Positions 1 to 64,000 of a stretch of 64,000 bases of DNA are shown here, piece after piece; position 1 is the stretch's first letter, and the number at the start of each line of letters is the position of its first letter. The DNA comes from Actinomycetospora sp. TBRC 11914 (lineage in GTDB: Bacteria > Actinomycetota > Actinomycetes > Mycobacteriales > Pseudonocardiaceae). The translations under genes were made by a program, and so were the position numbers. The DNA is taken from contig NZ_JABBND010000023.1 of the NCBI RefSeq assembly GCF_012933465.1, positions 1 through 64,000 of the forward strand, written 5' to 3'. The notes below the pieces were generated by a model. The model was not told the origin of the DNA, ran no database searches, and saw only the letters and a list, made by a program, of their open reading frames with translations.

Positions 1-881
1 CTGGCCGCCGCGGTCGACCCGCCGCCGAGTGCCGCCACCACGGCCCGCGAGAGCGCCGCCGAGCCCAGCGCGTTCGGGTGCACCGGGAACGCGGGCGCGG
101 TCGGGACGATGCCCTCGATCCACTTGGTGCCGGGCGCCTGGCAGATGTCGTGGCCGACCGTCGAGGTGTAGGTGTCCACGTACGTCGCCGACCCGGCGCC
201 GGCGCTGCGCTGGATGCGGGTGTTCAGGTCACCCAGCACCCCGCGCAGGTACTCCACGTCGCCCGGGGTGATCGGCACCGCCGGGTAGCAGCCGGGGCCG
301 GTGGCCGGCAGGACCGACGGGTAGCCGACCAGCGCCACGCGCGCGGACGGCGAGCGCCGGTGGACCTCCTTGAGCACCGTGGCGAGATTGCCGCCCAGCG
401 CGTTGATCCGCTGCCGGAGCTCGTCGGTGCCGCCGGCGGTGTAGCGGTCCTTGCAGGGCGTCCCGAACGGCGTGGCCGACAGGCAGCTCCGCACGATCTC
501 GGAGAACCCGATGTCGTTGCCGCCGATCCCGACCGTGACGAGCTCCGTGGCCTTCGTCAGCGCCGAGTACTGCGGCGGGTTCACCCCGGCGTCGGTGGTC
601 TGCGCGGTCCCGAACTCCTTCGTGGTCGCGCCGGAGCAGCTCACGTCGGTGAGCTGCGCTCCCAGCGCGGTCGCCGTGAGGTGCGGGTAGTTGTTCACCG
701 AGCGGAAGCACCCGGGGGGCGGGCCCGCGCTCGCCCCGGTCAACGGGGAGGCGGTGTAGGAGTCGCCGAGCGCCACGTAGGGCGATGTCCCCCCGCCCGC
801 CGGGTCCGCCGACGCGACGCCGGCCGCGCCCCACAGCAGTGCGCCCGTGACCAGGCAGCACAGGACCGACCGAACCCCCAC
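1..881 (-). CDS. Secreted SGNH/GDSL-family hydrolase (3' end beyond window)
   Basis: Reading the minus strand from a GTG at 881 (GAGG-type ribosome site just upstream) gives an open frame that runs off the left edge, so the C-terminus is missing. Residues 1-25 form a signal peptide (hydrophobic core, then ASA before DP). The SGNH catalytic blocks follow in order: GDSYT with the nucleophile near Ser41, a GGND block, and FPVHPNALG carrying the catalytic His near the end. Four or more cysteines suggest disulfides in an exported enzyme. Members of this family are esterases or lipases acting outside the cell; the substrate cannot be told from sequence. It sits downstream of the aminotransferase gene on the same strand with a 78-nt gap. 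Confidence 0.85.
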   Translation of the reverse strand, partial: MGVRSVLCCLVTGALLWGAAGVASADPAGGGTSPYVALGDSYTASPLTGASAGPPPGCFRSVNNYPHLTATALGAQLTDVSCSGATTKEFGTAQTTDAGVNPPQYSALTKATELVTVGIGGNDIGFSEIVRSCLSATPFGTPCKDRYTAGGTDELRQRINALGGNLATVLKEVHRRSPSARVALVGYPSVLPATGPGCYPAVPITPGDVEYLRGVLGDLNTRIQRSAGAGSATYVDTYTSTVGHDICQAPGTKWIEGIVPTAPAFPVHPNALGSAALSRAVVAALGGGSTAAA

Positions 882-959
882 GTGTCCCCCTCGCCGATGT
901 GCTCGGTGCCCGACGCGGCGGCCGGCTCGCCCCGGCGCCCTCGTCGATCCTGGCGGTCG

Positions 960-2210
960 TCAGGACATCTCGGCGAGCAGGTCAGCCATCCGGCTGACCC
1001 CGGTGCGCAGGTCGTCGTCCCCCAGCGCGTAGGAGAGCCGGAAGTAGCCCGGCGTCCCGAAGGCCTCGCCGGGGACGACCGCGACCTCCGCGTGCTCGAG
1101 GATCGCCGCCGCGAGGTCCACCGAGGTCTGCGGGCGCTCCCCGCGCAGCTCGCGCCCGAGCAGCCCCCGCACGTCGGCGTAGGCGTAGAAGGCGCCGCGC
1201 GGCGTCGGGCACTCGACCCCGTCGATGGCCGAGAGCATCTCGACGATCGTGCGGCGGCGGCGGTCGAAGGCGGCGCGCATCTCCTCGACCGCGTCCAGCG
1301 ACCCGGTCACGGCCTCGAGGGCGGCGCGCTGGGCCACGTTGCAGACGTTCGAGGTGACGTGGGACTGCATGTTCGCGGCGGCCTTCACCACGTCGTCGGG
1401 GCCGATGAGCCAGCCCACGCGCCACCCGGTCATCGCGTAGGTCTTCGCGACGCCGTTGACGACGATGCAGCGGTCGGCGACCTCGGGGACCGCGACGGGC
1501 ATCGACACGTGCTCGGCGCCGTCGTAGACGAGGTGCTCGTAGATCTCGTCGGCGATCACCCAGATGCCGTGCTCGGCGGCCCAGCGGCCGATCGCCTCGA
1601 CCAGCTCGCGCGGCGCGACCGCGCCGGTCGGGTTGGAGGGCGAGCACCACAGCAGCACCTTCGTGCGCGGGGTGCGGGCGGCCTCGAGGGCCTCGACGGT
1701 GGGCAGGAAGCCGGTGGAGGCGTCGGTGTCGACCTGCACCGGGTCGCCGCCTGCCATGCGCGCGGCCTCGGGGTAGGTGGTCCAGAACGGGGCGGGGAGC
1801 AGCACCTCGTCGCCCGGGTCGACGATCGTCGCGAACGCCTCGAACACCGCCTGCTTGCCGCCGTTGGTGATGAGGACCTGGGAGGGCCTGACGTCCCACC
1901 CGGAGTCGCGGCGGGTCTTCGCGGCGACGGCCTCGCGCAGCTCGGGGAGCCCGCCCGCGGGGGAGTAGCGGTGGTTCTTCGGGTCGGAGCACGCGGCGAC
2001 GGCGGCGTCGACGACCGGCTGGGGCGTCGGGAAGTCGGGCTCGCCGGCGCCGAAGCCGATGACCGGGCGCCCGGCGGCCTTGAGTGCCTTGGCCTTCGCG
2101 TCCACCGCCAGCGTCGCCGACTCCGCGATGCCCCCGATGCGCGCCGAGATGCGGCGATCGGTGGCGGCAGGCGCGAGGTGGGACGAGCTGGAGGACGTGA
2201 CTGCGGTCAT
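960..2210 (-). CDS. aspC: Pyridoxal-phosphate aminotransferase, class I/II (aspartate aminotransferase type)
   Basis: The 416-aa product is a fold-type I aminotransferase that would exchange an amino group between aspartate (or a similar amino acid) and 2-oxoglutarate in the cytoplasm. Visible family marks are [10 protein letters not shown] near residues 54-63, PSNPTG (Asn193), DEIYEHL with the cofactor-contacting Asp221, and the Schiff-base lysine in [15 protein letters not shown] (Lys256). I chose the ATG at 2210 because the upstream open frame only runs through the divergent tRNA gene. The subclass resembles the aspartate/prephenate aminotransferases of Gram-positive bacteria; exact substrate preference is inferred. 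The gene is divergent from tRNA-Trp. Confidence 0.92.
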
Positions 2211-2311
2211 GCCCGGGATTCTCGCAGACGTGCTCCCCCCGCCAGCGAGCAGATTCTCCTCGTCGGTGGGGCCCCAGGAGGGCGGCCGACCGTCGCGCGT
2301 CGGGGGTGCCG

Positions 2312-2317
2312 TAGGAT
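2312..2317 (+). promoter_or_regulatory. Candidate -10 box for the tRNA-Trp/secE transcript
   Basis: TAGGAT fits the actinobacterial housekeeping -10 pattern (TAnnnT) and lies about 105 nt before the tRNA in the aspC/tRNA divergent gap. The matching -35 region is poor, so this is tentative. Confidence 0.35.
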
Positions 2318-2422
2318 CGGCCGCACGGGACGACGGGTCCTCGGTCTCGGCATGCGTGCACCGCGGTGGATGCGCGCCGGGCAGGGGATCCCGGCGTCCG
2401 GCGGCTCCCGACGGGCCGCCAC

Positions 2423-2495
<73 letters not shown>

Positions 2496-2599
2496 CATTC
2501 CGGGCCGCCCGCGGCGCGGACACGACGGACGCGGTGACCCGGCCGGGCCGCCGGGCGGAGCCGGTGGAGATGGTCCAGCCGGGGTGAGGACGGGAAGAG

Positions 2600-3010
2600 T
2601 TGAGCGAGGACACGGGCGGGCGGCGCCGCTCCGGTGCCGACGGCGCCGGGCGCCCCGACGCCTCCGGCTCCCGTCCCGTCACCGCGGCCGGCCGCCGTCG
2701 CCGCGGGGCGGCGGACGGGGACGGCGAGACCGGGGGGACCACCCGGGTCGCCACCACGGCGCGCGGGGACAAGGGCGCCCCCACGCCGTCGCGCGACGCC
2801 GCCCGGGCGTCGTCGGAAGGCTCGGTGATCGCGCGGCTGCAGCGCTTCCTGCGCGAGGTGGTCGCGGAGCTGCGGAAGGTCCACTGGCCGACGCGGCGCC
2901 AGATCGTCGTCTACACGGTGGTCGTCCTGGTGTTCGTCGCGTTCATGGTCACGCTGGTCGGGCTGCTGGACGTCGGGTTCCAGAAGCTCACGTTCGCCCT
3001 GTTCGGCTGA
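2600..3010 (+). CDS. secE: Preprotein translocase subunit SecE
   Basis: SecE clamps SecY in the SecYEG channel of the cytoplasmic membrane. This 136-aa protein has a hydrophilic Arg/Gly/Ala-rich N-terminal extension of about 75 residues, the amphipathic SecE helix with the signature [15 protein letters not shown] (84-98), then one membrane helix near 101-125. The start is a TTG at 2600, the first start codon after an in-frame stop, with GAGG about 10 nt upstream. Position between tRNA-Trp and nusG is conserved. Only the C-terminal 60 residues are the essential SecE core; the extension is typical of high-GC actinobacteria but poorly conserved. Confidence 0.95.
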
Positions 3011-3116
3011 CCGGCGTCCCGGCCGTCCGCGGTCGGGCACCACGACGGCCGGCACCACCGCGCGGGAGGGCCGCGCACCACGCCCGGACCCGCAGTTGAG
3101 GGAAGTGAGACGAGAA

Positions 3117-4133
3117 GTGACCTCCGGAGAAGTTGGCGAGCACGGCAACGACGGCGAGCCCGAGCTCGTCGCCGAGGCCCGCACGCGCGGGGTGATGGTG
3201 CGGGAGGGCTCGGACCTCAGCACCGAGGAGGCCCCGGCCACCCTCGACGACGCCCAGGTGGCCGCGGCCGCCGCGCAGGCGCGCGAGGAGGCGGGGGACG
3301 ACGGGACCGACGCCGACGCCGACGCCGGTGACGCGGAGGCGGAGATCGCCGCCGCCCGCGAGGCGCTGGGCGCGTCGTCCGACGACGAGCCCGCGGACCT
3401 GCCGGAGCAGGCGGTGACCGACGCGGACGAGACGGCCGTCGGCGCCGAGGGCGCGCCCGCCGAGGAGCCCGTGGCCGCCGAGCCCGCCGAGGACGCCGAG
3501 CCCGCCGAGGACGAGGACCCGGTCGCGACGCTCAAGGCGCAGCTGCGGCTGCAGCCGGGCGACTGGTACGTCGTGCACTCCTACGCCGGCTACGAGAACA
3601 AGGTGAAGACCAACCTCGAGACGCGCGTGCAGACGCTCGACGTCGAGGACTTCATCTTCCAGGTCGAGGTGCCCACCGAGGAGGTCACCGAGATCAAGAA
3701 CGGGCAGCGCAAGCAGGTCCAGCGCAAGGTGCTGCCCGGCTACATCCTCGTGCGGATGGACCTGAACGACGCCTCGTGGAGCGCGGTGCGCAACACCCCG
3801 GGCGTCACGGGCTTCGTCGGGGCGACGTCGCGGCCCTCGCCGCTCACGCTCGACGAGGTCACCAAGTTCCTGCTCCCGCGGCAGGAGACGCCCAAGAAGG
3901 CCAAGGGCGCCGACGCCACGACGGGTGCCGCGGCCGCCGCGAGCGGCCCGTCGCCGGTGGAGGTCGACTTCGAGGTCGGCGAGTCGGTCACCGTCATGGA
4001 CGGCCCGTTCGCGACGCTCCCGGCGAGCATCTCCGAGGTCAACGTCGACGCCCAGAAGGTCAAGGTCCTGGTCTCCATCTTCGGCCGCGAGACCCCCGTC
4101 GAACTGGGGTTCAACCAGGTCTCGAAGATCTGA
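3117..4133 (+). CDS. nusG: Transcription termination/antitermination protein NusG
   Basis: NusG binds RNA polymerase and couples it to Rho or the leading ribosome. The NGN domain starts near residue 149 ([19 protein letters not shown]) and the KOW domain occupies about 285-338 ([19 protein letters not shown] and following). It is preceded by about 145 highly acidic Ala/Glu/Asp residues, and the NGN-KOW linker carries a Lys/Ala/Gly insertion, so at 338 aa it is nearly twice the size of E. coli NusG. I prefer the GTG at 3117; a TTG at 3096 and a GTG at 3105 are in frame upstream. It follows secE and precedes rplK. Confidence 0.95.
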
Positions 4134-4244
4134 GCGGGAACACCGAACCGTCCCCCGGCGCTGTACCCACGGCGTCGGGGGCGACGCCGGTCGTGGTCCG
4201 GACACGACCGGTCGCCCCGATGAACACGTGAGGAAGCTGTAGGG

Positions 4245-4679
4245 ATGCCCCCGAAGAAGAGGCGACTGTCCGCGGTCGTCAAGCTGCAGATCAAGGCGGG
4301 CGCGGCGACGCCGGCCCCGCCGGTCGGCCCCGCGCTGGGCCAGCACGGCGTCAACATCATGGAGTTCTGCAAGGCCTACAACGCCGCCACCGAGGCGCAG
4401 CGTGGTCAGGTCGTGCCGGTCGAGATCTCGATCTACGAGGACCGCTCCTTCGACTTCAAGCTCAAGACGCCGCCGGCGGCGAAGCTGCTGCTGGCCGCCG
4501 CGGGCATCCAGTCGGGCAGCGCGACGCCGCACACCAAGAAGGTCGGCTCGGTCACCGACGCGCAGGTCCGCGAGATCGCGCAGACCAAGATGGCCGACCT
4601 CAACGCCAACGACATCGACCAGGCCGCCAAGATCATCGCCGGGACCGCCCGGTCGATGGGCCTGACGGTCACCGGCTGA
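4245..4679 (+). CDS. rplK: 50S ribosomal protein L11
   Basis: This is full-length L11 (144 aa), part of the GTPase-associated centre where EF-G and EF-Tu act and where thiopeptides bind. The N-terminal domain shows the proline-rich signature [19 protein letters not shown], and the C-terminal RNA-binding domain covers about residues 72-144. The ATG at 4245 follows GAGGAAG. It forms the usual L11-L1 pair with rplA. Confidence 0.99.
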
Positions 4680-4755
4680 GGACCCTCACGCCGGACCCGT
4701 GGGAGGGCGCGCGCCGCCCGTCACCACACCTGATCCACGAAGGAACGGACAGCTC

Positions 4756-5469
4756 ATGAAGCGCAGCAAGGCCTACCGCCAGGCCGCCGAGCTCATCGAC
4801 GAGGAGCGGCTGTACGCGCCGCTCGAGGCCGTCGAGCTCGCCAAGAAGACGTCGACGACGAAGATGGACGCCACCGTCGAGGTGGCGATGCGTCTCGGCG
4901 TCGACCCCCGCAAGGCCGACCAGATGGTGCGCGGCACCATCAACCTGCCGCACGGCACCGGCAAGACGGCCCGCGTCATCGTGTTCGCCACCGGTGACAA
5001 GGCCGCCGAGGCCGAGGCCGCCGGCGCTGACGTGGTCGGCTCGGACGACCTCATCGAGCGCATCCAGGGCGGCTGGCTCGAGTTCGACGCGGCCGTCGCC
5101 GCGCCGGACCAGATGGCCAAGGTCGGGCGGGTCGCCCGCATCCTCGGCCCCCGCGGCCTCATGCCGAACCCGAAGACCGGCACGGTCACCCCGGACGTGG
5201 CCCGTGCGGTCTCCGACATCAAGGGCGGCAAGGTCAACTTCCGGGTCGACAAGCAGGCGAACCTGCACCTCGTCATCGGGAAGGCCAGCTTCGACGCCGA
5301 GAAGCTCGTCGAGAACTACGGGGCGGCTCTCGACGAGATCCTCCGCGCGAAGCCCTCGGCCGCCAAGGGCCGGTACGTCAAGAAGATCACCGTCACGACG
5401 ACGATGGGCCCCGGCATCCCCGTGGACCCGAACCGCACGCGGAACCTGACGGCGGCCGAGACCGCCTGA
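4756..5469 (+). CDS. rplA: 50S ribosomal protein L1
   Basis: L1 (237 aa) forms the L1 stalk that moves deacylated tRNA out of the E site, and in many bacteria it represses its own operon. The signature [15 protein letters not shown] is present in the middle and the GKASF motif later. The ATG at 4756 has AAGGAACGG upstream; a longer in-frame ORF from 4699 is ignored because its extra residues lack L1 similarity. A strong hairpin follows the stop. Confidence 0.98.
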
Positions 5470-5489
5470 CGTCCCCTCCCGCGCCGCAC

Positions 5490-5528
5490 CGGCCCGGGCC
5501 ACCCCGCTCGACGGGGAGGCCCGGGCCG
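5490..5528 (+). terminator. Hairpin after rplA
   Basis: The self-complementary block GGCCCGGGCC occurs at 5491-5500 and again at 5518-5527, and CCCCG (5502-5506) pairs with CGGGG (5512-5516) inside it. This gives a very stable stem without a clear U tract, as is common for actinobacterial terminators. Confidence 0.6.
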
Positions 5529-5533
5529 TCGCG

Positions 5534-5539
5534 TATCCT
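5534..5539 (+). promoter_or_regulatory. Candidate -10 box for rplJL
   Basis: TATCCT stands just past the rplA hairpin, about 265 nt before rplJ. No good -35 is seen because that region is occupied by the hairpin. Separate initiation of rplJL is known in other bacteria. Confidence 0.35.
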
Positions 5540-5711
5540 GGTAAGGACACCTCCGGTGGAGCGCTCTCGTCCACCGGCATCGTCACCGAGCTCCACCCGA
5601 GACCGCTGGTCTCCTCCCCGTCCGCGGGGAGGACGAAGGTCCGATCGACGGACGGCCCGCGCAGGAGGACGAGGCAGCGATGCGTGCCGGCCCCAGGCCT
5701 GCCGCCCCTCA

Positions 5712-5737
5712 CGCCCCGTGCGCCTGCGCACGGGGCG
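5712..5737 (+). promoter_or_regulatory. Attenuator-like hairpin in the L10 leader
   Basis: CGCCCCGTGCG (5712-5722) and CGCACGGGGCG (5727-5737) form a perfect 11-bp stem with a 4-nt loop, followed by a pyrimidine-rich stretch. It ends about 65 nt before rplJ, where attenuators controlled by L10 are found in Firmicutes and actinobacteria. Confidence 0.5.
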
Positions 5738-5803
5738 TTCGTCGTCTCCGGCCCCCGGGTGGTCCTCGCCGAACCGACGCCCGAGTGAGGAAAGGAGGCG
5801 CGG

Positions 5804-6397
5804 ATGGCCGAACGTGCACCGGCCGCCGAGAAGGTGGCCGCCGTCGCCGAGATCACCGCGGAGTTCCGCGACGCCTCGGCCATGGTCGTCACCGAGTACC
5901 GGGGCCTGTCGATGTCGCAGATCACGCAGCTGCGGCGCTCGCTGGGCTCCGACGTGAACTACACCGTCGCCAAGAACACGCTGGTCAAGCGGGCCGCCGC
6001 CGACGCCGGCGTGGAGGGCCTCGACGACCTGCTCGTCGGGCCGACGGCGATCGCCTTCGTCTCCGGGGAGCCCGTCGACGCCGCCAAGGCGCTCCGCGAG
6101 TTCCAGAGGGACAACAAGGCACTCGTGGTCAAGGGCGGCTACATGGAGGGCCGCGCGCTCTCCGCCGCCGAGGTCGACCAGCTGGCCGACCTCGACTCCC
6201 GCGAGGTGCTGCTGGCCAAGCTGGCCGGCGCCATGAAGGGCAACCTCGCCAAGGCCGCCGGCCTGTTCAACGCCCCGGCGTCCCAGATCGCCCGCCTCGC
6301 GCAGGCCCTGCAGGACAAGCGGGCCGCCGAGGGCAGCGGGAGCACCGAGGAGGCCGTCGCCGCGGTCGAGTCGGCCGACGCCGCTGCCGAGTCCTGA
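5804..6397 (+). CDS. rplJ: 50S ribosomal protein L10
   Basis: L10 (197 aa) anchors L7/L12 dimers on the ribosome stalk and is the usual autoregulator of rplJL. The N-terminal domain is clear ([15 protein letters not shown], then [12 protein letters not shown]). The C-terminal helix that carries L12 is followed by an Ala/Glu/Ser tail. ATG 5804 has the consensus site AAAGGAGG. The gap to rplL is 43 nt. Confidence 0.99.
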
Positions 6398-6440
6398 TCA
6401 CCGACACCACCCCCTGAACGCAGAAAGAGGGACCGCCACC

Positions 6441-6830
6441 ATGGCGAAGCTGTCCACCGACGAGCTGCTCGACGCCTTCAAGGACATGACGCTGCTCGAG
6501 CTCTCGGAGTTCGTGAAGAAGTTCGAGGACACCTTCGAGGTCACCGCCGCGGCGCCGGTCGCCGCCGCGGCCGCCCCGGCCGCCGGCGGTGCCGCCGCCC
6601 CGGTCGAGGAGGAGAAGGACGAGTTCAACGTCGTCCTCGAGGCCGCGGGTGACAAGAAGATCCAGGTCATCAAGGTCGTCCGCGAGGTCGTCTCGGGCCT
6701 GGGCCTCAAGGAGGCCAAGGAGCTCGTCGAGAGCGCCCCGAAGCCGCTCCTCGAGGGCGTCAACAAGGAGGCCGCCGAGGCGGCCAAGGCCAAGCTCGAG
6801 GAGGCCGGCGCCAAGGTCAACCTGACCTGA
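6441..6830 (+). CDS. rplL: 50S ribosomal protein L7/L12
   Basis: This 129-aa stalk protein recruits translational GTPases. The N-terminal dimerisation helices ([28 protein letters not shown]), an Ala-rich hinge near residues 37-53, and the C-terminal domain with [21 protein letters not shown] and [11 protein letters not shown] are all complete. A long hairpin downstream closes the unit before the mce operon. Confidence 0.99.
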
Positions 6831-6890
6831 GCCGACCACCTGAGCTGACCGGTCCGCCCGCTGCGACGAGGGGCGGTCGGGTCCTCCGCC

Positions 6891-6928
6891 ACGACGGGGC
6901 GGGGTCCTCCGGGACCCCGCCCCGTCGT
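6891..6928 (+). terminator. Terminator after rplL
   Basis: A 17-bp perfect stem pairs 6891-6907 with 6912-6928 around a 4-nt loop and is followed by CGTTTC. This is one of the longest hairpins in the window and separates the ribosomal genes from the mce operon. Confidence 0.85.
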
Positions 6929-7032
6929 CGTTTCACGGTCCGTTCGGCCTATTGCGCCCGGCCTCGACTCACCTGAACGGTCCCGTCCGACGTGCCCCCA
7001 CCGGGGCGCTCTGCCACCCACGGGTGAGCAGA

Positions 7033-7049
7033 GTTACCCCTCCAGTAAC
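7033..7049. promoter_or_regulatory. Inverted repeat GTTAC-n7-GTAAC, candidate operator of the mce operon
   Basis: GTTAC (7033-7037) and GTAAC (7045-7049) flank a 7-nt spacer about 140 nt before mkl. The size and symmetry suit a dimeric TetR- or GntR-type repressor; the regulator is not identifiable from this window. Confidence 0.4.
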
Positions 7050-7187
7050 CTCCCCTCGCGCCCGTCGTTGTCGCTGTGATGCCCGACTCGTCGGGGGACC
7101 GCGCCGTCGCTCGGCGCACATCCGCGCGAGGTCGAGCCACGGCCGTTCGCCGCGGCGAGGTCGGACACCATGCCGGGAGGAGACTCG

Positions 7188-8885
7188 ATGGGTGGCGTCG
7201 AGGTCGGGATCAAGAATCTCTCGAAGTCGTTCGGGAGTTCGAACATCTGGTCCGACGTGACGTTGACGCTGCCGGCGGGTGAGGTCAGCGTGCTGCTGGG
7301 TCCGTCGGGGACGGGCAAGTCGGTGCTGTTGAAGTCGATCATCGGGCTGCTCAAGCCGGAGAAAGGATCGATCTTCATCCACGACACTGACCTGGTGCGG
7401 TGTTCGGAGTCGAAGCTCTACGAGATCCGCAAGTTGTTCGGGGTGCTGTTCCAGGACGGCGCGTTGTTCGGGTCGATGAACCTCTACGACAACATCGCGT
7501 TCCCGCTGCGGGAGCACACCCGCAAGGGCGAGTCCGAGATCAAGGACATCGTCATGGAGAAGCTCGACCTGGTCGGGCTCGGCGGCGCGGAGGACAAGCT
7601 CCCGGGGGAGATCTCGGGGGGGATGAAGAAGCGGGCCGGGTTGGCGCGGGCGCTGGTGCTGGACCCGGAGATCATCCTGGTCGACGAGCCGGACTCCGGG
7701 CTGGACCCGGTGCGCACGGCGTACCTGAACCAGTTGATCGTGGATCTGAACACGCAGCTGGACGCGACGATCCTGATCGTGACCCACCACCTGGGCACGG
7801 CGCGGTCGTTGCCGGACAACATCGGGATGCTGTTCCGGCGGAACCTGGTGATGTTCGGGCCCCGCGAGGTGCTGCTCACCAGTGAGGAGCCGGTGGTGCA
7901 GCAGTTCCTGCAGGGCCGCCGTGTCGGGCCCATCGGGATGAGTGAGGAGAAGGACACCGCCCAGATGGAGGCCGAGCTCGAGGAGCTCAAGAAGCAGGGC
8001 GGCTCGGCGGAGTCCGAGGAGTCGTTCATCGATCCGCAGTTGCTGCCGACCGAGGGGCTCGGGGAGCGCAAGGCGGTGCAGCGGCGCAAGGACCGGGTGA
8101 TGCAGATCCTGCACACGCTGCCGGAGAAGGCGCAGACCGCGATCCTGGAGTCGCTGACCGAGGAGGACATGGCGCGCTATGGCATCTCCAAGGACCAGGA
8201 CCGCACCGAGCTGATCGAGGTCACCCGCGACAACCCGCCCGAGGACGCGGACCCGTTCGGCTACCAGGCGATGCAGGAGAGCCAGTCGGAGTCGATGGTC
8301 GAGGGCTCTCCCGCGGGGGAGGGCGAGGGGGAGGGTTCCCAGGCCGGGTCGGGGGATCCGAACGCCGACGCCGAGGCCCGCAAGGCCCCGCCGGACCCGC
8401 CGGAGTCCGACGAGCCGCTGGTCGGGGTGCCCGTCGACGACTACGCCGGGGGCACCGTGGTCCTGCCGCAGGCCGGGGAGCACACCAAGTCCGAGGACGA
8501 GAAGACCGGCGCTTCGGGCAGCACCGACGGGGACCAGACCCAGGACCAGCAGTCCGACCAGACCCGGGACCAGCAGTCCGACGAGGACGAGCAGCGCACC
8601 GAGCAGATCCCCGTCGCCGGCGGCGCGCAGGGCACGAACGGCCGGGACCAGCAGTCCGGCGGACCGACCGGGCTCGTCGGCCCCGACCCGTCCCGGCAGG
8701 ACGGCGGACGCGGCGGCCCCGCCGCCCCCGCGGCCGCGGACGGCGCCGGGACGCCGCAGTCCGGCGCGGAGCAGCTCGCCGGCAGCCCCGCCCCGCAGGG
8801 CCCGACCGGCTCCGGGTCGGGCGGCTCCTCCGAGCAGCGCCACGAGGGCGGCCTGCGCCGCCTCTTCCGCCGGAGCGACTCGTGA
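7188..8885 (+). CDS. mkl: Mce transporter ATPase, Mkl/MlaF family, with long disordered tail
   Basis: This cytoplasmic ABC ATPase should power the Mce lipid importer encoded downstream. The nucleotide-binding domain has Walker A GPSGTGKS (38-45), signature SGGMKKR (from 143), Walker B ILVDEPDSGLDP (Asp166/Glu167) and the switch His in VTHHLG. A Mkl-type C-terminal segment follows (LPEKAQTAILESLTEEDM). From about residue 355 to 565 the protein is low complexity, rich in Asp/Glu/Gln/Ser/Gly/Pro, including a TQDQQSDQTRDQQSD repeat, and ends in a basic RRLFRRSD patch. Typical Mkl proteins are about 330-360 aa. ATG 7188 is chosen over ATG 7170 because GGGAGGAGA lies four bases before it. The stop overlaps the next start by 4 nt. 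Confidence 0.92.
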   Translation: MGGVEVGIKNLSKSFGSSNIWSDVTLTLPAGEVSVLLGPSGTGKSVLLKSIIGLLKPEKGSIFIHDTDLVRCSESKLYEIRKLFGVLFQDGALFGSMNLYDNIAFPLREHTRKGESEIKDIVMEKLDLVGLGGAEDKLPGEISGGMKKRAGLARALVLDPEIILVDEPDSGLDPVRTAYLNQLIVDLNTQLDATILIVTHHLGTARSLPDNIGMLFRRNLVMFGPREVLLTSEEPVVQQFLQGRRVGPIGMSEEKDTAQMEAELEELKKQGGSAESEESFIDPQLLPTEGLGERKAVQRRKDRVMQILHTLPEKAQTAILESLTEEDMARYGISKDQDRTELIEVTRDNPPEDADPFGYQAMQESQSESMVEGSPAGEGEGEGSQAGSGDPNADAEARKAPPDPPESDEPLVGVPVDDYAGGTVVLPQAGEHTKSEDEKTGASGSTDGDQTQDQQSDQTRDQQSDEDEQRTEQIPVAGGAQGTNGRDQQSGGPTGLVGPDPSRQDGGRGGPAAPAAADGAGTPQSGAEQLAGSPAPQGPTGSGSGGSSEQRHEGGLRRLFRRSDS

Positions 8886-9676
8886 CCTCACGGATCACGG
8901 CGGGACGCTTCCCCGGCGCCGGGGCGCTCTCGGCGACCGGCAAGCTCTTCGCGCTCGGCCTGGACATCTTCGTCGGCATCTTCCAGCCGCCGTTCCAGAC
9001 CAAGGAGTTCATCGAGCAGTGCTGGTTCGTCTCGCGGGTGTGCATCCTCCCCGCGGCGCTGGTCTCGATCTCGTTCGGTTCGGTCATCTCGCTGCAGCTG
9101 GGGTCGCTGATCCGCCAGTTCGGCGCCCAGTCGTTCTCCGGCGCCGCCAGCACCCTGGCGGTGATCCAGCAGGCGGCCCCCGTCATCTGCGCCCTGCTGG
9201 TCGCCGGGGCCGGCGGGTCCGCCATCTGCGCGGACCTCGGTGCCCGGACCATCCGTGAGGAGATCGACGCGATGGAGGTGCTGGGCATCAACCCGATCCA
9301 GCGCCTCGTCGTCCCGCGCGTGCTCGCGGCCATGCTCGTGTCGGCGCTGCTGTTCGGCCTCGTCTCGATCGTCGGCGTCGCGGGCGGCTACTACTTCAAC
9401 GTCGTGCTCCAAGGGGTCACCCCCGGCGCCTACGTGCAGGGGTTCTCGGCGTTGTCCAAGCCCACCGACCTCGTCGTGGGCTTCGTCAAGGCGTTGCTGT
9501 TCGGCCTCGCGGCCGGAGTCGTGGCGGCCTACCGGGGGCTGAACCCCTCGGGTGGCCCCAAGGGCGTGGGCGACGCGGTCAACCAGGCCGTCGTCATCAC
9601 GTTCGTCCTGCTGTTCGCGATCAACGTGATCGTGACGGCCGTGTACCTGAACCTCGTCCCCCCGAGCAAGTTCTAG
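8882..9676 (+). CDS. yrbEA: MlaE/YrbE-family ABC permease, first copy
   Basis: This integral membrane permease (264 aa) should pair with the second YrbE protein and Mkl to move lipid delivered by the Mce tube. Around five hydrophobic segments are visible, and the MlaE hallmark GARTIREEIDAMEVLGINPIQ sits mid-protein, where the EIDALEVMG-type coupling helix contacts the ATPase. The GTG start (8882) overlaps the mkl stop as GTGA, so translation is coupled. The copy letter follows order in the operon. Confidence 0.93.
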   Translation: MTSRITAGRFPGAGALSATGKLFALGLDIFVGIFQPPFQTKEFIEQCWFVSRVCILPAALVSISFGSVISLQLGSLIRQFGAQSFSGAASTLAVIQQAAPVICALLVAGAGGSAICADLGARTIREEIDAMEVLGINPIQRLVVPRVLAAMLVSALLFGLVSIVGVAGGYYFNVVLQGVTPGAYVQGFSALSKPTDLVVGFVKALLFGLAAGVVAAYRGLNPSGGPKGVGDAVNQAVVITFVLLFAINVIVTAVYLNLVPPSKF

Positions 9677-9728
9677 CGCGAATGCACCTTCCGACGCTGT
9701 TCGCTCCCCACAGGGCCGGAGACATCCC

Positions 9729-10568
9729 ATGGCAGTGATCACCCGCCGAGCGCGGGCACTCGTCGACGCACCGCTCGGTGTGCTCGACACGATGGGCGAC
9801 CAGGCCGCCTTCTACGCGAAGACGATCGGCTGGATCCCCCGCACCCTGCGCCGCTACAAGCGCGAGGTGCTGCGCCTGCTCACCGAGGTCGCGTTCGGGT
9901 CCGGTGCGCTCGCCCTCATCGGCGGCACGGTCGTCATCGTCGCGACGCTGACGTTCTTCACCGGCTCCGTCGTCGGCCTGCAGAGCTACTCGGCCCTGAA
10001 CCAGATCGGCACCTCGGCGTTCGCGGGCTTCGTGACCGCCTACTTCAACACCCGCGAGGTCGCGCCCCTGGTCGGCGCGCTGGCGCTCTCCGCGACGGTC
10101 GGCGCCGGCTTCACCGCCCAGCTGGGCGCCCAGCGGGTCTCGGAGGAGATCGACGCGCTCGAGGTCATGGCGGTGCCCTCGCTGCCGTTCCTGGTGACCT
10201 CGCGCGTCATCGCCGGGTTCATCGCGGTCATCCCGCTCTACGTGATCGGTCTGGTCGCCTCGTACCTCGCGTCACGCCTGCTGGTCACGAACTTCTACAC
10301 GCAGTCGTCGGGGACCTACGACCACTACTTCAACCTGTTCCTGCCACCGACGGACGTCGTCTACTCGTTCGCCAAGGTCCTGATCTTCGCGTTCGCGATC
10401 ATCCTGATCCACTGCTACTACGGCTACAACGCCGGCGGCGGCCCCGCCGGCGTGGGCGTCGCCGTCGGGAACGCGGTCCGCAACTCGATCGTCGTCTTCA
10501 CCGTCCTCGACAACCTGCTGACCCTGGCGATCTGGGGCACCACGACGTCGATCCGGATCGCCGGATGA
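9729..10568 (+). CDS. yrbEB: MlaE/YrbE-family ABC permease, second copy
   Basis: The 279-aa partner permease has an N-terminal amphipathic segment, several membrane helices, and the MlaE-type coupling motif EEIDALEVMAVPSLPFLV. Mce systems of actinobacteria normally carry two non-identical YrbE subunits, presumably forming a heterodimer. It starts 52 nt after the first copy at ATG 9729 and overlaps mceA by 4 nt (ATGA). Confidence 0.93.
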   Translation: MAVITRRARALVDAPLGVLDTMGDQAAFYAKTIGWIPRTLRRYKREVLRLLTEVAFGSGALALIGGTVVIVATLTFFTGSVVGLQSYSALNQIGTSAFAGFVTAYFNTREVAPLVGALALSATVGAGFTAQLGAQRVSEEIDALEVMAVPSLPFLVTSRVIAGFIAVIPLYVIGLVASYLASRLLVTNFYTQSSGTYDHYFNLFLPPTDVVYSFAKVLIFAFAIILIHCYYGYNAGGGPAGVGVAVGNAVRNSIVVFTVLDNLLTLAIWGTTTSIRIAG

Positions 10569-11980
10569 CCGCGCCCACGAAGGACCTCCGGCCGCCGCTC
10601 TCGCCCACCCGGCGGCGCGTGTACGGCCTCGTGCTGCTGCTGGTCATGGCGCTCGTGGTGACCCTGTGCCTGCTGAACTTCAACAAGGTCTTCAAGCCCG
10701 TCGACATGGTGACGCTGCAGACCGACACCGTCGGCAACCAGCTCTCCAAGCAGGGCGACGTGAAGGTCCACGGCGTCATCGTCGGCGAGATCAAGTCCGT
10801 CGAGTCCGACGGGCAGAAGGCCACCGTCCAGATGGCCATCGACCCCGACGCCATCGCCTCGATCCCGAGCAACGTCACCGCGATGCTCATCCCGAAGACG
10901 CTGTTCGGTGAGCGCTACATCTCGCTCGTCTTCCCGCCGAACCCGTCGTCGCGGCCGCTGGCCGACGGCGACCTGATCACCGAGGACCGGTCGCAGAACG
11001 CGACCGAGACCGAGCAGGTGCTCAACGACCTGCTGCCGGTGCTGACCGCGGTGCAGCCGCAGAAGCTCTCGGACACCCTCGGCGCGATCTCCGAGGCGCT
11101 CTCCGGGCGGGGCCAGCAGTTCGGCGGCACCCTGGTGCAGCTCAACCAGTACCTCCAGGGCCTCAACCCGTCGCTGCCGGACCTCCTCGCCACGATCAAC
11201 CGGTTGGCGCCGACCGCGGACATCTACAACGCGGCGACGCCGGACCTGATCAACGCGCTCGACAACCTGGTCACCACCAGCCGCACGCTGGTGCAGGAGC
11301 GCGCCGCGTTCGAGTCCACGTTCCGGACGGTGACCTCGGCGTCGAACACGACGACCGACTTCCTGCTCGCGAACCGCGCGAACATCATCAACCTGGCCGC
11401 GACGTCGCTGCCGGTCCTGGACCTCCTGGCGCGCTACAGCCCGGAGTTCCCCTGCCTGCTGCAGCAGCTGACCGACCTGACACCGAAGATCAACGCCGTC
11501 CTCAAGCCGGACACCGGCATCCAGATCGCGGCCTCGCTGGTCCAGAACCGCGGGCCCTACCTGCCGAGTGACTCCCCGGCCTACGCCGACAAGCGCGGTC
11601 CGCGCTGCTACATCATCAACGGCCGGGCCCCGCAGTACCCGCCGGGAGGACCGTTCGCGGACGGCTCATACGCGCCGCCCCCGGCGGCCGGACCGCCGCT
11701 CGGCGTCCTCCCCGGGACGGGCTCTGCGGCCCCCACCACCCAGCAGTCGACGGCGACCACCGGGTCGACCACGACCGGCGGGACCACCCAGGGCCAGAGC
11801 GCGGCGGGGATCGACGCCGCGAACATCGGGCTGCCGAACACCCCGAACTCGCCGGAGGAGCGTCAGCTCGTGACCACGCTGACCGGGATGGAGATGAAGG
11901 TGCCGCAGGGGCAGGTGCCCGCCTTCGCCCCGTACCTGACGGCCGCGACCATGCGCGGCACGACGGTGGGGATCTCGTGA
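10565..11980 (+). CDS. mceA: Mce family protein, position A
   Basis: The 471-aa product has one N-terminal membrane helix (about residues 20-38) followed by the MCE domain (about 47-125, including VHGVIVGEIKSVE and PKTLFGERYISL), then a long helical region that is known in this family to build the lipid-conducting tube. The C-terminus becomes Pro/Thr/Gly-rich and ends with a short hydrophobic segment. Six such subunits form one hetero-hexamer in mycobacterial Mce1. ATG overlaps the yrbEB stop and its own stop overlaps mceB, both by 4 nt. Confidence 0.92.
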   Translation: MTAPTKDLRPPLSPTRRRVYGLVLLLVMALVVTLCLLNFNKVFKPVDMVTLQTDTVGNQLSKQGDVKVHGVIVGEIKSVESDGQKATVQMAIDPDAIASIPSNVTAMLIPKTLFGERYISLVFPPNPSSRPLADGDLITEDRSQNATETEQVLNDLLPVLTAVQPQKLSDTLGAISEALSGRGQQFGGTLVQLNQYLQGLNPSLPDLLATINRLAPTADIYNAATPDLINALDNLVTTSRTLVQERAAFESTFRTVTSASNTTTDFLLANRANIINLAATSLPVLDLLARYSPEFPCLLQQLTDLTPKINAVLKPDTGIQIAASLVQNRGPYLPSDSPAYADKRGPRCYIINGRAPQYPPGGPFADGSYAPPPAAGPPLGVLPGTGSAAPTTQQSTATTGSTTTGGTTQGQSAAGIDAANIGLPNTPNSPEERQLVTTLTGMEMKVPQGQVPAFAPYLTAATMRGTTVGIS

Positions 11981-13032
11981 GGGGCGTCCTGGCACCACTG
12001 ATCAAGCTGGGCATCTTCGCCCTGGTCACCGTGCTGTCGGTGCTGCTGCTCCTGACGACGATCCAGAACCAGTTCTTCGGGTCGACGGAGACCTACAAGG
12101 CGCTCTTCACCGACGCGTCCGGCCTCATCCCCGGCAGCGACGTCCGCATCGCCGGCGTCCGCGTGGGCGAGGTCTCCGACGTGCAGATCGTCAACCGCGA
12201 CGTCGCCCAGGTGTCCTTCGACGTCCAGGACGACCGCAAGCTCCCGACGGGTGCCCGGTTCGCGATCAAGTACCAGAACCTCGTCGGGCAGCGGTACCTG
12301 GAGATCCAGCGCGGCAACGGCCCGATGAACCAGTACCTGCAGCCCGGCGCCACCATCCCGGTGACGATGACCGACCCGCCGCTGAACCTGACCACGGTGT
12401 TCAACGGCTTCAAGCCCCTGTTCCAGGCGCTCAATCCCGACGACGTCAACCGGCTCTCGTTCGAGATCATCCAGGTGCTCCAGGGCGAGGGCGGGAACAT
12501 CAACCAGCTCCTCGCGAACACCGCGTCGCTGACCTCGACGATCGCCGACCGCGACGCCGTGATCGGCGACGTCATCAACAACCTGAACCTGACGCTGGAC
12601 ACGGTGAACGCCCGCGACGACAAGCTCTCCGGGCTGATCGTCTCGCTCCAGCAGCTGGTCACCGGCCTCGCGCAGGACCGGGTCGCCATCGGCTCGTCGC
12701 TGCAGCCGATCGCGGACCTCACCAACGTCACCGCCGGATTCCTCCAGCAGGCCCGCCCGCCGCTGGCCGACGACATCGTCAAGCTCGGCCAGGAGTCGGA
12801 CATCCTCAACCGCAACCGAGGCCTCGTGGAGAACGCCTTGCGGAACATCCCGCAGAAGGCCAACAACTTCGGCCGGGCCGGCAGCTACGGGTCGTGGTTC
12901 AACTTCTACCTCTGCCAGGCGGGGGTCACGATCGACACCACACTGCCCGGGGGCGTGGCGATCCCCGGCGTCCCGCCGTCGATCTCCGGATCGCTCCCGA
13001 TCCCGGGAACGGGGTACCGATGCGGAGGATGA
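11977..13032 (+). CDS. mceB: Mce family protein, position B
   Basis: At 351 aa this is the shortest Mce subunit here. A signal-anchor helix (about residues 5-28) leads to an MCE domain with the motif DVRIAGVRVGEVSDVQI and KYQNLVGQRYLEI. The helical region is followed by a Cys-containing segment (WFNFYLCQAGV) shared with positions C and others, and a Pro/Gly-rich tail. GTG 11977 overlaps the mceA stop. Confidence 0.92.
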   Translation: MRGVLAPLIKLGIFALVTVLSVLLLLTTIQNQFFGSTETYKALFTDASGLIPGSDVRIAGVRVGEVSDVQIVNRDVAQVSFDVQDDRKLPTGARFAIKYQNLVGQRYLEIQRGNGPMNQYLQPGATIPVTMTDPPLNLTTVFNGFKPLFQALNPDDVNRLSFEIIQVLQGEGGNINQLLANTASLTSTIADRDAVIGDVINNLNLTLDTVNARDDKLSGLIVSLQQLVTGLAQDRVAIGSSLQPIADLTNVTAGFLQQARPPLADDIVKLGQESDILNRNRGLVENALRNIPQKANNFGRAGSYGSWFNFYLCQAGVTIDTTLPGGVAIPGVPPSISGSLPIPGTGYRCGG

Positions 13033-14252
13033 AGCCGTTCCGCAAGCGGAACCCGATCGTCATCGGCGCGGTGAGCATCATCGTGCTGGTCCTGCTGGTG
13101 CTCGCGTCGCTGAACATCCGCGACCTGCCCCTCGTGGGGCAGGGGGCGACCTACACCGCGCGGTTCGCCGAGGCCGCCGGGGTGCAGCCCGACGACGACG
13201 TCCGTGTCGCGGGCATCCGGGTCGGGACCGTCACCGACGTCGCCCTCGACGGCAACGACGTCGTGATCTCCTTCAAGGCGCCGGACGCCTGGATCGGGGA
13301 CCAGACCCGGGCCTCCATCGAGATCAAGACGCTGCTCGGGCAGAAGTTCATCGCGCTCGAGCCCGCCGGGACCCAGCCGCTGAACCCCGACGTCGCGATC
13401 CCGCGGACCCGGACGACGGCGCCGTTCGACGTCATCGACGCGTTCTCGCAGCTCACGACGACCGTCGAGGGCGTCAACACCGACCAGGTGGCCGAGAGCC
13501 TCAACACGCTCTCGCAGACCCTGGACGGGGCGAGCGGGCCGATCCGGCCCGCGCTCGACGGGCTCTCCCGGCTCTCGCAGACGATCTCCTCGCGGGACGC
13601 CGAGCTCGCCCACCTGCTCGCGAACACCCGGGCCACGACCCAGGTGCTGGCGGCCCGCGACGGCGACATCGCGACGCTGATCCAGAACGGCAACCTGCTG
13701 CTCGGGGAGCTGCGCAGCCGCAAGGCGGCGATCGACGACCTGCTCAACGGCACGATCGCGCTGTCGAACCAGCTGCGGGGCCTGGTCGCCGACAACCGGG
13801 CGACGCTCGGCCCGACGCTGGACAAGCTGAACGGGGTCCTGACCACCCTGCAGCAGAACTCGGCGAACCTCGAGAACGGCATCCGGCTCTTCGCGCCGTT
13901 CGTGCGGGTGTTCGGCAACGTCGTCGGCAACGGCCGGTGGTTCGACGCGTACATCTGCAACTTCGACCCGCCGGGCGACTCGAACTGCGTCCCCAACGAC
14001 AGCCAGAACCAGCTGGCGTTCGCGCAGTCGCTGCTCGGCAACCTGTCGCCGTCGCCGGCACTGATCACCAATGCCGTCAACGGCCTCGGCCAGCCGCTGC
14101 TGCAGGCCGGCCAGGCGGCCGGGATCAACCTGAACACGCTGTTCCCGAACGGTGTGCCGCTGATCAACCCGGCCGCGATCGGCACGGCCCAGGGCACCAC
14201 CCAGGCGCCCGCCGCGGCGCCGGCCCCGGCCCAGGGAGGGGGTAACCGGTGA
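13020..14252 (+). CDS. mceC: Mce family protein, position C
   Basis: The protein (about 410 aa) has a basic N-terminus, one membrane helix, an MCE domain with DDDVRVAGIRVGTVTDVAL and IKTLLGQKFIALE, a long coiled region and the conserved WFDAYICNF element, then an Ala/Pro-rich end. Start choice is uncertain: ATG 13020 is used, but ATG 13029 makes the ATGA overlap with mceB that other genes of this operon show, though GGAGG then abuts the start codon. The longer ORF from 12894 overlaps mceB coding sequence and is rejected. Confidence 0.9.
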   Translation: MRRMKPFRKRNPIVIGAVSIIVLVLLVLASLNIRDLPLVGQGATYTARFAEAAGVQPDDDVRVAGIRVGTVTDVALDGNDVVISFKAPDAWIGDQTRASIEIKTLLGQKFIALEPAGTQPLNPDVAIPRTRTTAPFDVIDAFSQLTTTVEGVNTDQVAESLNTLSQTLDGASGPIRPALDGLSRLSQTISSRDAELAHLLANTRATTQVLAARDGDIATLIQNGNLLLGELRSRKAAIDDLLNGTIALSNQLRGLVADNRATLGPTLDKLNGVLTTLQQNSANLENGIRLFAPFVRVFGNVVGNGRWFDAYICNFDPPGDSNCVPNDSQNQLAFAQSLLGNLSPSPALITNAVNGLGQPLLQAGQAAGINLNTLFPNGVPLINPAAIGTAQGTTQAPAAAPAPAQGGGNR

Positions 14253-15571
14253 CGACCCGCCTCACCGACGTCTTCGACAGCCTGGCCCGCACGCTGGCCG
14301 TGGTCCTCATCGTCGCGCTCCTGGCGACGGCCGGGCTCTGGTACGCCCTGCAGCGCGGCAGCTCGCGCACCATCACGGCGTACTTCACCAGCGTCGTCGG
14401 GCTCTACACCAAGAACACCGTCGACGTGAACGGCGTGCCGGTCGGATCGGTCGAGGAGATCGTCCCGCAGGGCAACGTCGTGCGGGTGACCCTCAAGGTC
14501 GACAACAAGGTGCCGGTCGCGGCCGACGCCAAGGCCGTCATCGTCGCGCCGACCCTGGTCTCCGACCGCTACGTGCAGCTCGGCCCGGACTACACCGGCG
14601 GGCCGATGATGAACGACGGCGCCGTGATCCCCGTGCAGCGCACGGCAGTGCCGGTCGAGCTCGACCGCGTCTACAAGAGCCTCGACCAGATCGCCACCGC
14701 CCTCGGGCCGAACGGGGCCAACAAGGACGGCGCCCTCAACCGGCTGCTCCAGTCCTCGGCCGGCGCGCTGGGCGGCAACGGCGAGGCGATCAAGCAGACG
14801 ATCACCCAGCTCGCCGGGGCCGTCGGGACGCTCTCGGACAACCGCGAGAACCTGTTCGCCACCGTCGACAACCTCGGGCAGTTCACGAACATGCTGGCCC
14901 GCAACGACGGCCAGGTGCGCCTGCTGAACAACCAGCTCGCCGACTTCTCCGGCTTCCTGGCGGCCGAGCGGGGCAACCTCTCGCAGGTCCTCCAGGTCCT
15001 GCCGCCGGCCCTCGAGGACGTCGCCTCGTTCGTGCGCGACAACCGCGACGGCCTGCACACCGACGTCAGCAAGCTCGCGAGCATCACCGACATCCTGGTG
15101 CGTCAGCAGAAGGCCCTCACCGAGACCTTCGACGTCGCTCCGCTCGCCCTGAGCAACCTGACGAACTCCTACAACGCCAAGTACGGGACGCTCGACGTGC
15201 GTCCGGTCCTGGTCCCGGGGCTCAACCTGCCGACGCTCGAACCGCAGGCGCTCCTGTGCGGGCTCCTCAGCGGGAACCCGCTCGGGGGGCTCCTCGGCAC
15301 CGTCGCACCGGGCCAGCTCCCGACCCAGGTGTCGCAGGCGGTCACCACGTGCGCGGCGCTGTCGCAGACCGGAGCGACGTCGCTCCAGTCGGCGGTGGCC
15401 CCCTACGCCCAGCTCGCGACGCTGCTGAACCAGAACCAGGCTGCGGCGGCCGCGGTCGGGAACGTCCTCCAGAACGCGACCACCGCGGTGGCCCCCGCGC
15501 CCACGGTCGCCGACCAGCCCGCCCCGACCCAGCCGGGGCAGGGCCTGTTGCAGGGGCTGACGACGCGATGA
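14249..15571 (+). CDS. mceD: Mce family protein, position D
   Basis: The 440-aa product carries an N-terminal membrane helix (near residues 12-34), an MCE domain (VDVNGVPVGSVEEIV, APTLVSDRYVQLG), and a long helical domain with heptad-like Leu/Asn patterns. The C-terminal 100 residues are Ala/Gln/Thr-rich. It begins at GTG 14249 overlapping mceC and ends overlapping mceE by 4 nt, so the six subunits are probably made in equal amounts. Confidence 0.92.
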   Translation: MTTRLTDVFDSLARTLAVVLIVALLATAGLWYALQRGSSRTITAYFTSVVGLYTKNTVDVNGVPVGSVEEIVPQGNVVRVTLKVDNKVPVAADAKAVIVAPTLVSDRYVQLGPDYTGGPMMNDGAVIPVQRTAVPVELDRVYKSLDQIATALGPNGANKDGALNRLLQSSAGALGGNGEAIKQTITQLAGAVGTLSDNRENLFATVDNLGQFTNMLARNDGQVRLLNNQLADFSGFLAAERGNLSQVLQVLPPALEDVASFVRDNRDGLHTDVSKLASITDILVRQQKALTETFDVAPLALSNLTNSYNAKYGTLDVRPVLVPGLNLPTLEPQALLCGLLSGNPLGGLLGTVAPGQLPTQVSQAVTTCAALSQTGATSLQSAVAPYAQLATLLNQNQAAAAAVGNVLQNATTAVAPAPTVADQPAPTQPGQGLLQGLTTR

Positions 15572-16806
15572 GGGAGACCGTGCCCATGGAGAGGCCGACG
15601 GTCGTCGGCGCCCCGGCCGGACGGGGACGGCGGTTCCGCACGATCTCGCGACTGCTGCTCGTCGTCCTCGTGTCCGCCGTCGGCCTCGCCGGTTGCGGCT
15701 ACCAGTCGGTGCAGGAGGTGCCGCTGCCCGGCGGCGCGGTCCTCGGGAGCCACCCGTACGACGTGACCGCGCTGCTGTCCAACGTCGTCGACCTCGTCCC
15801 GAACGCGAGCGTGCGCACCAACGACGTCCCGGTCGGTGTCGTCCGCGAGGTCCGGTTGGCCCCGGACGGCTGGACCGCCGAAGTCCGGATGTCGGTGAAC
15901 GGGGACGTCACGCTGCCGGCCAACGCGACGGCCAACCTGCGCCAGACCAGCCTCCTCGGCGAGAAGTTCGTCGAGCTGGCGCCGCCGACGATGGGGGCGC
16001 CGCAGGGCAAGCTGGCGAACGGCGCGGTGATCCCGCTCGACCGCACCGACGTCGGCGCTCAGGTCGAGGAGGTCCTCGGGGCGCTCTCGCTGCTGCTCAA
16101 CGGCGGCGGCGTCGAGAAGATCCAGACGATCTCCCGCGAGCTCAACGCGGCGATGTCCGGCAACGAGGACCAGATCCGCAGCCTGGTCGACAACCTCAAC
16201 GTCTTCGTCGGGTCGCTGAACCAGCAGCGCGGCGACATCGTCCGGGCCCTGGATTCCGTGGACCGCCTCTCGCGGACGCTCGTGGCGCAGCGCGCCAAGA
16301 TCGCGAACGTCCTCGACAACCTCCAGCCGGGCCTGGACGTGCTCAACCAGCAGCGCGGTCTGCTCGTCGGGACGCTGCAGTCCCTGCAGCGCCTCTCCGG
16401 GGTGGCGACCGACGTCATCAACCGCAGCCAGGCGAACACCGTCGCCGATCTGCAGCGCCTGGAGCCGATCCTGGGCAACCTCATCGCCGCCGGCGACGCC
16501 CTCCCGGGGTCGCTGCAGATCCTGCTGACGATCCCGTTCGCCGACAACTCGCTCACCGTCATCAAGGGCGACTACGCGAACATCGACGTCTCGCTGCAGC
16601 TCTCCCTGTCCGACATCCTCAACCTGGTCACGTCCGGTGTGAACGCGCCGGGCGTGGACCAGGTGTTCGCGCTCCTGGCGAACCAGCAGGTGTCGTCGTC
16701 GGCGGGCACGACCGCGGCGCAGGCCGCGACCAACCAGGTCCGGCGCAGCAACGGGGTGCCCCTGGCGATCCCCGGCCTGACCTCCGGGCAGGGGAGCGGG
16801 AACTGA
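15568..16806 (+). CDS. mceE: Mce family lipoprotein, position E
   Basis: This 412-aa subunit has a twin-basic N-terminus, a hydrophobic stretch and a lipobox VGLAGC with Cys43 as the predicted lipidated residue, after which comes an MCE domain (VRTNDVPVGVVREVRL, RQTSLLGEKFVELA). In mycobacteria the fifth gene (LprK type) is likewise the lipoprotein of each mce operon, which confirms the A-F order. ATG 15568 makes an ATGA overlap with mceD; only one base separates its stop from mceF. Confidence 0.93.
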   Translation: MRETVPMERPTVVGAPAGRGRRFRTISRLLLVVLVSAVGLAGCGYQSVQEVPLPGGAVLGSHPYDVTALLSNVVDLVPNASVRTNDVPVGVVREVRLAPDGWTAEVRMSVNGDVTLPANATANLRQTSLLGEKFVELAPPTMGAPQGKLANGAVIPLDRTDVGAQVEEVLGALSLLLNGGGVEKIQTISRELNAAMSGNEDQIRSLVDNLNVFVGSLNQQRGDIVRALDSVDRLSRTLVAQRAKIANVLDNLQPGLDVLNQQRGLLVGTLQSLQRLSGVATDVINRSQANTVADLQRLEPILGNLIAAGDALPGSLQILLTIPFADNSLTVIKGDYANIDVSLQLSLSDILNLVTSGVNAPGVDQVFALLANQQVSSSAGTTAAQAATNQVRRSNGVPLAIPGLTSGQGSGN

Positions 16807-16807
16807 G

Positions 16808-18280
16808 ATGACCAAGAAGATCCGGAACCTGCTCATCCTCTTCGTCGTCATCTCGGTCGTCGGCATCGGCTACATCGCCTTCCGCTACGTCGGCGCCGAC
16901 TCGCTGATCGGCCTCGGGCCCTACGTGGTCAAGGTCGAGATGACCGACTCCGGCGGCATCTTCCCCAAGGCGTCGGTGAGCTACCGGGGTGTCGAGATCG
17001 GCAAGGTCGGCGACATGCGGTTCACGCCGACCGGGCTCGAGATGGACCTCGAGATCGAGAAGGACAGCCCGGACGTGCCGGCCTCGGCGATCGCGGTGAT
17101 CGCCAACCGGTCGGCCGTCGGCGAGCAGTACGTCGACCTCGAGCCGCCGCGCGACGGCGGGCCGTACCTGCACGACGGCTCGGTGATCACCGCGAACAAC
17201 GTGCGCACCCCGGTGCCGGTCGACTCGCTGCTCAAGGACGTCAACCAGCTCGCGACGTCGGTGCCGCTGCCGCAGCTGCAGACCACGGTGAACGAGCTGT
17301 ACACCGCCTTCGACCGCACCGGCCCGGACCTGCAGCGCCTGCTCGACAGCTCCAACACGCTGGTGTCGACCGCGATCAGTCAGCTCCCGCAGACCACACA
17401 GTTGCTGCGCGACAGCCGCACCGTGCTCACCACGCAGAGCCAGCTCGGCCCGCAGATCGTCTCGTTCAGCCGGAGCCTCGACCTCTTCACCGCCCAGCTC
17501 AAGGCCGACGACCCGAACCTCCGGCGCCTGGTGCACGCCGCGCCGCCGGCGGCCACCCAGCTCGAGGGCCTCATCCGGGAGACCGGCCCGGACCTGTCCC
17601 GCACGCTCGCGAACCTCCTCGACGTGGTCCGGATCGTCCAGCCGCGCCTCGCCGGCGTCGAGCAGTTCCTCGTGACCTACCCCGGTCTCTCCGCGGCGGC
17701 CCCGTCGGTGGTCCCCGGCGACGGCCGGGTGCACTTCGGCCTCGTGCTCAACATCCAGGACCCGCCCTACTGCCAGAACGGGGCCTACCTGCACCAGGCC
17801 GGCGACGGCGACCCGCAGACGACGTGGCAGCAGGCCAACGTGCCGCCGCCGGACCCGAGCAACCCCGTGACCGGGGGTCAGCCCCTGACCAACCCCGGCC
17901 ACTTCCCCATGAACACCACGGTGTGGTGCCAGCAGACCAACGGCCAGGGCTTCAATCCCGCCATCGACCCGCGCGGGTCCCAGCGCGCCCCGCTGCCCAA
18001 CGGCGCCAAGCGGCCGCAGGGCTCGCTCCTGGACCCGAACACGGCCTACGGGCCGCGGAGCCTGCCGGACCCGGCGCGTGCCGACTCCGGCGACACCAGC
18101 CAGCCCGTCCAGGGCGGGGCCGCGCAGAGCCAGGCCTCCCCCGCTGCGTCGAGCTCTCAGGCCTCGTCGCAGAATGCGAACCAGACCACTGCGTTCTCCG
18201 GCGTGTCGTCCTCCCCAGCGGACGCCCTCGCCAACGCGAAGCGCGGTGCCCCGCCGATCGTCATCCCCGGCCTGGGATGA
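16808..18280 (+). CDS. mceF: Mce family protein, position F
   Basis: The 490-aa last Mce subunit has one N-terminal membrane helix (about residues 7-28), an MCE domain (ASVSYRGVEIGKVGDMRF, ANRSAVGEQYVDLE), the helical domain, and a long C-terminal region with conserved Cys (PPYCQNGAYL and TVWCQQTNG) that ends Ser/Gln/Ala-rich. It completes the six-gene set and is followed by two Mce-associated membrane proteins. Confidence 0.92.
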   Translation: MTKKIRNLLILFVVISVVGIGYIAFRYVGADSLIGLGPYVVKVEMTDSGGIFPKASVSYRGVEIGKVGDMRFTPTGLEMDLEIEKDSPDVPASAIAVIANRSAVGEQYVDLEPPRDGGPYLHDGSVITANNVRTPVPVDSLLKDVNQLATSVPLPQLQTTVNELYTAFDRTGPDLQRLLDSSNTLVSTAISQLPQTTQLLRDSRTVLTTQSQLGPQIVSFSRSLDLFTAQLKADDPNLRRLVHAAPPAATQLEGLIRETGPDLSRTLANLLDVVRIVQPRLAGVEQFLVTYPGLSAAAPSVVPGDGRVHFGLVLNIQDPPYCQNGAYLHQAGDGDPQTTWQQANVPPPDPSNPVTGGQPLTNPGHFPMNTTVWCQQTNGQGFNPAIDPRGSQRAPLPNGAKRPQGSLLDPNTAYGPRSLPDPARADSGDTSQPVQGGAAQSQASPAASSSQASSQNANQTTAFSGVSSSPADALANAKRGAPPIVIPGLG

Positions 18281-18315
18281 GCCGTTGACGCGGGGGTGAC
18301 CCCGAGGAGCTGACC

Positions 18316-18891
18316 ATCACGTCTCCGACCGACACCGCCCCCGAGACGAGCGCGACCCCGACGCGTAAGGCACGGCTGCGGGCGCCCTCCCAGAAGACCC
18401 GGATCACCGTCCTGGCGGTGCTGACCGTGCTGGCCTTCGCCGCCGCGGTCGGCGCCGGGATCTACTGGTGGCTCGGCACCCACGGCACGACGGCGACCCA
18501 GTCGGCGGACCGGGACGTCGCGGTCGACGCCGCCGAGCAGATCGTCGTCAACATCAACACGGTGCACCCGCAGACGATCGACCAGGACCTCGCGGCGGCA
18601 CAGTCCTCGCTGACCGACCCGATGCTCACCGAGTACGGGAAGGTCCGCCAGCAGTTCGCCGACAGCCTCAAGAAGGCCGGGGCGTCGGTGGTGGCCAAGC
18701 CCGCCGGCGCGTCGCTGACCGCGTTCGACGACGACAAGGGCACCGCGTCCGCCCTCGTCGCCATCAACGTGACGGCCTCCAGCGCCAACCAGCAGCCCAC
18801 CCAGAAGCAGCAGCTGTTCCAGGTCGACATGACGCGCACCCCGGACGGCTGGAAGGCCGCCAAGGCGTCGCCGACCGCGGGCCAGAGCTGA
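18316..18891 (+). CDS. Mce-associated membrane protein 1 (start codon uncertain)
   Basis: This small bitopic protein has a basic cytoplasmic N-terminus, one membrane helix (ITVLAVLTVLAFAAAVGAG) and an exported domain of about 110 residues resembling the Mce-associated (Mas/Mam) proteins that follow mce genes and help stabilise the transporter. The coding frame with G/C-ending codons begins right after GAGGAG at 18304-18309, but no ATG, GTG or TTG is found there: candidates are CTG 18310 or the rare ATC at 18316 (six bases from GAGGAG). The first conventional start is GTG 18418, which has no ribosome site and would cut into the helix. I give ATC 18316 as the working start. Confidence 0.75.
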   Translation: MTSPTDTAPETSATPTRKARLRAPSQKTRITVLAVLTVLAFAAAVGAGIYWWLGTHGTTATQSADRDVAVDAAEQIVVNINTVHPQTIDQDLAAAQSSLTDPMLTEYGKVRQQFADSLKKAGASVVAKPAGASLTAFDDDKGTASALVAINVTASSANQQPTQKQQLFQVDMTRTPDGWKAAKASPTAGQS

Positions 18892-18907
18892 GGAAGGGGA
18901 CAGCGTC

Positions 18908-19885
18908 GTGCCACCCCGTACCCGTGCCATCACCAGCACCTCCCCGGCCGGCCGCCGGCCCAAGGTCGCCGGCCTGCGCGACCCGCGCCGCGGCAGCGGC
19001 GAGCCGGCGCGCCCGGACACCGAGGACGCCGTCGGCGTCGAGGACCCCGACCCGTCCGCGGCCGGGACCGACGCCGCCGTCGAGGACGCCGTCGACGAGC
19101 GGACGACGACCGCGGCCGGTGCCGGTGCCGCCGAGGACACCGGTGCCGAGCGACCCGCACCCGCGTCCAAGGCCCGTCGCGGCGGCGCCATGAGCGCGGC
19201 CGCCGGCCCGGCCCGCGACGAGGGCGGACCCCGCTCCGGCACCGCCGTGCTCGAGCGCCCCGCCCGCCGCCCCCGCGAGGAGGCCCCGCGCGAGCGGGCC
19301 GGGTCCGCGCCGGCCCGGCGCGGACGCCTCGCGGGCGCCCTCGGCGGCGCCGCGGCCCCGTTCCGCCGCCTCGGCGGCCGCCCGGGCCTGCTGCAGGGCG
19401 TCCTGGGCGCGGTCGTCGTCGTGTGCCTCGTCCTCGCCGGCCTGGCGTTCTGGCAGGGCCGCCAGGCGTGGACGCAGGGCCCCGTGGCCAACCAGGCGGT
19501 GATCGACACCGGCGCGACCGCCGAGGTGGTCGGCCAGACGCGCCAGGGCCTCGAGCAGATGCTCTCCTACGACTTCACCAAGCTCGACGACTCGGTGAAC
19601 GCCGCGAAGGCGGACGCGACGGGCGCGTTCCAGTCGCAGTACCTGGCGGTCTTCGAGCAGACCATCCGCGGGCCGGCAACCCAGCAGAAGCTGCGCCAGA
19701 CCGCGAGCGTGCTCAACATCGGGGTCAAGCAGCTCGACGCCGACCACGCCACGCTGATGGTCCTGGTGCAGTTCACCGCGCAGCGGACCACCAACCAGCA
19801 GTCGACCAACGCGCCCGGTCTGCTCAACGTCGACGTGGTCCGCCAGGACGGTCGCTGGAAGGTCAGCGCGCTGAACCCCATGTGA
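18908..19885 (+). CDS. Mce-associated membrane protein 2
   Basis: The 325-aa product has about 165 disordered residues rich in Ala/Pro/Arg/Glu at the N-terminus, one membrane helix (LLQGVLGAVVVVCLVLAGLAF), and a C-terminal extracytoplasmic domain of about 130 residues similar in pattern to the preceding protein (VFEQTIRGPATQQKLRQ, VRQDGRWKVSALNPM). That domain has the NTF2-like size of Mce-associated proteins. GTG 18908 follows GGAAGGGG. It ends the mce operon. Confidence 0.85.
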   Translation: MPPRTRAITSTSPAGRRPKVAGLRDPRRGSGEPARPDTEDAVGVEDPDPSAAGTDAAVEDAVDERTTTAAGAGAAEDTGAERPAPASKARRGGAMSAAAGPARDEGGPRSGTAVLERPARRPREEAPRERAGSAPARRGRLAGALGGAAAPFRRLGGRPGLLQGVLGAVVVVCLVLAGLAFWQGRQAWTQGPVANQAVIDTGATAEVVGQTRQGLEQMLSYDFTKLDDSVNAAKADATGAFQSQYLAVFEQTIRGPATQQKLRQTASVLNIGVKQLDADHATLMVLVQFTAQRTTNQQSTNAPGLLNVDVVRQDGRWKVSALNPM

Positions 19886-19932
19886 CACCCGTGTGATGCG
19901 CGAGACGCGCATGTGAGGGACCCGAACGGAGC

Positions 19933-19980
19933 ACACCGCCCGGGTCGAGCGTCGGTGAGATGACTCGACCCGGGCGGTGT
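19933..19980 (+). terminator. Terminator after the mce operon
   Basis: A 17-bp perfect stem pairs 19933-19949 with 19964-19980 around a 14-nt loop. It lies 47 nt after the last Mce-associated gene and should insulate rpoB from mce transcription. Confidence 0.8.
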
Positions 19981-20171
19981 CGTGTCCGGGCCGGATGCTC
20001 TGACCTGCGGCGAGAGGCAGCGGACCGCTCGACGGAACTGCGCGTCGGACTTGACGGGGACCGCATGGGCGGTCACTCTGTTCCCAGCGCGAGACCCCGC
20101 GTCCGACCCCCCGGTCGGGCAGGGACCTCATCGAGGTCCAGGCCCCCGGAGGCGTGTCACGAGGGGGGCGT

Positions 20172-20201
20172 TCGACACGTGCTGCCAGTCATGGCTAGAC
20201 T
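20172..20201 (+). promoter_or_regulatory. Candidate rpoB promoter
   Basis: TCGACA (20172-20177) and TAGACT (20196-20201) are 18 nt apart, a fair match to the actinobacterial sigma-70-type consensus, about 145 nt before the rpoB start. Confidence 0.45.
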
Positions 20202-20348
20202 GTCGGATCGCGCTGCCTTCACGTGTCTCCACCCCACGAGTGTGGGTACCCGCCAGGCCGCGCCACCGGCCGCCCGGGGCACTGCGCTGCGTCTCGAGCG
20301 GACGAGCTACTGACAGCGTCAGACAGCGTTGTTCCGGAAGGACGCATC

Positions 20349-23834
<3,486 letters not shown>

Positions 23835-23842
23835 CCTCGCCC

Positions 23843-23886
23843 GCCGGCCCCCGGACCTGAAGCTCTGCTCAAGCCCCGGGGCCGGC
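23843..23886 (+). promoter_or_regulatory. Hairpin in the rpoB-rpoC gap
   Basis: GCCGGCCCC (from 23843) can pair with GGGGCCGGC (ending 23886) around an imperfect inner loop. It may be a processing or partial-termination signal between two genes normally cotranscribed. Confidence 0.35.
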
Positions 23887-23930
23887 TCGCGGCCCTCTAG
23901 AAAACAGCTCACCCATCCAGGGGAGAACCT

Positions 23931-27842
<3,912 letters not shown>

Positions 27843-28453
27843 CCTGAGCCGTCCCGAACGCCCCCGCCCGGTCCGCCGGGCGGGGGCGTTCGTCATGTCC
27901 GGGGCGGTGCGCCCTTAACTCGGAACGGGGTGGAGCGCCGGCGAGGGGTACGTCAGGCAGGCGCGGCGGCGTCGGATGCCGCGTGGTGTGCTCCTCGACC
28001 TCAGGGCCGCGGACCGAGCGCGAGCGCGCGGGGGAATGCGGGCCTCCCGGGTGACGTTGCACGCCCCGGAGGCGGCGCTCGTGTATCGTCGCGGCAGCCC
28101 GTTCGACGGCGAGGAGTACACCGCCGGCGATATGGAGGTCCGGAGAGGACCTTCGAGGGCGCGCAGGGTCCGTCGAGGGATGCCTCCGTGGCCGGATCCG
28201 GACCCACCTGCGAACCCGCGCGCATGCGCAGGTATCGTCGTACCCGGTGCCCGACGCGATCGGGCCGTTGCGCTGCGCCCGCCACGGGCGGTGTGACGGC
28301 GACCGGGAGCGTCGGCGGTGTCGGTCACGAGGGGCCAGCGGTCCACCGACGACACGCCCGACCCCGCGATCCACGGACCCACCGGCCCGTGCGGTGCGGA
28401 CGACACCGACAGACGTAGCGACACGACGAGCAGGACACGAGCCAGAGGAACGA
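27843..28453. other. rpoC to rpsL intergenic region (611 nt)
   Basis: I find no supported gene; short ORFs here lack consistent codon bias. After the rpoC terminator (27856-27891) comes a long leader or promoter region for the str operon. Two sites share GTATCGTCG (28083 and 28232 onward) and could contain -10 boxes, but no convincing -35 is seen. Mycobacterial genomes carry other genes between rpoC and rpsL; none is recognisable here. Confidence 0.6.
27856..27891 (+). terminator. Terminator after rpoC
   Basis: A 15-bp perfect stem pairs 27856-27870 with 27877-27891 around a 6-nt loop, 14 nt past the rpoC stop. Confidence 0.85.
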
Positions 28454-28828
28454 ATGCCCACCATCCAGCAGTTGGTCCGACGGGGCCGCGAGGACAAGGT
28501 CGAGAAGACCAAGACCGCGGCCCTCAAGGGGAGCCCGCAGCGGCGCGGCGTGTGCACGCGCGTCTACACGACGACCCCGAAGAAGCCGAACTCCGCGCTC
28601 CGCAAGGTCGCGCGCGTGCGCCTCTCGAACCAGATCGAGGTCACGGCGTACATCCCGGGCGAGGGCCACAACCTGCAGGAGCACTCGATCGTGCTCGTGC
28701 GCGGCGGTCGCGTGAAGGACCTGCCGGGCGTTCGCTACAAGATCATCCGCGGCGCGCTGGACACGCAGGCGGTCAAGAACCGCAAGCAGGCCCGCAGCCG
28801 CTACGGGACGAAGAAGGACAAGAGCTGA
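28454..28828 (+). CDS. rpsL: 30S ribosomal protein S12
   Basis: S12 (124 aa) lies at the decoding centre. The two streptomycin-contact loops are [14 protein letters not shown] and [13 protein letters not shown], both with the lysines of sensitive strains. ATG 28454 follows GAGGAACGA. It opens the str operon and is one base from rpsG. Confidence 0.99.
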
Positions 28829-28829
28829 C

Positions 28830-29300
28830 ATGCCGCGCAAGGGACCCGCTCCGAAGCGTCCGCTCGTCGCCGACCCGGTCTACGGGTCGCCGCTGGTGAC
28901 GCAGCTGGTGAACAAGGTGCTCGTCGACGGCAAGCGGTCGCTCGCCGAGCGCATCGTCTACGGCGCGATGGAGGGCTGCCGGGAGCGCAACGGCGCCGAC
29001 CCGGTCGTCACGCTGAAGCGCGCGCTGGACAACGTCAAGCCGGCCCTCGAGGTCCGCAGCCGCCGCGTCGGTGGCGCGACCTACCAGGTGCCGATCGAGG
29101 TGCGCGCCGGGCGCTCGACCACGCTCGGCCTGCGCTGGCTGATCACCTACTCGCGGGCGCGCCGCGAGAAGACGATGGTCGAGCGGCTCACCAACGAGCT
29201 GCTCGACGCCTCGAACGGCCTCGGCGCCAGCGTCAAGCGGCGCGAGGACACGCACAAGATGGCCGAGTCGAACAAGGCGTTCGCCCACTACCGCTGGTAG
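28830..29300 (+). CDS. rpsG: 30S ribosomal protein S7
   Basis: S7 (156 aa) nucleates assembly of the 30S head and touches E-site tRNA. The start [12 protein letters not shown] and the RNA-binding loop [14 protein letters not shown] are typical, and the length is standard. It begins one base after the rpsL stop. A 111-nt gap precedes fusA. Confidence 0.99.
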
Positions 29301-29411
29301 GGGGCCGGCGGCCCCGTCCCCTCCCGGTGCGAACCACCGGGTGCGGGCGGGCCGCCTCGCGAACATCAGCCGCGGGACCCGCGGCGACGATCCGACGGGA
29401 AGAGGAATTCC

Positions 29412-31514
29412 GTGGCACGCGACGTGCTGACCGACCTGGGCAAGGTCCGCAACATCGGGATCATGGCCCACATCGACGCGGGCAAGACCACCACGACCGA
29501 GCGCGTCCTGTACTACACCGGCATCAACTACAAGATCGGTGAGGTCCACGACGGCGCGGCCACGATGGACTGGATGGAGGAGGAGCAGAAGCGCGGCATC
29601 ACGATCACGTCTGCCGCGACGACGACCTTCTGGAAAGACCACCAGATCAACATCATCGACACCCCCGGGCACGTCGACTTCACCGTCGAGGTGGAGCGCT
29701 CGCTGCGCGTGCTCGACGGCGCCGTCGCCGTGTTCGACGGCAAGGAGGGTGTCGAGCCCCAGTCGGAGACGGTGTGGCGCCAGGCCGACACCTACAACGT
29801 CCCGCGCATCTGCTTCGTCAACAAGATGGACAAGCTCGGTGCGGACTTCTACTTCACCGTGCGGACCATCAAGGAGCGGCTGAACGCCAAGCCCCTGGTC
29901 CTGCAGCTGCCGCTGGGCTCCGAGTCCGACTTCTACGGGGTCATCGACCTCGTGCGGATGCGGGCGCTCACCTGGCGCGGTGAGGTCCAGAAGGGCGAGG
30001 ACTACGCGATCGAGGAGATCCCGGCGGACCGCCAGGACGAGGTCGCGGAGTACCGCGAGGCGCTGATCGAGGCCATCGCCGAGAACGACGAGGCCCTCAT
30101 GGAGCGCTACTTCGCCGGTGAGGAGCTCACGGTCGAGGAGATCGAGCACGGCATCCGCGCCGTGACGCTCGCCGGCGAGTACTACCCGGTCATCTGCGGC
30201 ACGGCGTTCAAGAACAAGGGCGTGCAGCCCATGCTCGACGCCGTCATCGCCTACCTGCCCGCGCCGACCGACGTGAAGCCGGTCGAGGGCACGCTGCTCG
30301 ACGGCGAGACCCCGGTGGTCCGGCACGCGACCACCGACGAGCCGTTCTCGGCGCTGGCCTTCAAGGTCGTCTCGCACCCGTTCTACGGGAAGCTGACCTA
30401 CGTCCGGGTCTACTCGGGCAAGGTCAACCAGGGCGCGCAGATCATCAACTCCACGAAGGACCGCAAGGAGCGCATCGGGAAGCTCTTCCAGATGCACTCC
30501 AACAAGGAGAACCCGGTCGACGACGCCATGGCCGGGCACATCTACGCCTTCGTCGGGCTGAAGGACACGACGACGGGCGACACGCTCTGCGACCCGCAGA
30601 ACCCGGTCGTCCTCGAGTCGATGGTCTTCCCGACGCCCGTCATCTCGGTGGCGGTCGAGCCGAAGTCGAAGGCCGACCAGGAGAAGCTCTCCACGGCCAT
30701 CCAGCGTCTCGCCGACGAGGACCCGACCTTCCAGGTCGCCCTCGACGAGGAGACCGGCCAGACGATCATCTCCGGCATGGGCGAGCTCCACCTCGAGGTG
30801 CTCGTCAACCGGATGAAGTCCGACTTCAAGGTCGAGGCCAACATCGGCAAGCCGCAGGTCGCCTACCGCGAGACGATCCGCAAGCCGGTCGAGAAGTACG
30901 AGTACACGCACAAGAAGCAGACCGGTGGCTCCGGCCAGTTCGCGCGCGTGATCATCAAGCTCGAGCCGATGGAGAAGAACGAGGACGGCGCGCTCTACGA
31001 GTTCGTCAACAAGGTCACCGGTGGGCGCGTGCCGCGCGAGTACATCCCGTCGGTCGACGCCGGTGCCCAGGACGCCATGCAGTACGGCGTGCTGGCCGGC
31101 TACCCGATGACGGGCCTGCGCCTGACGCTGCTCGACGGCCAGTACCACGAGGTGGACTCGTCGGAGATGGCGTTCAAGGTCGCCGGCTCGATGGCGCTCA
31201 AGGAGGCGGCCCGCAAGGCGGACCCGGCCATCCTCGAGCCCCTCATGGCGGTCGAGGTGAACACGCCCGAGGACTACATGGGCGACGTCATCGGCGACCT
31301 GAACTCCCGCCGTGGCCACATCCAGGCCATGGAGGAGCGCAGCGGCAACCGCATCGTCAAGGCGCTGGTGCCGCTCTCGGAGATGTTCGGCTACGTCGGT
31401 GACCTGCGGTCGAAGACCCAGGGGCGAGCGAACTACTCCATGCAGTTCGACTCGTACGGCGAGGTCCCGGCCAGCGTGGCCAAGGAGATCATCGCCAAGG
31501 CGACCGGCGAGTGA
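29412..31514 (+). CDS. fusA: Elongation factor G
   Basis: This 700-aa translational GTPase drives tRNA-mRNA translocation and, with the ribosome recycling factor, subunit splitting. The P-loop AHIDAGKT (19-26), switch [14 protein letters not shown], and domain IV GGSGQFA motifs are present, with all five domains full length. GTG 29412 follows GGGAAGAGGAA. Confidence 0.99.
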
Positions 31515-31691
31515 CCTCCCACCGCGGCCCCGATTCCCGACGACGGGATGACGGGTCGCGGTGAGGCCGGGGAAAAGCCCCCGTTAGCCTCGTAGAGGTC
31601 ACCTCGGGTCCTCCGCCCGGCGCCACGCCCACCCAGAGGACCGCACCACCAGACGACGTAAGACCCTCAGAAGTCCAGGAGGACGAGAGCA
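31515..31691. promoter_or_regulatory. fusA-tuf gap with candidate tuf promoter
   Basis: In this 177-nt gap TAGCCT at 31585-31590 could be a -10 box for extra tuf transcription, which is common in actinobacteria. The -35 is poor. The tuf ribosome site AGGAGGA sits near 31677-31683. Confidence 0.3.
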
Positions 31692-32885
<1,194 letters not shown>

Positions 32886-33323
32886 GGGTTCCTCCGCACC
32901 CCACCCCCGGTGTCGGCGCGCCACGGCGTGCGTGCGACACTTGACGGGTTGCTTGCCCGGGCGGTCGGCTCAGTCGGTATCGAGCCGACCGCCCCGGCGT
33001 GAGCGGGGTCCGTGTCGGGAGTCCAGCCAGGACGCTCAGCGCGCGGCACCGCATCGAGCGGGAACCGGGCACCCCCCGAGGGTGCCCACCGTGCCGCCGA
33101 CCGGCCACCGGTCGGGGCGGGACGGACACACCATGAACAGCGAGGGTCTCGAGCCAGCCGGCGAGGGCCTGAAGCCGCGGAGCGACGAGCGTCCGGGGCG
33201 CGCCAGCCGACGGAGTCGACACGCCCGACCGCGTGGACCGGAGAGGTCCGCGAGATCGAGGTGGGACGGCCTCCGGGGCGCCGGTGCGGTCCGGAGGACC
33301 GAGAAGAGGAACGGCAAGCCACC
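32886..33323. other. tuf to rpsJ intergenic region (438 nt)
   Basis: No gene is supported. A long hairpin at 32959-32994 probably ends the str transcript. The remaining 330 nt should contain the S10 operon promoter and leader; I see no convincing promoter boxes. ORFs reading through into rpsJ from 33012 have no S10-like sequence in the extension. Confidence 0.6.
32959..32994 (+). terminator. Terminator-like hairpin after tuf
   Basis: GGGCGGTCGGCTC (32959-32971) pairs perfectly with GAGCCGACCGCCC (32982-32994) around a 10-nt loop, 73 nt after tuf. No U tract follows. Confidence 0.65.
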
Positions 33324-33629
33324 ATGGCGGGACAGAAGATCCGCATCAGGCTCAAGGCCTACGACCACGAGGCGATCGACGCGTCGGCCCGCAAGATCGT
33401 GGAGACCGTGACGCGCACCGGCGCCTCGGTCGTCGGCCCGGTGCCGCTGCCCACCGAGAAGAACATCTACTGCGTCATCCGCTCGCCGCACAAGTACAAG
33501 GACTCGCGCGAGCACTTCGAGATGCGCACCCACAAGCGACTGATCGACATCGTCGACCCGACGCCCAAGACGGTGGACGCGCTCATGCGCATCGACCTGC
33601 CGGCGAGCGTCGACGTCAACATCCAGTGA
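33324..33629 (+). CDS. rpsJ: 30S ribosomal protein S10
   Basis: S10 (101 aa) is a 30S head protein and, as NusE, part of the antitermination complex that can bind NusG. The sequence [19 protein letters not shown] and [19 protein letters not shown] is canonical. ATG 33324 follows AGAGGAACGG. It heads the S10 cluster. Confidence 0.99.
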
Positions 33630-33637
33630 GGCGTCTG

Positions 33638-34327
33638 ATGACTGCAGATCCCCTCCGGACCCACGAGCGGCAGATGACCGGCGTCCTCGGCACCAAGGTC
33701 GGCATGACCCAGGTGTTCGACGAGGCGAACCGGGTCGTCCCCGTGACCGTCGTCAAGGCCGGGCCCTGCGTGGTCACGCAGGTGCGGACCCCCTCCACCG
33801 ACGGCTACAACGCGGTCCAGTTCGCCTACGGCGCCGTCGACCCGCGCAAGGTGAACAAGCCCGAGACCGGGCACTTCGCCAAGGCCGGCATCACGCCGCG
33901 GCGCCACCTCGTCGAGCTGCGCACCTCCGACGCCTCGTCCTACGAGGTCGGCCAGGAGGTGACGGCCGAGACCTTCAGCGCGGGCGCCGTCGTCGACGTC
34001 TCCGGCACCACCAAGGGCAAGGGCACCGCCGGCGTCATGAAGCGCCACGGCTTCGGCGGTCTCGGCGCGAGCCACGGCACCCAGCGCAAGCACCGTTCGC
34101 CCGGCTCCATCGGCGGCTGCGCCACCCCGGCGCGCGTCTTCAAGGGCACGCGCATGGCCGGCCGCATGGGCAACGTCAAGAGCACCACGCAGAACCTGAC
34201 CGTGCACGGCGTGGACGCCGACGCGGGCCTGCTGCTGATCCGCGGCGCCGTCCCCGGCCCGCGCGGCGGCCTGGTCCTCGTGACCTCCGCGGCCAAGGTC
34301 CACCCGAAGGGCGGTGACCAGCAGTGA
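33638..34327 (+). CDS. rplC: 50S ribosomal protein L3
   Basis: L3 (229 aa) reaches toward the peptidyl transferase centre. The N-terminal [15 protein letters not shown] and the central loop [16 protein letters not shown] (target of methylation and pleuromutilin resistance in other species) are present. ATG 33638 has GAGGCG upstream; ATG 33674 ([11 protein letters not shown]) is a plausible shorter start. The stop overlaps rplD by 4 nt. Confidence 0.98.
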
Positions 34328-35193
34328 CCTCTCCTGACGGCCACACCCCGGGTGTGAGCGACACCGAGGGCCACGACGCAGGTGAGCAGGTCGGGTCGGG
34401 CGCGTCGTCCACGACGGCCGCGGCCACGGCGACCCTCACCGTGTCCTCCCGGCAGAGCCGGCGCCCGTCGTTCACCGCCGGCGAGGCCCGTCGCGTCGCA
34501 CGTCGCGAGGCGGACGCCGCCGCGGGCACGGGCGAGACCCGGTCGGTCCCCGTCCACACGCCGACCGGTGGCACCGACGGCACGGCCGAGCTCCCCGGCG
34601 AGCTCTTCGACGCGCCGGCCAACACCGCGCTGATGCACCAGGTCGTCACCGCGCAGCTCGCGGCGGCCCGCCAGGGCACGCACGACACCAAGACGCGCGG
34701 CGAGACCCGCGGCGGCGGCAAGAAGCCCTACCGGCAGAAGGGCACCGGCCGTGCCCGCCAGGGCTCGACCCGCGCGCCGCAGTTCACCGGCGGCGGCACC
34801 GTCCACGGCCCGACGCCGCGGGACTACAGCCAGCGGACCCCGAAGAAGATGAAGGCGGCGGCCCTGCGCGGGGCGCTGTCCGACCGCGCCCGCCACGAGC
34901 GGGTGCACGTCTTCTCGGCGCTGATCGAGGGCACCACGCCGTCGACCAAGGGCGCGCGCGCCGCGCTCGAGGGCGTCATCACGGCCGACCGCGAGCACCG
35001 CCACGTCCTGGCGGTCGTCGCGCGCGACGACGAGGCGACCCGCCGCAGCGTCGCGAACCTGCCCGCGGTGCACCTGCTGACGGCCGACCAGCTCAACACC
35101 TACGACGTGCTGCGCGCGGACGACGTGGTCTTCACGACCGCCGGCCTCGACGCGTTCGTCGGCTCGCGGACCGTGCAGGAGGCAGACCAGTGA
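34324..35193 (+). CDS. rplD: 50S ribosomal protein L4 with N-terminal extension
   Basis: L4 binds 23S rRNA near the exit tunnel. The core begins around residue 75 ([15 protein letters not shown]) and includes [19 protein letters not shown] and [16 protein letters not shown]. At 289 aa it is about 70 residues longer than usual because of an Ala/Thr/Ser/Arg-rich N-terminal segment. GTG 34324 overlaps the rplC stop as GTGA and the extension keeps strong G/C third positions, so it is probably translated; an internal start nearer the core cannot be excluded. Confidence 0.97.
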
Positions 35194-35489
35194 TCGCGGA
35201 CGCGCGCGACGTCATCCTCGCGCCGGTGATCTCGGAGAAGAGCTACGGCCTTCTCGAGGAGCGCCAGTACACGTTCCTGGTGCGGCCGGACGCGAACAAG
35301 ACCCAGATCAAGATCGCCGTCCAGGAGATCTTCGACGTGCAGGTGGAGAGCGTGAACACGCTCAACCGCGAGGGGAAGCGCAAGCGGTCCCGGCGCGGCT
35401 TCGGCAAGCGCAAGGACACCAAGCGCGCCGTGGTGACCGTGACGCCGGAGAGCCGGACGATCGACGTCTTCGGCGGACCCGGGGCGTAG
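35190..35489 (+). CDS. rplW: 50S ribosomal protein L23
   Basis: L23 (99 aa) sits at the tunnel exit and is the docking site for trigger factor and [22 protein letters not shown] and the basic loop [20 protein letters not shown] identify it. GTG 35190 overlaps rplD by 4 nt. Confidence 0.98.
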
Positions 35490-35504
35490 GGGAGCACTGA
35501 GGAC

Positions 35505-36344
<840 letters not shown>

Positions 36345-36364
36345 CGGGCAGGGAGGAGACAGCG

Positions 36365-36646
36365 ATGCCGCGCAGTGTCAAGAAGGGGCCGTTCGTCGAC
36401 GACCACCTGCTCAAGAAGGTCGACGCGCTGAACGAGTCGAACCGGAAGTCCGTGATCAGGACCTGGTCGCGCCGGTCCACGATCATCCCGGACATGATCG
36501 GCCACACGCTGGCCGTCCACGACGGGCGCAAGCACGTCCCGGTCTTCGTCTCGGAGGCCATGGTCGGGCACAAGCTCGGCGAGTTCGCCCCGACCCGCAC
36601 GTTCCGCGGGCACGTCAAGGAGGACCGCCGGTCCCGTCGCCGCTAG
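36365..36646 (+). CDS. rpsS: 30S ribosomal protein S19
   Basis: S19 (93 aa) lies in the 30S head beside S13. [18 protein letters not shown] and [15 protein letters not shown] are diagnostic. ATG 36365 follows GGGAGGAGACAGCG. Confidence 0.99.
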
Positions 36647-36698
36647 GCGACGGACGGCGGTCACCCGTCCCGCGAGACCGCAGAAAGGGAACCGAACG

Positions 36699-37121
36699 AT
36701 GGCTGCACCAGCCGACACCGACGCCCCCGAGGGGGCCGTGCAGAGCGCGGTGGCGAAGGCCCGCTACGTGCGCATGTCGCCGATGAAGGTCCGCCGCGTG
36801 GTGGACATCGTCCGCGGCATGCCGGTCGGCCAGGCCGCCTCGGTGCTGCAGTTCGCCGAGCAGGCGGCCGCCAAGCCGGTCGCCAAGCTCGTGGCGAGCG
36901 CCGTGGCGAACGCCGAGAACAACTTCGACCTGGACCCCGCCACGCTCGTCATCTCGACGATCACCGTGGACGAGGGCCCCACCATGAAGCGGTTCCAGCC
37001 CCGGGCGCAGGGGCGTGCGTACCGCATCCGCAAGCGGACGAGCCACATCACCGTCGAGGTCACCTCGGTGCCCGAGGGTGCCAGGGGCGGCCGCCGGCGC
37101 TCGAAGGGAAGGACCCGCTGA
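36699..37121 (+). CDS. rplV: 50S ribosomal protein L22
   Basis: L22 (140 aa) lines the exit tunnel with its beta-hairpin loop ([18 protein letters not shown]). [20 protein letters not shown] marks the N-terminal domain, here preceded by about 20 extra acidic residues. It overlaps rpsC by one base. Confidence 0.98.
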
Positions 37122-37957
37122 TGGGTCAGAAGATCAACCCGCACGGGTTCCGACTCGGCATCACCACGGACTGGAAGTCCCGCTGGTACGCCGACAAGCA
37201 GTACGCCGACTACGTGGCCGAGGACGTCAAGATCCGCCGCATGCTCTCCAAGGGCATGGAGCGGGCCGGCATCTCCAAGGTCGAGATCGAGCGCACCCGC
37301 GACCGCGTGCGCGTCGACATCCACACCGCCCGCCCGGGCATCGTCATCGGCCGCCGCGGCGCGGAGGCCGACCGGCTGCGGGGCAACCTCGAGAAGCTGA
37401 CCGGCAAGCAGGTCCAGCTCAACATCCTCGAGGTCAAGGGCGCCGAGGCCGACGCGCAGCTCGTGGCGCAGGGCGTCGCCGAGCAGCTGTCCAACCGCGT
37501 GTCCTTCCGCCGCGCGATGCGCAAGGCCATGCAGTCGGCCATGCGCTCGCCGGGCGTCAAGGGCATCCGCGTGCAGTGCTCGGGCCGCCTCGGTGGCGCC
37601 GAGATGTCGCGCTCGGAGTTCTACCGCGAGGGCCGGGTGCCGCTGCACACGCTCCGCGCCGAGATCGACTACGGCCTGTTCGAGGCCCGGACCAACTTCG
37701 GCCGCATCGGCGTGAAGGTCTGGATCTACAAGGGCGACGTCGTCGGCGGGAAGCGCGAGTCCGAGCGCCAGGCGGCCCTCGACGCCGCCACCCGCGAGCC
37801 GCGCCGCGGCCGGGGCGACCGCGGCGACCGTCCCCGCGGCCGTCGGTCGGGCTCGTCCGGCACCACCGCGACGAGCACCGAGGCCGGGCGCGCCGCCGCC
37901 GAGGCCGCGTCCTCCGGGGCGCCGGCGTCCACCACCGGCTCCGGATCGGAGGGCTGA
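37121..37957 (+). CDS. rpsC: 30S ribosomal protein S3 with C-terminal extension
   Basis: S3 (278 aa) is at the mRNA entry tunnel. [15 protein letters not shown] opens the protein; the KH domain has the [11 protein letters not shown] loop. The conserved fold ends near residue 210, after which some 60 residues of Arg/Gly/Asp then Ser/Thr/Ala repeats form a tail, typical in kind of actinobacterial S3. Confidence 0.98.
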
Positions 37958-37960
37958 CGC

Positions 37961-38377
37961 GTGCTGATCCCCCGCAAGGTCAAGTTCCGCAAGCAGCACC
38001 GGCCGGACCGCTCGGGTGCGGCCAAGGGCGGCACGCAGATGGCCTTCGGTGACTACGGCATCCAGGCCCTGGAGCACGGCTACGTCACCAACCGCCAGAT
38101 CGAGTCGGCCCGTATCGCGATCACGCGCCACATCCGCCGTGGCGGCAAGGTCTGGATCAACATCTTCCCGGACCGTCCGCTGACCAAGAAGCCCGCCGAG
38201 ACCCGCATGGGTTCCGGCAAGGGCTCGCCGGAGAAGTGGATCGCGAACGTGAAGCCCGGCCGGGTCATGTTCGAGATGAGCTACCCGAACGAGGCCACCG
38301 CCCGTGAGGCACTGCGTCGCGCGCAGCACAAGCTGCCGATGCGCTGCCGCATCGTCACCCGTGAGGAGGCGTTCTGA
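37961..38377 (+). CDS. rplP: 50S ribosomal protein L16
   Basis: L16 (138 aa) positions A-site t[18 protein letters not shown], the [18 protein letters not shown] loop and [18 protein letters not shown] are canonical. The start is GTG 37961, three nt after rpsC; it overlaps rpmC by one base. Confidence 0.99.
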
Positions 38378-38613
38378 TGGCAGCGGGAACCCCCGCCAGC
38401 GAGCTGCGCGAGCTGACCGGCGAGGAGCTCGTCGCGCGTGCCCGCGAGGCGAAGGCCGAGCTGTTCAACCTCCGGTTCCAGATGGCCACCGGGCAGCTCG
38501 ACAACAACCGCCGGCTGCGGACCGTCCGCCACGACATCGCGCGCATCTACACGGTGATGCGCGAGCGTGAGCTCGGGCTGTCCGTCGCCCCTGACGAGGA
38601 GGGAGCGGCATGA
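38377..38613 (+). CDS. rpmC: 50S ribosomal protein L29
   Basis: L29 (78 aa) is a two-helix protein near the tunnel exit. [19 protein letters not shown] and [18 protein letters not shown] are clear. ATG 38377 shares a base with the rplP stop and the stop overlaps rpsQ by 4 nt. Confidence 0.98.
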
Positions 38614-38987
38614 GCGAGACGACCGCGACCAGCTCGGGGGCGACCGCTCCCGAGCGCGACGAGGAGCAGCAGGTCCGCTCCGAGACCAAGCAGGCCGGCA
38701 AGGCCGAGCAGAGCCCGGTCTCCGCGCGGAACGACGACCGCGGCCTGCGGAAGACCCGCGAGGGCCTCGTCGTCTCGGACAAGATGTCCAAGACGATCGT
38801 CGTCAGCCTCGAGGACCGGGTGAAGCACCCGCGCTACTCGAAGGTCATCCGCCGGACCAAGAAGGTCAAGGCGCACGACGAGCACAACACCGCCGGCCCG
38901 GGCGACCGCGTGCTCCTCATGGAGACCCGGCCGCTCTCGGCGACGAAGCGCTGGCGTCTCGTCGAGGTCCTCGAGAAGGCCAAGTAA
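38610..38987 (+). CDS. rpsQ: 30S ribosomal protein S17 with N-terminal extension
   Basis: The S17 core ([51 protein letters not shown]) starts near residue 46. About 45 preceding Ser/Thr/Glu/Gln-rich residues bring it to 125 aa rather than the usual 80-95. ATG 38610 makes an ATGA overlap with rpmC, which supports the long form. Confidence 0.97.
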
Positions 38988-39051
38988 GTCCCCTCCGGGG
39001 CCACATCGAAACCATCCGGCGCCCGGCGCCGGGAAGGTCAGGAGAGAAGCA

Positions 39052-39420
39052 GTGATCCAGCAGGAGTCGCGACTCCGGGTCGCCGACAACACGGGAGCCA
39101 GGGAAATCCTGTGCATCCGTGTGCTCGGCGGCTCCTCCCGCCGCTACGCGGGGATCGGCGACGTCATCGTGGCCACCGTCAAGGAGGCCATCCCGGCGTC
39201 CGGCGTGAAGCGCGGCGACGTCGTCAAGGCCGTCGTGGTGCGCACCGTCAAGGAGAAGCGCCGCCCGGACGGCTCGTACATCAAGTTCGACGAGAACGCC
39301 GCGGTGATCATCAAGAACGACCGCGAGCCGCGCGGGACCCGCATCTTCGGCCCGGTCGGCCGGGAGCTGCGCGACAAGCGCTTCATGCGGATCATCTCCC
39401 TCGCGCCGGAGGTGCTGTAG
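39052..39420 (+). CDS. rplN: 50S ribosomal protein L14
   Basis: L14 (122 aa) forms bridges to 16S r[23 protein letters not shown] and the ending [12 protein letters not shown] are canonical. GTG 39052 follows GGAGAGAAGCA. A 64-nt gap to rpsQ marks the boundary between the S10 and spc parts of the cluster. Confidence 0.99.
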
Positions 39421-39424
39421 CCAG

Positions 39425-39745
39425 ATGAAGGTCAAGAAGGGCGACACCGTGCTGGTCATCGCCGGCAAGGACAAGGGCGCGAAGGGCAAGGTCATCAAGG
39501 CCTACCCCGACCGCGACCGGGTCCTCGTCGAGGGCGTGAACCGGATCAAGAAGCACACGGCCCAGTCCGCGAACCAGCGGGGCGCGCAGTCCGGCGGGAT
39601 CGTCACGCAGGAGGCGGCCATTCACGTCTCGAACGTGATGGTCGTCGACGGCGACGGCAAGCCGGCCCGCGTCGGCTACCGCGAGGGCGGCGAGGGCGAG
39701 CAGAAGCGCGTGCGCGTCTCGCGCCGCAACGGGAAGGACATCTGA
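39425..39745 (+). CDS. rplX: 50S ribosomal protein L24
   Basis: L24 (106 aa) initiates 50S assembly. The KOW motif [20 protein letters not shown] is at the N-terminus. It starts 4 nt after rplN and overlaps rplE by one base. Confidence 0.99.
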
Positions 39746-40305
39746 TGACGAGCACCGAGACTCGTCCCCGGCTGCAGCAGCGCTACCTGGACGCGATCCG
39801 TCAGGAACTGACGGACCAGTTCGGCTACGCGAACCCGATGCTCGTGCCCGGCGTCACCAAGGTCGTCGTCAACATGGGCGTCGGCGAGGCCGCGCGCGAC
39901 TCGAAGCTGATGGAGGGCGCGGTCCGCGACCTCACCCTGATCAGCGGCCAGAAGCCCGAGATCCGCCGGGCCCGCAAGTCGATCGCGCAGTTCAAGCTGC
40001 GCGAGGGGATGCCGATCGGCGCCCGCAGCACGCTGCGCGGCGCGCGGATGTGGGAGTTCCTCGACCGCCTGGTCTCGATCTCGCTGCCGCGCATCCGCGA
40101 CTTCCGCGGCCTCTCGCCCAAGCAGTTCGACGGCTCGGGCAACTACACGTTCGGTCTGTCCGACCAGTCGATGTTCCACGAGATCGACCAGGACTCGATC
40201 GACCGGCCGCGGGGGATGGACATCACCGTGGTCACCTCCGCGACCACCGACGAGGAAGGCCGGGCCCTGCTGCGTGCCCTCGGCTTCCCGTTCAGGGAGA
40301 ACTGA
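39745..40305 (+). CDS. rplE: 50S ribosomal protein L5
   Basis: L5 (186 aa) binds 5S rRNA and touches P-site t[40 protein letters not shown] and the C-terminal [16 protein letters not shown] identify it. One base separates it from rpsN. Confidence 0.99.
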
Positions 40306-40306
40306 G

Positions 40307-40492
40307 ATGGCGAAGAAGGCACTGGTCAACAAGGCGGCGCGGACCCCGAAGTTCAAGGTCCGCGGCTACACCCGCTGCAACCGCTGCGGGCGTGCGCGCG
40401 CGGTCCTGCGCAAGTTCGGGCTGTGCCGCGTCTGCCTGCGCGAGATGGCGCACCGGGGCGAGCTCCCGGGCGTCAGCAAGTCCTCGTGGTGA
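40307..40492 (+). CDS. rpsN: 30S ribosomal protein S14, zinc-binding short form (type Z)
   Basis: At 61 aa this is the short S14 with a zinc ribbon: [20 protein letters not shown] holds both CxxC pairs. Many actinobacteria also keep a long zinc-free copy elsewhere for zinc starvation. ATG 40307 follows the rplE stop. Its stop overlaps the GTG of the next ORF as GTGA. Confidence 0.99.
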
Positions 40493-40743
40493 GCCGCGTG
40501 CACGACGAGACCGTCGACGCCCTCGTCGAGGAGGAGCTGCCGGGCCGCGCGATCGACCCGCAGCTGTTGACCCTGATCCAGCGCGTCGCCCACCGCGAGC
40601 ACCTGCTCGACGGCACCGCGAGCGCCGCGCACCCCCGCAACGACAACTTGACCCGCCCCGGACGCCGCAGGCCCGCCACGGGGTCGTCCGCCCGCCGGAC
40701 GACCCGGGGTACCACGGCGAGGAAGGTGACCTGGTCGCGATGA
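40489..40743 (+). CDS. Small unknown protein encoded between rpsN and rpsH
   Basis: I do not recognise this 84-aa product. GTG 40489 overlaps the rpsN stop by 4 nt (GTGA) and its TGA overlaps the rpsH ATG by 4 nt (ATGA), so it would be translationally coupled on both sides. The first 55 or so codons all end in G or C while second positions are mixed, the pattern of real genes here. That part ([18 protein letters not shown], then [20 protein letters not shown]) is acidic and helical; the last 30 residues are Arg/Thr/Gly-rich and basic, with weaker codon bias, and overlap a 10-bp hairpin. No signal peptide or membrane helix is seen. It could instead be a degenerate gene or a leader for rpsH. 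Confidence 0.55.
40681..40705 (+). promoter_or_regulatory. Hairpin upstream of rpsH
   Basis: GGGTCGTCCG (40681-40690) pairs perfectly with CGGACGACCC (40696-40705) around a 5-nt loop, 35 nt before rpsH. It could be a regulatory or processing site, perhaps for feedback by a ribosomal protein; this is inference. Confidence 0.45.
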
Positions 40744-41138
40744 CGATGACCGACCCGATCGCGGACATGCTCACGCGCATCCGGAACGCCAACTCGGCGT
40801 TCCACGAGAACGTGACCATGCCGCACAGCAAGCTGAAGGCCCACGTGGCCCAGGTCCTGCTCGAGCAGGGCTACATCGCGGGGTACCGCAGCGAGCCGGC
40901 GGCCGTGGGCAAGAGCCTGGTCGTGGACCTCAAGTACGGACCGAACCGCGAGCGCAGCATCGCCGGCATCAAGCGAATCTCGAAGCCGGGCCTGCGGGTC
41001 TACGCCAAGTCCACCGAGCTCCCCCGCGTGCTCGGCGGCCTCGGCGTCGCGATCATCTCGACGTCCTCGGGCCTGTTGACCGACCGGCAGGCCTACCAGC
41101 GGCGAATGGGCGGGGAAGTCCTCGCCTTCGTCTGGTAG
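40740..41138 (+). CDS. rpsH: 30S ribosomal protein S8
   Basis: S8 (132 aa) binds the central domain of 16S rRNA and represses the spc operon in E. coli. [20 protein letters not shown] and the ending [17 protein letters not shown]...GEVLAFVW are diagnostic. ATG 40740 is used; ATG 40746 is an alternative start two codons later. Confidence 0.98.
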
Positions 41139-41157
41139 CGGAGAGGGGAACCGAACC

Positions 41158-41694
41158 ATGTCACGCATCGGCAAGGCCCCGATCACCGTGCCGTCCGGCG
41201 TCGACGTCACCGTCGAGGGCCAGCACGTCACCGTGAAGGGGCCCAAGGGCACCCTCAGCCACACCGTCGACCAGCCCATCGGGGTGACCCTCGAGGACGG
41301 CGTCCTCTCGGTGTCGCGCCCCGACGACGAGCGGGAGAACCGCTCGCTGCACGGGCTCTCGCGCTCGCTGCTGAACAACCTCGTCGTCGGGGTGACCCAG
41401 GGCTTCGAGCGCAAGCTCGAGATCCACGGTGTCGGCTACCGCGTGCAGCTCAAGGGGAACACCCTCGAGTTCGCGCTGGGCTACAGCCACCCCGTGCGCA
41501 TCGAGGCGCCTGACGGCGTCTCCTTCGCGGTGGAGAGCCCCACCCGCTTCTCGGTGCAGGGCGCCGACAAGCAGGTCGTCGGCCAGATCGCCGCGAACAT
41601 CCGCCGCCTGCGCAAGCCCGACCCCTACAAGGGCAAGGGCGTGCGCTACGCCGGCGAGCAGATCCGCCGCAAGGTCGGGAAGACGGGTAAGTGA
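41158..41694 (+). CDS. rplF: 50S ribosomal protein L6
   Basis: L6 (178 aa) has two related domains near the sarcin-ricin loop. [17 protein letters not shown] and the C-terminal [20 protein letters not shown] are canonical. ATG 41158 follows GGAGAGGGGAACC. The stop shares its last base with the rplR ATG. Confidence 0.99.
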
Positions 41695-42095
41695 TGGCTG
41701 AGACCACCGAGAAGAAGCGCACCCAGATCGGGAAGAACGTCTCCGAGACCCGCCGTACGGGGCGCGTGCGCCGTCACGCCCGCCTGCGCAAGAAGGTCGA
41801 GGGGACCCCGGTCCGCCCGCGCCTCGTCGTCACCCGCTCCGCGCGGCACATCACCGCCCAGGTGGTGGACGACCTCGCCGGCCACACGCTCGCGCACGCG
41901 TCGAGCATGGAGGCCGACGTCCGCGGGCTGGAGGGCGACAAGAAGGCGCAGGCCGCCAAGGTCGGCGAGCTCGTCGCCAGCCGTTCGAAGTCCGCGGGGA
42001 TCGAGGCGGTCGTCTTCGACCGCGGCGGTCGCCGTTACCACGGCCGCATCGCGCAGCTCGCGGATGCGGCCCGCGAGGGGGGCCTGACGTTCTGA
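41694..42095 (+). CDS. rplR: 50S ribosomal protein L18
   Basis: L18 (133 aa) binds 5S r[23 protein letters not shown] and the C-terminal [20 protein letters not shown] identify it. ATG 41694 is chosen; a GTG at 41691 is in frame one codon earlier. Confidence 0.98.
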
Positions 42096-42129
42096 TGGCT
42101 CTCCGGAACCAGCAAGGGAAGGACGCCTG

Positions 42130-42723
42130 ATGCCGGGCACCCAGCGCCGCGAAGGCGGCCAGGGCGGCCGCGACCGCCAGGGCGGCGGCCGCGGCGGCGC
42201 CCAGGACCGGACGCCGCACCTCGAGCGCGTCGTCGCCATCAACCGCGTGGCCAAGGTCGTCAAGGGCGGCCGCCGCTTCAGCTTCACCGCCCTGGTGGTC
42301 GTCGGCAACGGCGACGGCGAGGTCGGCGTGGGCTACGGCAAGGCCAAGGAGGTGCCGGCCGCGATCGCCAAGGGCGTGGAGGAGGCGAAGAAGAACTTCT
42401 TCCGCGTCCCGCGGGTCGGCGGCACCATCACGCACCCCGTGCAGGGCGAGGACGCCGCCGGCGTCGTCCTCCTGCGCCCCGCGAGCCCCGGTACCGGTGT
42501 CATCGCCGGTGGGCCGGTGCGCGCGGTCCTGGAGTGCGCGGGGATCGCGGACATCCTGTCCAAGTCCCTGGGCAGCCAGAACGCCATCAACATCGTGCAC
42601 GCCACGGTGGCCGCGCTGAAGGCGCTGCAGGTCCCCGAGGCCGTCGCGGCCCGCCGCGGCCTGCCGCTGGACGAGGTCGCGCCGGCGCGCATGCTCCGCC
42701 AGCGCGCCGGTCAGGGGGTCTGA
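42130..42723 (+). CDS. rpsE: 30S ribosomal protein S5
   Basis: S5 (197 aa) contributes to decoding fidelity. The double-stranded-RNA-binding N-domain ([34 protein letters not shown]) is preceded by a Gly/Arg/Gln-rich extension of about 30 residues. The C-domain has [20 protein letters not shown]. Three nt separate it from rpmD. Confidence 0.99.
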
Positions 42724-42726
42724 GCC

Positions 42727-42906
42727 ATGGCCGACCTCAAGGTCACGCAGACCCGGTCGAGCATCGGGGGCAAGCGCAACCAGCGCGAGACCCTCCGGAC
42801 GCTCGGCCTGCGCCGGATCGGCGCGACGGTCACGCGGCCGGACACCCCGCAGAACCGCGGGCTCGTCCACACCGTGCGGCACCTCGTCTCGGTCGAGGAG
42901 GTCTGA
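42727..42906 (+). CDS. rpmD: 50S ribosomal protein L30
   Basis: This 59-aa protein begins [20 protein letters not shown] and contains [20 protein letters not shown] and [10 protein letters not shown], the standard L30 pattern. L30 is often lost in other phyla but regular in actinobacteria. It lies 3 nt after rpsE and 2 nt before rplO. Confidence 0.97.
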
Positions 42907-42908
42907 AG

Positions 42909-43361
42909 ATGAGCGACGGACCGCTCAAGCTCCACCACCTGCGCCCGGCCCCGGGCAGCAAGACGGAGAAGACGCGCGTCGGCCGCGGTGAGGCCTCGAA
43001 GGGCAAGACCGCCGGCCGCGGCACCAAGGGCACCGGCGCCCGCAAGAACGTCCCCGCGGCGTTCGAGGGCGGCCAGATGCCCCTGCAGATGCGCCTGCCG
43101 AAGCTCAAGGGCTTCCGCAACCGCAACAAGGTCGTCGCGCAGATCGTCAACGTCGGTGACCTGGCGCGGCTGTTCCCCGACGGCGGCGAGGTCGGCCCGG
43201 CCGAGCTCGTGGCCGCCGGCGCCGTCCGTGCCGGGCACCCGGTGAAGGTGCTCGGCGAGGGCGACCTCGGCTCGGTGAGCCTGCAGGTGAGCGCGCACGC
43301 GTTCTCCGGCTCGGCCACCGAGAAGATCACCGCGGCGGGCGGGACGACCACGGTCGTCTGA
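42909..43361 (+). CDS. rplO: 50S ribosomal protein L15
   Basis: L15 (150 aa) is a late 50S assembly protein. [20 protein letters not shown], the glycine-rich loop [16 protein letters not shown] and [18 protein letters not shown] are canonical. ATG 42909 follows GAGGAGGTCTGAAG in the end of rpmD. It closes the spc cluster; a hairpin follows. Confidence 0.99.
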
Positions 43362-43381
43362 CCCCGCACCGCATCACGACC

Positions 43382-43415
43382 CGGGCCCGGGGTGCCGATC
43401 GGCACCCCGGGCCCG
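43382..43415 (+). terminator. Terminator after rplO
   Basis: A 15-bp perfect stem pairs 43382-43396 with 43401-43415 around GATC. The following 238 nt up to secY contain no supported gene; TACCCT at 43516-43521 could be a -10 box for secY. Confidence 0.75.
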
Positions 43416-43653
43416 TGGTCTGTCGGCTCCGGCTCCGGCTCCGCTGCGTGCCCCCGTGTATCGGCGCCGTGCCGCCCGCGCGTCGGGGCCGGTCGGGGCC
43501 CTCCCGGCCTGCTGTTACCCTCGCCGCAGGCCCCGCCCGTTCCCGGAACGCCCGACGCCGGAACGTGAGCGCACCGGCCCGCCCCTCCCCGGGGCGCCGG
43601 CCGCGACCTCCTCGAGCGGCGGAGCCGGAATCGACGACCAGCTGGAGGTCCGA

Positions 43654-44973
<1,320 letters not shown>

Positions 44974-45070
44974 CGGGCACCCCCCGCCCGGTGGTGGGGG
45001 CCGGGGACGGTCCCCGCGGGGCAGGATGGATGCGTGCGCCCGACGACGGGTGCGCAGGAGAGGAGTGGAC

Positions 45071-45628
45071 ATGAGGATCGTTCTGGTGGGGCCGCCCGGA
45101 GCAGGCAAGGGGACGCAGGCGGCGCGGTTGTCGGAGCGGCTGGACGCCCCGCACATCTCCACCGGCGACCTCTTCCGCGACAACATGAAGAACGGCACCG
45201 AGCTCGGCAAGGAGGCCCAGCGCTACGTCGACGCGGGCGACCTGGTGCCCGACGAGGTCACCGTCGCGATGGTCAAGGACCGGCTCGCGCAGCCCGACGC
45301 CGCCGACGGCTTCCTGCTCGACGGGTTCCCCCGCAACACCTCGCAGGCCGAGGAGCTGAAGAAGGTCCTCTCCGACCTCGACCAGCGTCTCGACGCCGTC
45401 CTGCTCTTCGAGGTCGACGACGAGGAGCTGATCCAGCGCCTCACCGCCCGCGGCCGTTCGGACGACACCGAGGACGTCATCCGCAACCGGCAGGAGGTCT
45501 ACCGCCGGGAGACCGCGCCGCTGATCGACTACTACCGCGACATCCTCGTGACGGTGGACGCGATGGGCTCGATGGACGAGGTCACCGACCGGGCGATGGA
45601 CGCGCTGGCCGACGAGCCCGAGGACTGA
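45071..45628 (+). CDS. adk: Adenylate kinase
   Basis: The 185-aa enzyme catalyses ATP + AMP to 2 ADP. P-loop GPPGAGKGT (7-15), the AMP-binding block [11 protein letters not shown], and the DGFPRN motif are present. It is the short form without the LID zinc domain, as in mycobacteria. ATG 45071 follows GGAGAGGAG; secY-adk-map is the usual order. Confidence 0.99.
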
Positions 45629-45634
45629 GCCGCG

Positions 45635-46534
45635 GTGGGGCTCGCCCGCATCGTGCGCGGCGCCGGCCAGCTCGGCGGGGCGAGCCTCGCCGACGTGGGC
45701 GTGGAGCTCGGGCGGGTGGCCGGGCGGCTCTCCGGCGGGCGGATCGGGAACGACGTGCAGATCAAGTCCCGGGGCGAGCTCCAGGCGATGCGGGCCGCCG
45801 GCCTGGTCGTGGCGGACACGCTCGCGCGCGTGTCCGCGGCGGCCGTGCCCGGGGCGACCACGGCCGACCTGGACGCGCTCGCCGAGGCGACGATCCGCGG
45901 GGCGGGCGCCGTCCCGTCGTTCCTGGGCTACCACGGGTTCCCGGGCAGCATCTGCACCTCGGTGAACGCCGAGGTCGTGCACGGGATCCCGGGGCCCGGC
46001 ACGGTGCTGGGCGAGGGCGACCTGCTCTCGGTGGACTGCGGCGCGATCCTGGACGGATGGCACGGCGACGCCGCGGTCACCGTCTCGGTGGGCACGCCGG
46101 CCCCCGGCGACACCGAGCTGTCCGCGGCGTGCCGCGCGGCGATGTGGGCGGGGATTGCCGAGGTCCGGCCCGGCAACCGCCTCGGCGACGTCTCGCACGC
46201 GATCGAGGCCGAGGCCCGCCGCCACCGCACCCCGGCGGGGGAGGGCTTCGGGATCGTCGAGGACTACGGCGGGCACGGCATCGGCACCGAGATGCACATG
46301 GAGCCGTTCCTGCCGAACCTCGGCCGGCCCGGCACCGGGCCGCGGCTGCGCGAGGGCCTCGTCCTGGCCGTGGAGCCGATGCTCACCGCCGGCGACGCCG
46401 AGACCGAGGAGCTCGACGACGAGTGGACCGTCGTCACCGCGGACGGTGCCCGGGCCGCGCACTGGGAGCACACGGTCGCGGTCACCGACTCCGGGCCGTG
46501 GGTGCTGACCGCCCCGGAGAATACAGATAGCTGA
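45635..46534 (+). CDS. map: Methionine aminopeptidase, type I
   Basis: This 299-aa metalloenzyme removes the initiator Met. Metal ligands are visible in order: Asp in [13 protein letters not shown] (both), His in [10 protein letters not shown], Glu in VEPMLTAG and Glu in WEHTVAVT. About 40 residues precede the conserved [10 protein letters not shown] start; a GTG at 45755 would remove them, and the downstream core alone is of standard length. GTG 45635 has GAGGA about nine bases upstream. Confidence 0.95.
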
Positions 46535-46547
46535 ACTGTCCGCTATC
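46526..46547. promoter_or_regulatory. Inverted repeat GATAGC-n10-GCTATC, candidate operator
   Basis: The 6-bp arms lie over the map stop codon and 35 nt ahead of the DUF1707 gene. A possible -10 (TACGCT, 46551-46556) follows immediately, so a bound regulator would block it. Confidence 0.35.
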
Positions 46548-46581
46548 CGCTACGCTGGTTCCCGGGTCAGGGGAACCGGAG

Positions 46582-47067
46582 GTGGTCGTGGTGTCGGTGG
46601 ACGGTGCGGTGCGGTGCTCGGACGCGGAACGCGCGCAGGTGGCGGACCGGTTGGCGACGGCGCACGCGGAGGGCCGGCTGACGCTGGCCGAGTACGACGA
46701 GCGGGTACGCGCGGCCCACGGGGCCGTGGTGCGCGACGACCTCGCGCCGCTCACGGGCGACCTGCCGGGGCGCCCGGCCGCGCCCGCCGTCGTCGGGAGG
46801 TCCCGGACGGAGCCGGCGCGGCGCTCGCGGTCCTGCGCGTTCGGGGGGCCGTTCCCGGGGCCGTTCCCGGTATCGGCGGGTGGCGTTCGCGGCGCGGTCG
46901 CGGCGTGGGCGGTCGTCAGCGCGGTGAACCTGCTGATCTGGCTCGCCGTCGTGCTGGGGAGCGGGGCGGCGGTGTACCCGTGGTGGATCTGGGTGGCCGG
47001 GCCGTGGGGCGTGGCGCTGCTGGTCGGCGCGCTCGGCCGGTCGGCGCAGCGCTCGGCCACCCCCTGA
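46582..47067 (+). CDS. DUF1707 domain membrane protein
   Basis: The 161-aa protein has an N-terminal DUF1707 domain (about residues 10-62: RCSDAERAQVADRLATAHAE, GRLTLAEYDERVRAA, LAPLTGDLPG), a Pro/Arg linker, and two membrane helices (AAWAVVSAVNLLIWLAVVLG and a second near 140-155) like a 2TM domain. DUF1707 proteins are common in actinobacteria and often regulatory or envelope-linked, but function is unknown. GTG 46582 is preceded by GGAACCGGAG; GTG 46591 is an alternative. It converges with the dehydrogenase. Confidence 0.85.
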   Translation: MVVVSVDGAVRCSDAERAQVADRLATAHAEGRLTLAEYDERVRAAHGAVVRDDLAPLTGDLPGRPAAPAVVGRSRTEPARRSRSCAFGGPFPGPFPVSAGGVRGAVAAWAVVSAVNLLIWLAVVLGSGAAVYPWWIWVAGPWGVALLVGALGRSAQRSATP

Positions 47068-47071
47068 GCGC

Positions 47072-47119
47072 ACGAACGGCCGGTTCGTGACCTTCTTCGG
47101 TGACGAACCGGCCGTTCGT
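47072..47119. terminator. Bidirectional terminator between convergent genes
   Basis: A 17-bp perfect inverted repeat (47072-47088 and 47103-47119) with a 14-nt loop lies between the two convergent stop codons. Confidence 0.8.
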
Positions 47120-47165
47120 CCGGAGGGGCGGGTGAGGCGGGCCGGGCCGGGCCGGGCGCTCCGGC

Positions 47166-47960
47166 CTACTTGGGCGCCATCCGGATCGCGCCGTCGAGGC
47201 GGATGGTCTCGCCGTTGAGCATCGGGTTCTCGACGATGTGCGCGACGAGGGCCGCGTACTCGCTCGGGTCACCGAGGCGCGACGGGTGCGGCACCTGGGC
47301 GCCGAGGGAGTCGATGTGCTCCTGCGGCAGCGTCGCGAACAGCGGGGTGTGGAAGAGGCCCGGGGCGATGGTGCAGACCCGGATGCCGATCGAGGCGAGG
47401 TCGCGGGCGATCGGCAGCGTCATGCCGACGATGCCGCCCTTCGACGCCGAGTAGGCGGCCTGTCCGATCTGGCCGTCGAAGGCCGCGACGGAGGCGGTGT
47501 TGACGACGACGCCGCGGTCGCCGGTGCCGACGGCCGCGTCGGTCAGCGGCTCGGTCTCGCTCATCGCCTGGGCGGCGAGGCGGATGACGTTGAACGTGCC
47601 CACGAGGTTGACGTTCAGGACCTTGGTGAACTCCTCGAGCGGGAACGGGCCCTTGCGCCCCGCGGTGCGGTGGGCGTTGCCGATGCCCGCGCAGTTGACC
47701 GCCACGCGCAGCGTGCCCCCGACCCGTGAACCCAGCCCCGCGGCCGCGTCGATCGCCTGGGTCACCTGCTCGGGGTCGGTGACGTCGGCCGGGGCGAAGA
47801 CCGCCCGCTCGCCCAGCTCCTTCGCGACCTCCCCGCCCGCCGACGACGGCAGGTCGACGATCACCACCGACGCGCCCTGCGCGTACAGCTTCTCCACGGT
47901 CGCCCGGCCCAGGCCGGACGCTCCGCCGGTCACCAGCGCGACGGCCCCGTCGACGTCCAC
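47166..47960 (-). CDS. Short-chain dehydrogenase, 3-hydroxyacyl-CoA dehydrogenase type-2-like
   Basis: The 264-aa NAD(P)-dependent oxidoreductase has the cofactor motif TGGASGLG (11-18) with Asp36 after beta-2 favouring NAD, NCAG (89-92), and the catalytic set Ser157, Tyr170 and Lys174 (YSASK). The C-terminal [19 protein letters not shown] resembles human HSD17B10-type enzymes, which act on 3-hydroxyacyl-CoA or steroids, so a role in fatty-acid breakdown is likely but not proven. GTG start at 47960 has GGAGGACGAAC before it. It is the only metabolic gene in this stretch. Confidence 0.9.
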
Positions 47961-48318
47961 GTTCGTCCTCCGTGTGTCCTCTCGGCGATCAGGTGGCCGC
48001 CATGGTGGTCCGACGCGGAGAAACGGTCAATGCTGACTCCTCACCGGGGGCGTGACCCGGTGATCGGGCCCTCGACACGCCCCGCGTACACTCGATGGCT
48101 GGTGCGCGTGTCGTGCCGGTGTCCGCACGCGTTCACCACATCCCCCGGCGTCCGAGCCGGTGGAGGGTCCGGAGTGGGGTCGCCGAACGCTCGCGTACCC
48201 GATCCGGTGTGCACCCGCACGTCGGTGGTGCGGGACGACGTGGTCGTCCGGCGAGCGTCCCCGGTCCACCGCGGCCGGGTGCGGGAGCGGGACGGCCGGC
48301 GAGAGAAGTGCGGAGGAC
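47961..48318. other. Upstream region of infA (358 nt)
   Basis: No gene is supported. This divergent gap should contain the promoters of the dehydrogenase and of the infA operon; TACACT at 48087-48092 is a possible -10 for infA without a good -35. GGAGGA at 48312-48317 is the infA ribosome site. Confidence 0.55.
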
Positions 48319-48540
48319 ATGGCGAAGAAGGACGGCGCCATCGAGGTCGAGGGCCGGGTCATCGAGCCCCTGCCCAACGCGATGTTCCGGGTCGAGCTCG
48401 AGAACGGGCACAAGGTCCTGGCACACATCAGCGGGAAGATGCGTCAGCACTACATCCGGATCCTCCCCGAGGACAAGGTCGTGGTGGAGCTGTCGCCGTA
48501 CGACCTGTCGCGCGGCCGGATCGTCTACCGCTACAAGTGA
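48319..48540 (+). CDS. infA: Translation initiation factor IF-1
   Basis: IF-1 (73 aa) is an OB-fold factor that occupies the A site during initiation. [20 protein letters not shown] and [20 protein letters not shown] are canonical. ATG 48319 is one base past GGAGGA. It starts the infA-rpmJ-rpsMKD-rpoA-rplQ run. Confidence 0.99.
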
Positions 48541-48562
48541 TCTCCCAGAGCGAGGAAGCGAC

Positions 48563-48676
48563 GTGAAGGTCCAGCCGAGCGTCAAGCGCATCTGCGCCAA
48601 GTGCCAGGTGGTCCGCCGTCACGGGCGGATCATGGTCATCTGCGACAACCTGCGGCACAAGCAGCGCCAGGGCTGA
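48563..48676 (+). CDS. rpmJ: 50S ribosomal protein L36, zinc-binding form
   Basis: The 37-aa protein [19 protein letters not shown] has Cys pairs CAKC and a later Cys and His ([13 protein letters not shown]), forming the zinc ribbon of the C+ type. The start is GTG 48563 after GAGGAAG. It is the smallest gene seen in the window. Confidence 0.98.
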
Positions 48677-48847
48677 CGCCCCGGCGCCCGGGACACCGGG
48701 CGCCCGACGAGAACATCCCCGTACCTACGCCGACCAGCCTCGGCGGAACCACCCCCGGCCCGGGAGGCCGGGGCCCGCGACGGTGACACGCCGTCCGGGA
48801 CGGGCGGGGACCGACACCTCCCGACGACACGAGGAGTACGCGCCGAC

Positions 48848-49228
48848 ATGGCACGCATTTCCGGCGTCGACCTCCCCCGCGAGAAGCGGATGGAGATCGC
48901 GCTGACCTACATCTTCGGGATCGGCCGCAGCCAGTCCCGGACGATCCTCGCCGAGACGGGGATCGACCCCGATCTCCGCAGCAAGGACCTGAGCGACTCC
49001 GATGCCGCGGCCATCCGCGCGTTCATCGAGGGCAACCTCCGGGTCGAGGGTGACCTGCGCCGCGAGATCCAGGCGGACATCCGGCGCAAGGTCGAGATCG
49101 GCAGCTACCAGGGCCTGCGTCACCGGCGCAACCTCCCGGTCCACGGCCAGCGGACGAAGACCAACGCCCGCTCGCGCAAGGGCCCGAAGAAGACCGTCGC
49201 CGGCAAGAAGAAGGCCGCCCGCAAGTAA
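48848..49228 (+). CDS. rpsM: 30S ribosomal protein S13
   Basis: S13 (126 aa) makes head bridges to the 50[21 protein letters not shown] and the C-terminal [21 protein letters not shown]-type sequence are canonical. ATG 48848 follows GAGGAG. The 171-nt gap to rpmJ has no supported gene. Confidence 0.99.
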
Positions 49229-49270
49229 CGGGCGACCCACTCGACGCAGAGACTCGGAGAGAAGCACCGC

Positions 49271-49681
49271 ATGCCACCCAGGACCCGCACCGGCGCCGCC
49301 GGCGCCAAGAAGGTGCGCCGCCGGGAGAAGAAGAACGTCTCCCAGGGCCAGGCGCACATCAAGAGCACGTTCAACAACACGATCGTCTCGATCACCGACC
49401 CCTCGGGCGCGGTGATCAGCTGGGCCTCCGCCGGCCACGTCGGCTTCAAGGGCTCGCGCAAGTCCACGCCGTTCGCCGCCCAGATGGCCGCCGAGAACGC
49501 GGCCCGCAAGGCGGCCGAGCACGGCATGAAGAAGGTCGACGTCTTCGTCAAGGGCCCGGGCTCGGGCCGCGAGACGGCGATCCGGTCGCTGCAGGCCGCG
49601 GGGCTCGAGGTCGGGACGATCTCCGACGTCACCCCGCAGCCCCACAACGGCTGCCGCCCGCCGAAGCGTCGTCGGGTCTAG
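49271..49681 (+). CDS. rpsK: 30S ribosomal protein S11
   Basis: S11 (136 aa) lies on the platform near the mRNA exit. The core [20 protein letters not shown] and the ending [15 protein letters not shown] are diagnostic. The Lys/Arg-rich N-terminus is typical of actinobacteria. Confidence 0.99.
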
Positions 49682-49701
49682 GGCCGGAGAGGAGAGGAAC
49701 C

Positions 49702-50307
49702 ATGGCTCGCTACACCGGCCCCGCCACGCGCAAGTCCCGTCGCCTGAAGACCGACCTGATCGGTGGCGACAAGTCCTTCGAGCGCCGTCCGTACCCCCCG
49801 GGGCAGCACGGGCGGATCCGCATCAAGGAGTCCGAGTACCTGCTGCAGCTCCAAGAGAAGCAGAAGGTCCGGTTCACCTACGGCGTCCTCGAGAAGCAGC
49901 TGCGCGCCTACTACGAGGAGGCGAACCGTCGCGAGGGCAAGACCGGCGACGAGTTCCTGCGCCTGCTCGAGTCGCGCCTGGACTCCGTGGTCTACCGCGC
50001 GGGCCTGGCCCGCACGCGTCGTGCCGCCCGCCAGCTCGTGGGGCACGGCCACTTCCTCGTCAACGGCGAGAAGGTGGACGTCCCCAGCTTCCGGGTGACC
50101 CAGTACGACATCATCGACGTCCGCGACAAGTCGCGGAACATGCTGCCCTTCGTGGACGCGAAGGAGTCGTTCGGGGACCGTCCGGTGCCCGGCTGGCTCC
50201 AGGTTGTCCCGGACTCGCTGCGCATCTTCGTGCACCAGCTGCCGGAGCGGACCCAGATCGACACGCCCGTGCAGGAGCAGCTGATCGTCGAGTTCTACTC
50301 CAAGTAG
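49702..50307 (+). CDS. rpsD: 30S ribosomal protein S4
   Basis: S4 (201 aa) starts 16S assembly. The S4 domain [19 protein letters not shown] and [12 protein letters not shown] is clear, and the N-terminal segment lacks the zinc Cys cluster, so it is the C-minus form. ATG 49702 follows GGAGAGGAG. A hairpin follows its stop. Confidence 0.99.
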
Positions 50308-50312
50308 CACAG

Positions 50313-50333
50313 ACGGGGGGCTCCGCCCCCCGT
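50313..50333 (+). terminator. Hairpin between rpsD and rpoA
   Basis: ACGGGGGGC (50313-50321) pairs with GCCCCCCGT (50325-50333) around TCC just after rpsD. It may partly terminate or mark a processing site, since rpoA is usually cotranscribed. Confidence 0.5.
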
Positions 50334-50417
50334 GGACCCCCCGGCCCGGGGTCGACCCGGGTCGGGGCCGTTCGGCGTCAAATAGCGGATGCCCGAGCAC
50401 CGGAAGGAACACCAGAA

Positions 50418-51482
50418 GTGCTGATCTCCCAGCGCCCGGCCCTCTCGGAGGAGCCGGTCGACGAGACCCGGTCGCGGTTCGTCATCGAGCCGCTCGAGCC
50501 GGGCTTCGGTTACACCCTCGGCAACTCGCTGCGGCGGACCCTGCTGTCGTCCATCCCGGGCGCGGCCGTGACCTCGATCCGGGTCGACGGGGTCCTCCAC
50601 GAGTTCACCACCGTCCCGGGGGTGAAGGAGGACGTCACCGACATCATCCTGAACCTCAAGGAGCTCGTCGTGAGCTCCGAGGAGGACGAGCCGGCGACGA
50701 TGTACCTGCGCAAGCAGGGCCCGGGCACGGTGACGGCGGGGGACATCGTCCCGCCGGCCGGCGTGACCGTGCACAACCCGGACCTGCACATCGCGACCCT
50801 GAACGACCAGGGCCGTCTCGAGGTCGAACTCGTGGTCGAGCGGGGTCGTGGTTACGTCCCCGCCGCCCAGAACAAGGCCTCCGGCGCCGAGATCGGCCGC
50901 ATCCCGGTCGACTCGATCTACTCGCCGGTGCTCAAGGTCAGCTACAAGGTCGAGGCGACCCGCGTCGAGCAGCGCACCGACTTCGACAAGCTGATCCTCG
51001 ACGTCGAGACCAAGCCGTCGATCACCCCGCGCGACGCCATCGCGTCCGCCGGCCGCACGCTCGTCGAGCTGTTCGGCCTGGCCCGCGAGCTCAACGTCGA
51101 CGCGGAGGGCATCGAGATCGGGCCCTCGCCCGCCGAGGCCGACTCGATCGCGGCGTTCGCGATGCCCATCGAGGACCTCGACCTCACGGTCCGGTCCTAC
51201 AACTGCCTCAAGCGGGAGGGCATCCACACGGTCGGCGAGCTCGTCGGCCGGTCGGAGGCCGACCTGCTGGACATCCGCAACTTCGGTGCGAAGTCCATCG
51301 ACGAGGTCAAGATGAAGCTGGCCGGCCTCGGGCTGGCCCTCAAGGACAGCCCGCCCGGGTTCGACCCGAGCGCGGCCGCGTCCGACTACCCGTCGGAGGG
51401 GTACGACTCCTACGACGGCGGCGGGTACGGGTCGTTCGGCACCGACGACGGCCAGGACTACGCCGAGACGGAACAGCTGTAG
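50418..51482 (+). CDS. rpoA: DNA-directed RNA polymerase subunit alpha
   Basis: Alpha (354 aa) dimerises to seed RNA polymerase assembly. The N-terminal domain has [19 protein letters not shown]; the C-terminal domain has the promoter/activator helix [20 protein letters not shown] and [14 protein letters not shown]. An acidic Gly/Tyr/Asp-rich tail of about 40 residues ends the protein. GTG 50418 follows GGAAGGAA. Confidence 0.99.
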
Positions 51483-51527
51483 AAAGCACAGCAGCTCTGA
51501 CGTTCGTAGAGCTCTGACGTACTGCCC

Positions 51528-51556
51528 CCTCCCCGGCCCGACGAGGGCCGGGGAGG
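51528..51556 (+). promoter_or_regulatory. Hairpin between rpoA and rplQ
   Basis: CCTCCCCGGCCC (51528-51539) and GGGCCGGGGAGG (51545-51556) pair perfectly around a 5-nt loop, 27 nt before rplQ. An 11-nt direct repeat, AGCTCTGACGT, stands just upstream at 51493 and 51510. Likely a processing or attenuation element. Confidence 0.55.
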
Positions 51557-51583
51557 AAAGGCGCCCGAGACAGGAGCAATGCC

Positions 51584-52267
51584 ATGCCCCAGCCCACCAA
51601 GGGCCCGCGGCTCGGGGGATCCCCCGACCACCAGAAGCTGCTGCTGGCCAACCTGGCCACGTCGCTCTTCACCCACGGGCGCATCCACACGACGCGGGCC
51701 AAGGCCGAGCGCCTCCGCCCGTACGCCGAGCGCCTGATCACGAAGGCCAAGAAGGGCGACCTGCACAACCGTCGCATCATCTCGGAGCAGATCCGGGACA
51801 AGGACGTCGTGCACCGCCTGATCGCCGAGATCGGCCCGTTCTTCGCGGACCGTCCCGGCGGCTACACGCGCATCGTCAAGACGCTGCCGCGCAAGGGCGA
51901 CAACGCCCCCATGGCGATCATCGAGCTGGTGAACGAGCGGCTCGCCTCCACCGAGGCGTCCGCGGCGACCCGCTCGGCGGCCAACCGCGAGGTCGGTGGC
52001 CAGGCCACCGGTGCCGCCGCCACGGCCGCGTCCATCGCGGACGCGGAGTCGGCGGAGTCCTCGGCGTCGTCGGAGCCCTCCGACCTCGCCCCGTCCGACG
52101 ACGCCACCGAGGCCGCACAGGCCGAGGAGGCGGTCGGCACCGACGCCGAGCCGGAGGTCCCCGAGGCCGAGGCCGCGGCGTCCGACGAGGTGCCCGAGCC
52201 GATGGCGGAGAACGCCGCGGCCGCCGCCGGTCTCGAGACCGACGACGACACCGAGGGGAAGTCCTGA
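51584..52267 (+). CDS. rplQ: 50S ribosomal protein L17 with long acidic tail
   Basis: The L17 core is residues 1-120 ([50 protein letters not shown]). It is followed by about 105 residues rich in Ala/Glu/Asp/Ser, giving 227 aa against the usual 115-130 in most bacteria. Acidic L17 tails occur in other actinobacteria. ATG 51584 follows ACAGGAGCA. Confidence 0.98.
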
Positions 52268-52292
52268 CCGGACCGACCCCCGCGCACGACCC

Positions 52293-52324
52293 CGGGCCCG
52301 CCGTCGAACCCGACGGCGGGCCCG
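52293..52324 (+). terminator. Hairpin between rplQ and truA
   Basis: A 14-bp perfect stem pairs 52293-52306 with 52311-52324 around AACC and ends two bases before the truA GTG, so it may both terminate the ribosomal transcript and hide the truA start. Confidence 0.65.
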
Positions 52325-52326
52325 CG

Positions 52327-53247
52327 GTGTCTCCGGGCGCTGACGACGCGGCTTTCCTGCCGCTCGATGCAAGCGATCAGGACGAGCACGCCGATAGGGC
52401 TCCGCTGGCACCGGGGGTACGACGGATCCGGCTCGACCTGGCCTACGACGGCACCGACTTCGCCGGCTGGGCCCGCCAGCCCGGGCTGCGCACCGTGCAG
52501 GGGGTGCTCGAGGAGACCCTGGCCGTCCTCGCCCGCCGCGACGTCGCGCTCACCGTCGCCGGCCGCACCGATGCGGGCGTGCACGCCGACGCCCAGGTCG
52601 CCCACGCCGACGTCCCCGCCTCCGGGTCCGCGCTGCTCGACGCGGGCACGGTGCCCGACGGCCTCGTCCGCCGGCTCGCCCGCATGCTCCCGCCGGACGT
52701 CCGCGTCCACGCCGTCACCCTGGCCCCCGCGGGGTTCGACGCCCGCTTCTCCGCGGTCCGCCGCCACTACGCCTACCGCGTGTGCACCGCGCCCTGGGGT
52801 CCCGAGCCGCTGCGGGCCCGCGACACGCTGCGCTGGCCCCGCGGCCTCGACGTGGCGGCGATGGACGCCGCCGGGCGGGGCCTGCTCGGCGAGCACGACT
52901 TCGCGGCGTTCTGCCGTCCCCGCGAGGGCGCGACCACGATCCGCGAGCTCCAGCACCTGCGCTGGGCCGCGGTGCCCGGCGAGCGCGACGTCGTCGAGGC
53001 GCGCCTGTCCGCCGACGCGTTCTGCCACTCGATGGTCCGCTCGCTGGTCGGCGCGCTGCTGGCGGTGGGGGAGGGGCGCCGCGACGTCGACTGGCCGGCC
53101 TCGCTGCTGACCCGCCGGGAGCGGGCGGCCGAGGTGCACGTCGTCGCCGCCCACGGGCTGCGGCTCACCGGCGTCGACTACCCCGACGACGCCGGCCTCG
53201 CCGCCCGCGCCGCGACGACGCGGGCGGTGCGGACCCTGGGCTCCTGA
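52327..53247 (+). CDS. truA: tRNA pseudouridine(38-40) synthase TruA
   Basis: TruA isomerises uridines at positions 38-40 of the tRNA anticodon arm. The catalytic aspartate is Asp82 in [10 protein letters not shown]; other marks are [20 protein letters not shown] and [20 protein letters not shown]. About 30 poorly conserved residues precede the core ([12 protein letters not shown]), and the GTG 52327 start lacks a clear ribosome site because it abuts a hairpin. It follows rplQ as in mycobacteria. Confidence 0.95.
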
Positions 53248-53263
53248 GTGGGATCGCCGGGGC

Positions 53264-53974
53264 TCAGCTGCGCCGGACGGGCCCGAGCAGCGCGGTCTCC
53301 CGCTCGGCGGTGACGAGGTCCAGGCGCCGCCACAGGTTGCGGCCCAGTACGACGACGCCGTGGTCGGGCAGCGTCCGGAGCGTCTCGGCCATCGGCTCGG
53401 TGAGCCGCCACAGCCGGGCGGCCAGGTCGGCCTCCTGGGGCGGCATCCGCCCGAGGAGCACGACGTCGGCGTCGTCCGCCGCGTCGGCGACCGCCGGGGA
53501 CAGCGCGGGCAGGACCAGCAGCGTGGCCCGCCACGGCCCGGTGGGCGCCGAGGGGCCGGTGGCGGTGGCGCCGCGGTCGTGGACGGTGAGCAGCGCGTCG
53601 GTGTCGCCCGGCTCCGGATCGGCGCGGTGCTCCTCGGCGGGTTCGTCGGGCCCGATCCGGACGCGGTCGGGGTCGGCCGCGGCGCGGGCGACCGGCTCCC
53701 AGGCGGCGCGACGGCCGGTGACCACGGTGAGCCGGGCGCCCTGGCCCACCGCCCGCAGCGCGACCTGGCGGGCGAGGTGCAGCGCGCCGAGGACGACGAC
53801 GCGGGTCGGGACCGGTCGCAGCAGCGCGAGCGCGACCGGCGCGCCCTGCGGGTCGGCGCCGAGCACGACCCCGGCCGGGGAGGCGGGGGCGGTCAGAGCG
53901 TCGAGGGCCGCGGCCGGCACCGTCGCGGCCACGCGGCCCGTCGCCGGCCGACGTCCGCCGGGCCGGGCCGTCAC
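53264..53974 (-). CDS. Unrecognised protein at the end of the type VII secretion operon
   Basis: I cannot assign this 236-aa protein. It starts at GTG 53974 overlapping the eccE stop as GTGA, so it belongs to the eccD-mycP-eccE unit. The N-terminal 30 residues are Arg/Ala-rich; the centre has a Rossmann-like alternation (TRVVVLGALHLARQVALRA then ARLTVVTGR), followed by DADVVLLGRMPPQEADLAAR and a C-terminal HGVVVLGRNLWRRLDLV. No membrane helix, signal peptide or Walker motif is seen, so a cytoplasmic accessory or regulatory role is possible. It is too short and lacks the features of EccB. Confidence 0.75.
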   Translation of the reverse strand: MTARPGGRRPATGRVAATVPAAALDALTAPASPAGVVLGADPQGAPVALALLRPVPTRVVVLGALHLARQVALRAVGQGARLTVVTGRRAAWEPVARAAADPDRVRIGPDEPAEEHRADPEPGDTDALLTVHDRGATATGPSAPTGPWRATLLVLPALSPAVADAADDADVVLLGRMPPQEADLAARLWRLTEPMAETLRTLPDHGVVVLGRNLWRRLDLVTAERETALLGPVRRS

Positions 53975-55137
53975 GGCGGGCCCCCGAGCGGCAGCGTCCC
54001 GCGCAGCCCGGCGGCCTGCCGCCCGTGCCACGGGTCGAGCCGCACCCCCCGGGCGCGGGCCGCGGCGACGACACCGCGTCCGGCCTCGGCGAGCTCGTCG
54101 GGGGTCCGGGCGCTGACCCGGACGCGGACCGAGACGCCCACCCACGGGTCGCCGTCCGGGCCGGGCGGCCCGGGCCGCAGCGTGAGGGCCACGGTGGTGG
54201 CGGCCTCGGGCGCGGCGAGGTCGTCGAGGTCGAGCGGGCCGCCGGCGGGCACGGGGAGGTCGGCCGCGTCCCGGGTGGCGTGGCCGACCTCCCCGACCAC
54301 CACCGCGTCCCACCGCTCCTCGATGCCGCTGTCGGGCGCACGGTCGAGGTCGACCACGGCCGCCGTCGCCACCGCGTCGCGCAGCCCCGCGCGGTCGAGC
54401 GGGCGCACCGGGAGGTCGTGGTCGGCGAGCACGCGGGCGATCCGCGCGAGCGCCCCGACGAGGGCCCGCCGTGCCCCCAGCACCCCGCCGCCGCGCTCGG
54501 CCACCGCACCGGGACAGCGGTCCGGGTCCAGGCTCACCACGAGCCAGGCGCTGCGGTGGGCGGCGTCCGCGAGCGGGCCGAGGACCTCGCGGTGCGCCTG
54601 GCGGGCCGGGGAGTCGGCGGGCCCGGGCCGGACGTGGCGCACGACGCTCAGCGCGTCCAGCACGACGCCGCGGTCGGACAGGGTCCCCGCGAGCGCGCCC
54701 AGTGGGAAGTCCGCGGCGGTCCCGGGCCCGACCAGCAGCGGCAGCTCGTCGGTGTCGGGCACGAGGACCGCGGTCCACGTGCCGTCGTCGGTGCGGGCGA
54801 GCGCGACGGGGCGCCCGTCGTGGTCACGGTCGTCGACCACGACGACCTCGCCCAGGACGGCGTCCAGCGGCCCCAGGCCCAGGCCCTCGTCGTCGGGGGT
54901 GTCCGGCTCGGCGGTGGTGTCGCGGGGCCGCGCCCGGTGGCGCACGGCGAGCAGCGCCCAGGTCCCGACCAGCTCGCCCCGCACCCGCACGAGCCCGGCG
55001 ACGAGCGCGACGGAGAGGACGATCCCGGCGACCGGCAGCAGCGCGGGGCCGAGCGCCAGCAGCCCGAGCGCCACCGCCAGCCCGATCTCCACGACGAGGA
55101 CCCCGCCCAGGCGGTCGGGCGCCGTCCGCGCGCTCAC
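53971..55137 (-). CDS. eccE: Type VII secretion protein EccE
   Basis: The 388-aa product has two adjacent N-terminal membrane helices (GVLVVEIGLAVALGLLALGP and LLPVAGIVLSVALVAGLV) and a cytoplasmic/peripheral domain of about 300 residues rich in Asp, Pro and Arg, the layout of EccE, which caps the periphery of ESX membrane complexes. GTG 55137 overlaps the mycP stop. A longer ORF in this frame extends to 57849 but that part is antisense-free shadow of mycP and eccD codons. Mycobacterial ESX-4 lacks EccE, so its presence here is notable. Assignment rests on layout rather than strong motifs. Confidence 0.75.
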   Translation of the reverse strand: MSARTAPDRLGGVLVVEIGLAVALGLLALGPALLPVAGIVLSVALVAGLVRVRGELVGTWALLAVRHRARPRDTTAEPDTPDDEGLGLGPLDAVLGEVVVVDDRDHDGRPVALARTDDGTWTAVLVPDTDELPLLVGPGTAADFPLGALAGTLSDRGVVLDALSVVRHVRPGPADSPARQAHREVLGPLADAAHRSAWLVVSLDPDRCPGAVAERGGGVLGARRALVGALARIARVLADHDLPVRPLDRAGLRDAVATAAVVDLDRAPDSGIEERWDAVVVGEVGHATRDAADLPVPAGGPLDLDDLAAPEAATTVALTLRPGPPGPDGDPWVGVSVRVRVSARTPDELAEAGRGVVAAARARGVRLDPWHGRQAAGLRGTLPLGGPP

Positions 55138-56507
55138 CGCGCGCTCCGGCGGCGGACGAGCAGGAGGACGGCGACGGCGAGGACGACGACCACGGTGCCC
55201 GCGGCCACCCACGGCAGGACGGAGCCACCCGACGGGGCCGGCGGCGCGGGGGGCGGGGCCGGTCGGGCTCCCGCCAGGGCCGCGTCCACGTCGAGCGCGC
55301 CGGCGCCGACGAGCGGGTCGCGGCCGGGGCCCGTCCCCGGCACCGGCGCCGCGGTCCCGACGAGCCGCGCCACCACCTGCTCCGCCGTCAGCGCCGGGAA
55401 GCGGGCGCGCAGCAGGGCGGCGGCCCCGGCCACCCGCGCGGCCGCGAAGCTCGTGCCGGTCACCGGCCCCGGAGCCGAGCCCGGGAGCGTGAGGTCGGCG
55501 GTGAGCCCGGCCGAGCGCGCGTCGAGGGCGGCCGGGACGGTGCCGGGCGCGGCGAGGTCCACCCACGGGCCGGCGAGGGACGCCGGGTCCGGCCGACCGG
55601 CGTCGTCGAGGGCGCCGACGGTGAGGACGTCGTCGTCGAACCAGCCCGGGGCGGGGACCGTGGTGACCCGCTCGCGGGCCTGCGCCGGGTCGTTCGCCGG
55701 GCAGGCCGGGCCGGCGTTGCCCGCCGCGGCGACCACGACGATGCCGCGCGCGGCGGCGTCGTGCACGGCCGCCCGCAGCGCGCCCAGGGCCGGGTCGGTG
55801 GTGCCCACCAGGCCGGCCGCGGGCCGGCACGCCGCGACCGCGAGGGTGAGCACCCCGACGCCCGGCCGCGTCGCGGCGCGGACCGCCCGGGCCAGCGTCG
55901 CCTCGTCGCCCGCGCTCGCCCCGTCGGCGGTGGCCGACCACGCGCTGTCCGCCCGCACCGCCAGCACGCGGGCCCCCGGGGCGACCCCGACCAGGCCGTC
56001 GTCGGCGGCCGGGGCCGCCGCGACCAGCCCGGCGACGGCCGTGCCGTGGCCGTCGCAGTCGTCGGTGGCCGAGCGCCCGGCGACGAAGTCCCCGCCGTCG
56101 GTGACGCCCCCGCCCAGCCGCGGGTGGCGCGCGACCCCGGAGTCGACGACCGCGACGGTCACCCCGCGCGCGTCGGCGCCGGGCACGGTGTCCGGGGCCG
56201 GCGTCAGGGCGGTGAAGGTGTCCGGGGCGACGCCCGCGGGGCACGCGCCCCGCGACCGCAGCCCGGGGAGCGCGCCCGGCGCGTCGGGGAGGGCGGCGAG
56301 CGCGGCCGGGTCCGGCGCCGGCGGGGCGGGCGGCGCGACCGCGATGGCCTGGGCGGCGGTGTCCTGGGCGGCGGTGTCCTGGCCGGCGATGTCCTGAGCC
56401 GGGGCGGGCGCGGCCAGCCCGAGCAGGGCCGTGAGCACGACGGCGGCGACGGCGGCCGCGGCGGCCCCGGCCCGCCGGGTCCGCCCGGTCCGCGGGGGCC
56501 GGCTCAC
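55134..56507 (-). CDS. mycP: Type VII secretion mycosin (subtilisin-like serine protease) MycP
   Basis: This 457-aa membrane-anchored protease belongs to the ESX core. A signal peptide (about 1-37) is followed by a short DTAAQ repeat, then the subtilase domain with catalytic Asp122 (VAVVDSGV), His154 (DGHGTAVAG), oxyanion Asn264 (AAAGNAGPAC) and Ser353 (GTSFAAARVAG). A Pro-rich linker leads to a C-terminal helix (VLPWVAAGTVVVVLAVAVLL) and basic stop-transfer tail. GTG 56507 overlaps the eccD stop as GTGA. Confidence 0.95.
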   Translation of the reverse strand: MSRPPRTGRTRRAGAAAAAVAAVVLTALLGLAAPAPAQDIAGQDTAAQDTAAQAIAVAPPAPPAPDPAALAALPDAPGALPGLRSRGACPAGVAPDTFTALTPAPDTVPGADARGVTVAVVDSGVARHPRLGGGVTDGGDFVAGRSATDDCDGHGTAVAGLVAAAPAADDGLVGVAPGARVLAVRADSAWSATADGASAGDEATLARAVRAATRPGVGVLTLAVAACRPAAGLVGTTDPALGALRAAVHDAAARGIVVVAAAGNAGPACPANDPAQARERVTTVPAPGWFDDDVLTVGALDDAGRPDPASLAGPWVDLAAPGTVPAALDARSAGLTADLTLPGSAPGPVTGTSFAAARVAGAAALLRARFPALTAEQVVARLVGTAAPVPGTGPGRDPLVGAGALDVDAALAGARPAPPPAPPAPSGGSVLPWVAAGTVVVVLAVAVLLLVRRRSAR

Positions 56508-58126
56508 AGCAGCCGGACCGCCGTGTAGAGGTCGCACACCGCGAGCGCGAGGGGGATGACGGCGGCGATCCCGACGCCCTCGAGGAGGTCGACGGCGCGC
56601 CGGGCACCTGGCGAGGCCCGGCGCCGGGGCAGGACCGACCCGAGCACCACGGTGAGGACCCCGACGACGACCGCGGCCACCGCGATCCCGACGCGGGCGG
56701 CGCCCGCCGGGGCCGCGGCGACCGCGCCCACGCCGACGGCGGCCCCGCCGACGAGGGCGCCGACGAGCAGGACGCTCGCGGGCAGCGCGTTGGCGTAGCT
56801 GCGGGAGCGCAGGGCCGGCAGCAGCACGAGCAGCACGGCGAGCACCCATCCCGCGGTGCCCTGCCAGCCGTCAGCCGGGACGGCCGCGAGCACGGCCGCC
56901 GCCGCGGCGAGCACGGCGACGGTGCCGGCCGCGAGCCCGGCGAGCACGGCGTGCGCGCGGTCCGCCCGGCGGTCCAGCGACGCGGGGTCGCCCGGCCCGG
57001 CGTCGTCGGCGAGCTCGGCCGCGGACGCCGGTACCTGGGGCAGCGGGAGCCGGGCCAGGGCGACGCCCAGGCGCGGGAGCGCGGAGAGCACGACGAGGGC
57101 GACGGCCCCGGCCCCGGCCGCGACCGCCGGCGCCCCGACCTCGGCCCCGCGGGCGGCGGCCAGCGCCCCCACGACCGTCGCGACCGCCCCGACCAGGGTC
57201 GCGATCCCCGCGGCCGTCGCCAGCCCGACGAGGACCGCGAGCGCCACCCGGTCCGCGCGGGCGGTCCCGAGCAGCGTCGACCCCGCGGCGACGAGCGCCA
57301 GCGCCGCCGCGAGCAGCAGGTGCGGCGTGCCCGCGCCGGTGGTGAGGGCACCGGCGTCGGGCGCGTCCGAGGGCACCGCCGCGAGCCCGCACACCGCGGC
57401 GGCCGCCGTCGCCAGCGGCCCGAGCACCGCGGCGGCGCCGGGGCGGGAGAACAGCCTCGGCGCGGCGGCGCCGAGCAGCCCCGCGAGGATCGCCAGGAGG
57501 GCGGCCGCGCCGGCGGTGACCAGCCCGCCGGCCGTCCCCGGACCGCGACCGGCGGCCACGAGCGCGCCGAGGGCCACCGCCCCGGCCGTCGCGGCGCCCG
57601 CCAGGCCGAGCGCGTGGGCCCACCCCTCGTCCCACGGGCGGTAGCTCGCCGGGGAGGACTCGGCGACGGCGTCGACGACGTCGTCGTAGAGCGGGGCGGG
57701 CGCCGCGTCGGCCCGGCGGCGCAGGACGAGCTGGTCGCCGTCGAGGACGCCGAGCCCGTCGAGGGTCTGCCGCGGGTCGACCGGGGCGCCCCCGAGCGGG
57801 GCGAGCGTCCACGCGGTGCCGCCGGGCCGGTCGGCGCTGCGGAGGGCATCGCCGTGGCGGGCGGGGCGCTCGTCGGCGCCGTCGGGGTCGGGCCGCTCGG
57901 TCATCTCGACGAGCACCCCGAGCAGCTCGGCCACCGGGACGTCGCCGGGCAGCGCGACGTCGACGCGGGTGCTCGGCGCCAGCACCGAGATCCGGGTGAC
58001 GGGGGCCGCGGCGTCGGGGGCGGGGAACGGGGCCGGGGTGAGCGCGGCCCCCGGGGGCGCGGCGGGGCCGGACGGCGGGCGCCCGAGCGCGGCCGGGGCG
58101 TGCCCCCGGCCGGTGCCGGTGCTCAT
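56504..58126 (-). CDS. eccD: Type VII secretion membrane protein EccD
   Basis: EccD (540 aa) is the main membrane component of ESX channels. An N-terminal ubiquitin-like domain (about residues 40-125: TRISVLAPSTRVDVALPGDV, DPRQTLDGLGVLDGDQLVL) is followed by some eleven membrane helices, consistent with the family. ATG 58126 has GGGAGGGGGA upstream. It heads the minus-strand unit eccD-mycP-eccE-unknown and is divergent from eccC. Confidence 0.93.
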   Translation of the reverse strand: MSTGTGRGHAPAALGRPPSGPAAPPGAALTPAPFPAPDAAAPVTRISVLAPSTRVDVALPGDVPVAELLGVLVEMTERPDPDGADERPARHGDALRSADRPGGTAWTLAPLGGAPVDPRQTLDGLGVLDGDQLVLRRRADAAPAPLYDDVVDAVAESSPASYRPWDEGWAHALGLAGAATAGAVALGALVAAGRGPGTAGGLVTAGAAALLAILAGLLGAAAPRLFSRPGAAAVLGPLATAAAAVCGLAAVPSDAPDAGALTTGAGTPHLLLAAALALVAAGSTLLGTARADRVALAVLVGLATAAGIATLVGAVATVVGALAAARGAEVGAPAVAAGAGAVALVVLSALPRLGVALARLPLPQVPASAAELADDAGPGDPASLDRRADRAHAVLAGLAAGTVAVLAAAAAVLAAVPADGWQGTAGWVLAVLLVLLPALRSRSYANALPASVLLVGALVGGAAVGVGAVAAAPAGAARVGIAVAAVVVGVLTVVLGSVLPRRRASPGARRAVDLLEGVGIAAVIPLALAVCDLYTAVRLL

Positions 58127-58226
58127 GGACTCCCCCTCCCGGAGATCCTCTCCCAGCGCCTCTGATGTGCCCGTGACCCGGCCCCCGACCGCCACCGGGA
58201 CCCGGACGACCTGCGCCGATCGTGCC

Positions 58227-58242
58227 CGATCAGCTGATCGGC
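58227..58242. promoter_or_regulatory. 16-bp perfect palindrome in the eccD/eccC divergent region
   Basis: CCGATCAGCTGATCGG is fully self-complementary. It spans the expected -35 position of the eccC promoter, whose probable -10 follows at 58248-58253. Confidence 0.5.
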
Positions 58243-58247
58243 TCCTT

Positions 58248-58253
58248 AGTATG
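58248..58253 (+). promoter_or_regulatory. Candidate -10 box for eccC
   Basis: TAGTAT fits the TAnnnT consensus and stands 65 nt before the eccC start, downstream of the palindrome. Confidence 0.45.
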
Positions 58254-58317
58254 ACCTCCGGAGGCGGGGCGTCGGGGGCGAACGCCGGAGATCCGGACAG
58301 CCGCCGGGAGGAGGGGC

Positions 58318-61300
58318 GTGGGCACGCAGGTCGTCCGACGCGGGCCACGCACGCCCGCCCCGGCGATGCCGGCCGGGGAGATCCCGCTCGAGGCGCCGCC
58401 GGCCGAGCCCCGGATCGCCCCGGTGGGGCTGCTCCAGCGCCTCCTGCCGGTCGTGATGCTGCTCGCGTCGGTGGGCTTCGTCGTCGTCATCGGGCTCGAC
58501 AACCCGACGTCGTGGCTGTTCGGCGGGATGATCGCGCTGTCGACGCTCGGGATGGTCGCCGGGGGGTCGTCGCGGGGCGGGGCGCAGCGGCGGGCCGAGT
58601 CCGACGCCGAGCGGGCGGACTACCTGCGCTACCTCGCCCAGATCCGGCGCCGCGCCCGCTCGGTGGCGGCCGAGCAGCGCGCCAGCCTGGAATGGACCCA
58701 CCCCGACCCGGACGCGCTGGTGACCCTGGCCCGCGGGCCCCGCACCTGGGAGCGCCGGCCCGGCGACCCGGACTTCGCGCACGTCCGCGTGGGCCGCGGG
58801 GCGCAGCGCCTCGCGACCGCGTTGGTCCCGCCCCAGACCGGCCCCGTCGAGGACCTCGAGCCGGTGACGACGGTCGCGCTCCGCCGGTTCGTGCGGACCC
58901 ACTCCGTCGTCGAGGCCCTGCCGACCGCGGTGTCGCTGCGCGCGTTCGCCGCGGTCGCGGTGACCGGCGCGGCCGACCCGGAGCGGCGACGGGCCGTCGT
59001 CCGGGCGCTCCTGGCCCAGCTGGTGACCTTCCACGGCCCGGACGACCTGCTGCTCGCCGTGGCCGCGCGTGGCGAGGGCCGGCGCGCGTGGGAGTGGTGC
59101 AAGTGGCTGCCGCACGTCGCGCACCCGCGCCTGGCCGACGGCGCCGGCCCGATGCGGATGATCGGCTCCTCGCTGGCGAGCGTGCAGGCGTGGCTGGCCC
59201 CGGAGCTCGCCGACCGGCCCCGGTTCTCCCGGGGCGCCGCGCCGCCGCCCGGCGCGGCCCACGTCGTCGTCGTGCTCGACGGCGCCGAGGGCCTCGCCAC
59301 CGACGACGCCGACCGGGCGCTCGTCGAGGACGGCCTCGCGGGGGTGACCCTCCTCGACGTCGGGGGTGGGGACGGCGCGCTCGACGCCCTCGTGGGCCGG
59401 CGGGGGCTGCGGCTGGTGCTCGGCGCCGACCCCGACGACGCGGCCGGCGGCGATCGGATCGGGGCGGGCAGCGACGCGGCACCCGGCGGGGTCGAGTGGT
59501 TCGGCCGCCCGGACGGGCTCGCCGAGGCGCAGGCCGAGGCGCTCGCGCGCCGGCTCGCGCCGTGCCGGACCCCGGGCGCGGCGCGCGACGAGGCGGGCCC
59601 GTCGACGCCGGGCCTGCTGGAGCTGCTCGGCGTCGACGGCGACCCGGACACCTTCGACGTCGCCGCCGCGTGGCGGCCCCGGGCGGCCCGGGAACGCCTC
59701 CGCGTGCCGTTCGGGATCTCCGAGGACGGCGAGCCGGTGGAGCTCGACCTCAAGGAGGCCGCGCAGGAGGGCATGGGCCCGCACGGGCTCTGCGTCGGCG
59801 CCACCGGGTCGGGCAAGTCCGAGCTGTTGCGCACGCTGGTGCTCGGGCTCGTCACCACCCACTCCTCGGCGGCGCTCAACCTGGTGCTCGTCGACTTCAA
59901 GGGCGGCGCCACGTTCGCCGGGCTCGCCGCGGCGCCGCACGTCGCCGCCGTCATCACCAACCTCGCCGACGACCTCGGCCTCGTCGACCGCATGCAGGAC
60001 GCGCTGGCCGGCGAGATGAACCGGCGCCAGGAACTGCTGCGCGCGGCCGGGAACCTCGCGAGCGTCGCCGACTACGAGCGCGCCCGGGAGCGCGGCGCCG
60101 CCCTCGAGCCGCTGCCCGCGCTGTTCGTCGTCGTCGACGAGTTCTCCGAGCTGCTCCACCAGAAGCCCGACCTCGCGGACCTGTTCACCGCGATCGGCCG
60201 GCTCGGGCGCTCGCTGCAGATCCACCTGCTGCTCGCCTCGCAGCGCCTCGACGAGGGCCGGCTGCGGGGACTCGACTCGCACCTGTCGTACCGGATCGGG
60301 CTGAAGACCTTCTCCGCGGCCGACTCCCGCGCGGTCCTCGGGGTGCCGGACGCCGCGTCGCTGCCGTCGGTGCCCGGCGTCGGGTACCTCCGTTCGGACA
60401 CCTCGACGATGGTGCGGTTCACCGCCGGCTACGTCTCCGGGCCGCACCGCCGCCGCGAGGCGCGGGCCCGGGCGGCGCCGCGCGCCGGCCCCCGGCCCGC
60501 CACGCGCCCGCCGCGCCTCTTCCACGGCGGGTGGGTCGACCTGCCGCCGGCGCTGCCCGGTCCGGACGGCGACGGGGAGGCGCCACCCGTCGTCGTCGGG
60601 GAGTCCGACGAGGCGATGGTGCCCAGCGTGCTCGACGCCGTCGTCGACCGGCTGCGTGACGCGGGCCCGCCCGCCCACGAGGTCTGGCTGCCGCCCCTGG
60701 ACGGGCCGACCGGCCTGGAGGAGCTCCTCCCGCCGCTGACCGAGACGCCCGACCGCGGCCTCGGTGCGCCCGGCTTCCCCGCCAACGGGTCGCTGCGCCT
60801 GCCGCTCGGGCTCGTCGACCGGCCCTACGAGCAGCGCCGCGAGGTGCTGTGGGCGGACCTGTCCGGCGCGGCCGGCCACGTGGTGGTGGCCGGCGGGCCG
60901 CAGTCGGGCAAGTCGACGACGCTGCGGGCGATGGTCACCGCGGCCGCCCTCACCCACACCCCGGCCGAGCTGGCGTTCCACGTGGTCGACCTGGGCGGCG
61001 GCACGCTGGGCGGGCTCGCCGCGCTGCCGCACGTCGGCACCGTCGCGGGGCGTGGCGACACCGACCTGGTGCGCCGGGTGGTGGCCGAGGTCGCCGCGGT
61101 CCTCGCCGGCCGGGAGCGCTGGTTCCGCGAGCACGGGATCACCTCGGCGGCCGACCTGCGCGCCCGGCGGCGTCGCGGCGAGCGGTTCGACGGGGACGGC
61201 GGGCAGGGAGACGGCGGGCAGGGGGACGACGGGCTGGGCGACGTGGTGCTCGTCATCGACGGCTGGCACGCGTTCCGCGCCGACCACGAGGCGCTGGAGT

Positions 61301-62394
61301 CGACGATCATCTCGCTGGCGACGGCGGGCCTGTCCTACGGCGTTCACGTCGCGATCGCCGTGAGCCGCTGGGCCGAACTGCGGCCGGCGCTCAAGGATCT
61401 GCTCGGGACCCGGGTGGAGCTGCGCCTCGGCGACCCGGGGGAGTCGGAGGTCGACCGGCGGGTGGCGGCCACCGTCCCGCCGGGGCGGCCGGGCCGGGGC
61501 CTGGCACCGGACCGCCACCACGTCCTCGTGGCGCTCCCGTCGGAGGAGTCCGTGCTGGCCGTGGCCGCCGCGTGGCACGGCGCGGTGGTCCCGCCCGTGC
61601 GCCTGCTGCCCGAGCGGGTCGACGTCGCCGAGCTGCCCGGGCCGGGGTCGGGGGAGCCGCACCTGCTGCCGATCGGGGTGGACGAGGACCGGCTCGCCCC
61701 GGTCCTGCTCGACGTCGCGGCCGACCCGCACCTGGTGGTCTACGCCGACGGCGAGTCCGGCAAGACCTCGCTGCTGCGCCTGCTCGCCCACCAGGTCGTC
61801 ACCCGGTACACCCCCGAGCAGGCCCGGCTGGTGATCGTCGACTACCGGCGGGGGCTGCTCGGCGCGGTCGACTCCGAGCACCTCATCAGCTACACCTCCT
61901 CGGCCGAGGCGCTCACCGCGGCGGTGACCGACCTGGAGGCGTCGCTGCGGCGGCGCCTGCCGGGACCGGACGTGACCCCCGAGCAGCTGCGGGCGCGCAC
62001 CTGGTGGACCGGGCCGGAGGTGTTCCTGCTCGTCGACGACTACGACCTCGTCGCCGCCCCCTCCGGCAACCCGCTGGCGCCGCTGGTCGACCTGCTCGCC
62101 CAGGCCAAGGACGTCGGGCTCCACCTGGTGGTGGCGCGCCGCGCCGGCGGTTCGGCGCGGGCGATGTTCGAGCCGCTGCTCACCCGGCTGCGCGAGCTCG
62201 CCACCCCCGGGCTGGTCGGCAACGGCAGCCGCGACGAGGGCCCGCTGGTCGGGGCCGCCCGGCCCGGGCCGCGCCCGCCGGGCCGCGCGGTGCTCGTCAC
62301 CCGGCGGCACGGCGAGACCCTCGTGCAGCTGGCGTGGCGGGACCCGGACACGCCGATCCGTCCGGTCGGCGAGCCCGCCGGTGGTCCGCCGTGA
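58318..62394 (+). CDS. eccC: Type VII secretion FtsK/SpoIIIE-like ATPase EccC (single-chain)
   Basis: EccC (1358 aa) is the motor that recognises WXG100-type substrates. Two N-terminal membrane helices (about 35-80) are followed by a DUF-type linker and three FtsK-like ATPase domains. Domain 1 has Walker A GATGSGKSE (Lys500) and Walker B VVVDEF (Asp607, Glu608); domain 2 has GGPQSGKSTT (Lys865) with VLVIDGW; domain 3 has DGESGKTS (Lys1149) with LLVDDYD. Only domain 1 keeps the catalytic glutamate, as known for this family. It is one polypeptide, not split into EccCa/EccCb, which suits ESX-4. GTG 58318 follows GGGAGGAGGGGC. Confidence 0.96.
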   Translation: MGTQVVRRGPRTPAPAMPAGEIPLEAPPAEPRIAPVGLLQRLLPVVMLLASVGFVVVIGLDNPTSWLFGGMIALSTLGMVAGGSSRGGAQRRAESDAERADYLRYLAQIRRRARSVAAEQRASLEWTHPDPDALVTLARGPRTWERRPGDPDFAHVRVGRGAQRLATALVPPQTGPVEDLEPVTTVALRRFVRTHSVVEALPTAVSLRAFAAVAVTGAADPERRRAVVRALLAQLVTFHGPDDLLLAVAARGEGRRAWEWCKWLPHVAHPRLADGAGPMRMIGSSLASVQAWLAPELADRPRFSRGAAPPPGAAHVVVVLDGAEGLATDDADRALVEDGLAGVTLLDVGGGDGALDALVGRRGLRLVLGADPDDAAGGDRIGAGSDAAPGGVEWFGRPDGLAEAQAEALARRLAPCRTPGAARDEAGPSTPGLLELLGVDGDPDTFDVAAAWRPRAARERLRVPFGISEDGEPVELDLKEAAQEGMGPHGLCVGATGSGKSELLRTLVLGLVTTHSSAALNLVLVDFKGGATFAGLAAAPHVAAVITNLADDLGLVDRMQDALAGEMNRRQELLRAAGNLASVADYERARERGAALEPLPALFVVVDEFSELLHQKPDLADLFTAIGRLGRSLQIHLLLASQRLDEGRLRGLDSHLSYRIGLKTFSAADSRAVLGVPDAASLPSVPGVGYLRSDTSTMVRFTAGYVSGPHRRREARARAAPRAGPRPATRPPRLFHGGWVDLPPALPGPDGDGEAPPVVVGESDEAMVPSVLDAVVDRLRDAGPPAHEVWLPPLDGPTGLEELLPPLTETPDRGLGAPGFPANGSLRLPLGLVDRPYEQRREVLWADLSGAAGHVVVAGGPQSGKSTTLRAMVTAAALTHTPAELAFHVVDLGGGTLGGLAALPHVGTVAGRGDTDLVRRVVAEVAAVLAGRERWFREHGITSAADLRARRRRGERFDGDGGQGDGGQGDDGLGDVVLVIDGWHAFRADHEALESTIISLATAGLSYGVHVAIAVSRWAELRPALKDLLGTRVELRLGDPGESEVDRRVAATVPPGRPGRGLAPDRHHVLVALPSEESVLAVAAAWHGAVVPPVRLLPERVDVAELPGPGSGEPHLLPIGVDEDRLAPVLLDVAADPHLVVYADGESGKTSLLRLLAHQVVTRYTPEQARLVIVDYRRGLLGAVDSEHLISYTSSAEALTAAVTDLEASLRRRLPGPDVTPEQLRARTWWTGPEVFLLVDDYDLVAAPSGNPLAPLVDLLAQAKDVGLHLVVARRAGGSARAMFEPLLTRLRELATPGLVGNGSRDEGPLVGAARPGPRPPGRAVLVTRRHGETLVQLAWRDPDTPIRPVGEPAGGPP

Positions 62395-64000
62395 CCGGGT
62401 CGAGCGTCGCGGTCGACCTCGGCGAGGTCGGGGTCGCGGCGGCCGTCGACGACGGGCACGAGGTCACCGAGCTCGCGCTCGACCTCGCCGCCGTCCTGGC
62501 CGCCGACGACGGCGAGGCGCTGCTGACCGGGCGCGAGGCGCGGCGGCGGGCGGCCCCCGACCCGTCCCGCCTCGAGCCCTCCCCGCGCCGCCACGTCGAC
62601 GAGGCGACGATGCTGCTCGGGACCCGGGTCGTCGGGGTCGGCGAGGCCCTCGGCGCGGTCCTCGCGGCCACCGTGGACCGGGCGGCCCCCGCGCTGCGCG
62701 GCGCGCGCCCCGCCCGCCTCGTGCTGACCCACCCGGCGTCGTGGGGGACGTCGCGCCGCGAGGTGCTGCGGCGGGCCGGGGCGGGGCTCGCGACGGAGCT
62801 GGTCCTCGTCCCCGAGCCGGTCGCGGTGGCCGCCCACGCCGCGTGGACGCGCCCGGCGGGGGCGGCGGACGGGCCGGTCGCGGTGCTGGACGTCGGAACC
62901 CGGACCGCGCGGGCCGCCGTCGTCGGGCCCGGGCCGGAGCGGGCGGTGCTCGCCGAGCGCTCGTCGCGCGCCTTCGGCGGGGACGACGCGGACGAGCTGC
63001 TGCTGCGCGCGGTGCTCGGGGCCCTGCCCGACGACGCGCCGGGGGCGGCGCGGGTGAGGGAGGTGGTCGCCGGGGCGACGCTGCCCGACCGGCGCCACCG
63101 CCAGGTGCTCGTCGAGGACGTCCGGGCCGCCCGCGAACGGCTCTCCGACGCCGAGCAGGCCGAGATCCCGCTGCCGGGCGGCGCGACGTCGGCCTGGTGC
63201 TCGCGCGGCGAGCTCGAGGACGTGCTCCGCGAGCCGTGCGAGGGCCTCGTCGCGCTGCTCTCCCGGACCCTCGACGACGCCGGGGTGGAGGCGGGCGGGC
63301 TCGCCGGGCTGCGGCTGGTCGGGGGCTTCGCCCGGACCCCGCTGCTCGGCACGCTGGTGCACCGCGAGCTGGGGACGCCGCCGGTGGTCCCGCCGGAGCC
63401 GCGGACGGCGGCCGTGCGGGGGGCACTGCTGGTGGTCGGGGGCACCGGTGCCGCCGGGGCCCGCTCCGGTGCCGCCGCCCTGCCCACCGGGGCGCCGGCG
63501 ACGAACGGCGCCACGCGGGCGGGGACGCCGGCCGGTCCGGTCCGGGCGCCTGCCGGGCCCGGGCCTGCCGGGTCCGGGCCTGCCGGGACCGGGTCCGCGG
63601 GGACCGGGTCTGCCGGGACCGGGCTTGCGGTGGCCGGGACCGGTGCCCGGTCGGCTCCGCCCGGTCCGCCGACGGGAGGGCTGCCGCTCCTGCCGGACTG
63701 GCCCCGCCCGCTCCCGCCCGCGGGGGCCTCCCCGCCGACGCCGTCGCGCGGTGCCCCGGTGGCGGGCCCGCCGTCGGCGCCGACACCGGCCGTCTCCGTG
63801 GCCCGCCCGACCGGCCCGACCGCACCCGTCCCGCCGATCCCGGCCGGCCCGCTCGCCCGCCCGGCGGCCGGGGCGACGCCGGACCCGGACGGGCCGACGA
63901 TGCGCATCGACCGCAGCCTCGTCCCGTCGTCGTCGCGGGCGCTCGTGCGGACCGAGACCCCCGCCGGCGCCGCCCGCTGGTCGCCCCGGCGGCGCGCGGC
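62391..64000 (+). CDS. Type VII secretion-associated protein, Hsp70/actin-like fold (3' end beyond window)
   Basis: GTG 62391 overlaps the eccC stop (GTGA) and the frame stays open to the edge. The first 360 or so residues have actin/Hsp70 landmarks: VAVDLGEVGVAAAV (phosphate 1), VAVLDVGTRTARAAVVG (phosphate 2) and LRLVGGFARTPLLG (adenosine motif). Then comes a long Pro/Gly/Ala/Thr-rich region, including five 15-nt tandem repeats at 63552-63626 encoding AGxGx. The position matches Rv3446c, which follows eccC4 in M. tuberculosis. The C-terminal part may hold further domains outside the window. Confidence 0.8.
   Translation, partial: MTGSSVAVDLGEVGVAAAVDDGHEVTELALDLAAVLAADDGEALLTGREARRRAAPDPSRLEPSPRRHVDEATMLLGTRVVGVGEALGAVLAATVDRAAPALRGARPARLVLTHPASWGTSRREVLRRAGAGLATELVLVPEPVAVAAHAAWTRPAGAADGPVAVLDVGTRTARAAVVGPGPERAVLAERSSRAFGGDDADELLLRAVLGALPDDAPGAARVREVVAGATLPDRRHRQVLVEDVRAARERLSDAEQAEIPLPGGATSAWCSRGELEDVLREPCEGLVALLSRTLDDAGVEAGGLAGLRLVGGFARTPLLGTLVHRELGTPPVVPPEPRTAAVRGALLVVGGTGAAGARSGAAALPTGAPATNGATRAGTPAGPVRAPAGPGPAGSGPAGTGSAGTGSAGTGLAVAGTGARSAPPGPPTGGLPLLPDWPRPLPPAGASPPTPSRGAPVAGPPSAPTPAVSVARPTGPTAPVPPIPAGPLARPAAGATPDPDGPTMRIDRSLVPSSSRALVRTETPAGAARWSPRRRA
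63552..63626 (+). repeat. Five tandem 15-nt repeats in the Hsp70-like gene
   Basis: Five in-frame units of the form GCCGGGnCCGGGnCn encode AGPGP, AGSGP, AGTGS, AGTGS and AGTGL; a degenerate sixth unit follows. They lengthen a flexible linker and could vary in number between strains. Confidence 0.85.

Follow-up and report, generated by a model that had tools for sequence, protein, structure and literature searches.

A putative S8 operator before rpsH in Actinomycetes, apparently overprinted by a small gene in Actinomycetospora

Ribosomal protein operators and the spc locus of Actinomycetospora

In E. coli the spc operon has an S8 operator, an mRNA hairpin that mimics the S8 site in helix 21 of 16S rRNA and is located at a translation start in the operon that encodes S8 itself (PMC10931766, PMC4176348). 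S8 acts there at rplE, the third cistron, and the later cistrons appear to be silenced by loss of coupling (PMC10931766). The core of the E. coli S8 site, as given in PMC4176348, consists of the base triple A595-(A596-U644), the pair G597-C643 together with U641, the invariant A642, and position 640.

In Actinobacteria the leaders of L17 and L31 (PMC7247131, in part) resemble the element described here in being conserved cis RNAs that were recognized by comparative genomics beside the gene of the likely ligand, and differ from it in serving other ribosomal proteins. The portion of Table 1 available from that survey by Eckert and Weinberg in 2020 (PMC7247131) lists no S8 leader, and a search of openly available full texts found none in Actinobacteria. 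In Streptomyces ambofaciens antisense RNAs to rpsH and other ribosomal protein genes are reported, and no leader is described in the accessible part of that paper (PMC8388888). The described systems that bear on the locus also include orphan genes, which are likewise found in one genus, without a homologue found elsewhere, and whose orthologous region is noncoding in relatives; the Actinomycetospora gene differs from these in that half of it overprints a conserved regulatory RNA that fixes much of its amino-acid sequence.

The locus lies in a stretch of 64,000 nucleotides from Actinomycetospora sp. TBRC 11914 (hereafter the window), and its features are collected in Table 1. As in the E. coli spc operator, a putative mimic of the S8 site is carried as a hairpin within the S8-encoding operon. 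The window element is not at the rplE start that is typical of E. coli; in Actinomycetes it is found before rpsH, two genes further on. On the comparative evidence given below it is quite probable that this hairpin is the S8 operator of the spc operon, placed at rpsH rather than rplE, and that in Actinomycetospora it has been overprinted by a new small gene. The proposed operator belongs to a familiar type, and what is unusual about it is that a gene appears to overprint it. If much of the class Actinomycetes has an S8-site mimic before rpsH, this mimic would be a candidate for the operator that is missing there. Actinomycetospora would offer a natural case in which a new gene has overprinted a regulatory RNA, and in which selection on RNA and selection on protein can be told apart along the codons of the ORF.

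Table 1. Coordinates of the rpsN-rpsH region in the window; core positions are numbered as in E. coli 16S rRNA
Feature	Position	Strand	Basis or remark
rpsN (S14)	40307..40492	+	named from its sequence
Small ORF, 84 codons and stop	40489..40743	+	open and in frame in 17/17 Actinomycetospora genomes with the locus
Conserved helix, the only part with clear protein-level constraint	40552..40608	+	dN/dS 0.27; AlphaFold2 helix 24-42
RNA element resembling an S8-binding site (extent of R1 match)	40659..40727	+	31.5 bits, E 8.5e-7
Lower stem, 5' arm, CGCCG	40663..40667	+	covariation
S8-like core, 5' side: C594, A595, G596, G597, C598, C599, C600	40668..40674	+	sequence
Apical hairpin, GGGTCGTCC / GGACGACCC, variable between species	40681..40705	+	noticed in the original prediction
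S8-like core, 3' side: G640, U641, A642, C643, C644, A645	40709..40714	+	sequence
Lower stem, 3' arm, CGGCG	40715..40719	+	covariation
Purine-rich region at stem foot before rpsH (AGGAAGGTGA...)	40720..40739	+	sequence
rpsH (S8)	40740..41138	+	PF00410, E 4.7e-48

The small ORF and its conserved helix

The small ORF is confirmed exactly as first described, with both its coordinates and its junctions. The GTG start codon at 40489-40491 lies in the TGGTGA end of rpsN to give a GTGA overlap, the TGA stop codon at 40741-40743 overlaps the ATGACG start of rpsH as ATGA, and the product has 84 amino acids. The original prediction also counted about 55 leading codons that end in G or C; the number is 57, and the run is broken at codon 58 (40660), which is the beginning of the RNA element (model match from 40659). 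The spacer upstream of the element is 166 nt long; none of the 44 A/T bases of the ORF upstream of the element is at codon position 3, and GC1/GC2/GC3 before the element are 0.78/0.49/0.93, as compared to 0.62/0.55/0.96 in rpsN.

A homologue in close relatives with its frame kept, the check that had been proposed for the ORF, is found in all 17 of the Actinomycetospora genomes that have the locus (of 18 genomes in the genus), at the same place and with the GTGA retained. The remaining genome (G013, 59% complete) has no ORF and no rpsH match either. Indels in the linker vary the length of the ORF from 80 to 97 codons across the genus. In the longest, that of locus L017 with 97 codons, the GTGA junction is apparently in tandem duplicate (TGGTGAGC twice, at 1444-1470), adding in-frame codons at the ORF start. 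No second copy of the ORF was seen in the genus, the next best match (E 0.0046) containing three stops.

Outside the genus the ORF was not found among 43 genomes of 41 other genera, where the one match is a repeat. A family-wide profile search at E<=0.01 gave 23 of 390 genomes, of which 17 are those of the genus and six are weak (E 0.003-0.006); the latter are rejected as homologues, none of the six loci having rpsN-rpsH motifs. The one match among the 43 genomes, in genome G047 (E 1.1e-4), is also rejected, being by eye a repeated stretch in an infA-rpsM-rpsK-rpsD region with two TGA codons. At that locus (L018) repeated noncoding units lie by eye between infA, rpsM, rpsK and rpsD and resemble a dispersed repeat in a ribosomal protein operon. 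When 84,980 species genomes were scanned with the aligned family, under the requirement that one of two back-translated peptides be matched exactly, there were 79 pattern matches and among them 15 relatives, all named Actinomycetospora. The ORF appears to be a small gene specific to the genus Actinomycetospora among the genomes searched.

The first half of the ORF product (codons 1-57) has one helix of ~20 residues, and 12 residues across the predicted helix are nearly completely invariant in the genus; AlphaFold2 gives this one helix and is otherwise of low confidence, with a mean pLDDT of 62.5. Nei-Gojobori counts over all 136 pairs, in which the pairwise counts are interdependent, give the helix segment a dN/dS of 0.27-0.28 (pS 0.26-0.27, pN 0.08-0.09), with 0.16 and 0.23 within two clades and 0.30 between them; the corresponding values for rpsN and rpsH are 0.10 and 0.15. 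Over all pairs, dN/dS is 1.6 in the segment that precedes the helix and 1.1 in the one that follows it, and these flanks look neutral. The low ratio expected of a gene is found in the helix, and elsewhere in codons 1-57 it is close to 1 or exceeds it. The claim of genuine coding, borne out by the kept frame and by the protein-level constraint, holds in the latter respect for only about 20 codons. Variation in the helix affects 11 of its 20 third positions, together with 7 first and 3 second positions (third-position excess, P 0.023). This codon-position test is modest, and the evidence for selection on the helix is good, not overwhelming. The helix peptide probably has a function of its own, since constraint acts on its codons in this reading frame and the search for RNA elements revealed none in the segment.

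Searches of Pfam, NCBIfam, PHROGs and PDB chains gave no significant match of the ORF product to a known protein family, the best scattered profile values being 0.01 in PHROGs for 2 of 17 members and 0.055 in Pfam for 1 of 17. In PDB the transcriptional regulator Rv3488 was matched at E 1.5, which was discarded as not significant. The idea that the helix is a duplicate of the S8 N-terminus, both of which by eye begin with DP, was rejected on the ground that the D is not conserved (13 of 17), and programmed -1 frameshifting from rpsN on the ground that no slippery site is seen by eye.

The near-invariant helix residues and the position adjoining both rpsN and rpsH would also suit a ribosome-associated or assembly microprotein, encoded in this operon mainly for its dosage and overlapping the RNA by a separate coincidence; such a role is possible though doubtful for a gene that was found in one genus only, in a single copy, and has no homologue with a known role in the above databases.

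RNA constraint on the ORF tail and the element before rpsH

Codons 58-84 of the ORF, which specify a basic tail (9 K+R, 0 D+E), coincide with the RNA hairpin, and the conserved arms of the latter are nearly frozen at synonymous sites: in alignment columns 70-74 and 90-101 only 2 of 17 third positions vary, nearly regardless of codon position. The apical part between these blocks varies freely (8 of 10 third positions). The two frozen blocks are the signature of constraint on RNA, and the amino-acid sequence of the second half appears to be dictated largely by it. The basic tail had been taken as a sign of an RNA-binding protein. This reading is not supported: the tail is the RNA element spelled in this frame, and the element is conserved in genera without the gene.

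If the tail is explained by RNA and the segments on either side of the helix lack protein-level constraint, it might be supposed that only the RNA matters, the ORF being open by chance in a GC-rich genus and its protein not made or not used. Two arguments first advanced for the ORF are indeed weakened by comparison with other genera, of which 81 of 88 loci were usable and 7 were skipped. The ATGA overlap is present and nearly automatic, rpsH beginning with ATGA in 79 of the 81 loci; the ORF is open, and the same frame ending at the rpsH start is open in 50 of the 81 gaps, including 4 of the 10 above 200 nt. Because both features are common in these loci, overlap and openness alone prove little. 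The full arrangement of TGA stop, register and open frame is seen in 4 of the 81 loci, whose gaps measure 52-133 nt. The weight is carried by conservation in the 17 long gaps, by codon-position bias and by codon-level constraint. The distance from the rpsN stop to the rpsH ATG is 235-286 nt in Actinomycetospora and exceeds that in all 81 loci of other genera (52-223 nt, median 90), yet all 17 frames are open, and the eight values that it takes are all 1 mod 3, that is, in register. The GC3 of 0.93 against a GC2 of 0.49 before the element also speaks against chance opening, as does the fact that the low dN/dS of the helix is confined to its frame; the same bases give 1.65 and 2.50 in the shifted forward frames and 0.76-2.13 on the reverse strand. 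An account by RNA only is therefore unlikely. The rpsN-rpsH gap, described in the original prediction as short in other spc clusters, is not empty and holds the RNA element in the loci examined.

In these noncoding gaps of other genera the element has the form CGCCGnAGGCCC - variable hairpin - GGGAACCnCGGCGAGAAAGG and stands immediately before rpsH. A covariance model, R1, made from 19 loci of other genera and no Actinomycetospora sequence, detects it in 17 of 17 Actinomycetospora loci. It is present in all 30 of the other-genus loci fetched, drawn from 40 other-genus genomes with rpsH (19 loci being in R1 and 11 found by R1), with the core strands 8-62 nt apart (L060 and L069 being mis-anchored). 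Beyond 40659-40727 there is no R1 match in the 64 kb window, and the next match in the whole genome has only E 0.34. No Rfam 15 covariance model reaches its gathering score at the element in the window or at seven loci; one sub-threshold match to a trypanosomatid snoRNA (E 0.19) and a tRNA elsewhere were the only other results. The folding energy of the window stretch is unremarkable for its composition (z -0.59) and gives no support.

At the level of the class, R1 under stricter filters matches 171 of 296 genomes and 77 of 115 genera, and the matches whose neighbourhood was examined, the 30 best and 20 weaker ones, are upstream of rpsH in 50 of 50; in L152 the element is ~100 nt before the S8 start as matched by BLAST. 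The other 125 of the 296 genomes have no match under these filters. A second search of 20 non-matching genomes, with the threshold at E<=0.1, produced matches in 8, of which only 2 are before rpsH; part of the class therefore either lacks the element or has a diverged form of it. A phylum-level search matched 18 of 198 genomes, 11 of them in the class. The loci of the other seven contain no rpsH, and these matches are attributed to chance, so that the claim for the element is limited to the class. In one genus (g87; L113-L115, L119-L124) the apical part is much longer and the match spans 87 nt.

The hairpin structure is supported by compensatory changes. In 88 non-Actinomycetospora loci (81 distinct sequences) 8 of 11 pairs show two-sided changes, where shuffled controls have a mean of 4.4 and 1 of 500 shuffles is as high as 8, and the covariation score is 0.310, where shuffling gives 0.152 and sliding the partners gives no more than 0.084. 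The absolute numbers lean upward, since the model served to fit alignments A4 and A5 and its pairs are thereby favoured. The outermost stem pair fails in 37 of the 81 distinct sequences.

The core of the element agrees with the S8 site of 16S helix 21 at 595, 596-644, 597-643 with 641, A642 and 598-640. A595, G597-C643 and A642 are found in 88 of 88 loci outside Actinomycetospora. The pair 596-644, which is A-U in the E. coli core, is G-C in 87 of these loci and A-U in one. At position 641, 80 loci have A and 8 have U. The pair 598-640 is C-G in 44 loci and U-A in the other 44, with no exception; the E. coli pair is U598-A640. Only one locus of the 88 (L157 of genome G445, 1501-1541, minus strand) has the core AAGU/AUACU, the E. 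coli form. In the window the mRNA core AGGC/GUACC differs from the core of its own 16S helix 21, GCGU/AUACG, and the two have U641-A642-C643 in common (both aligned by eye). The window and all 88 other loci carry the sequence pattern of the helix-21 core for S8, and the element is on the mRNA of the S8-encoding operon, near a start site. Tyr88 and a Ser-Thr-Ser at 107-109 are found in the S8 that the window encodes; for Bacillus S8, PMC4176348 names these residues among those that contact the RNA. The S8-like core and the position before rpsH lend support from sequence to the original suggestion of a leader or regulatory function tied to S8.

In most loci examined the element adjoins rpsN as well as rpsH, and it could accordingly be the site of another ribosomal protein, for example S14 or L5, or a general structure for coupling or mRNA stability. 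The core positions are nevertheless those of the S8 site, with A642 invariant and 598-640 switching between two pairs, and the core of one locus is AAGU/AUACU. The element moreover stays with rpsH in three loci (L063, L100, L141) where the fetched stretch has no rpsN or rplE, the genes of S14 and L5; since it is kept before rpsH in these loci, it seems to belong to rpsH. A ligand or function other than S8 is improbable.

A proposed mechanism and minor observations

The S8 operator proposed here would act as follows. The hairpin, a likely copy of the S8-binding core of 16S helix 21, is set against the ribosome-binding region of rpsH: its stem foot abuts the purine-rich region (40720 onward), which we infer to be the Shine-Dalgarno sequence, and bound S8 would block 30S loading at rpsH. 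Free S8 in excess of 16S rRNA would bind the hairpin, clamp it shut and block initiation at rpsH, and later genes would also be blocked through coupling.

In Actinomycetospora the upstream spacer apparently became coding, giving a gene that spans from the rpsN stop across the hairpin to the rpsH start and whose first half would make the short conserved helical peptide. Ribosomes that come from rpsN and restart at the GTGA by termination-reinitiation would melt the operator, end translation of the small gene at the start codon of rpsH and pass on to the latter. Passage of ribosomes would in this way open the operator, and the output of rpsH would be set by S8 binding against translation of the small gene. 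Translation of an ORF through an operator should disturb the latter, which is awkward for simple repression. It is only tentatively suggested that the operator has been turned into a coding sequence in such a manner that translation opens it and S8 stops the gene, with the helix functional and perhaps acting on S8 or the ribosome. If so, the RNA and the peptide would be the two parts of one feedback device, both derived from the same bases.

The ORF might instead encode a leader peptide that acts by arrest or attenuation and controls rpsH through ribosomes stalled by the nascent chain. This would fit its leader position and conserved peptide stretch but is very improbable, since the distance from helix to stop varies (ORF of 80-97 codons) unlike a fixed tunnel register, so that no conserved peptide at a fixed distance from an arrest site is found, no T run follows the hairpin by eye, and the conserved C-terminal residues are explained by RNA.

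Two minor observations may be added. Loci L063, L100 and L141 all come from one family of the order (f8), and the spc operon is split in them. In the window S17 (38610-38987) apparently has, by eye, what we take to be an N-terminal extension of ~45 residues before the conserved domain.
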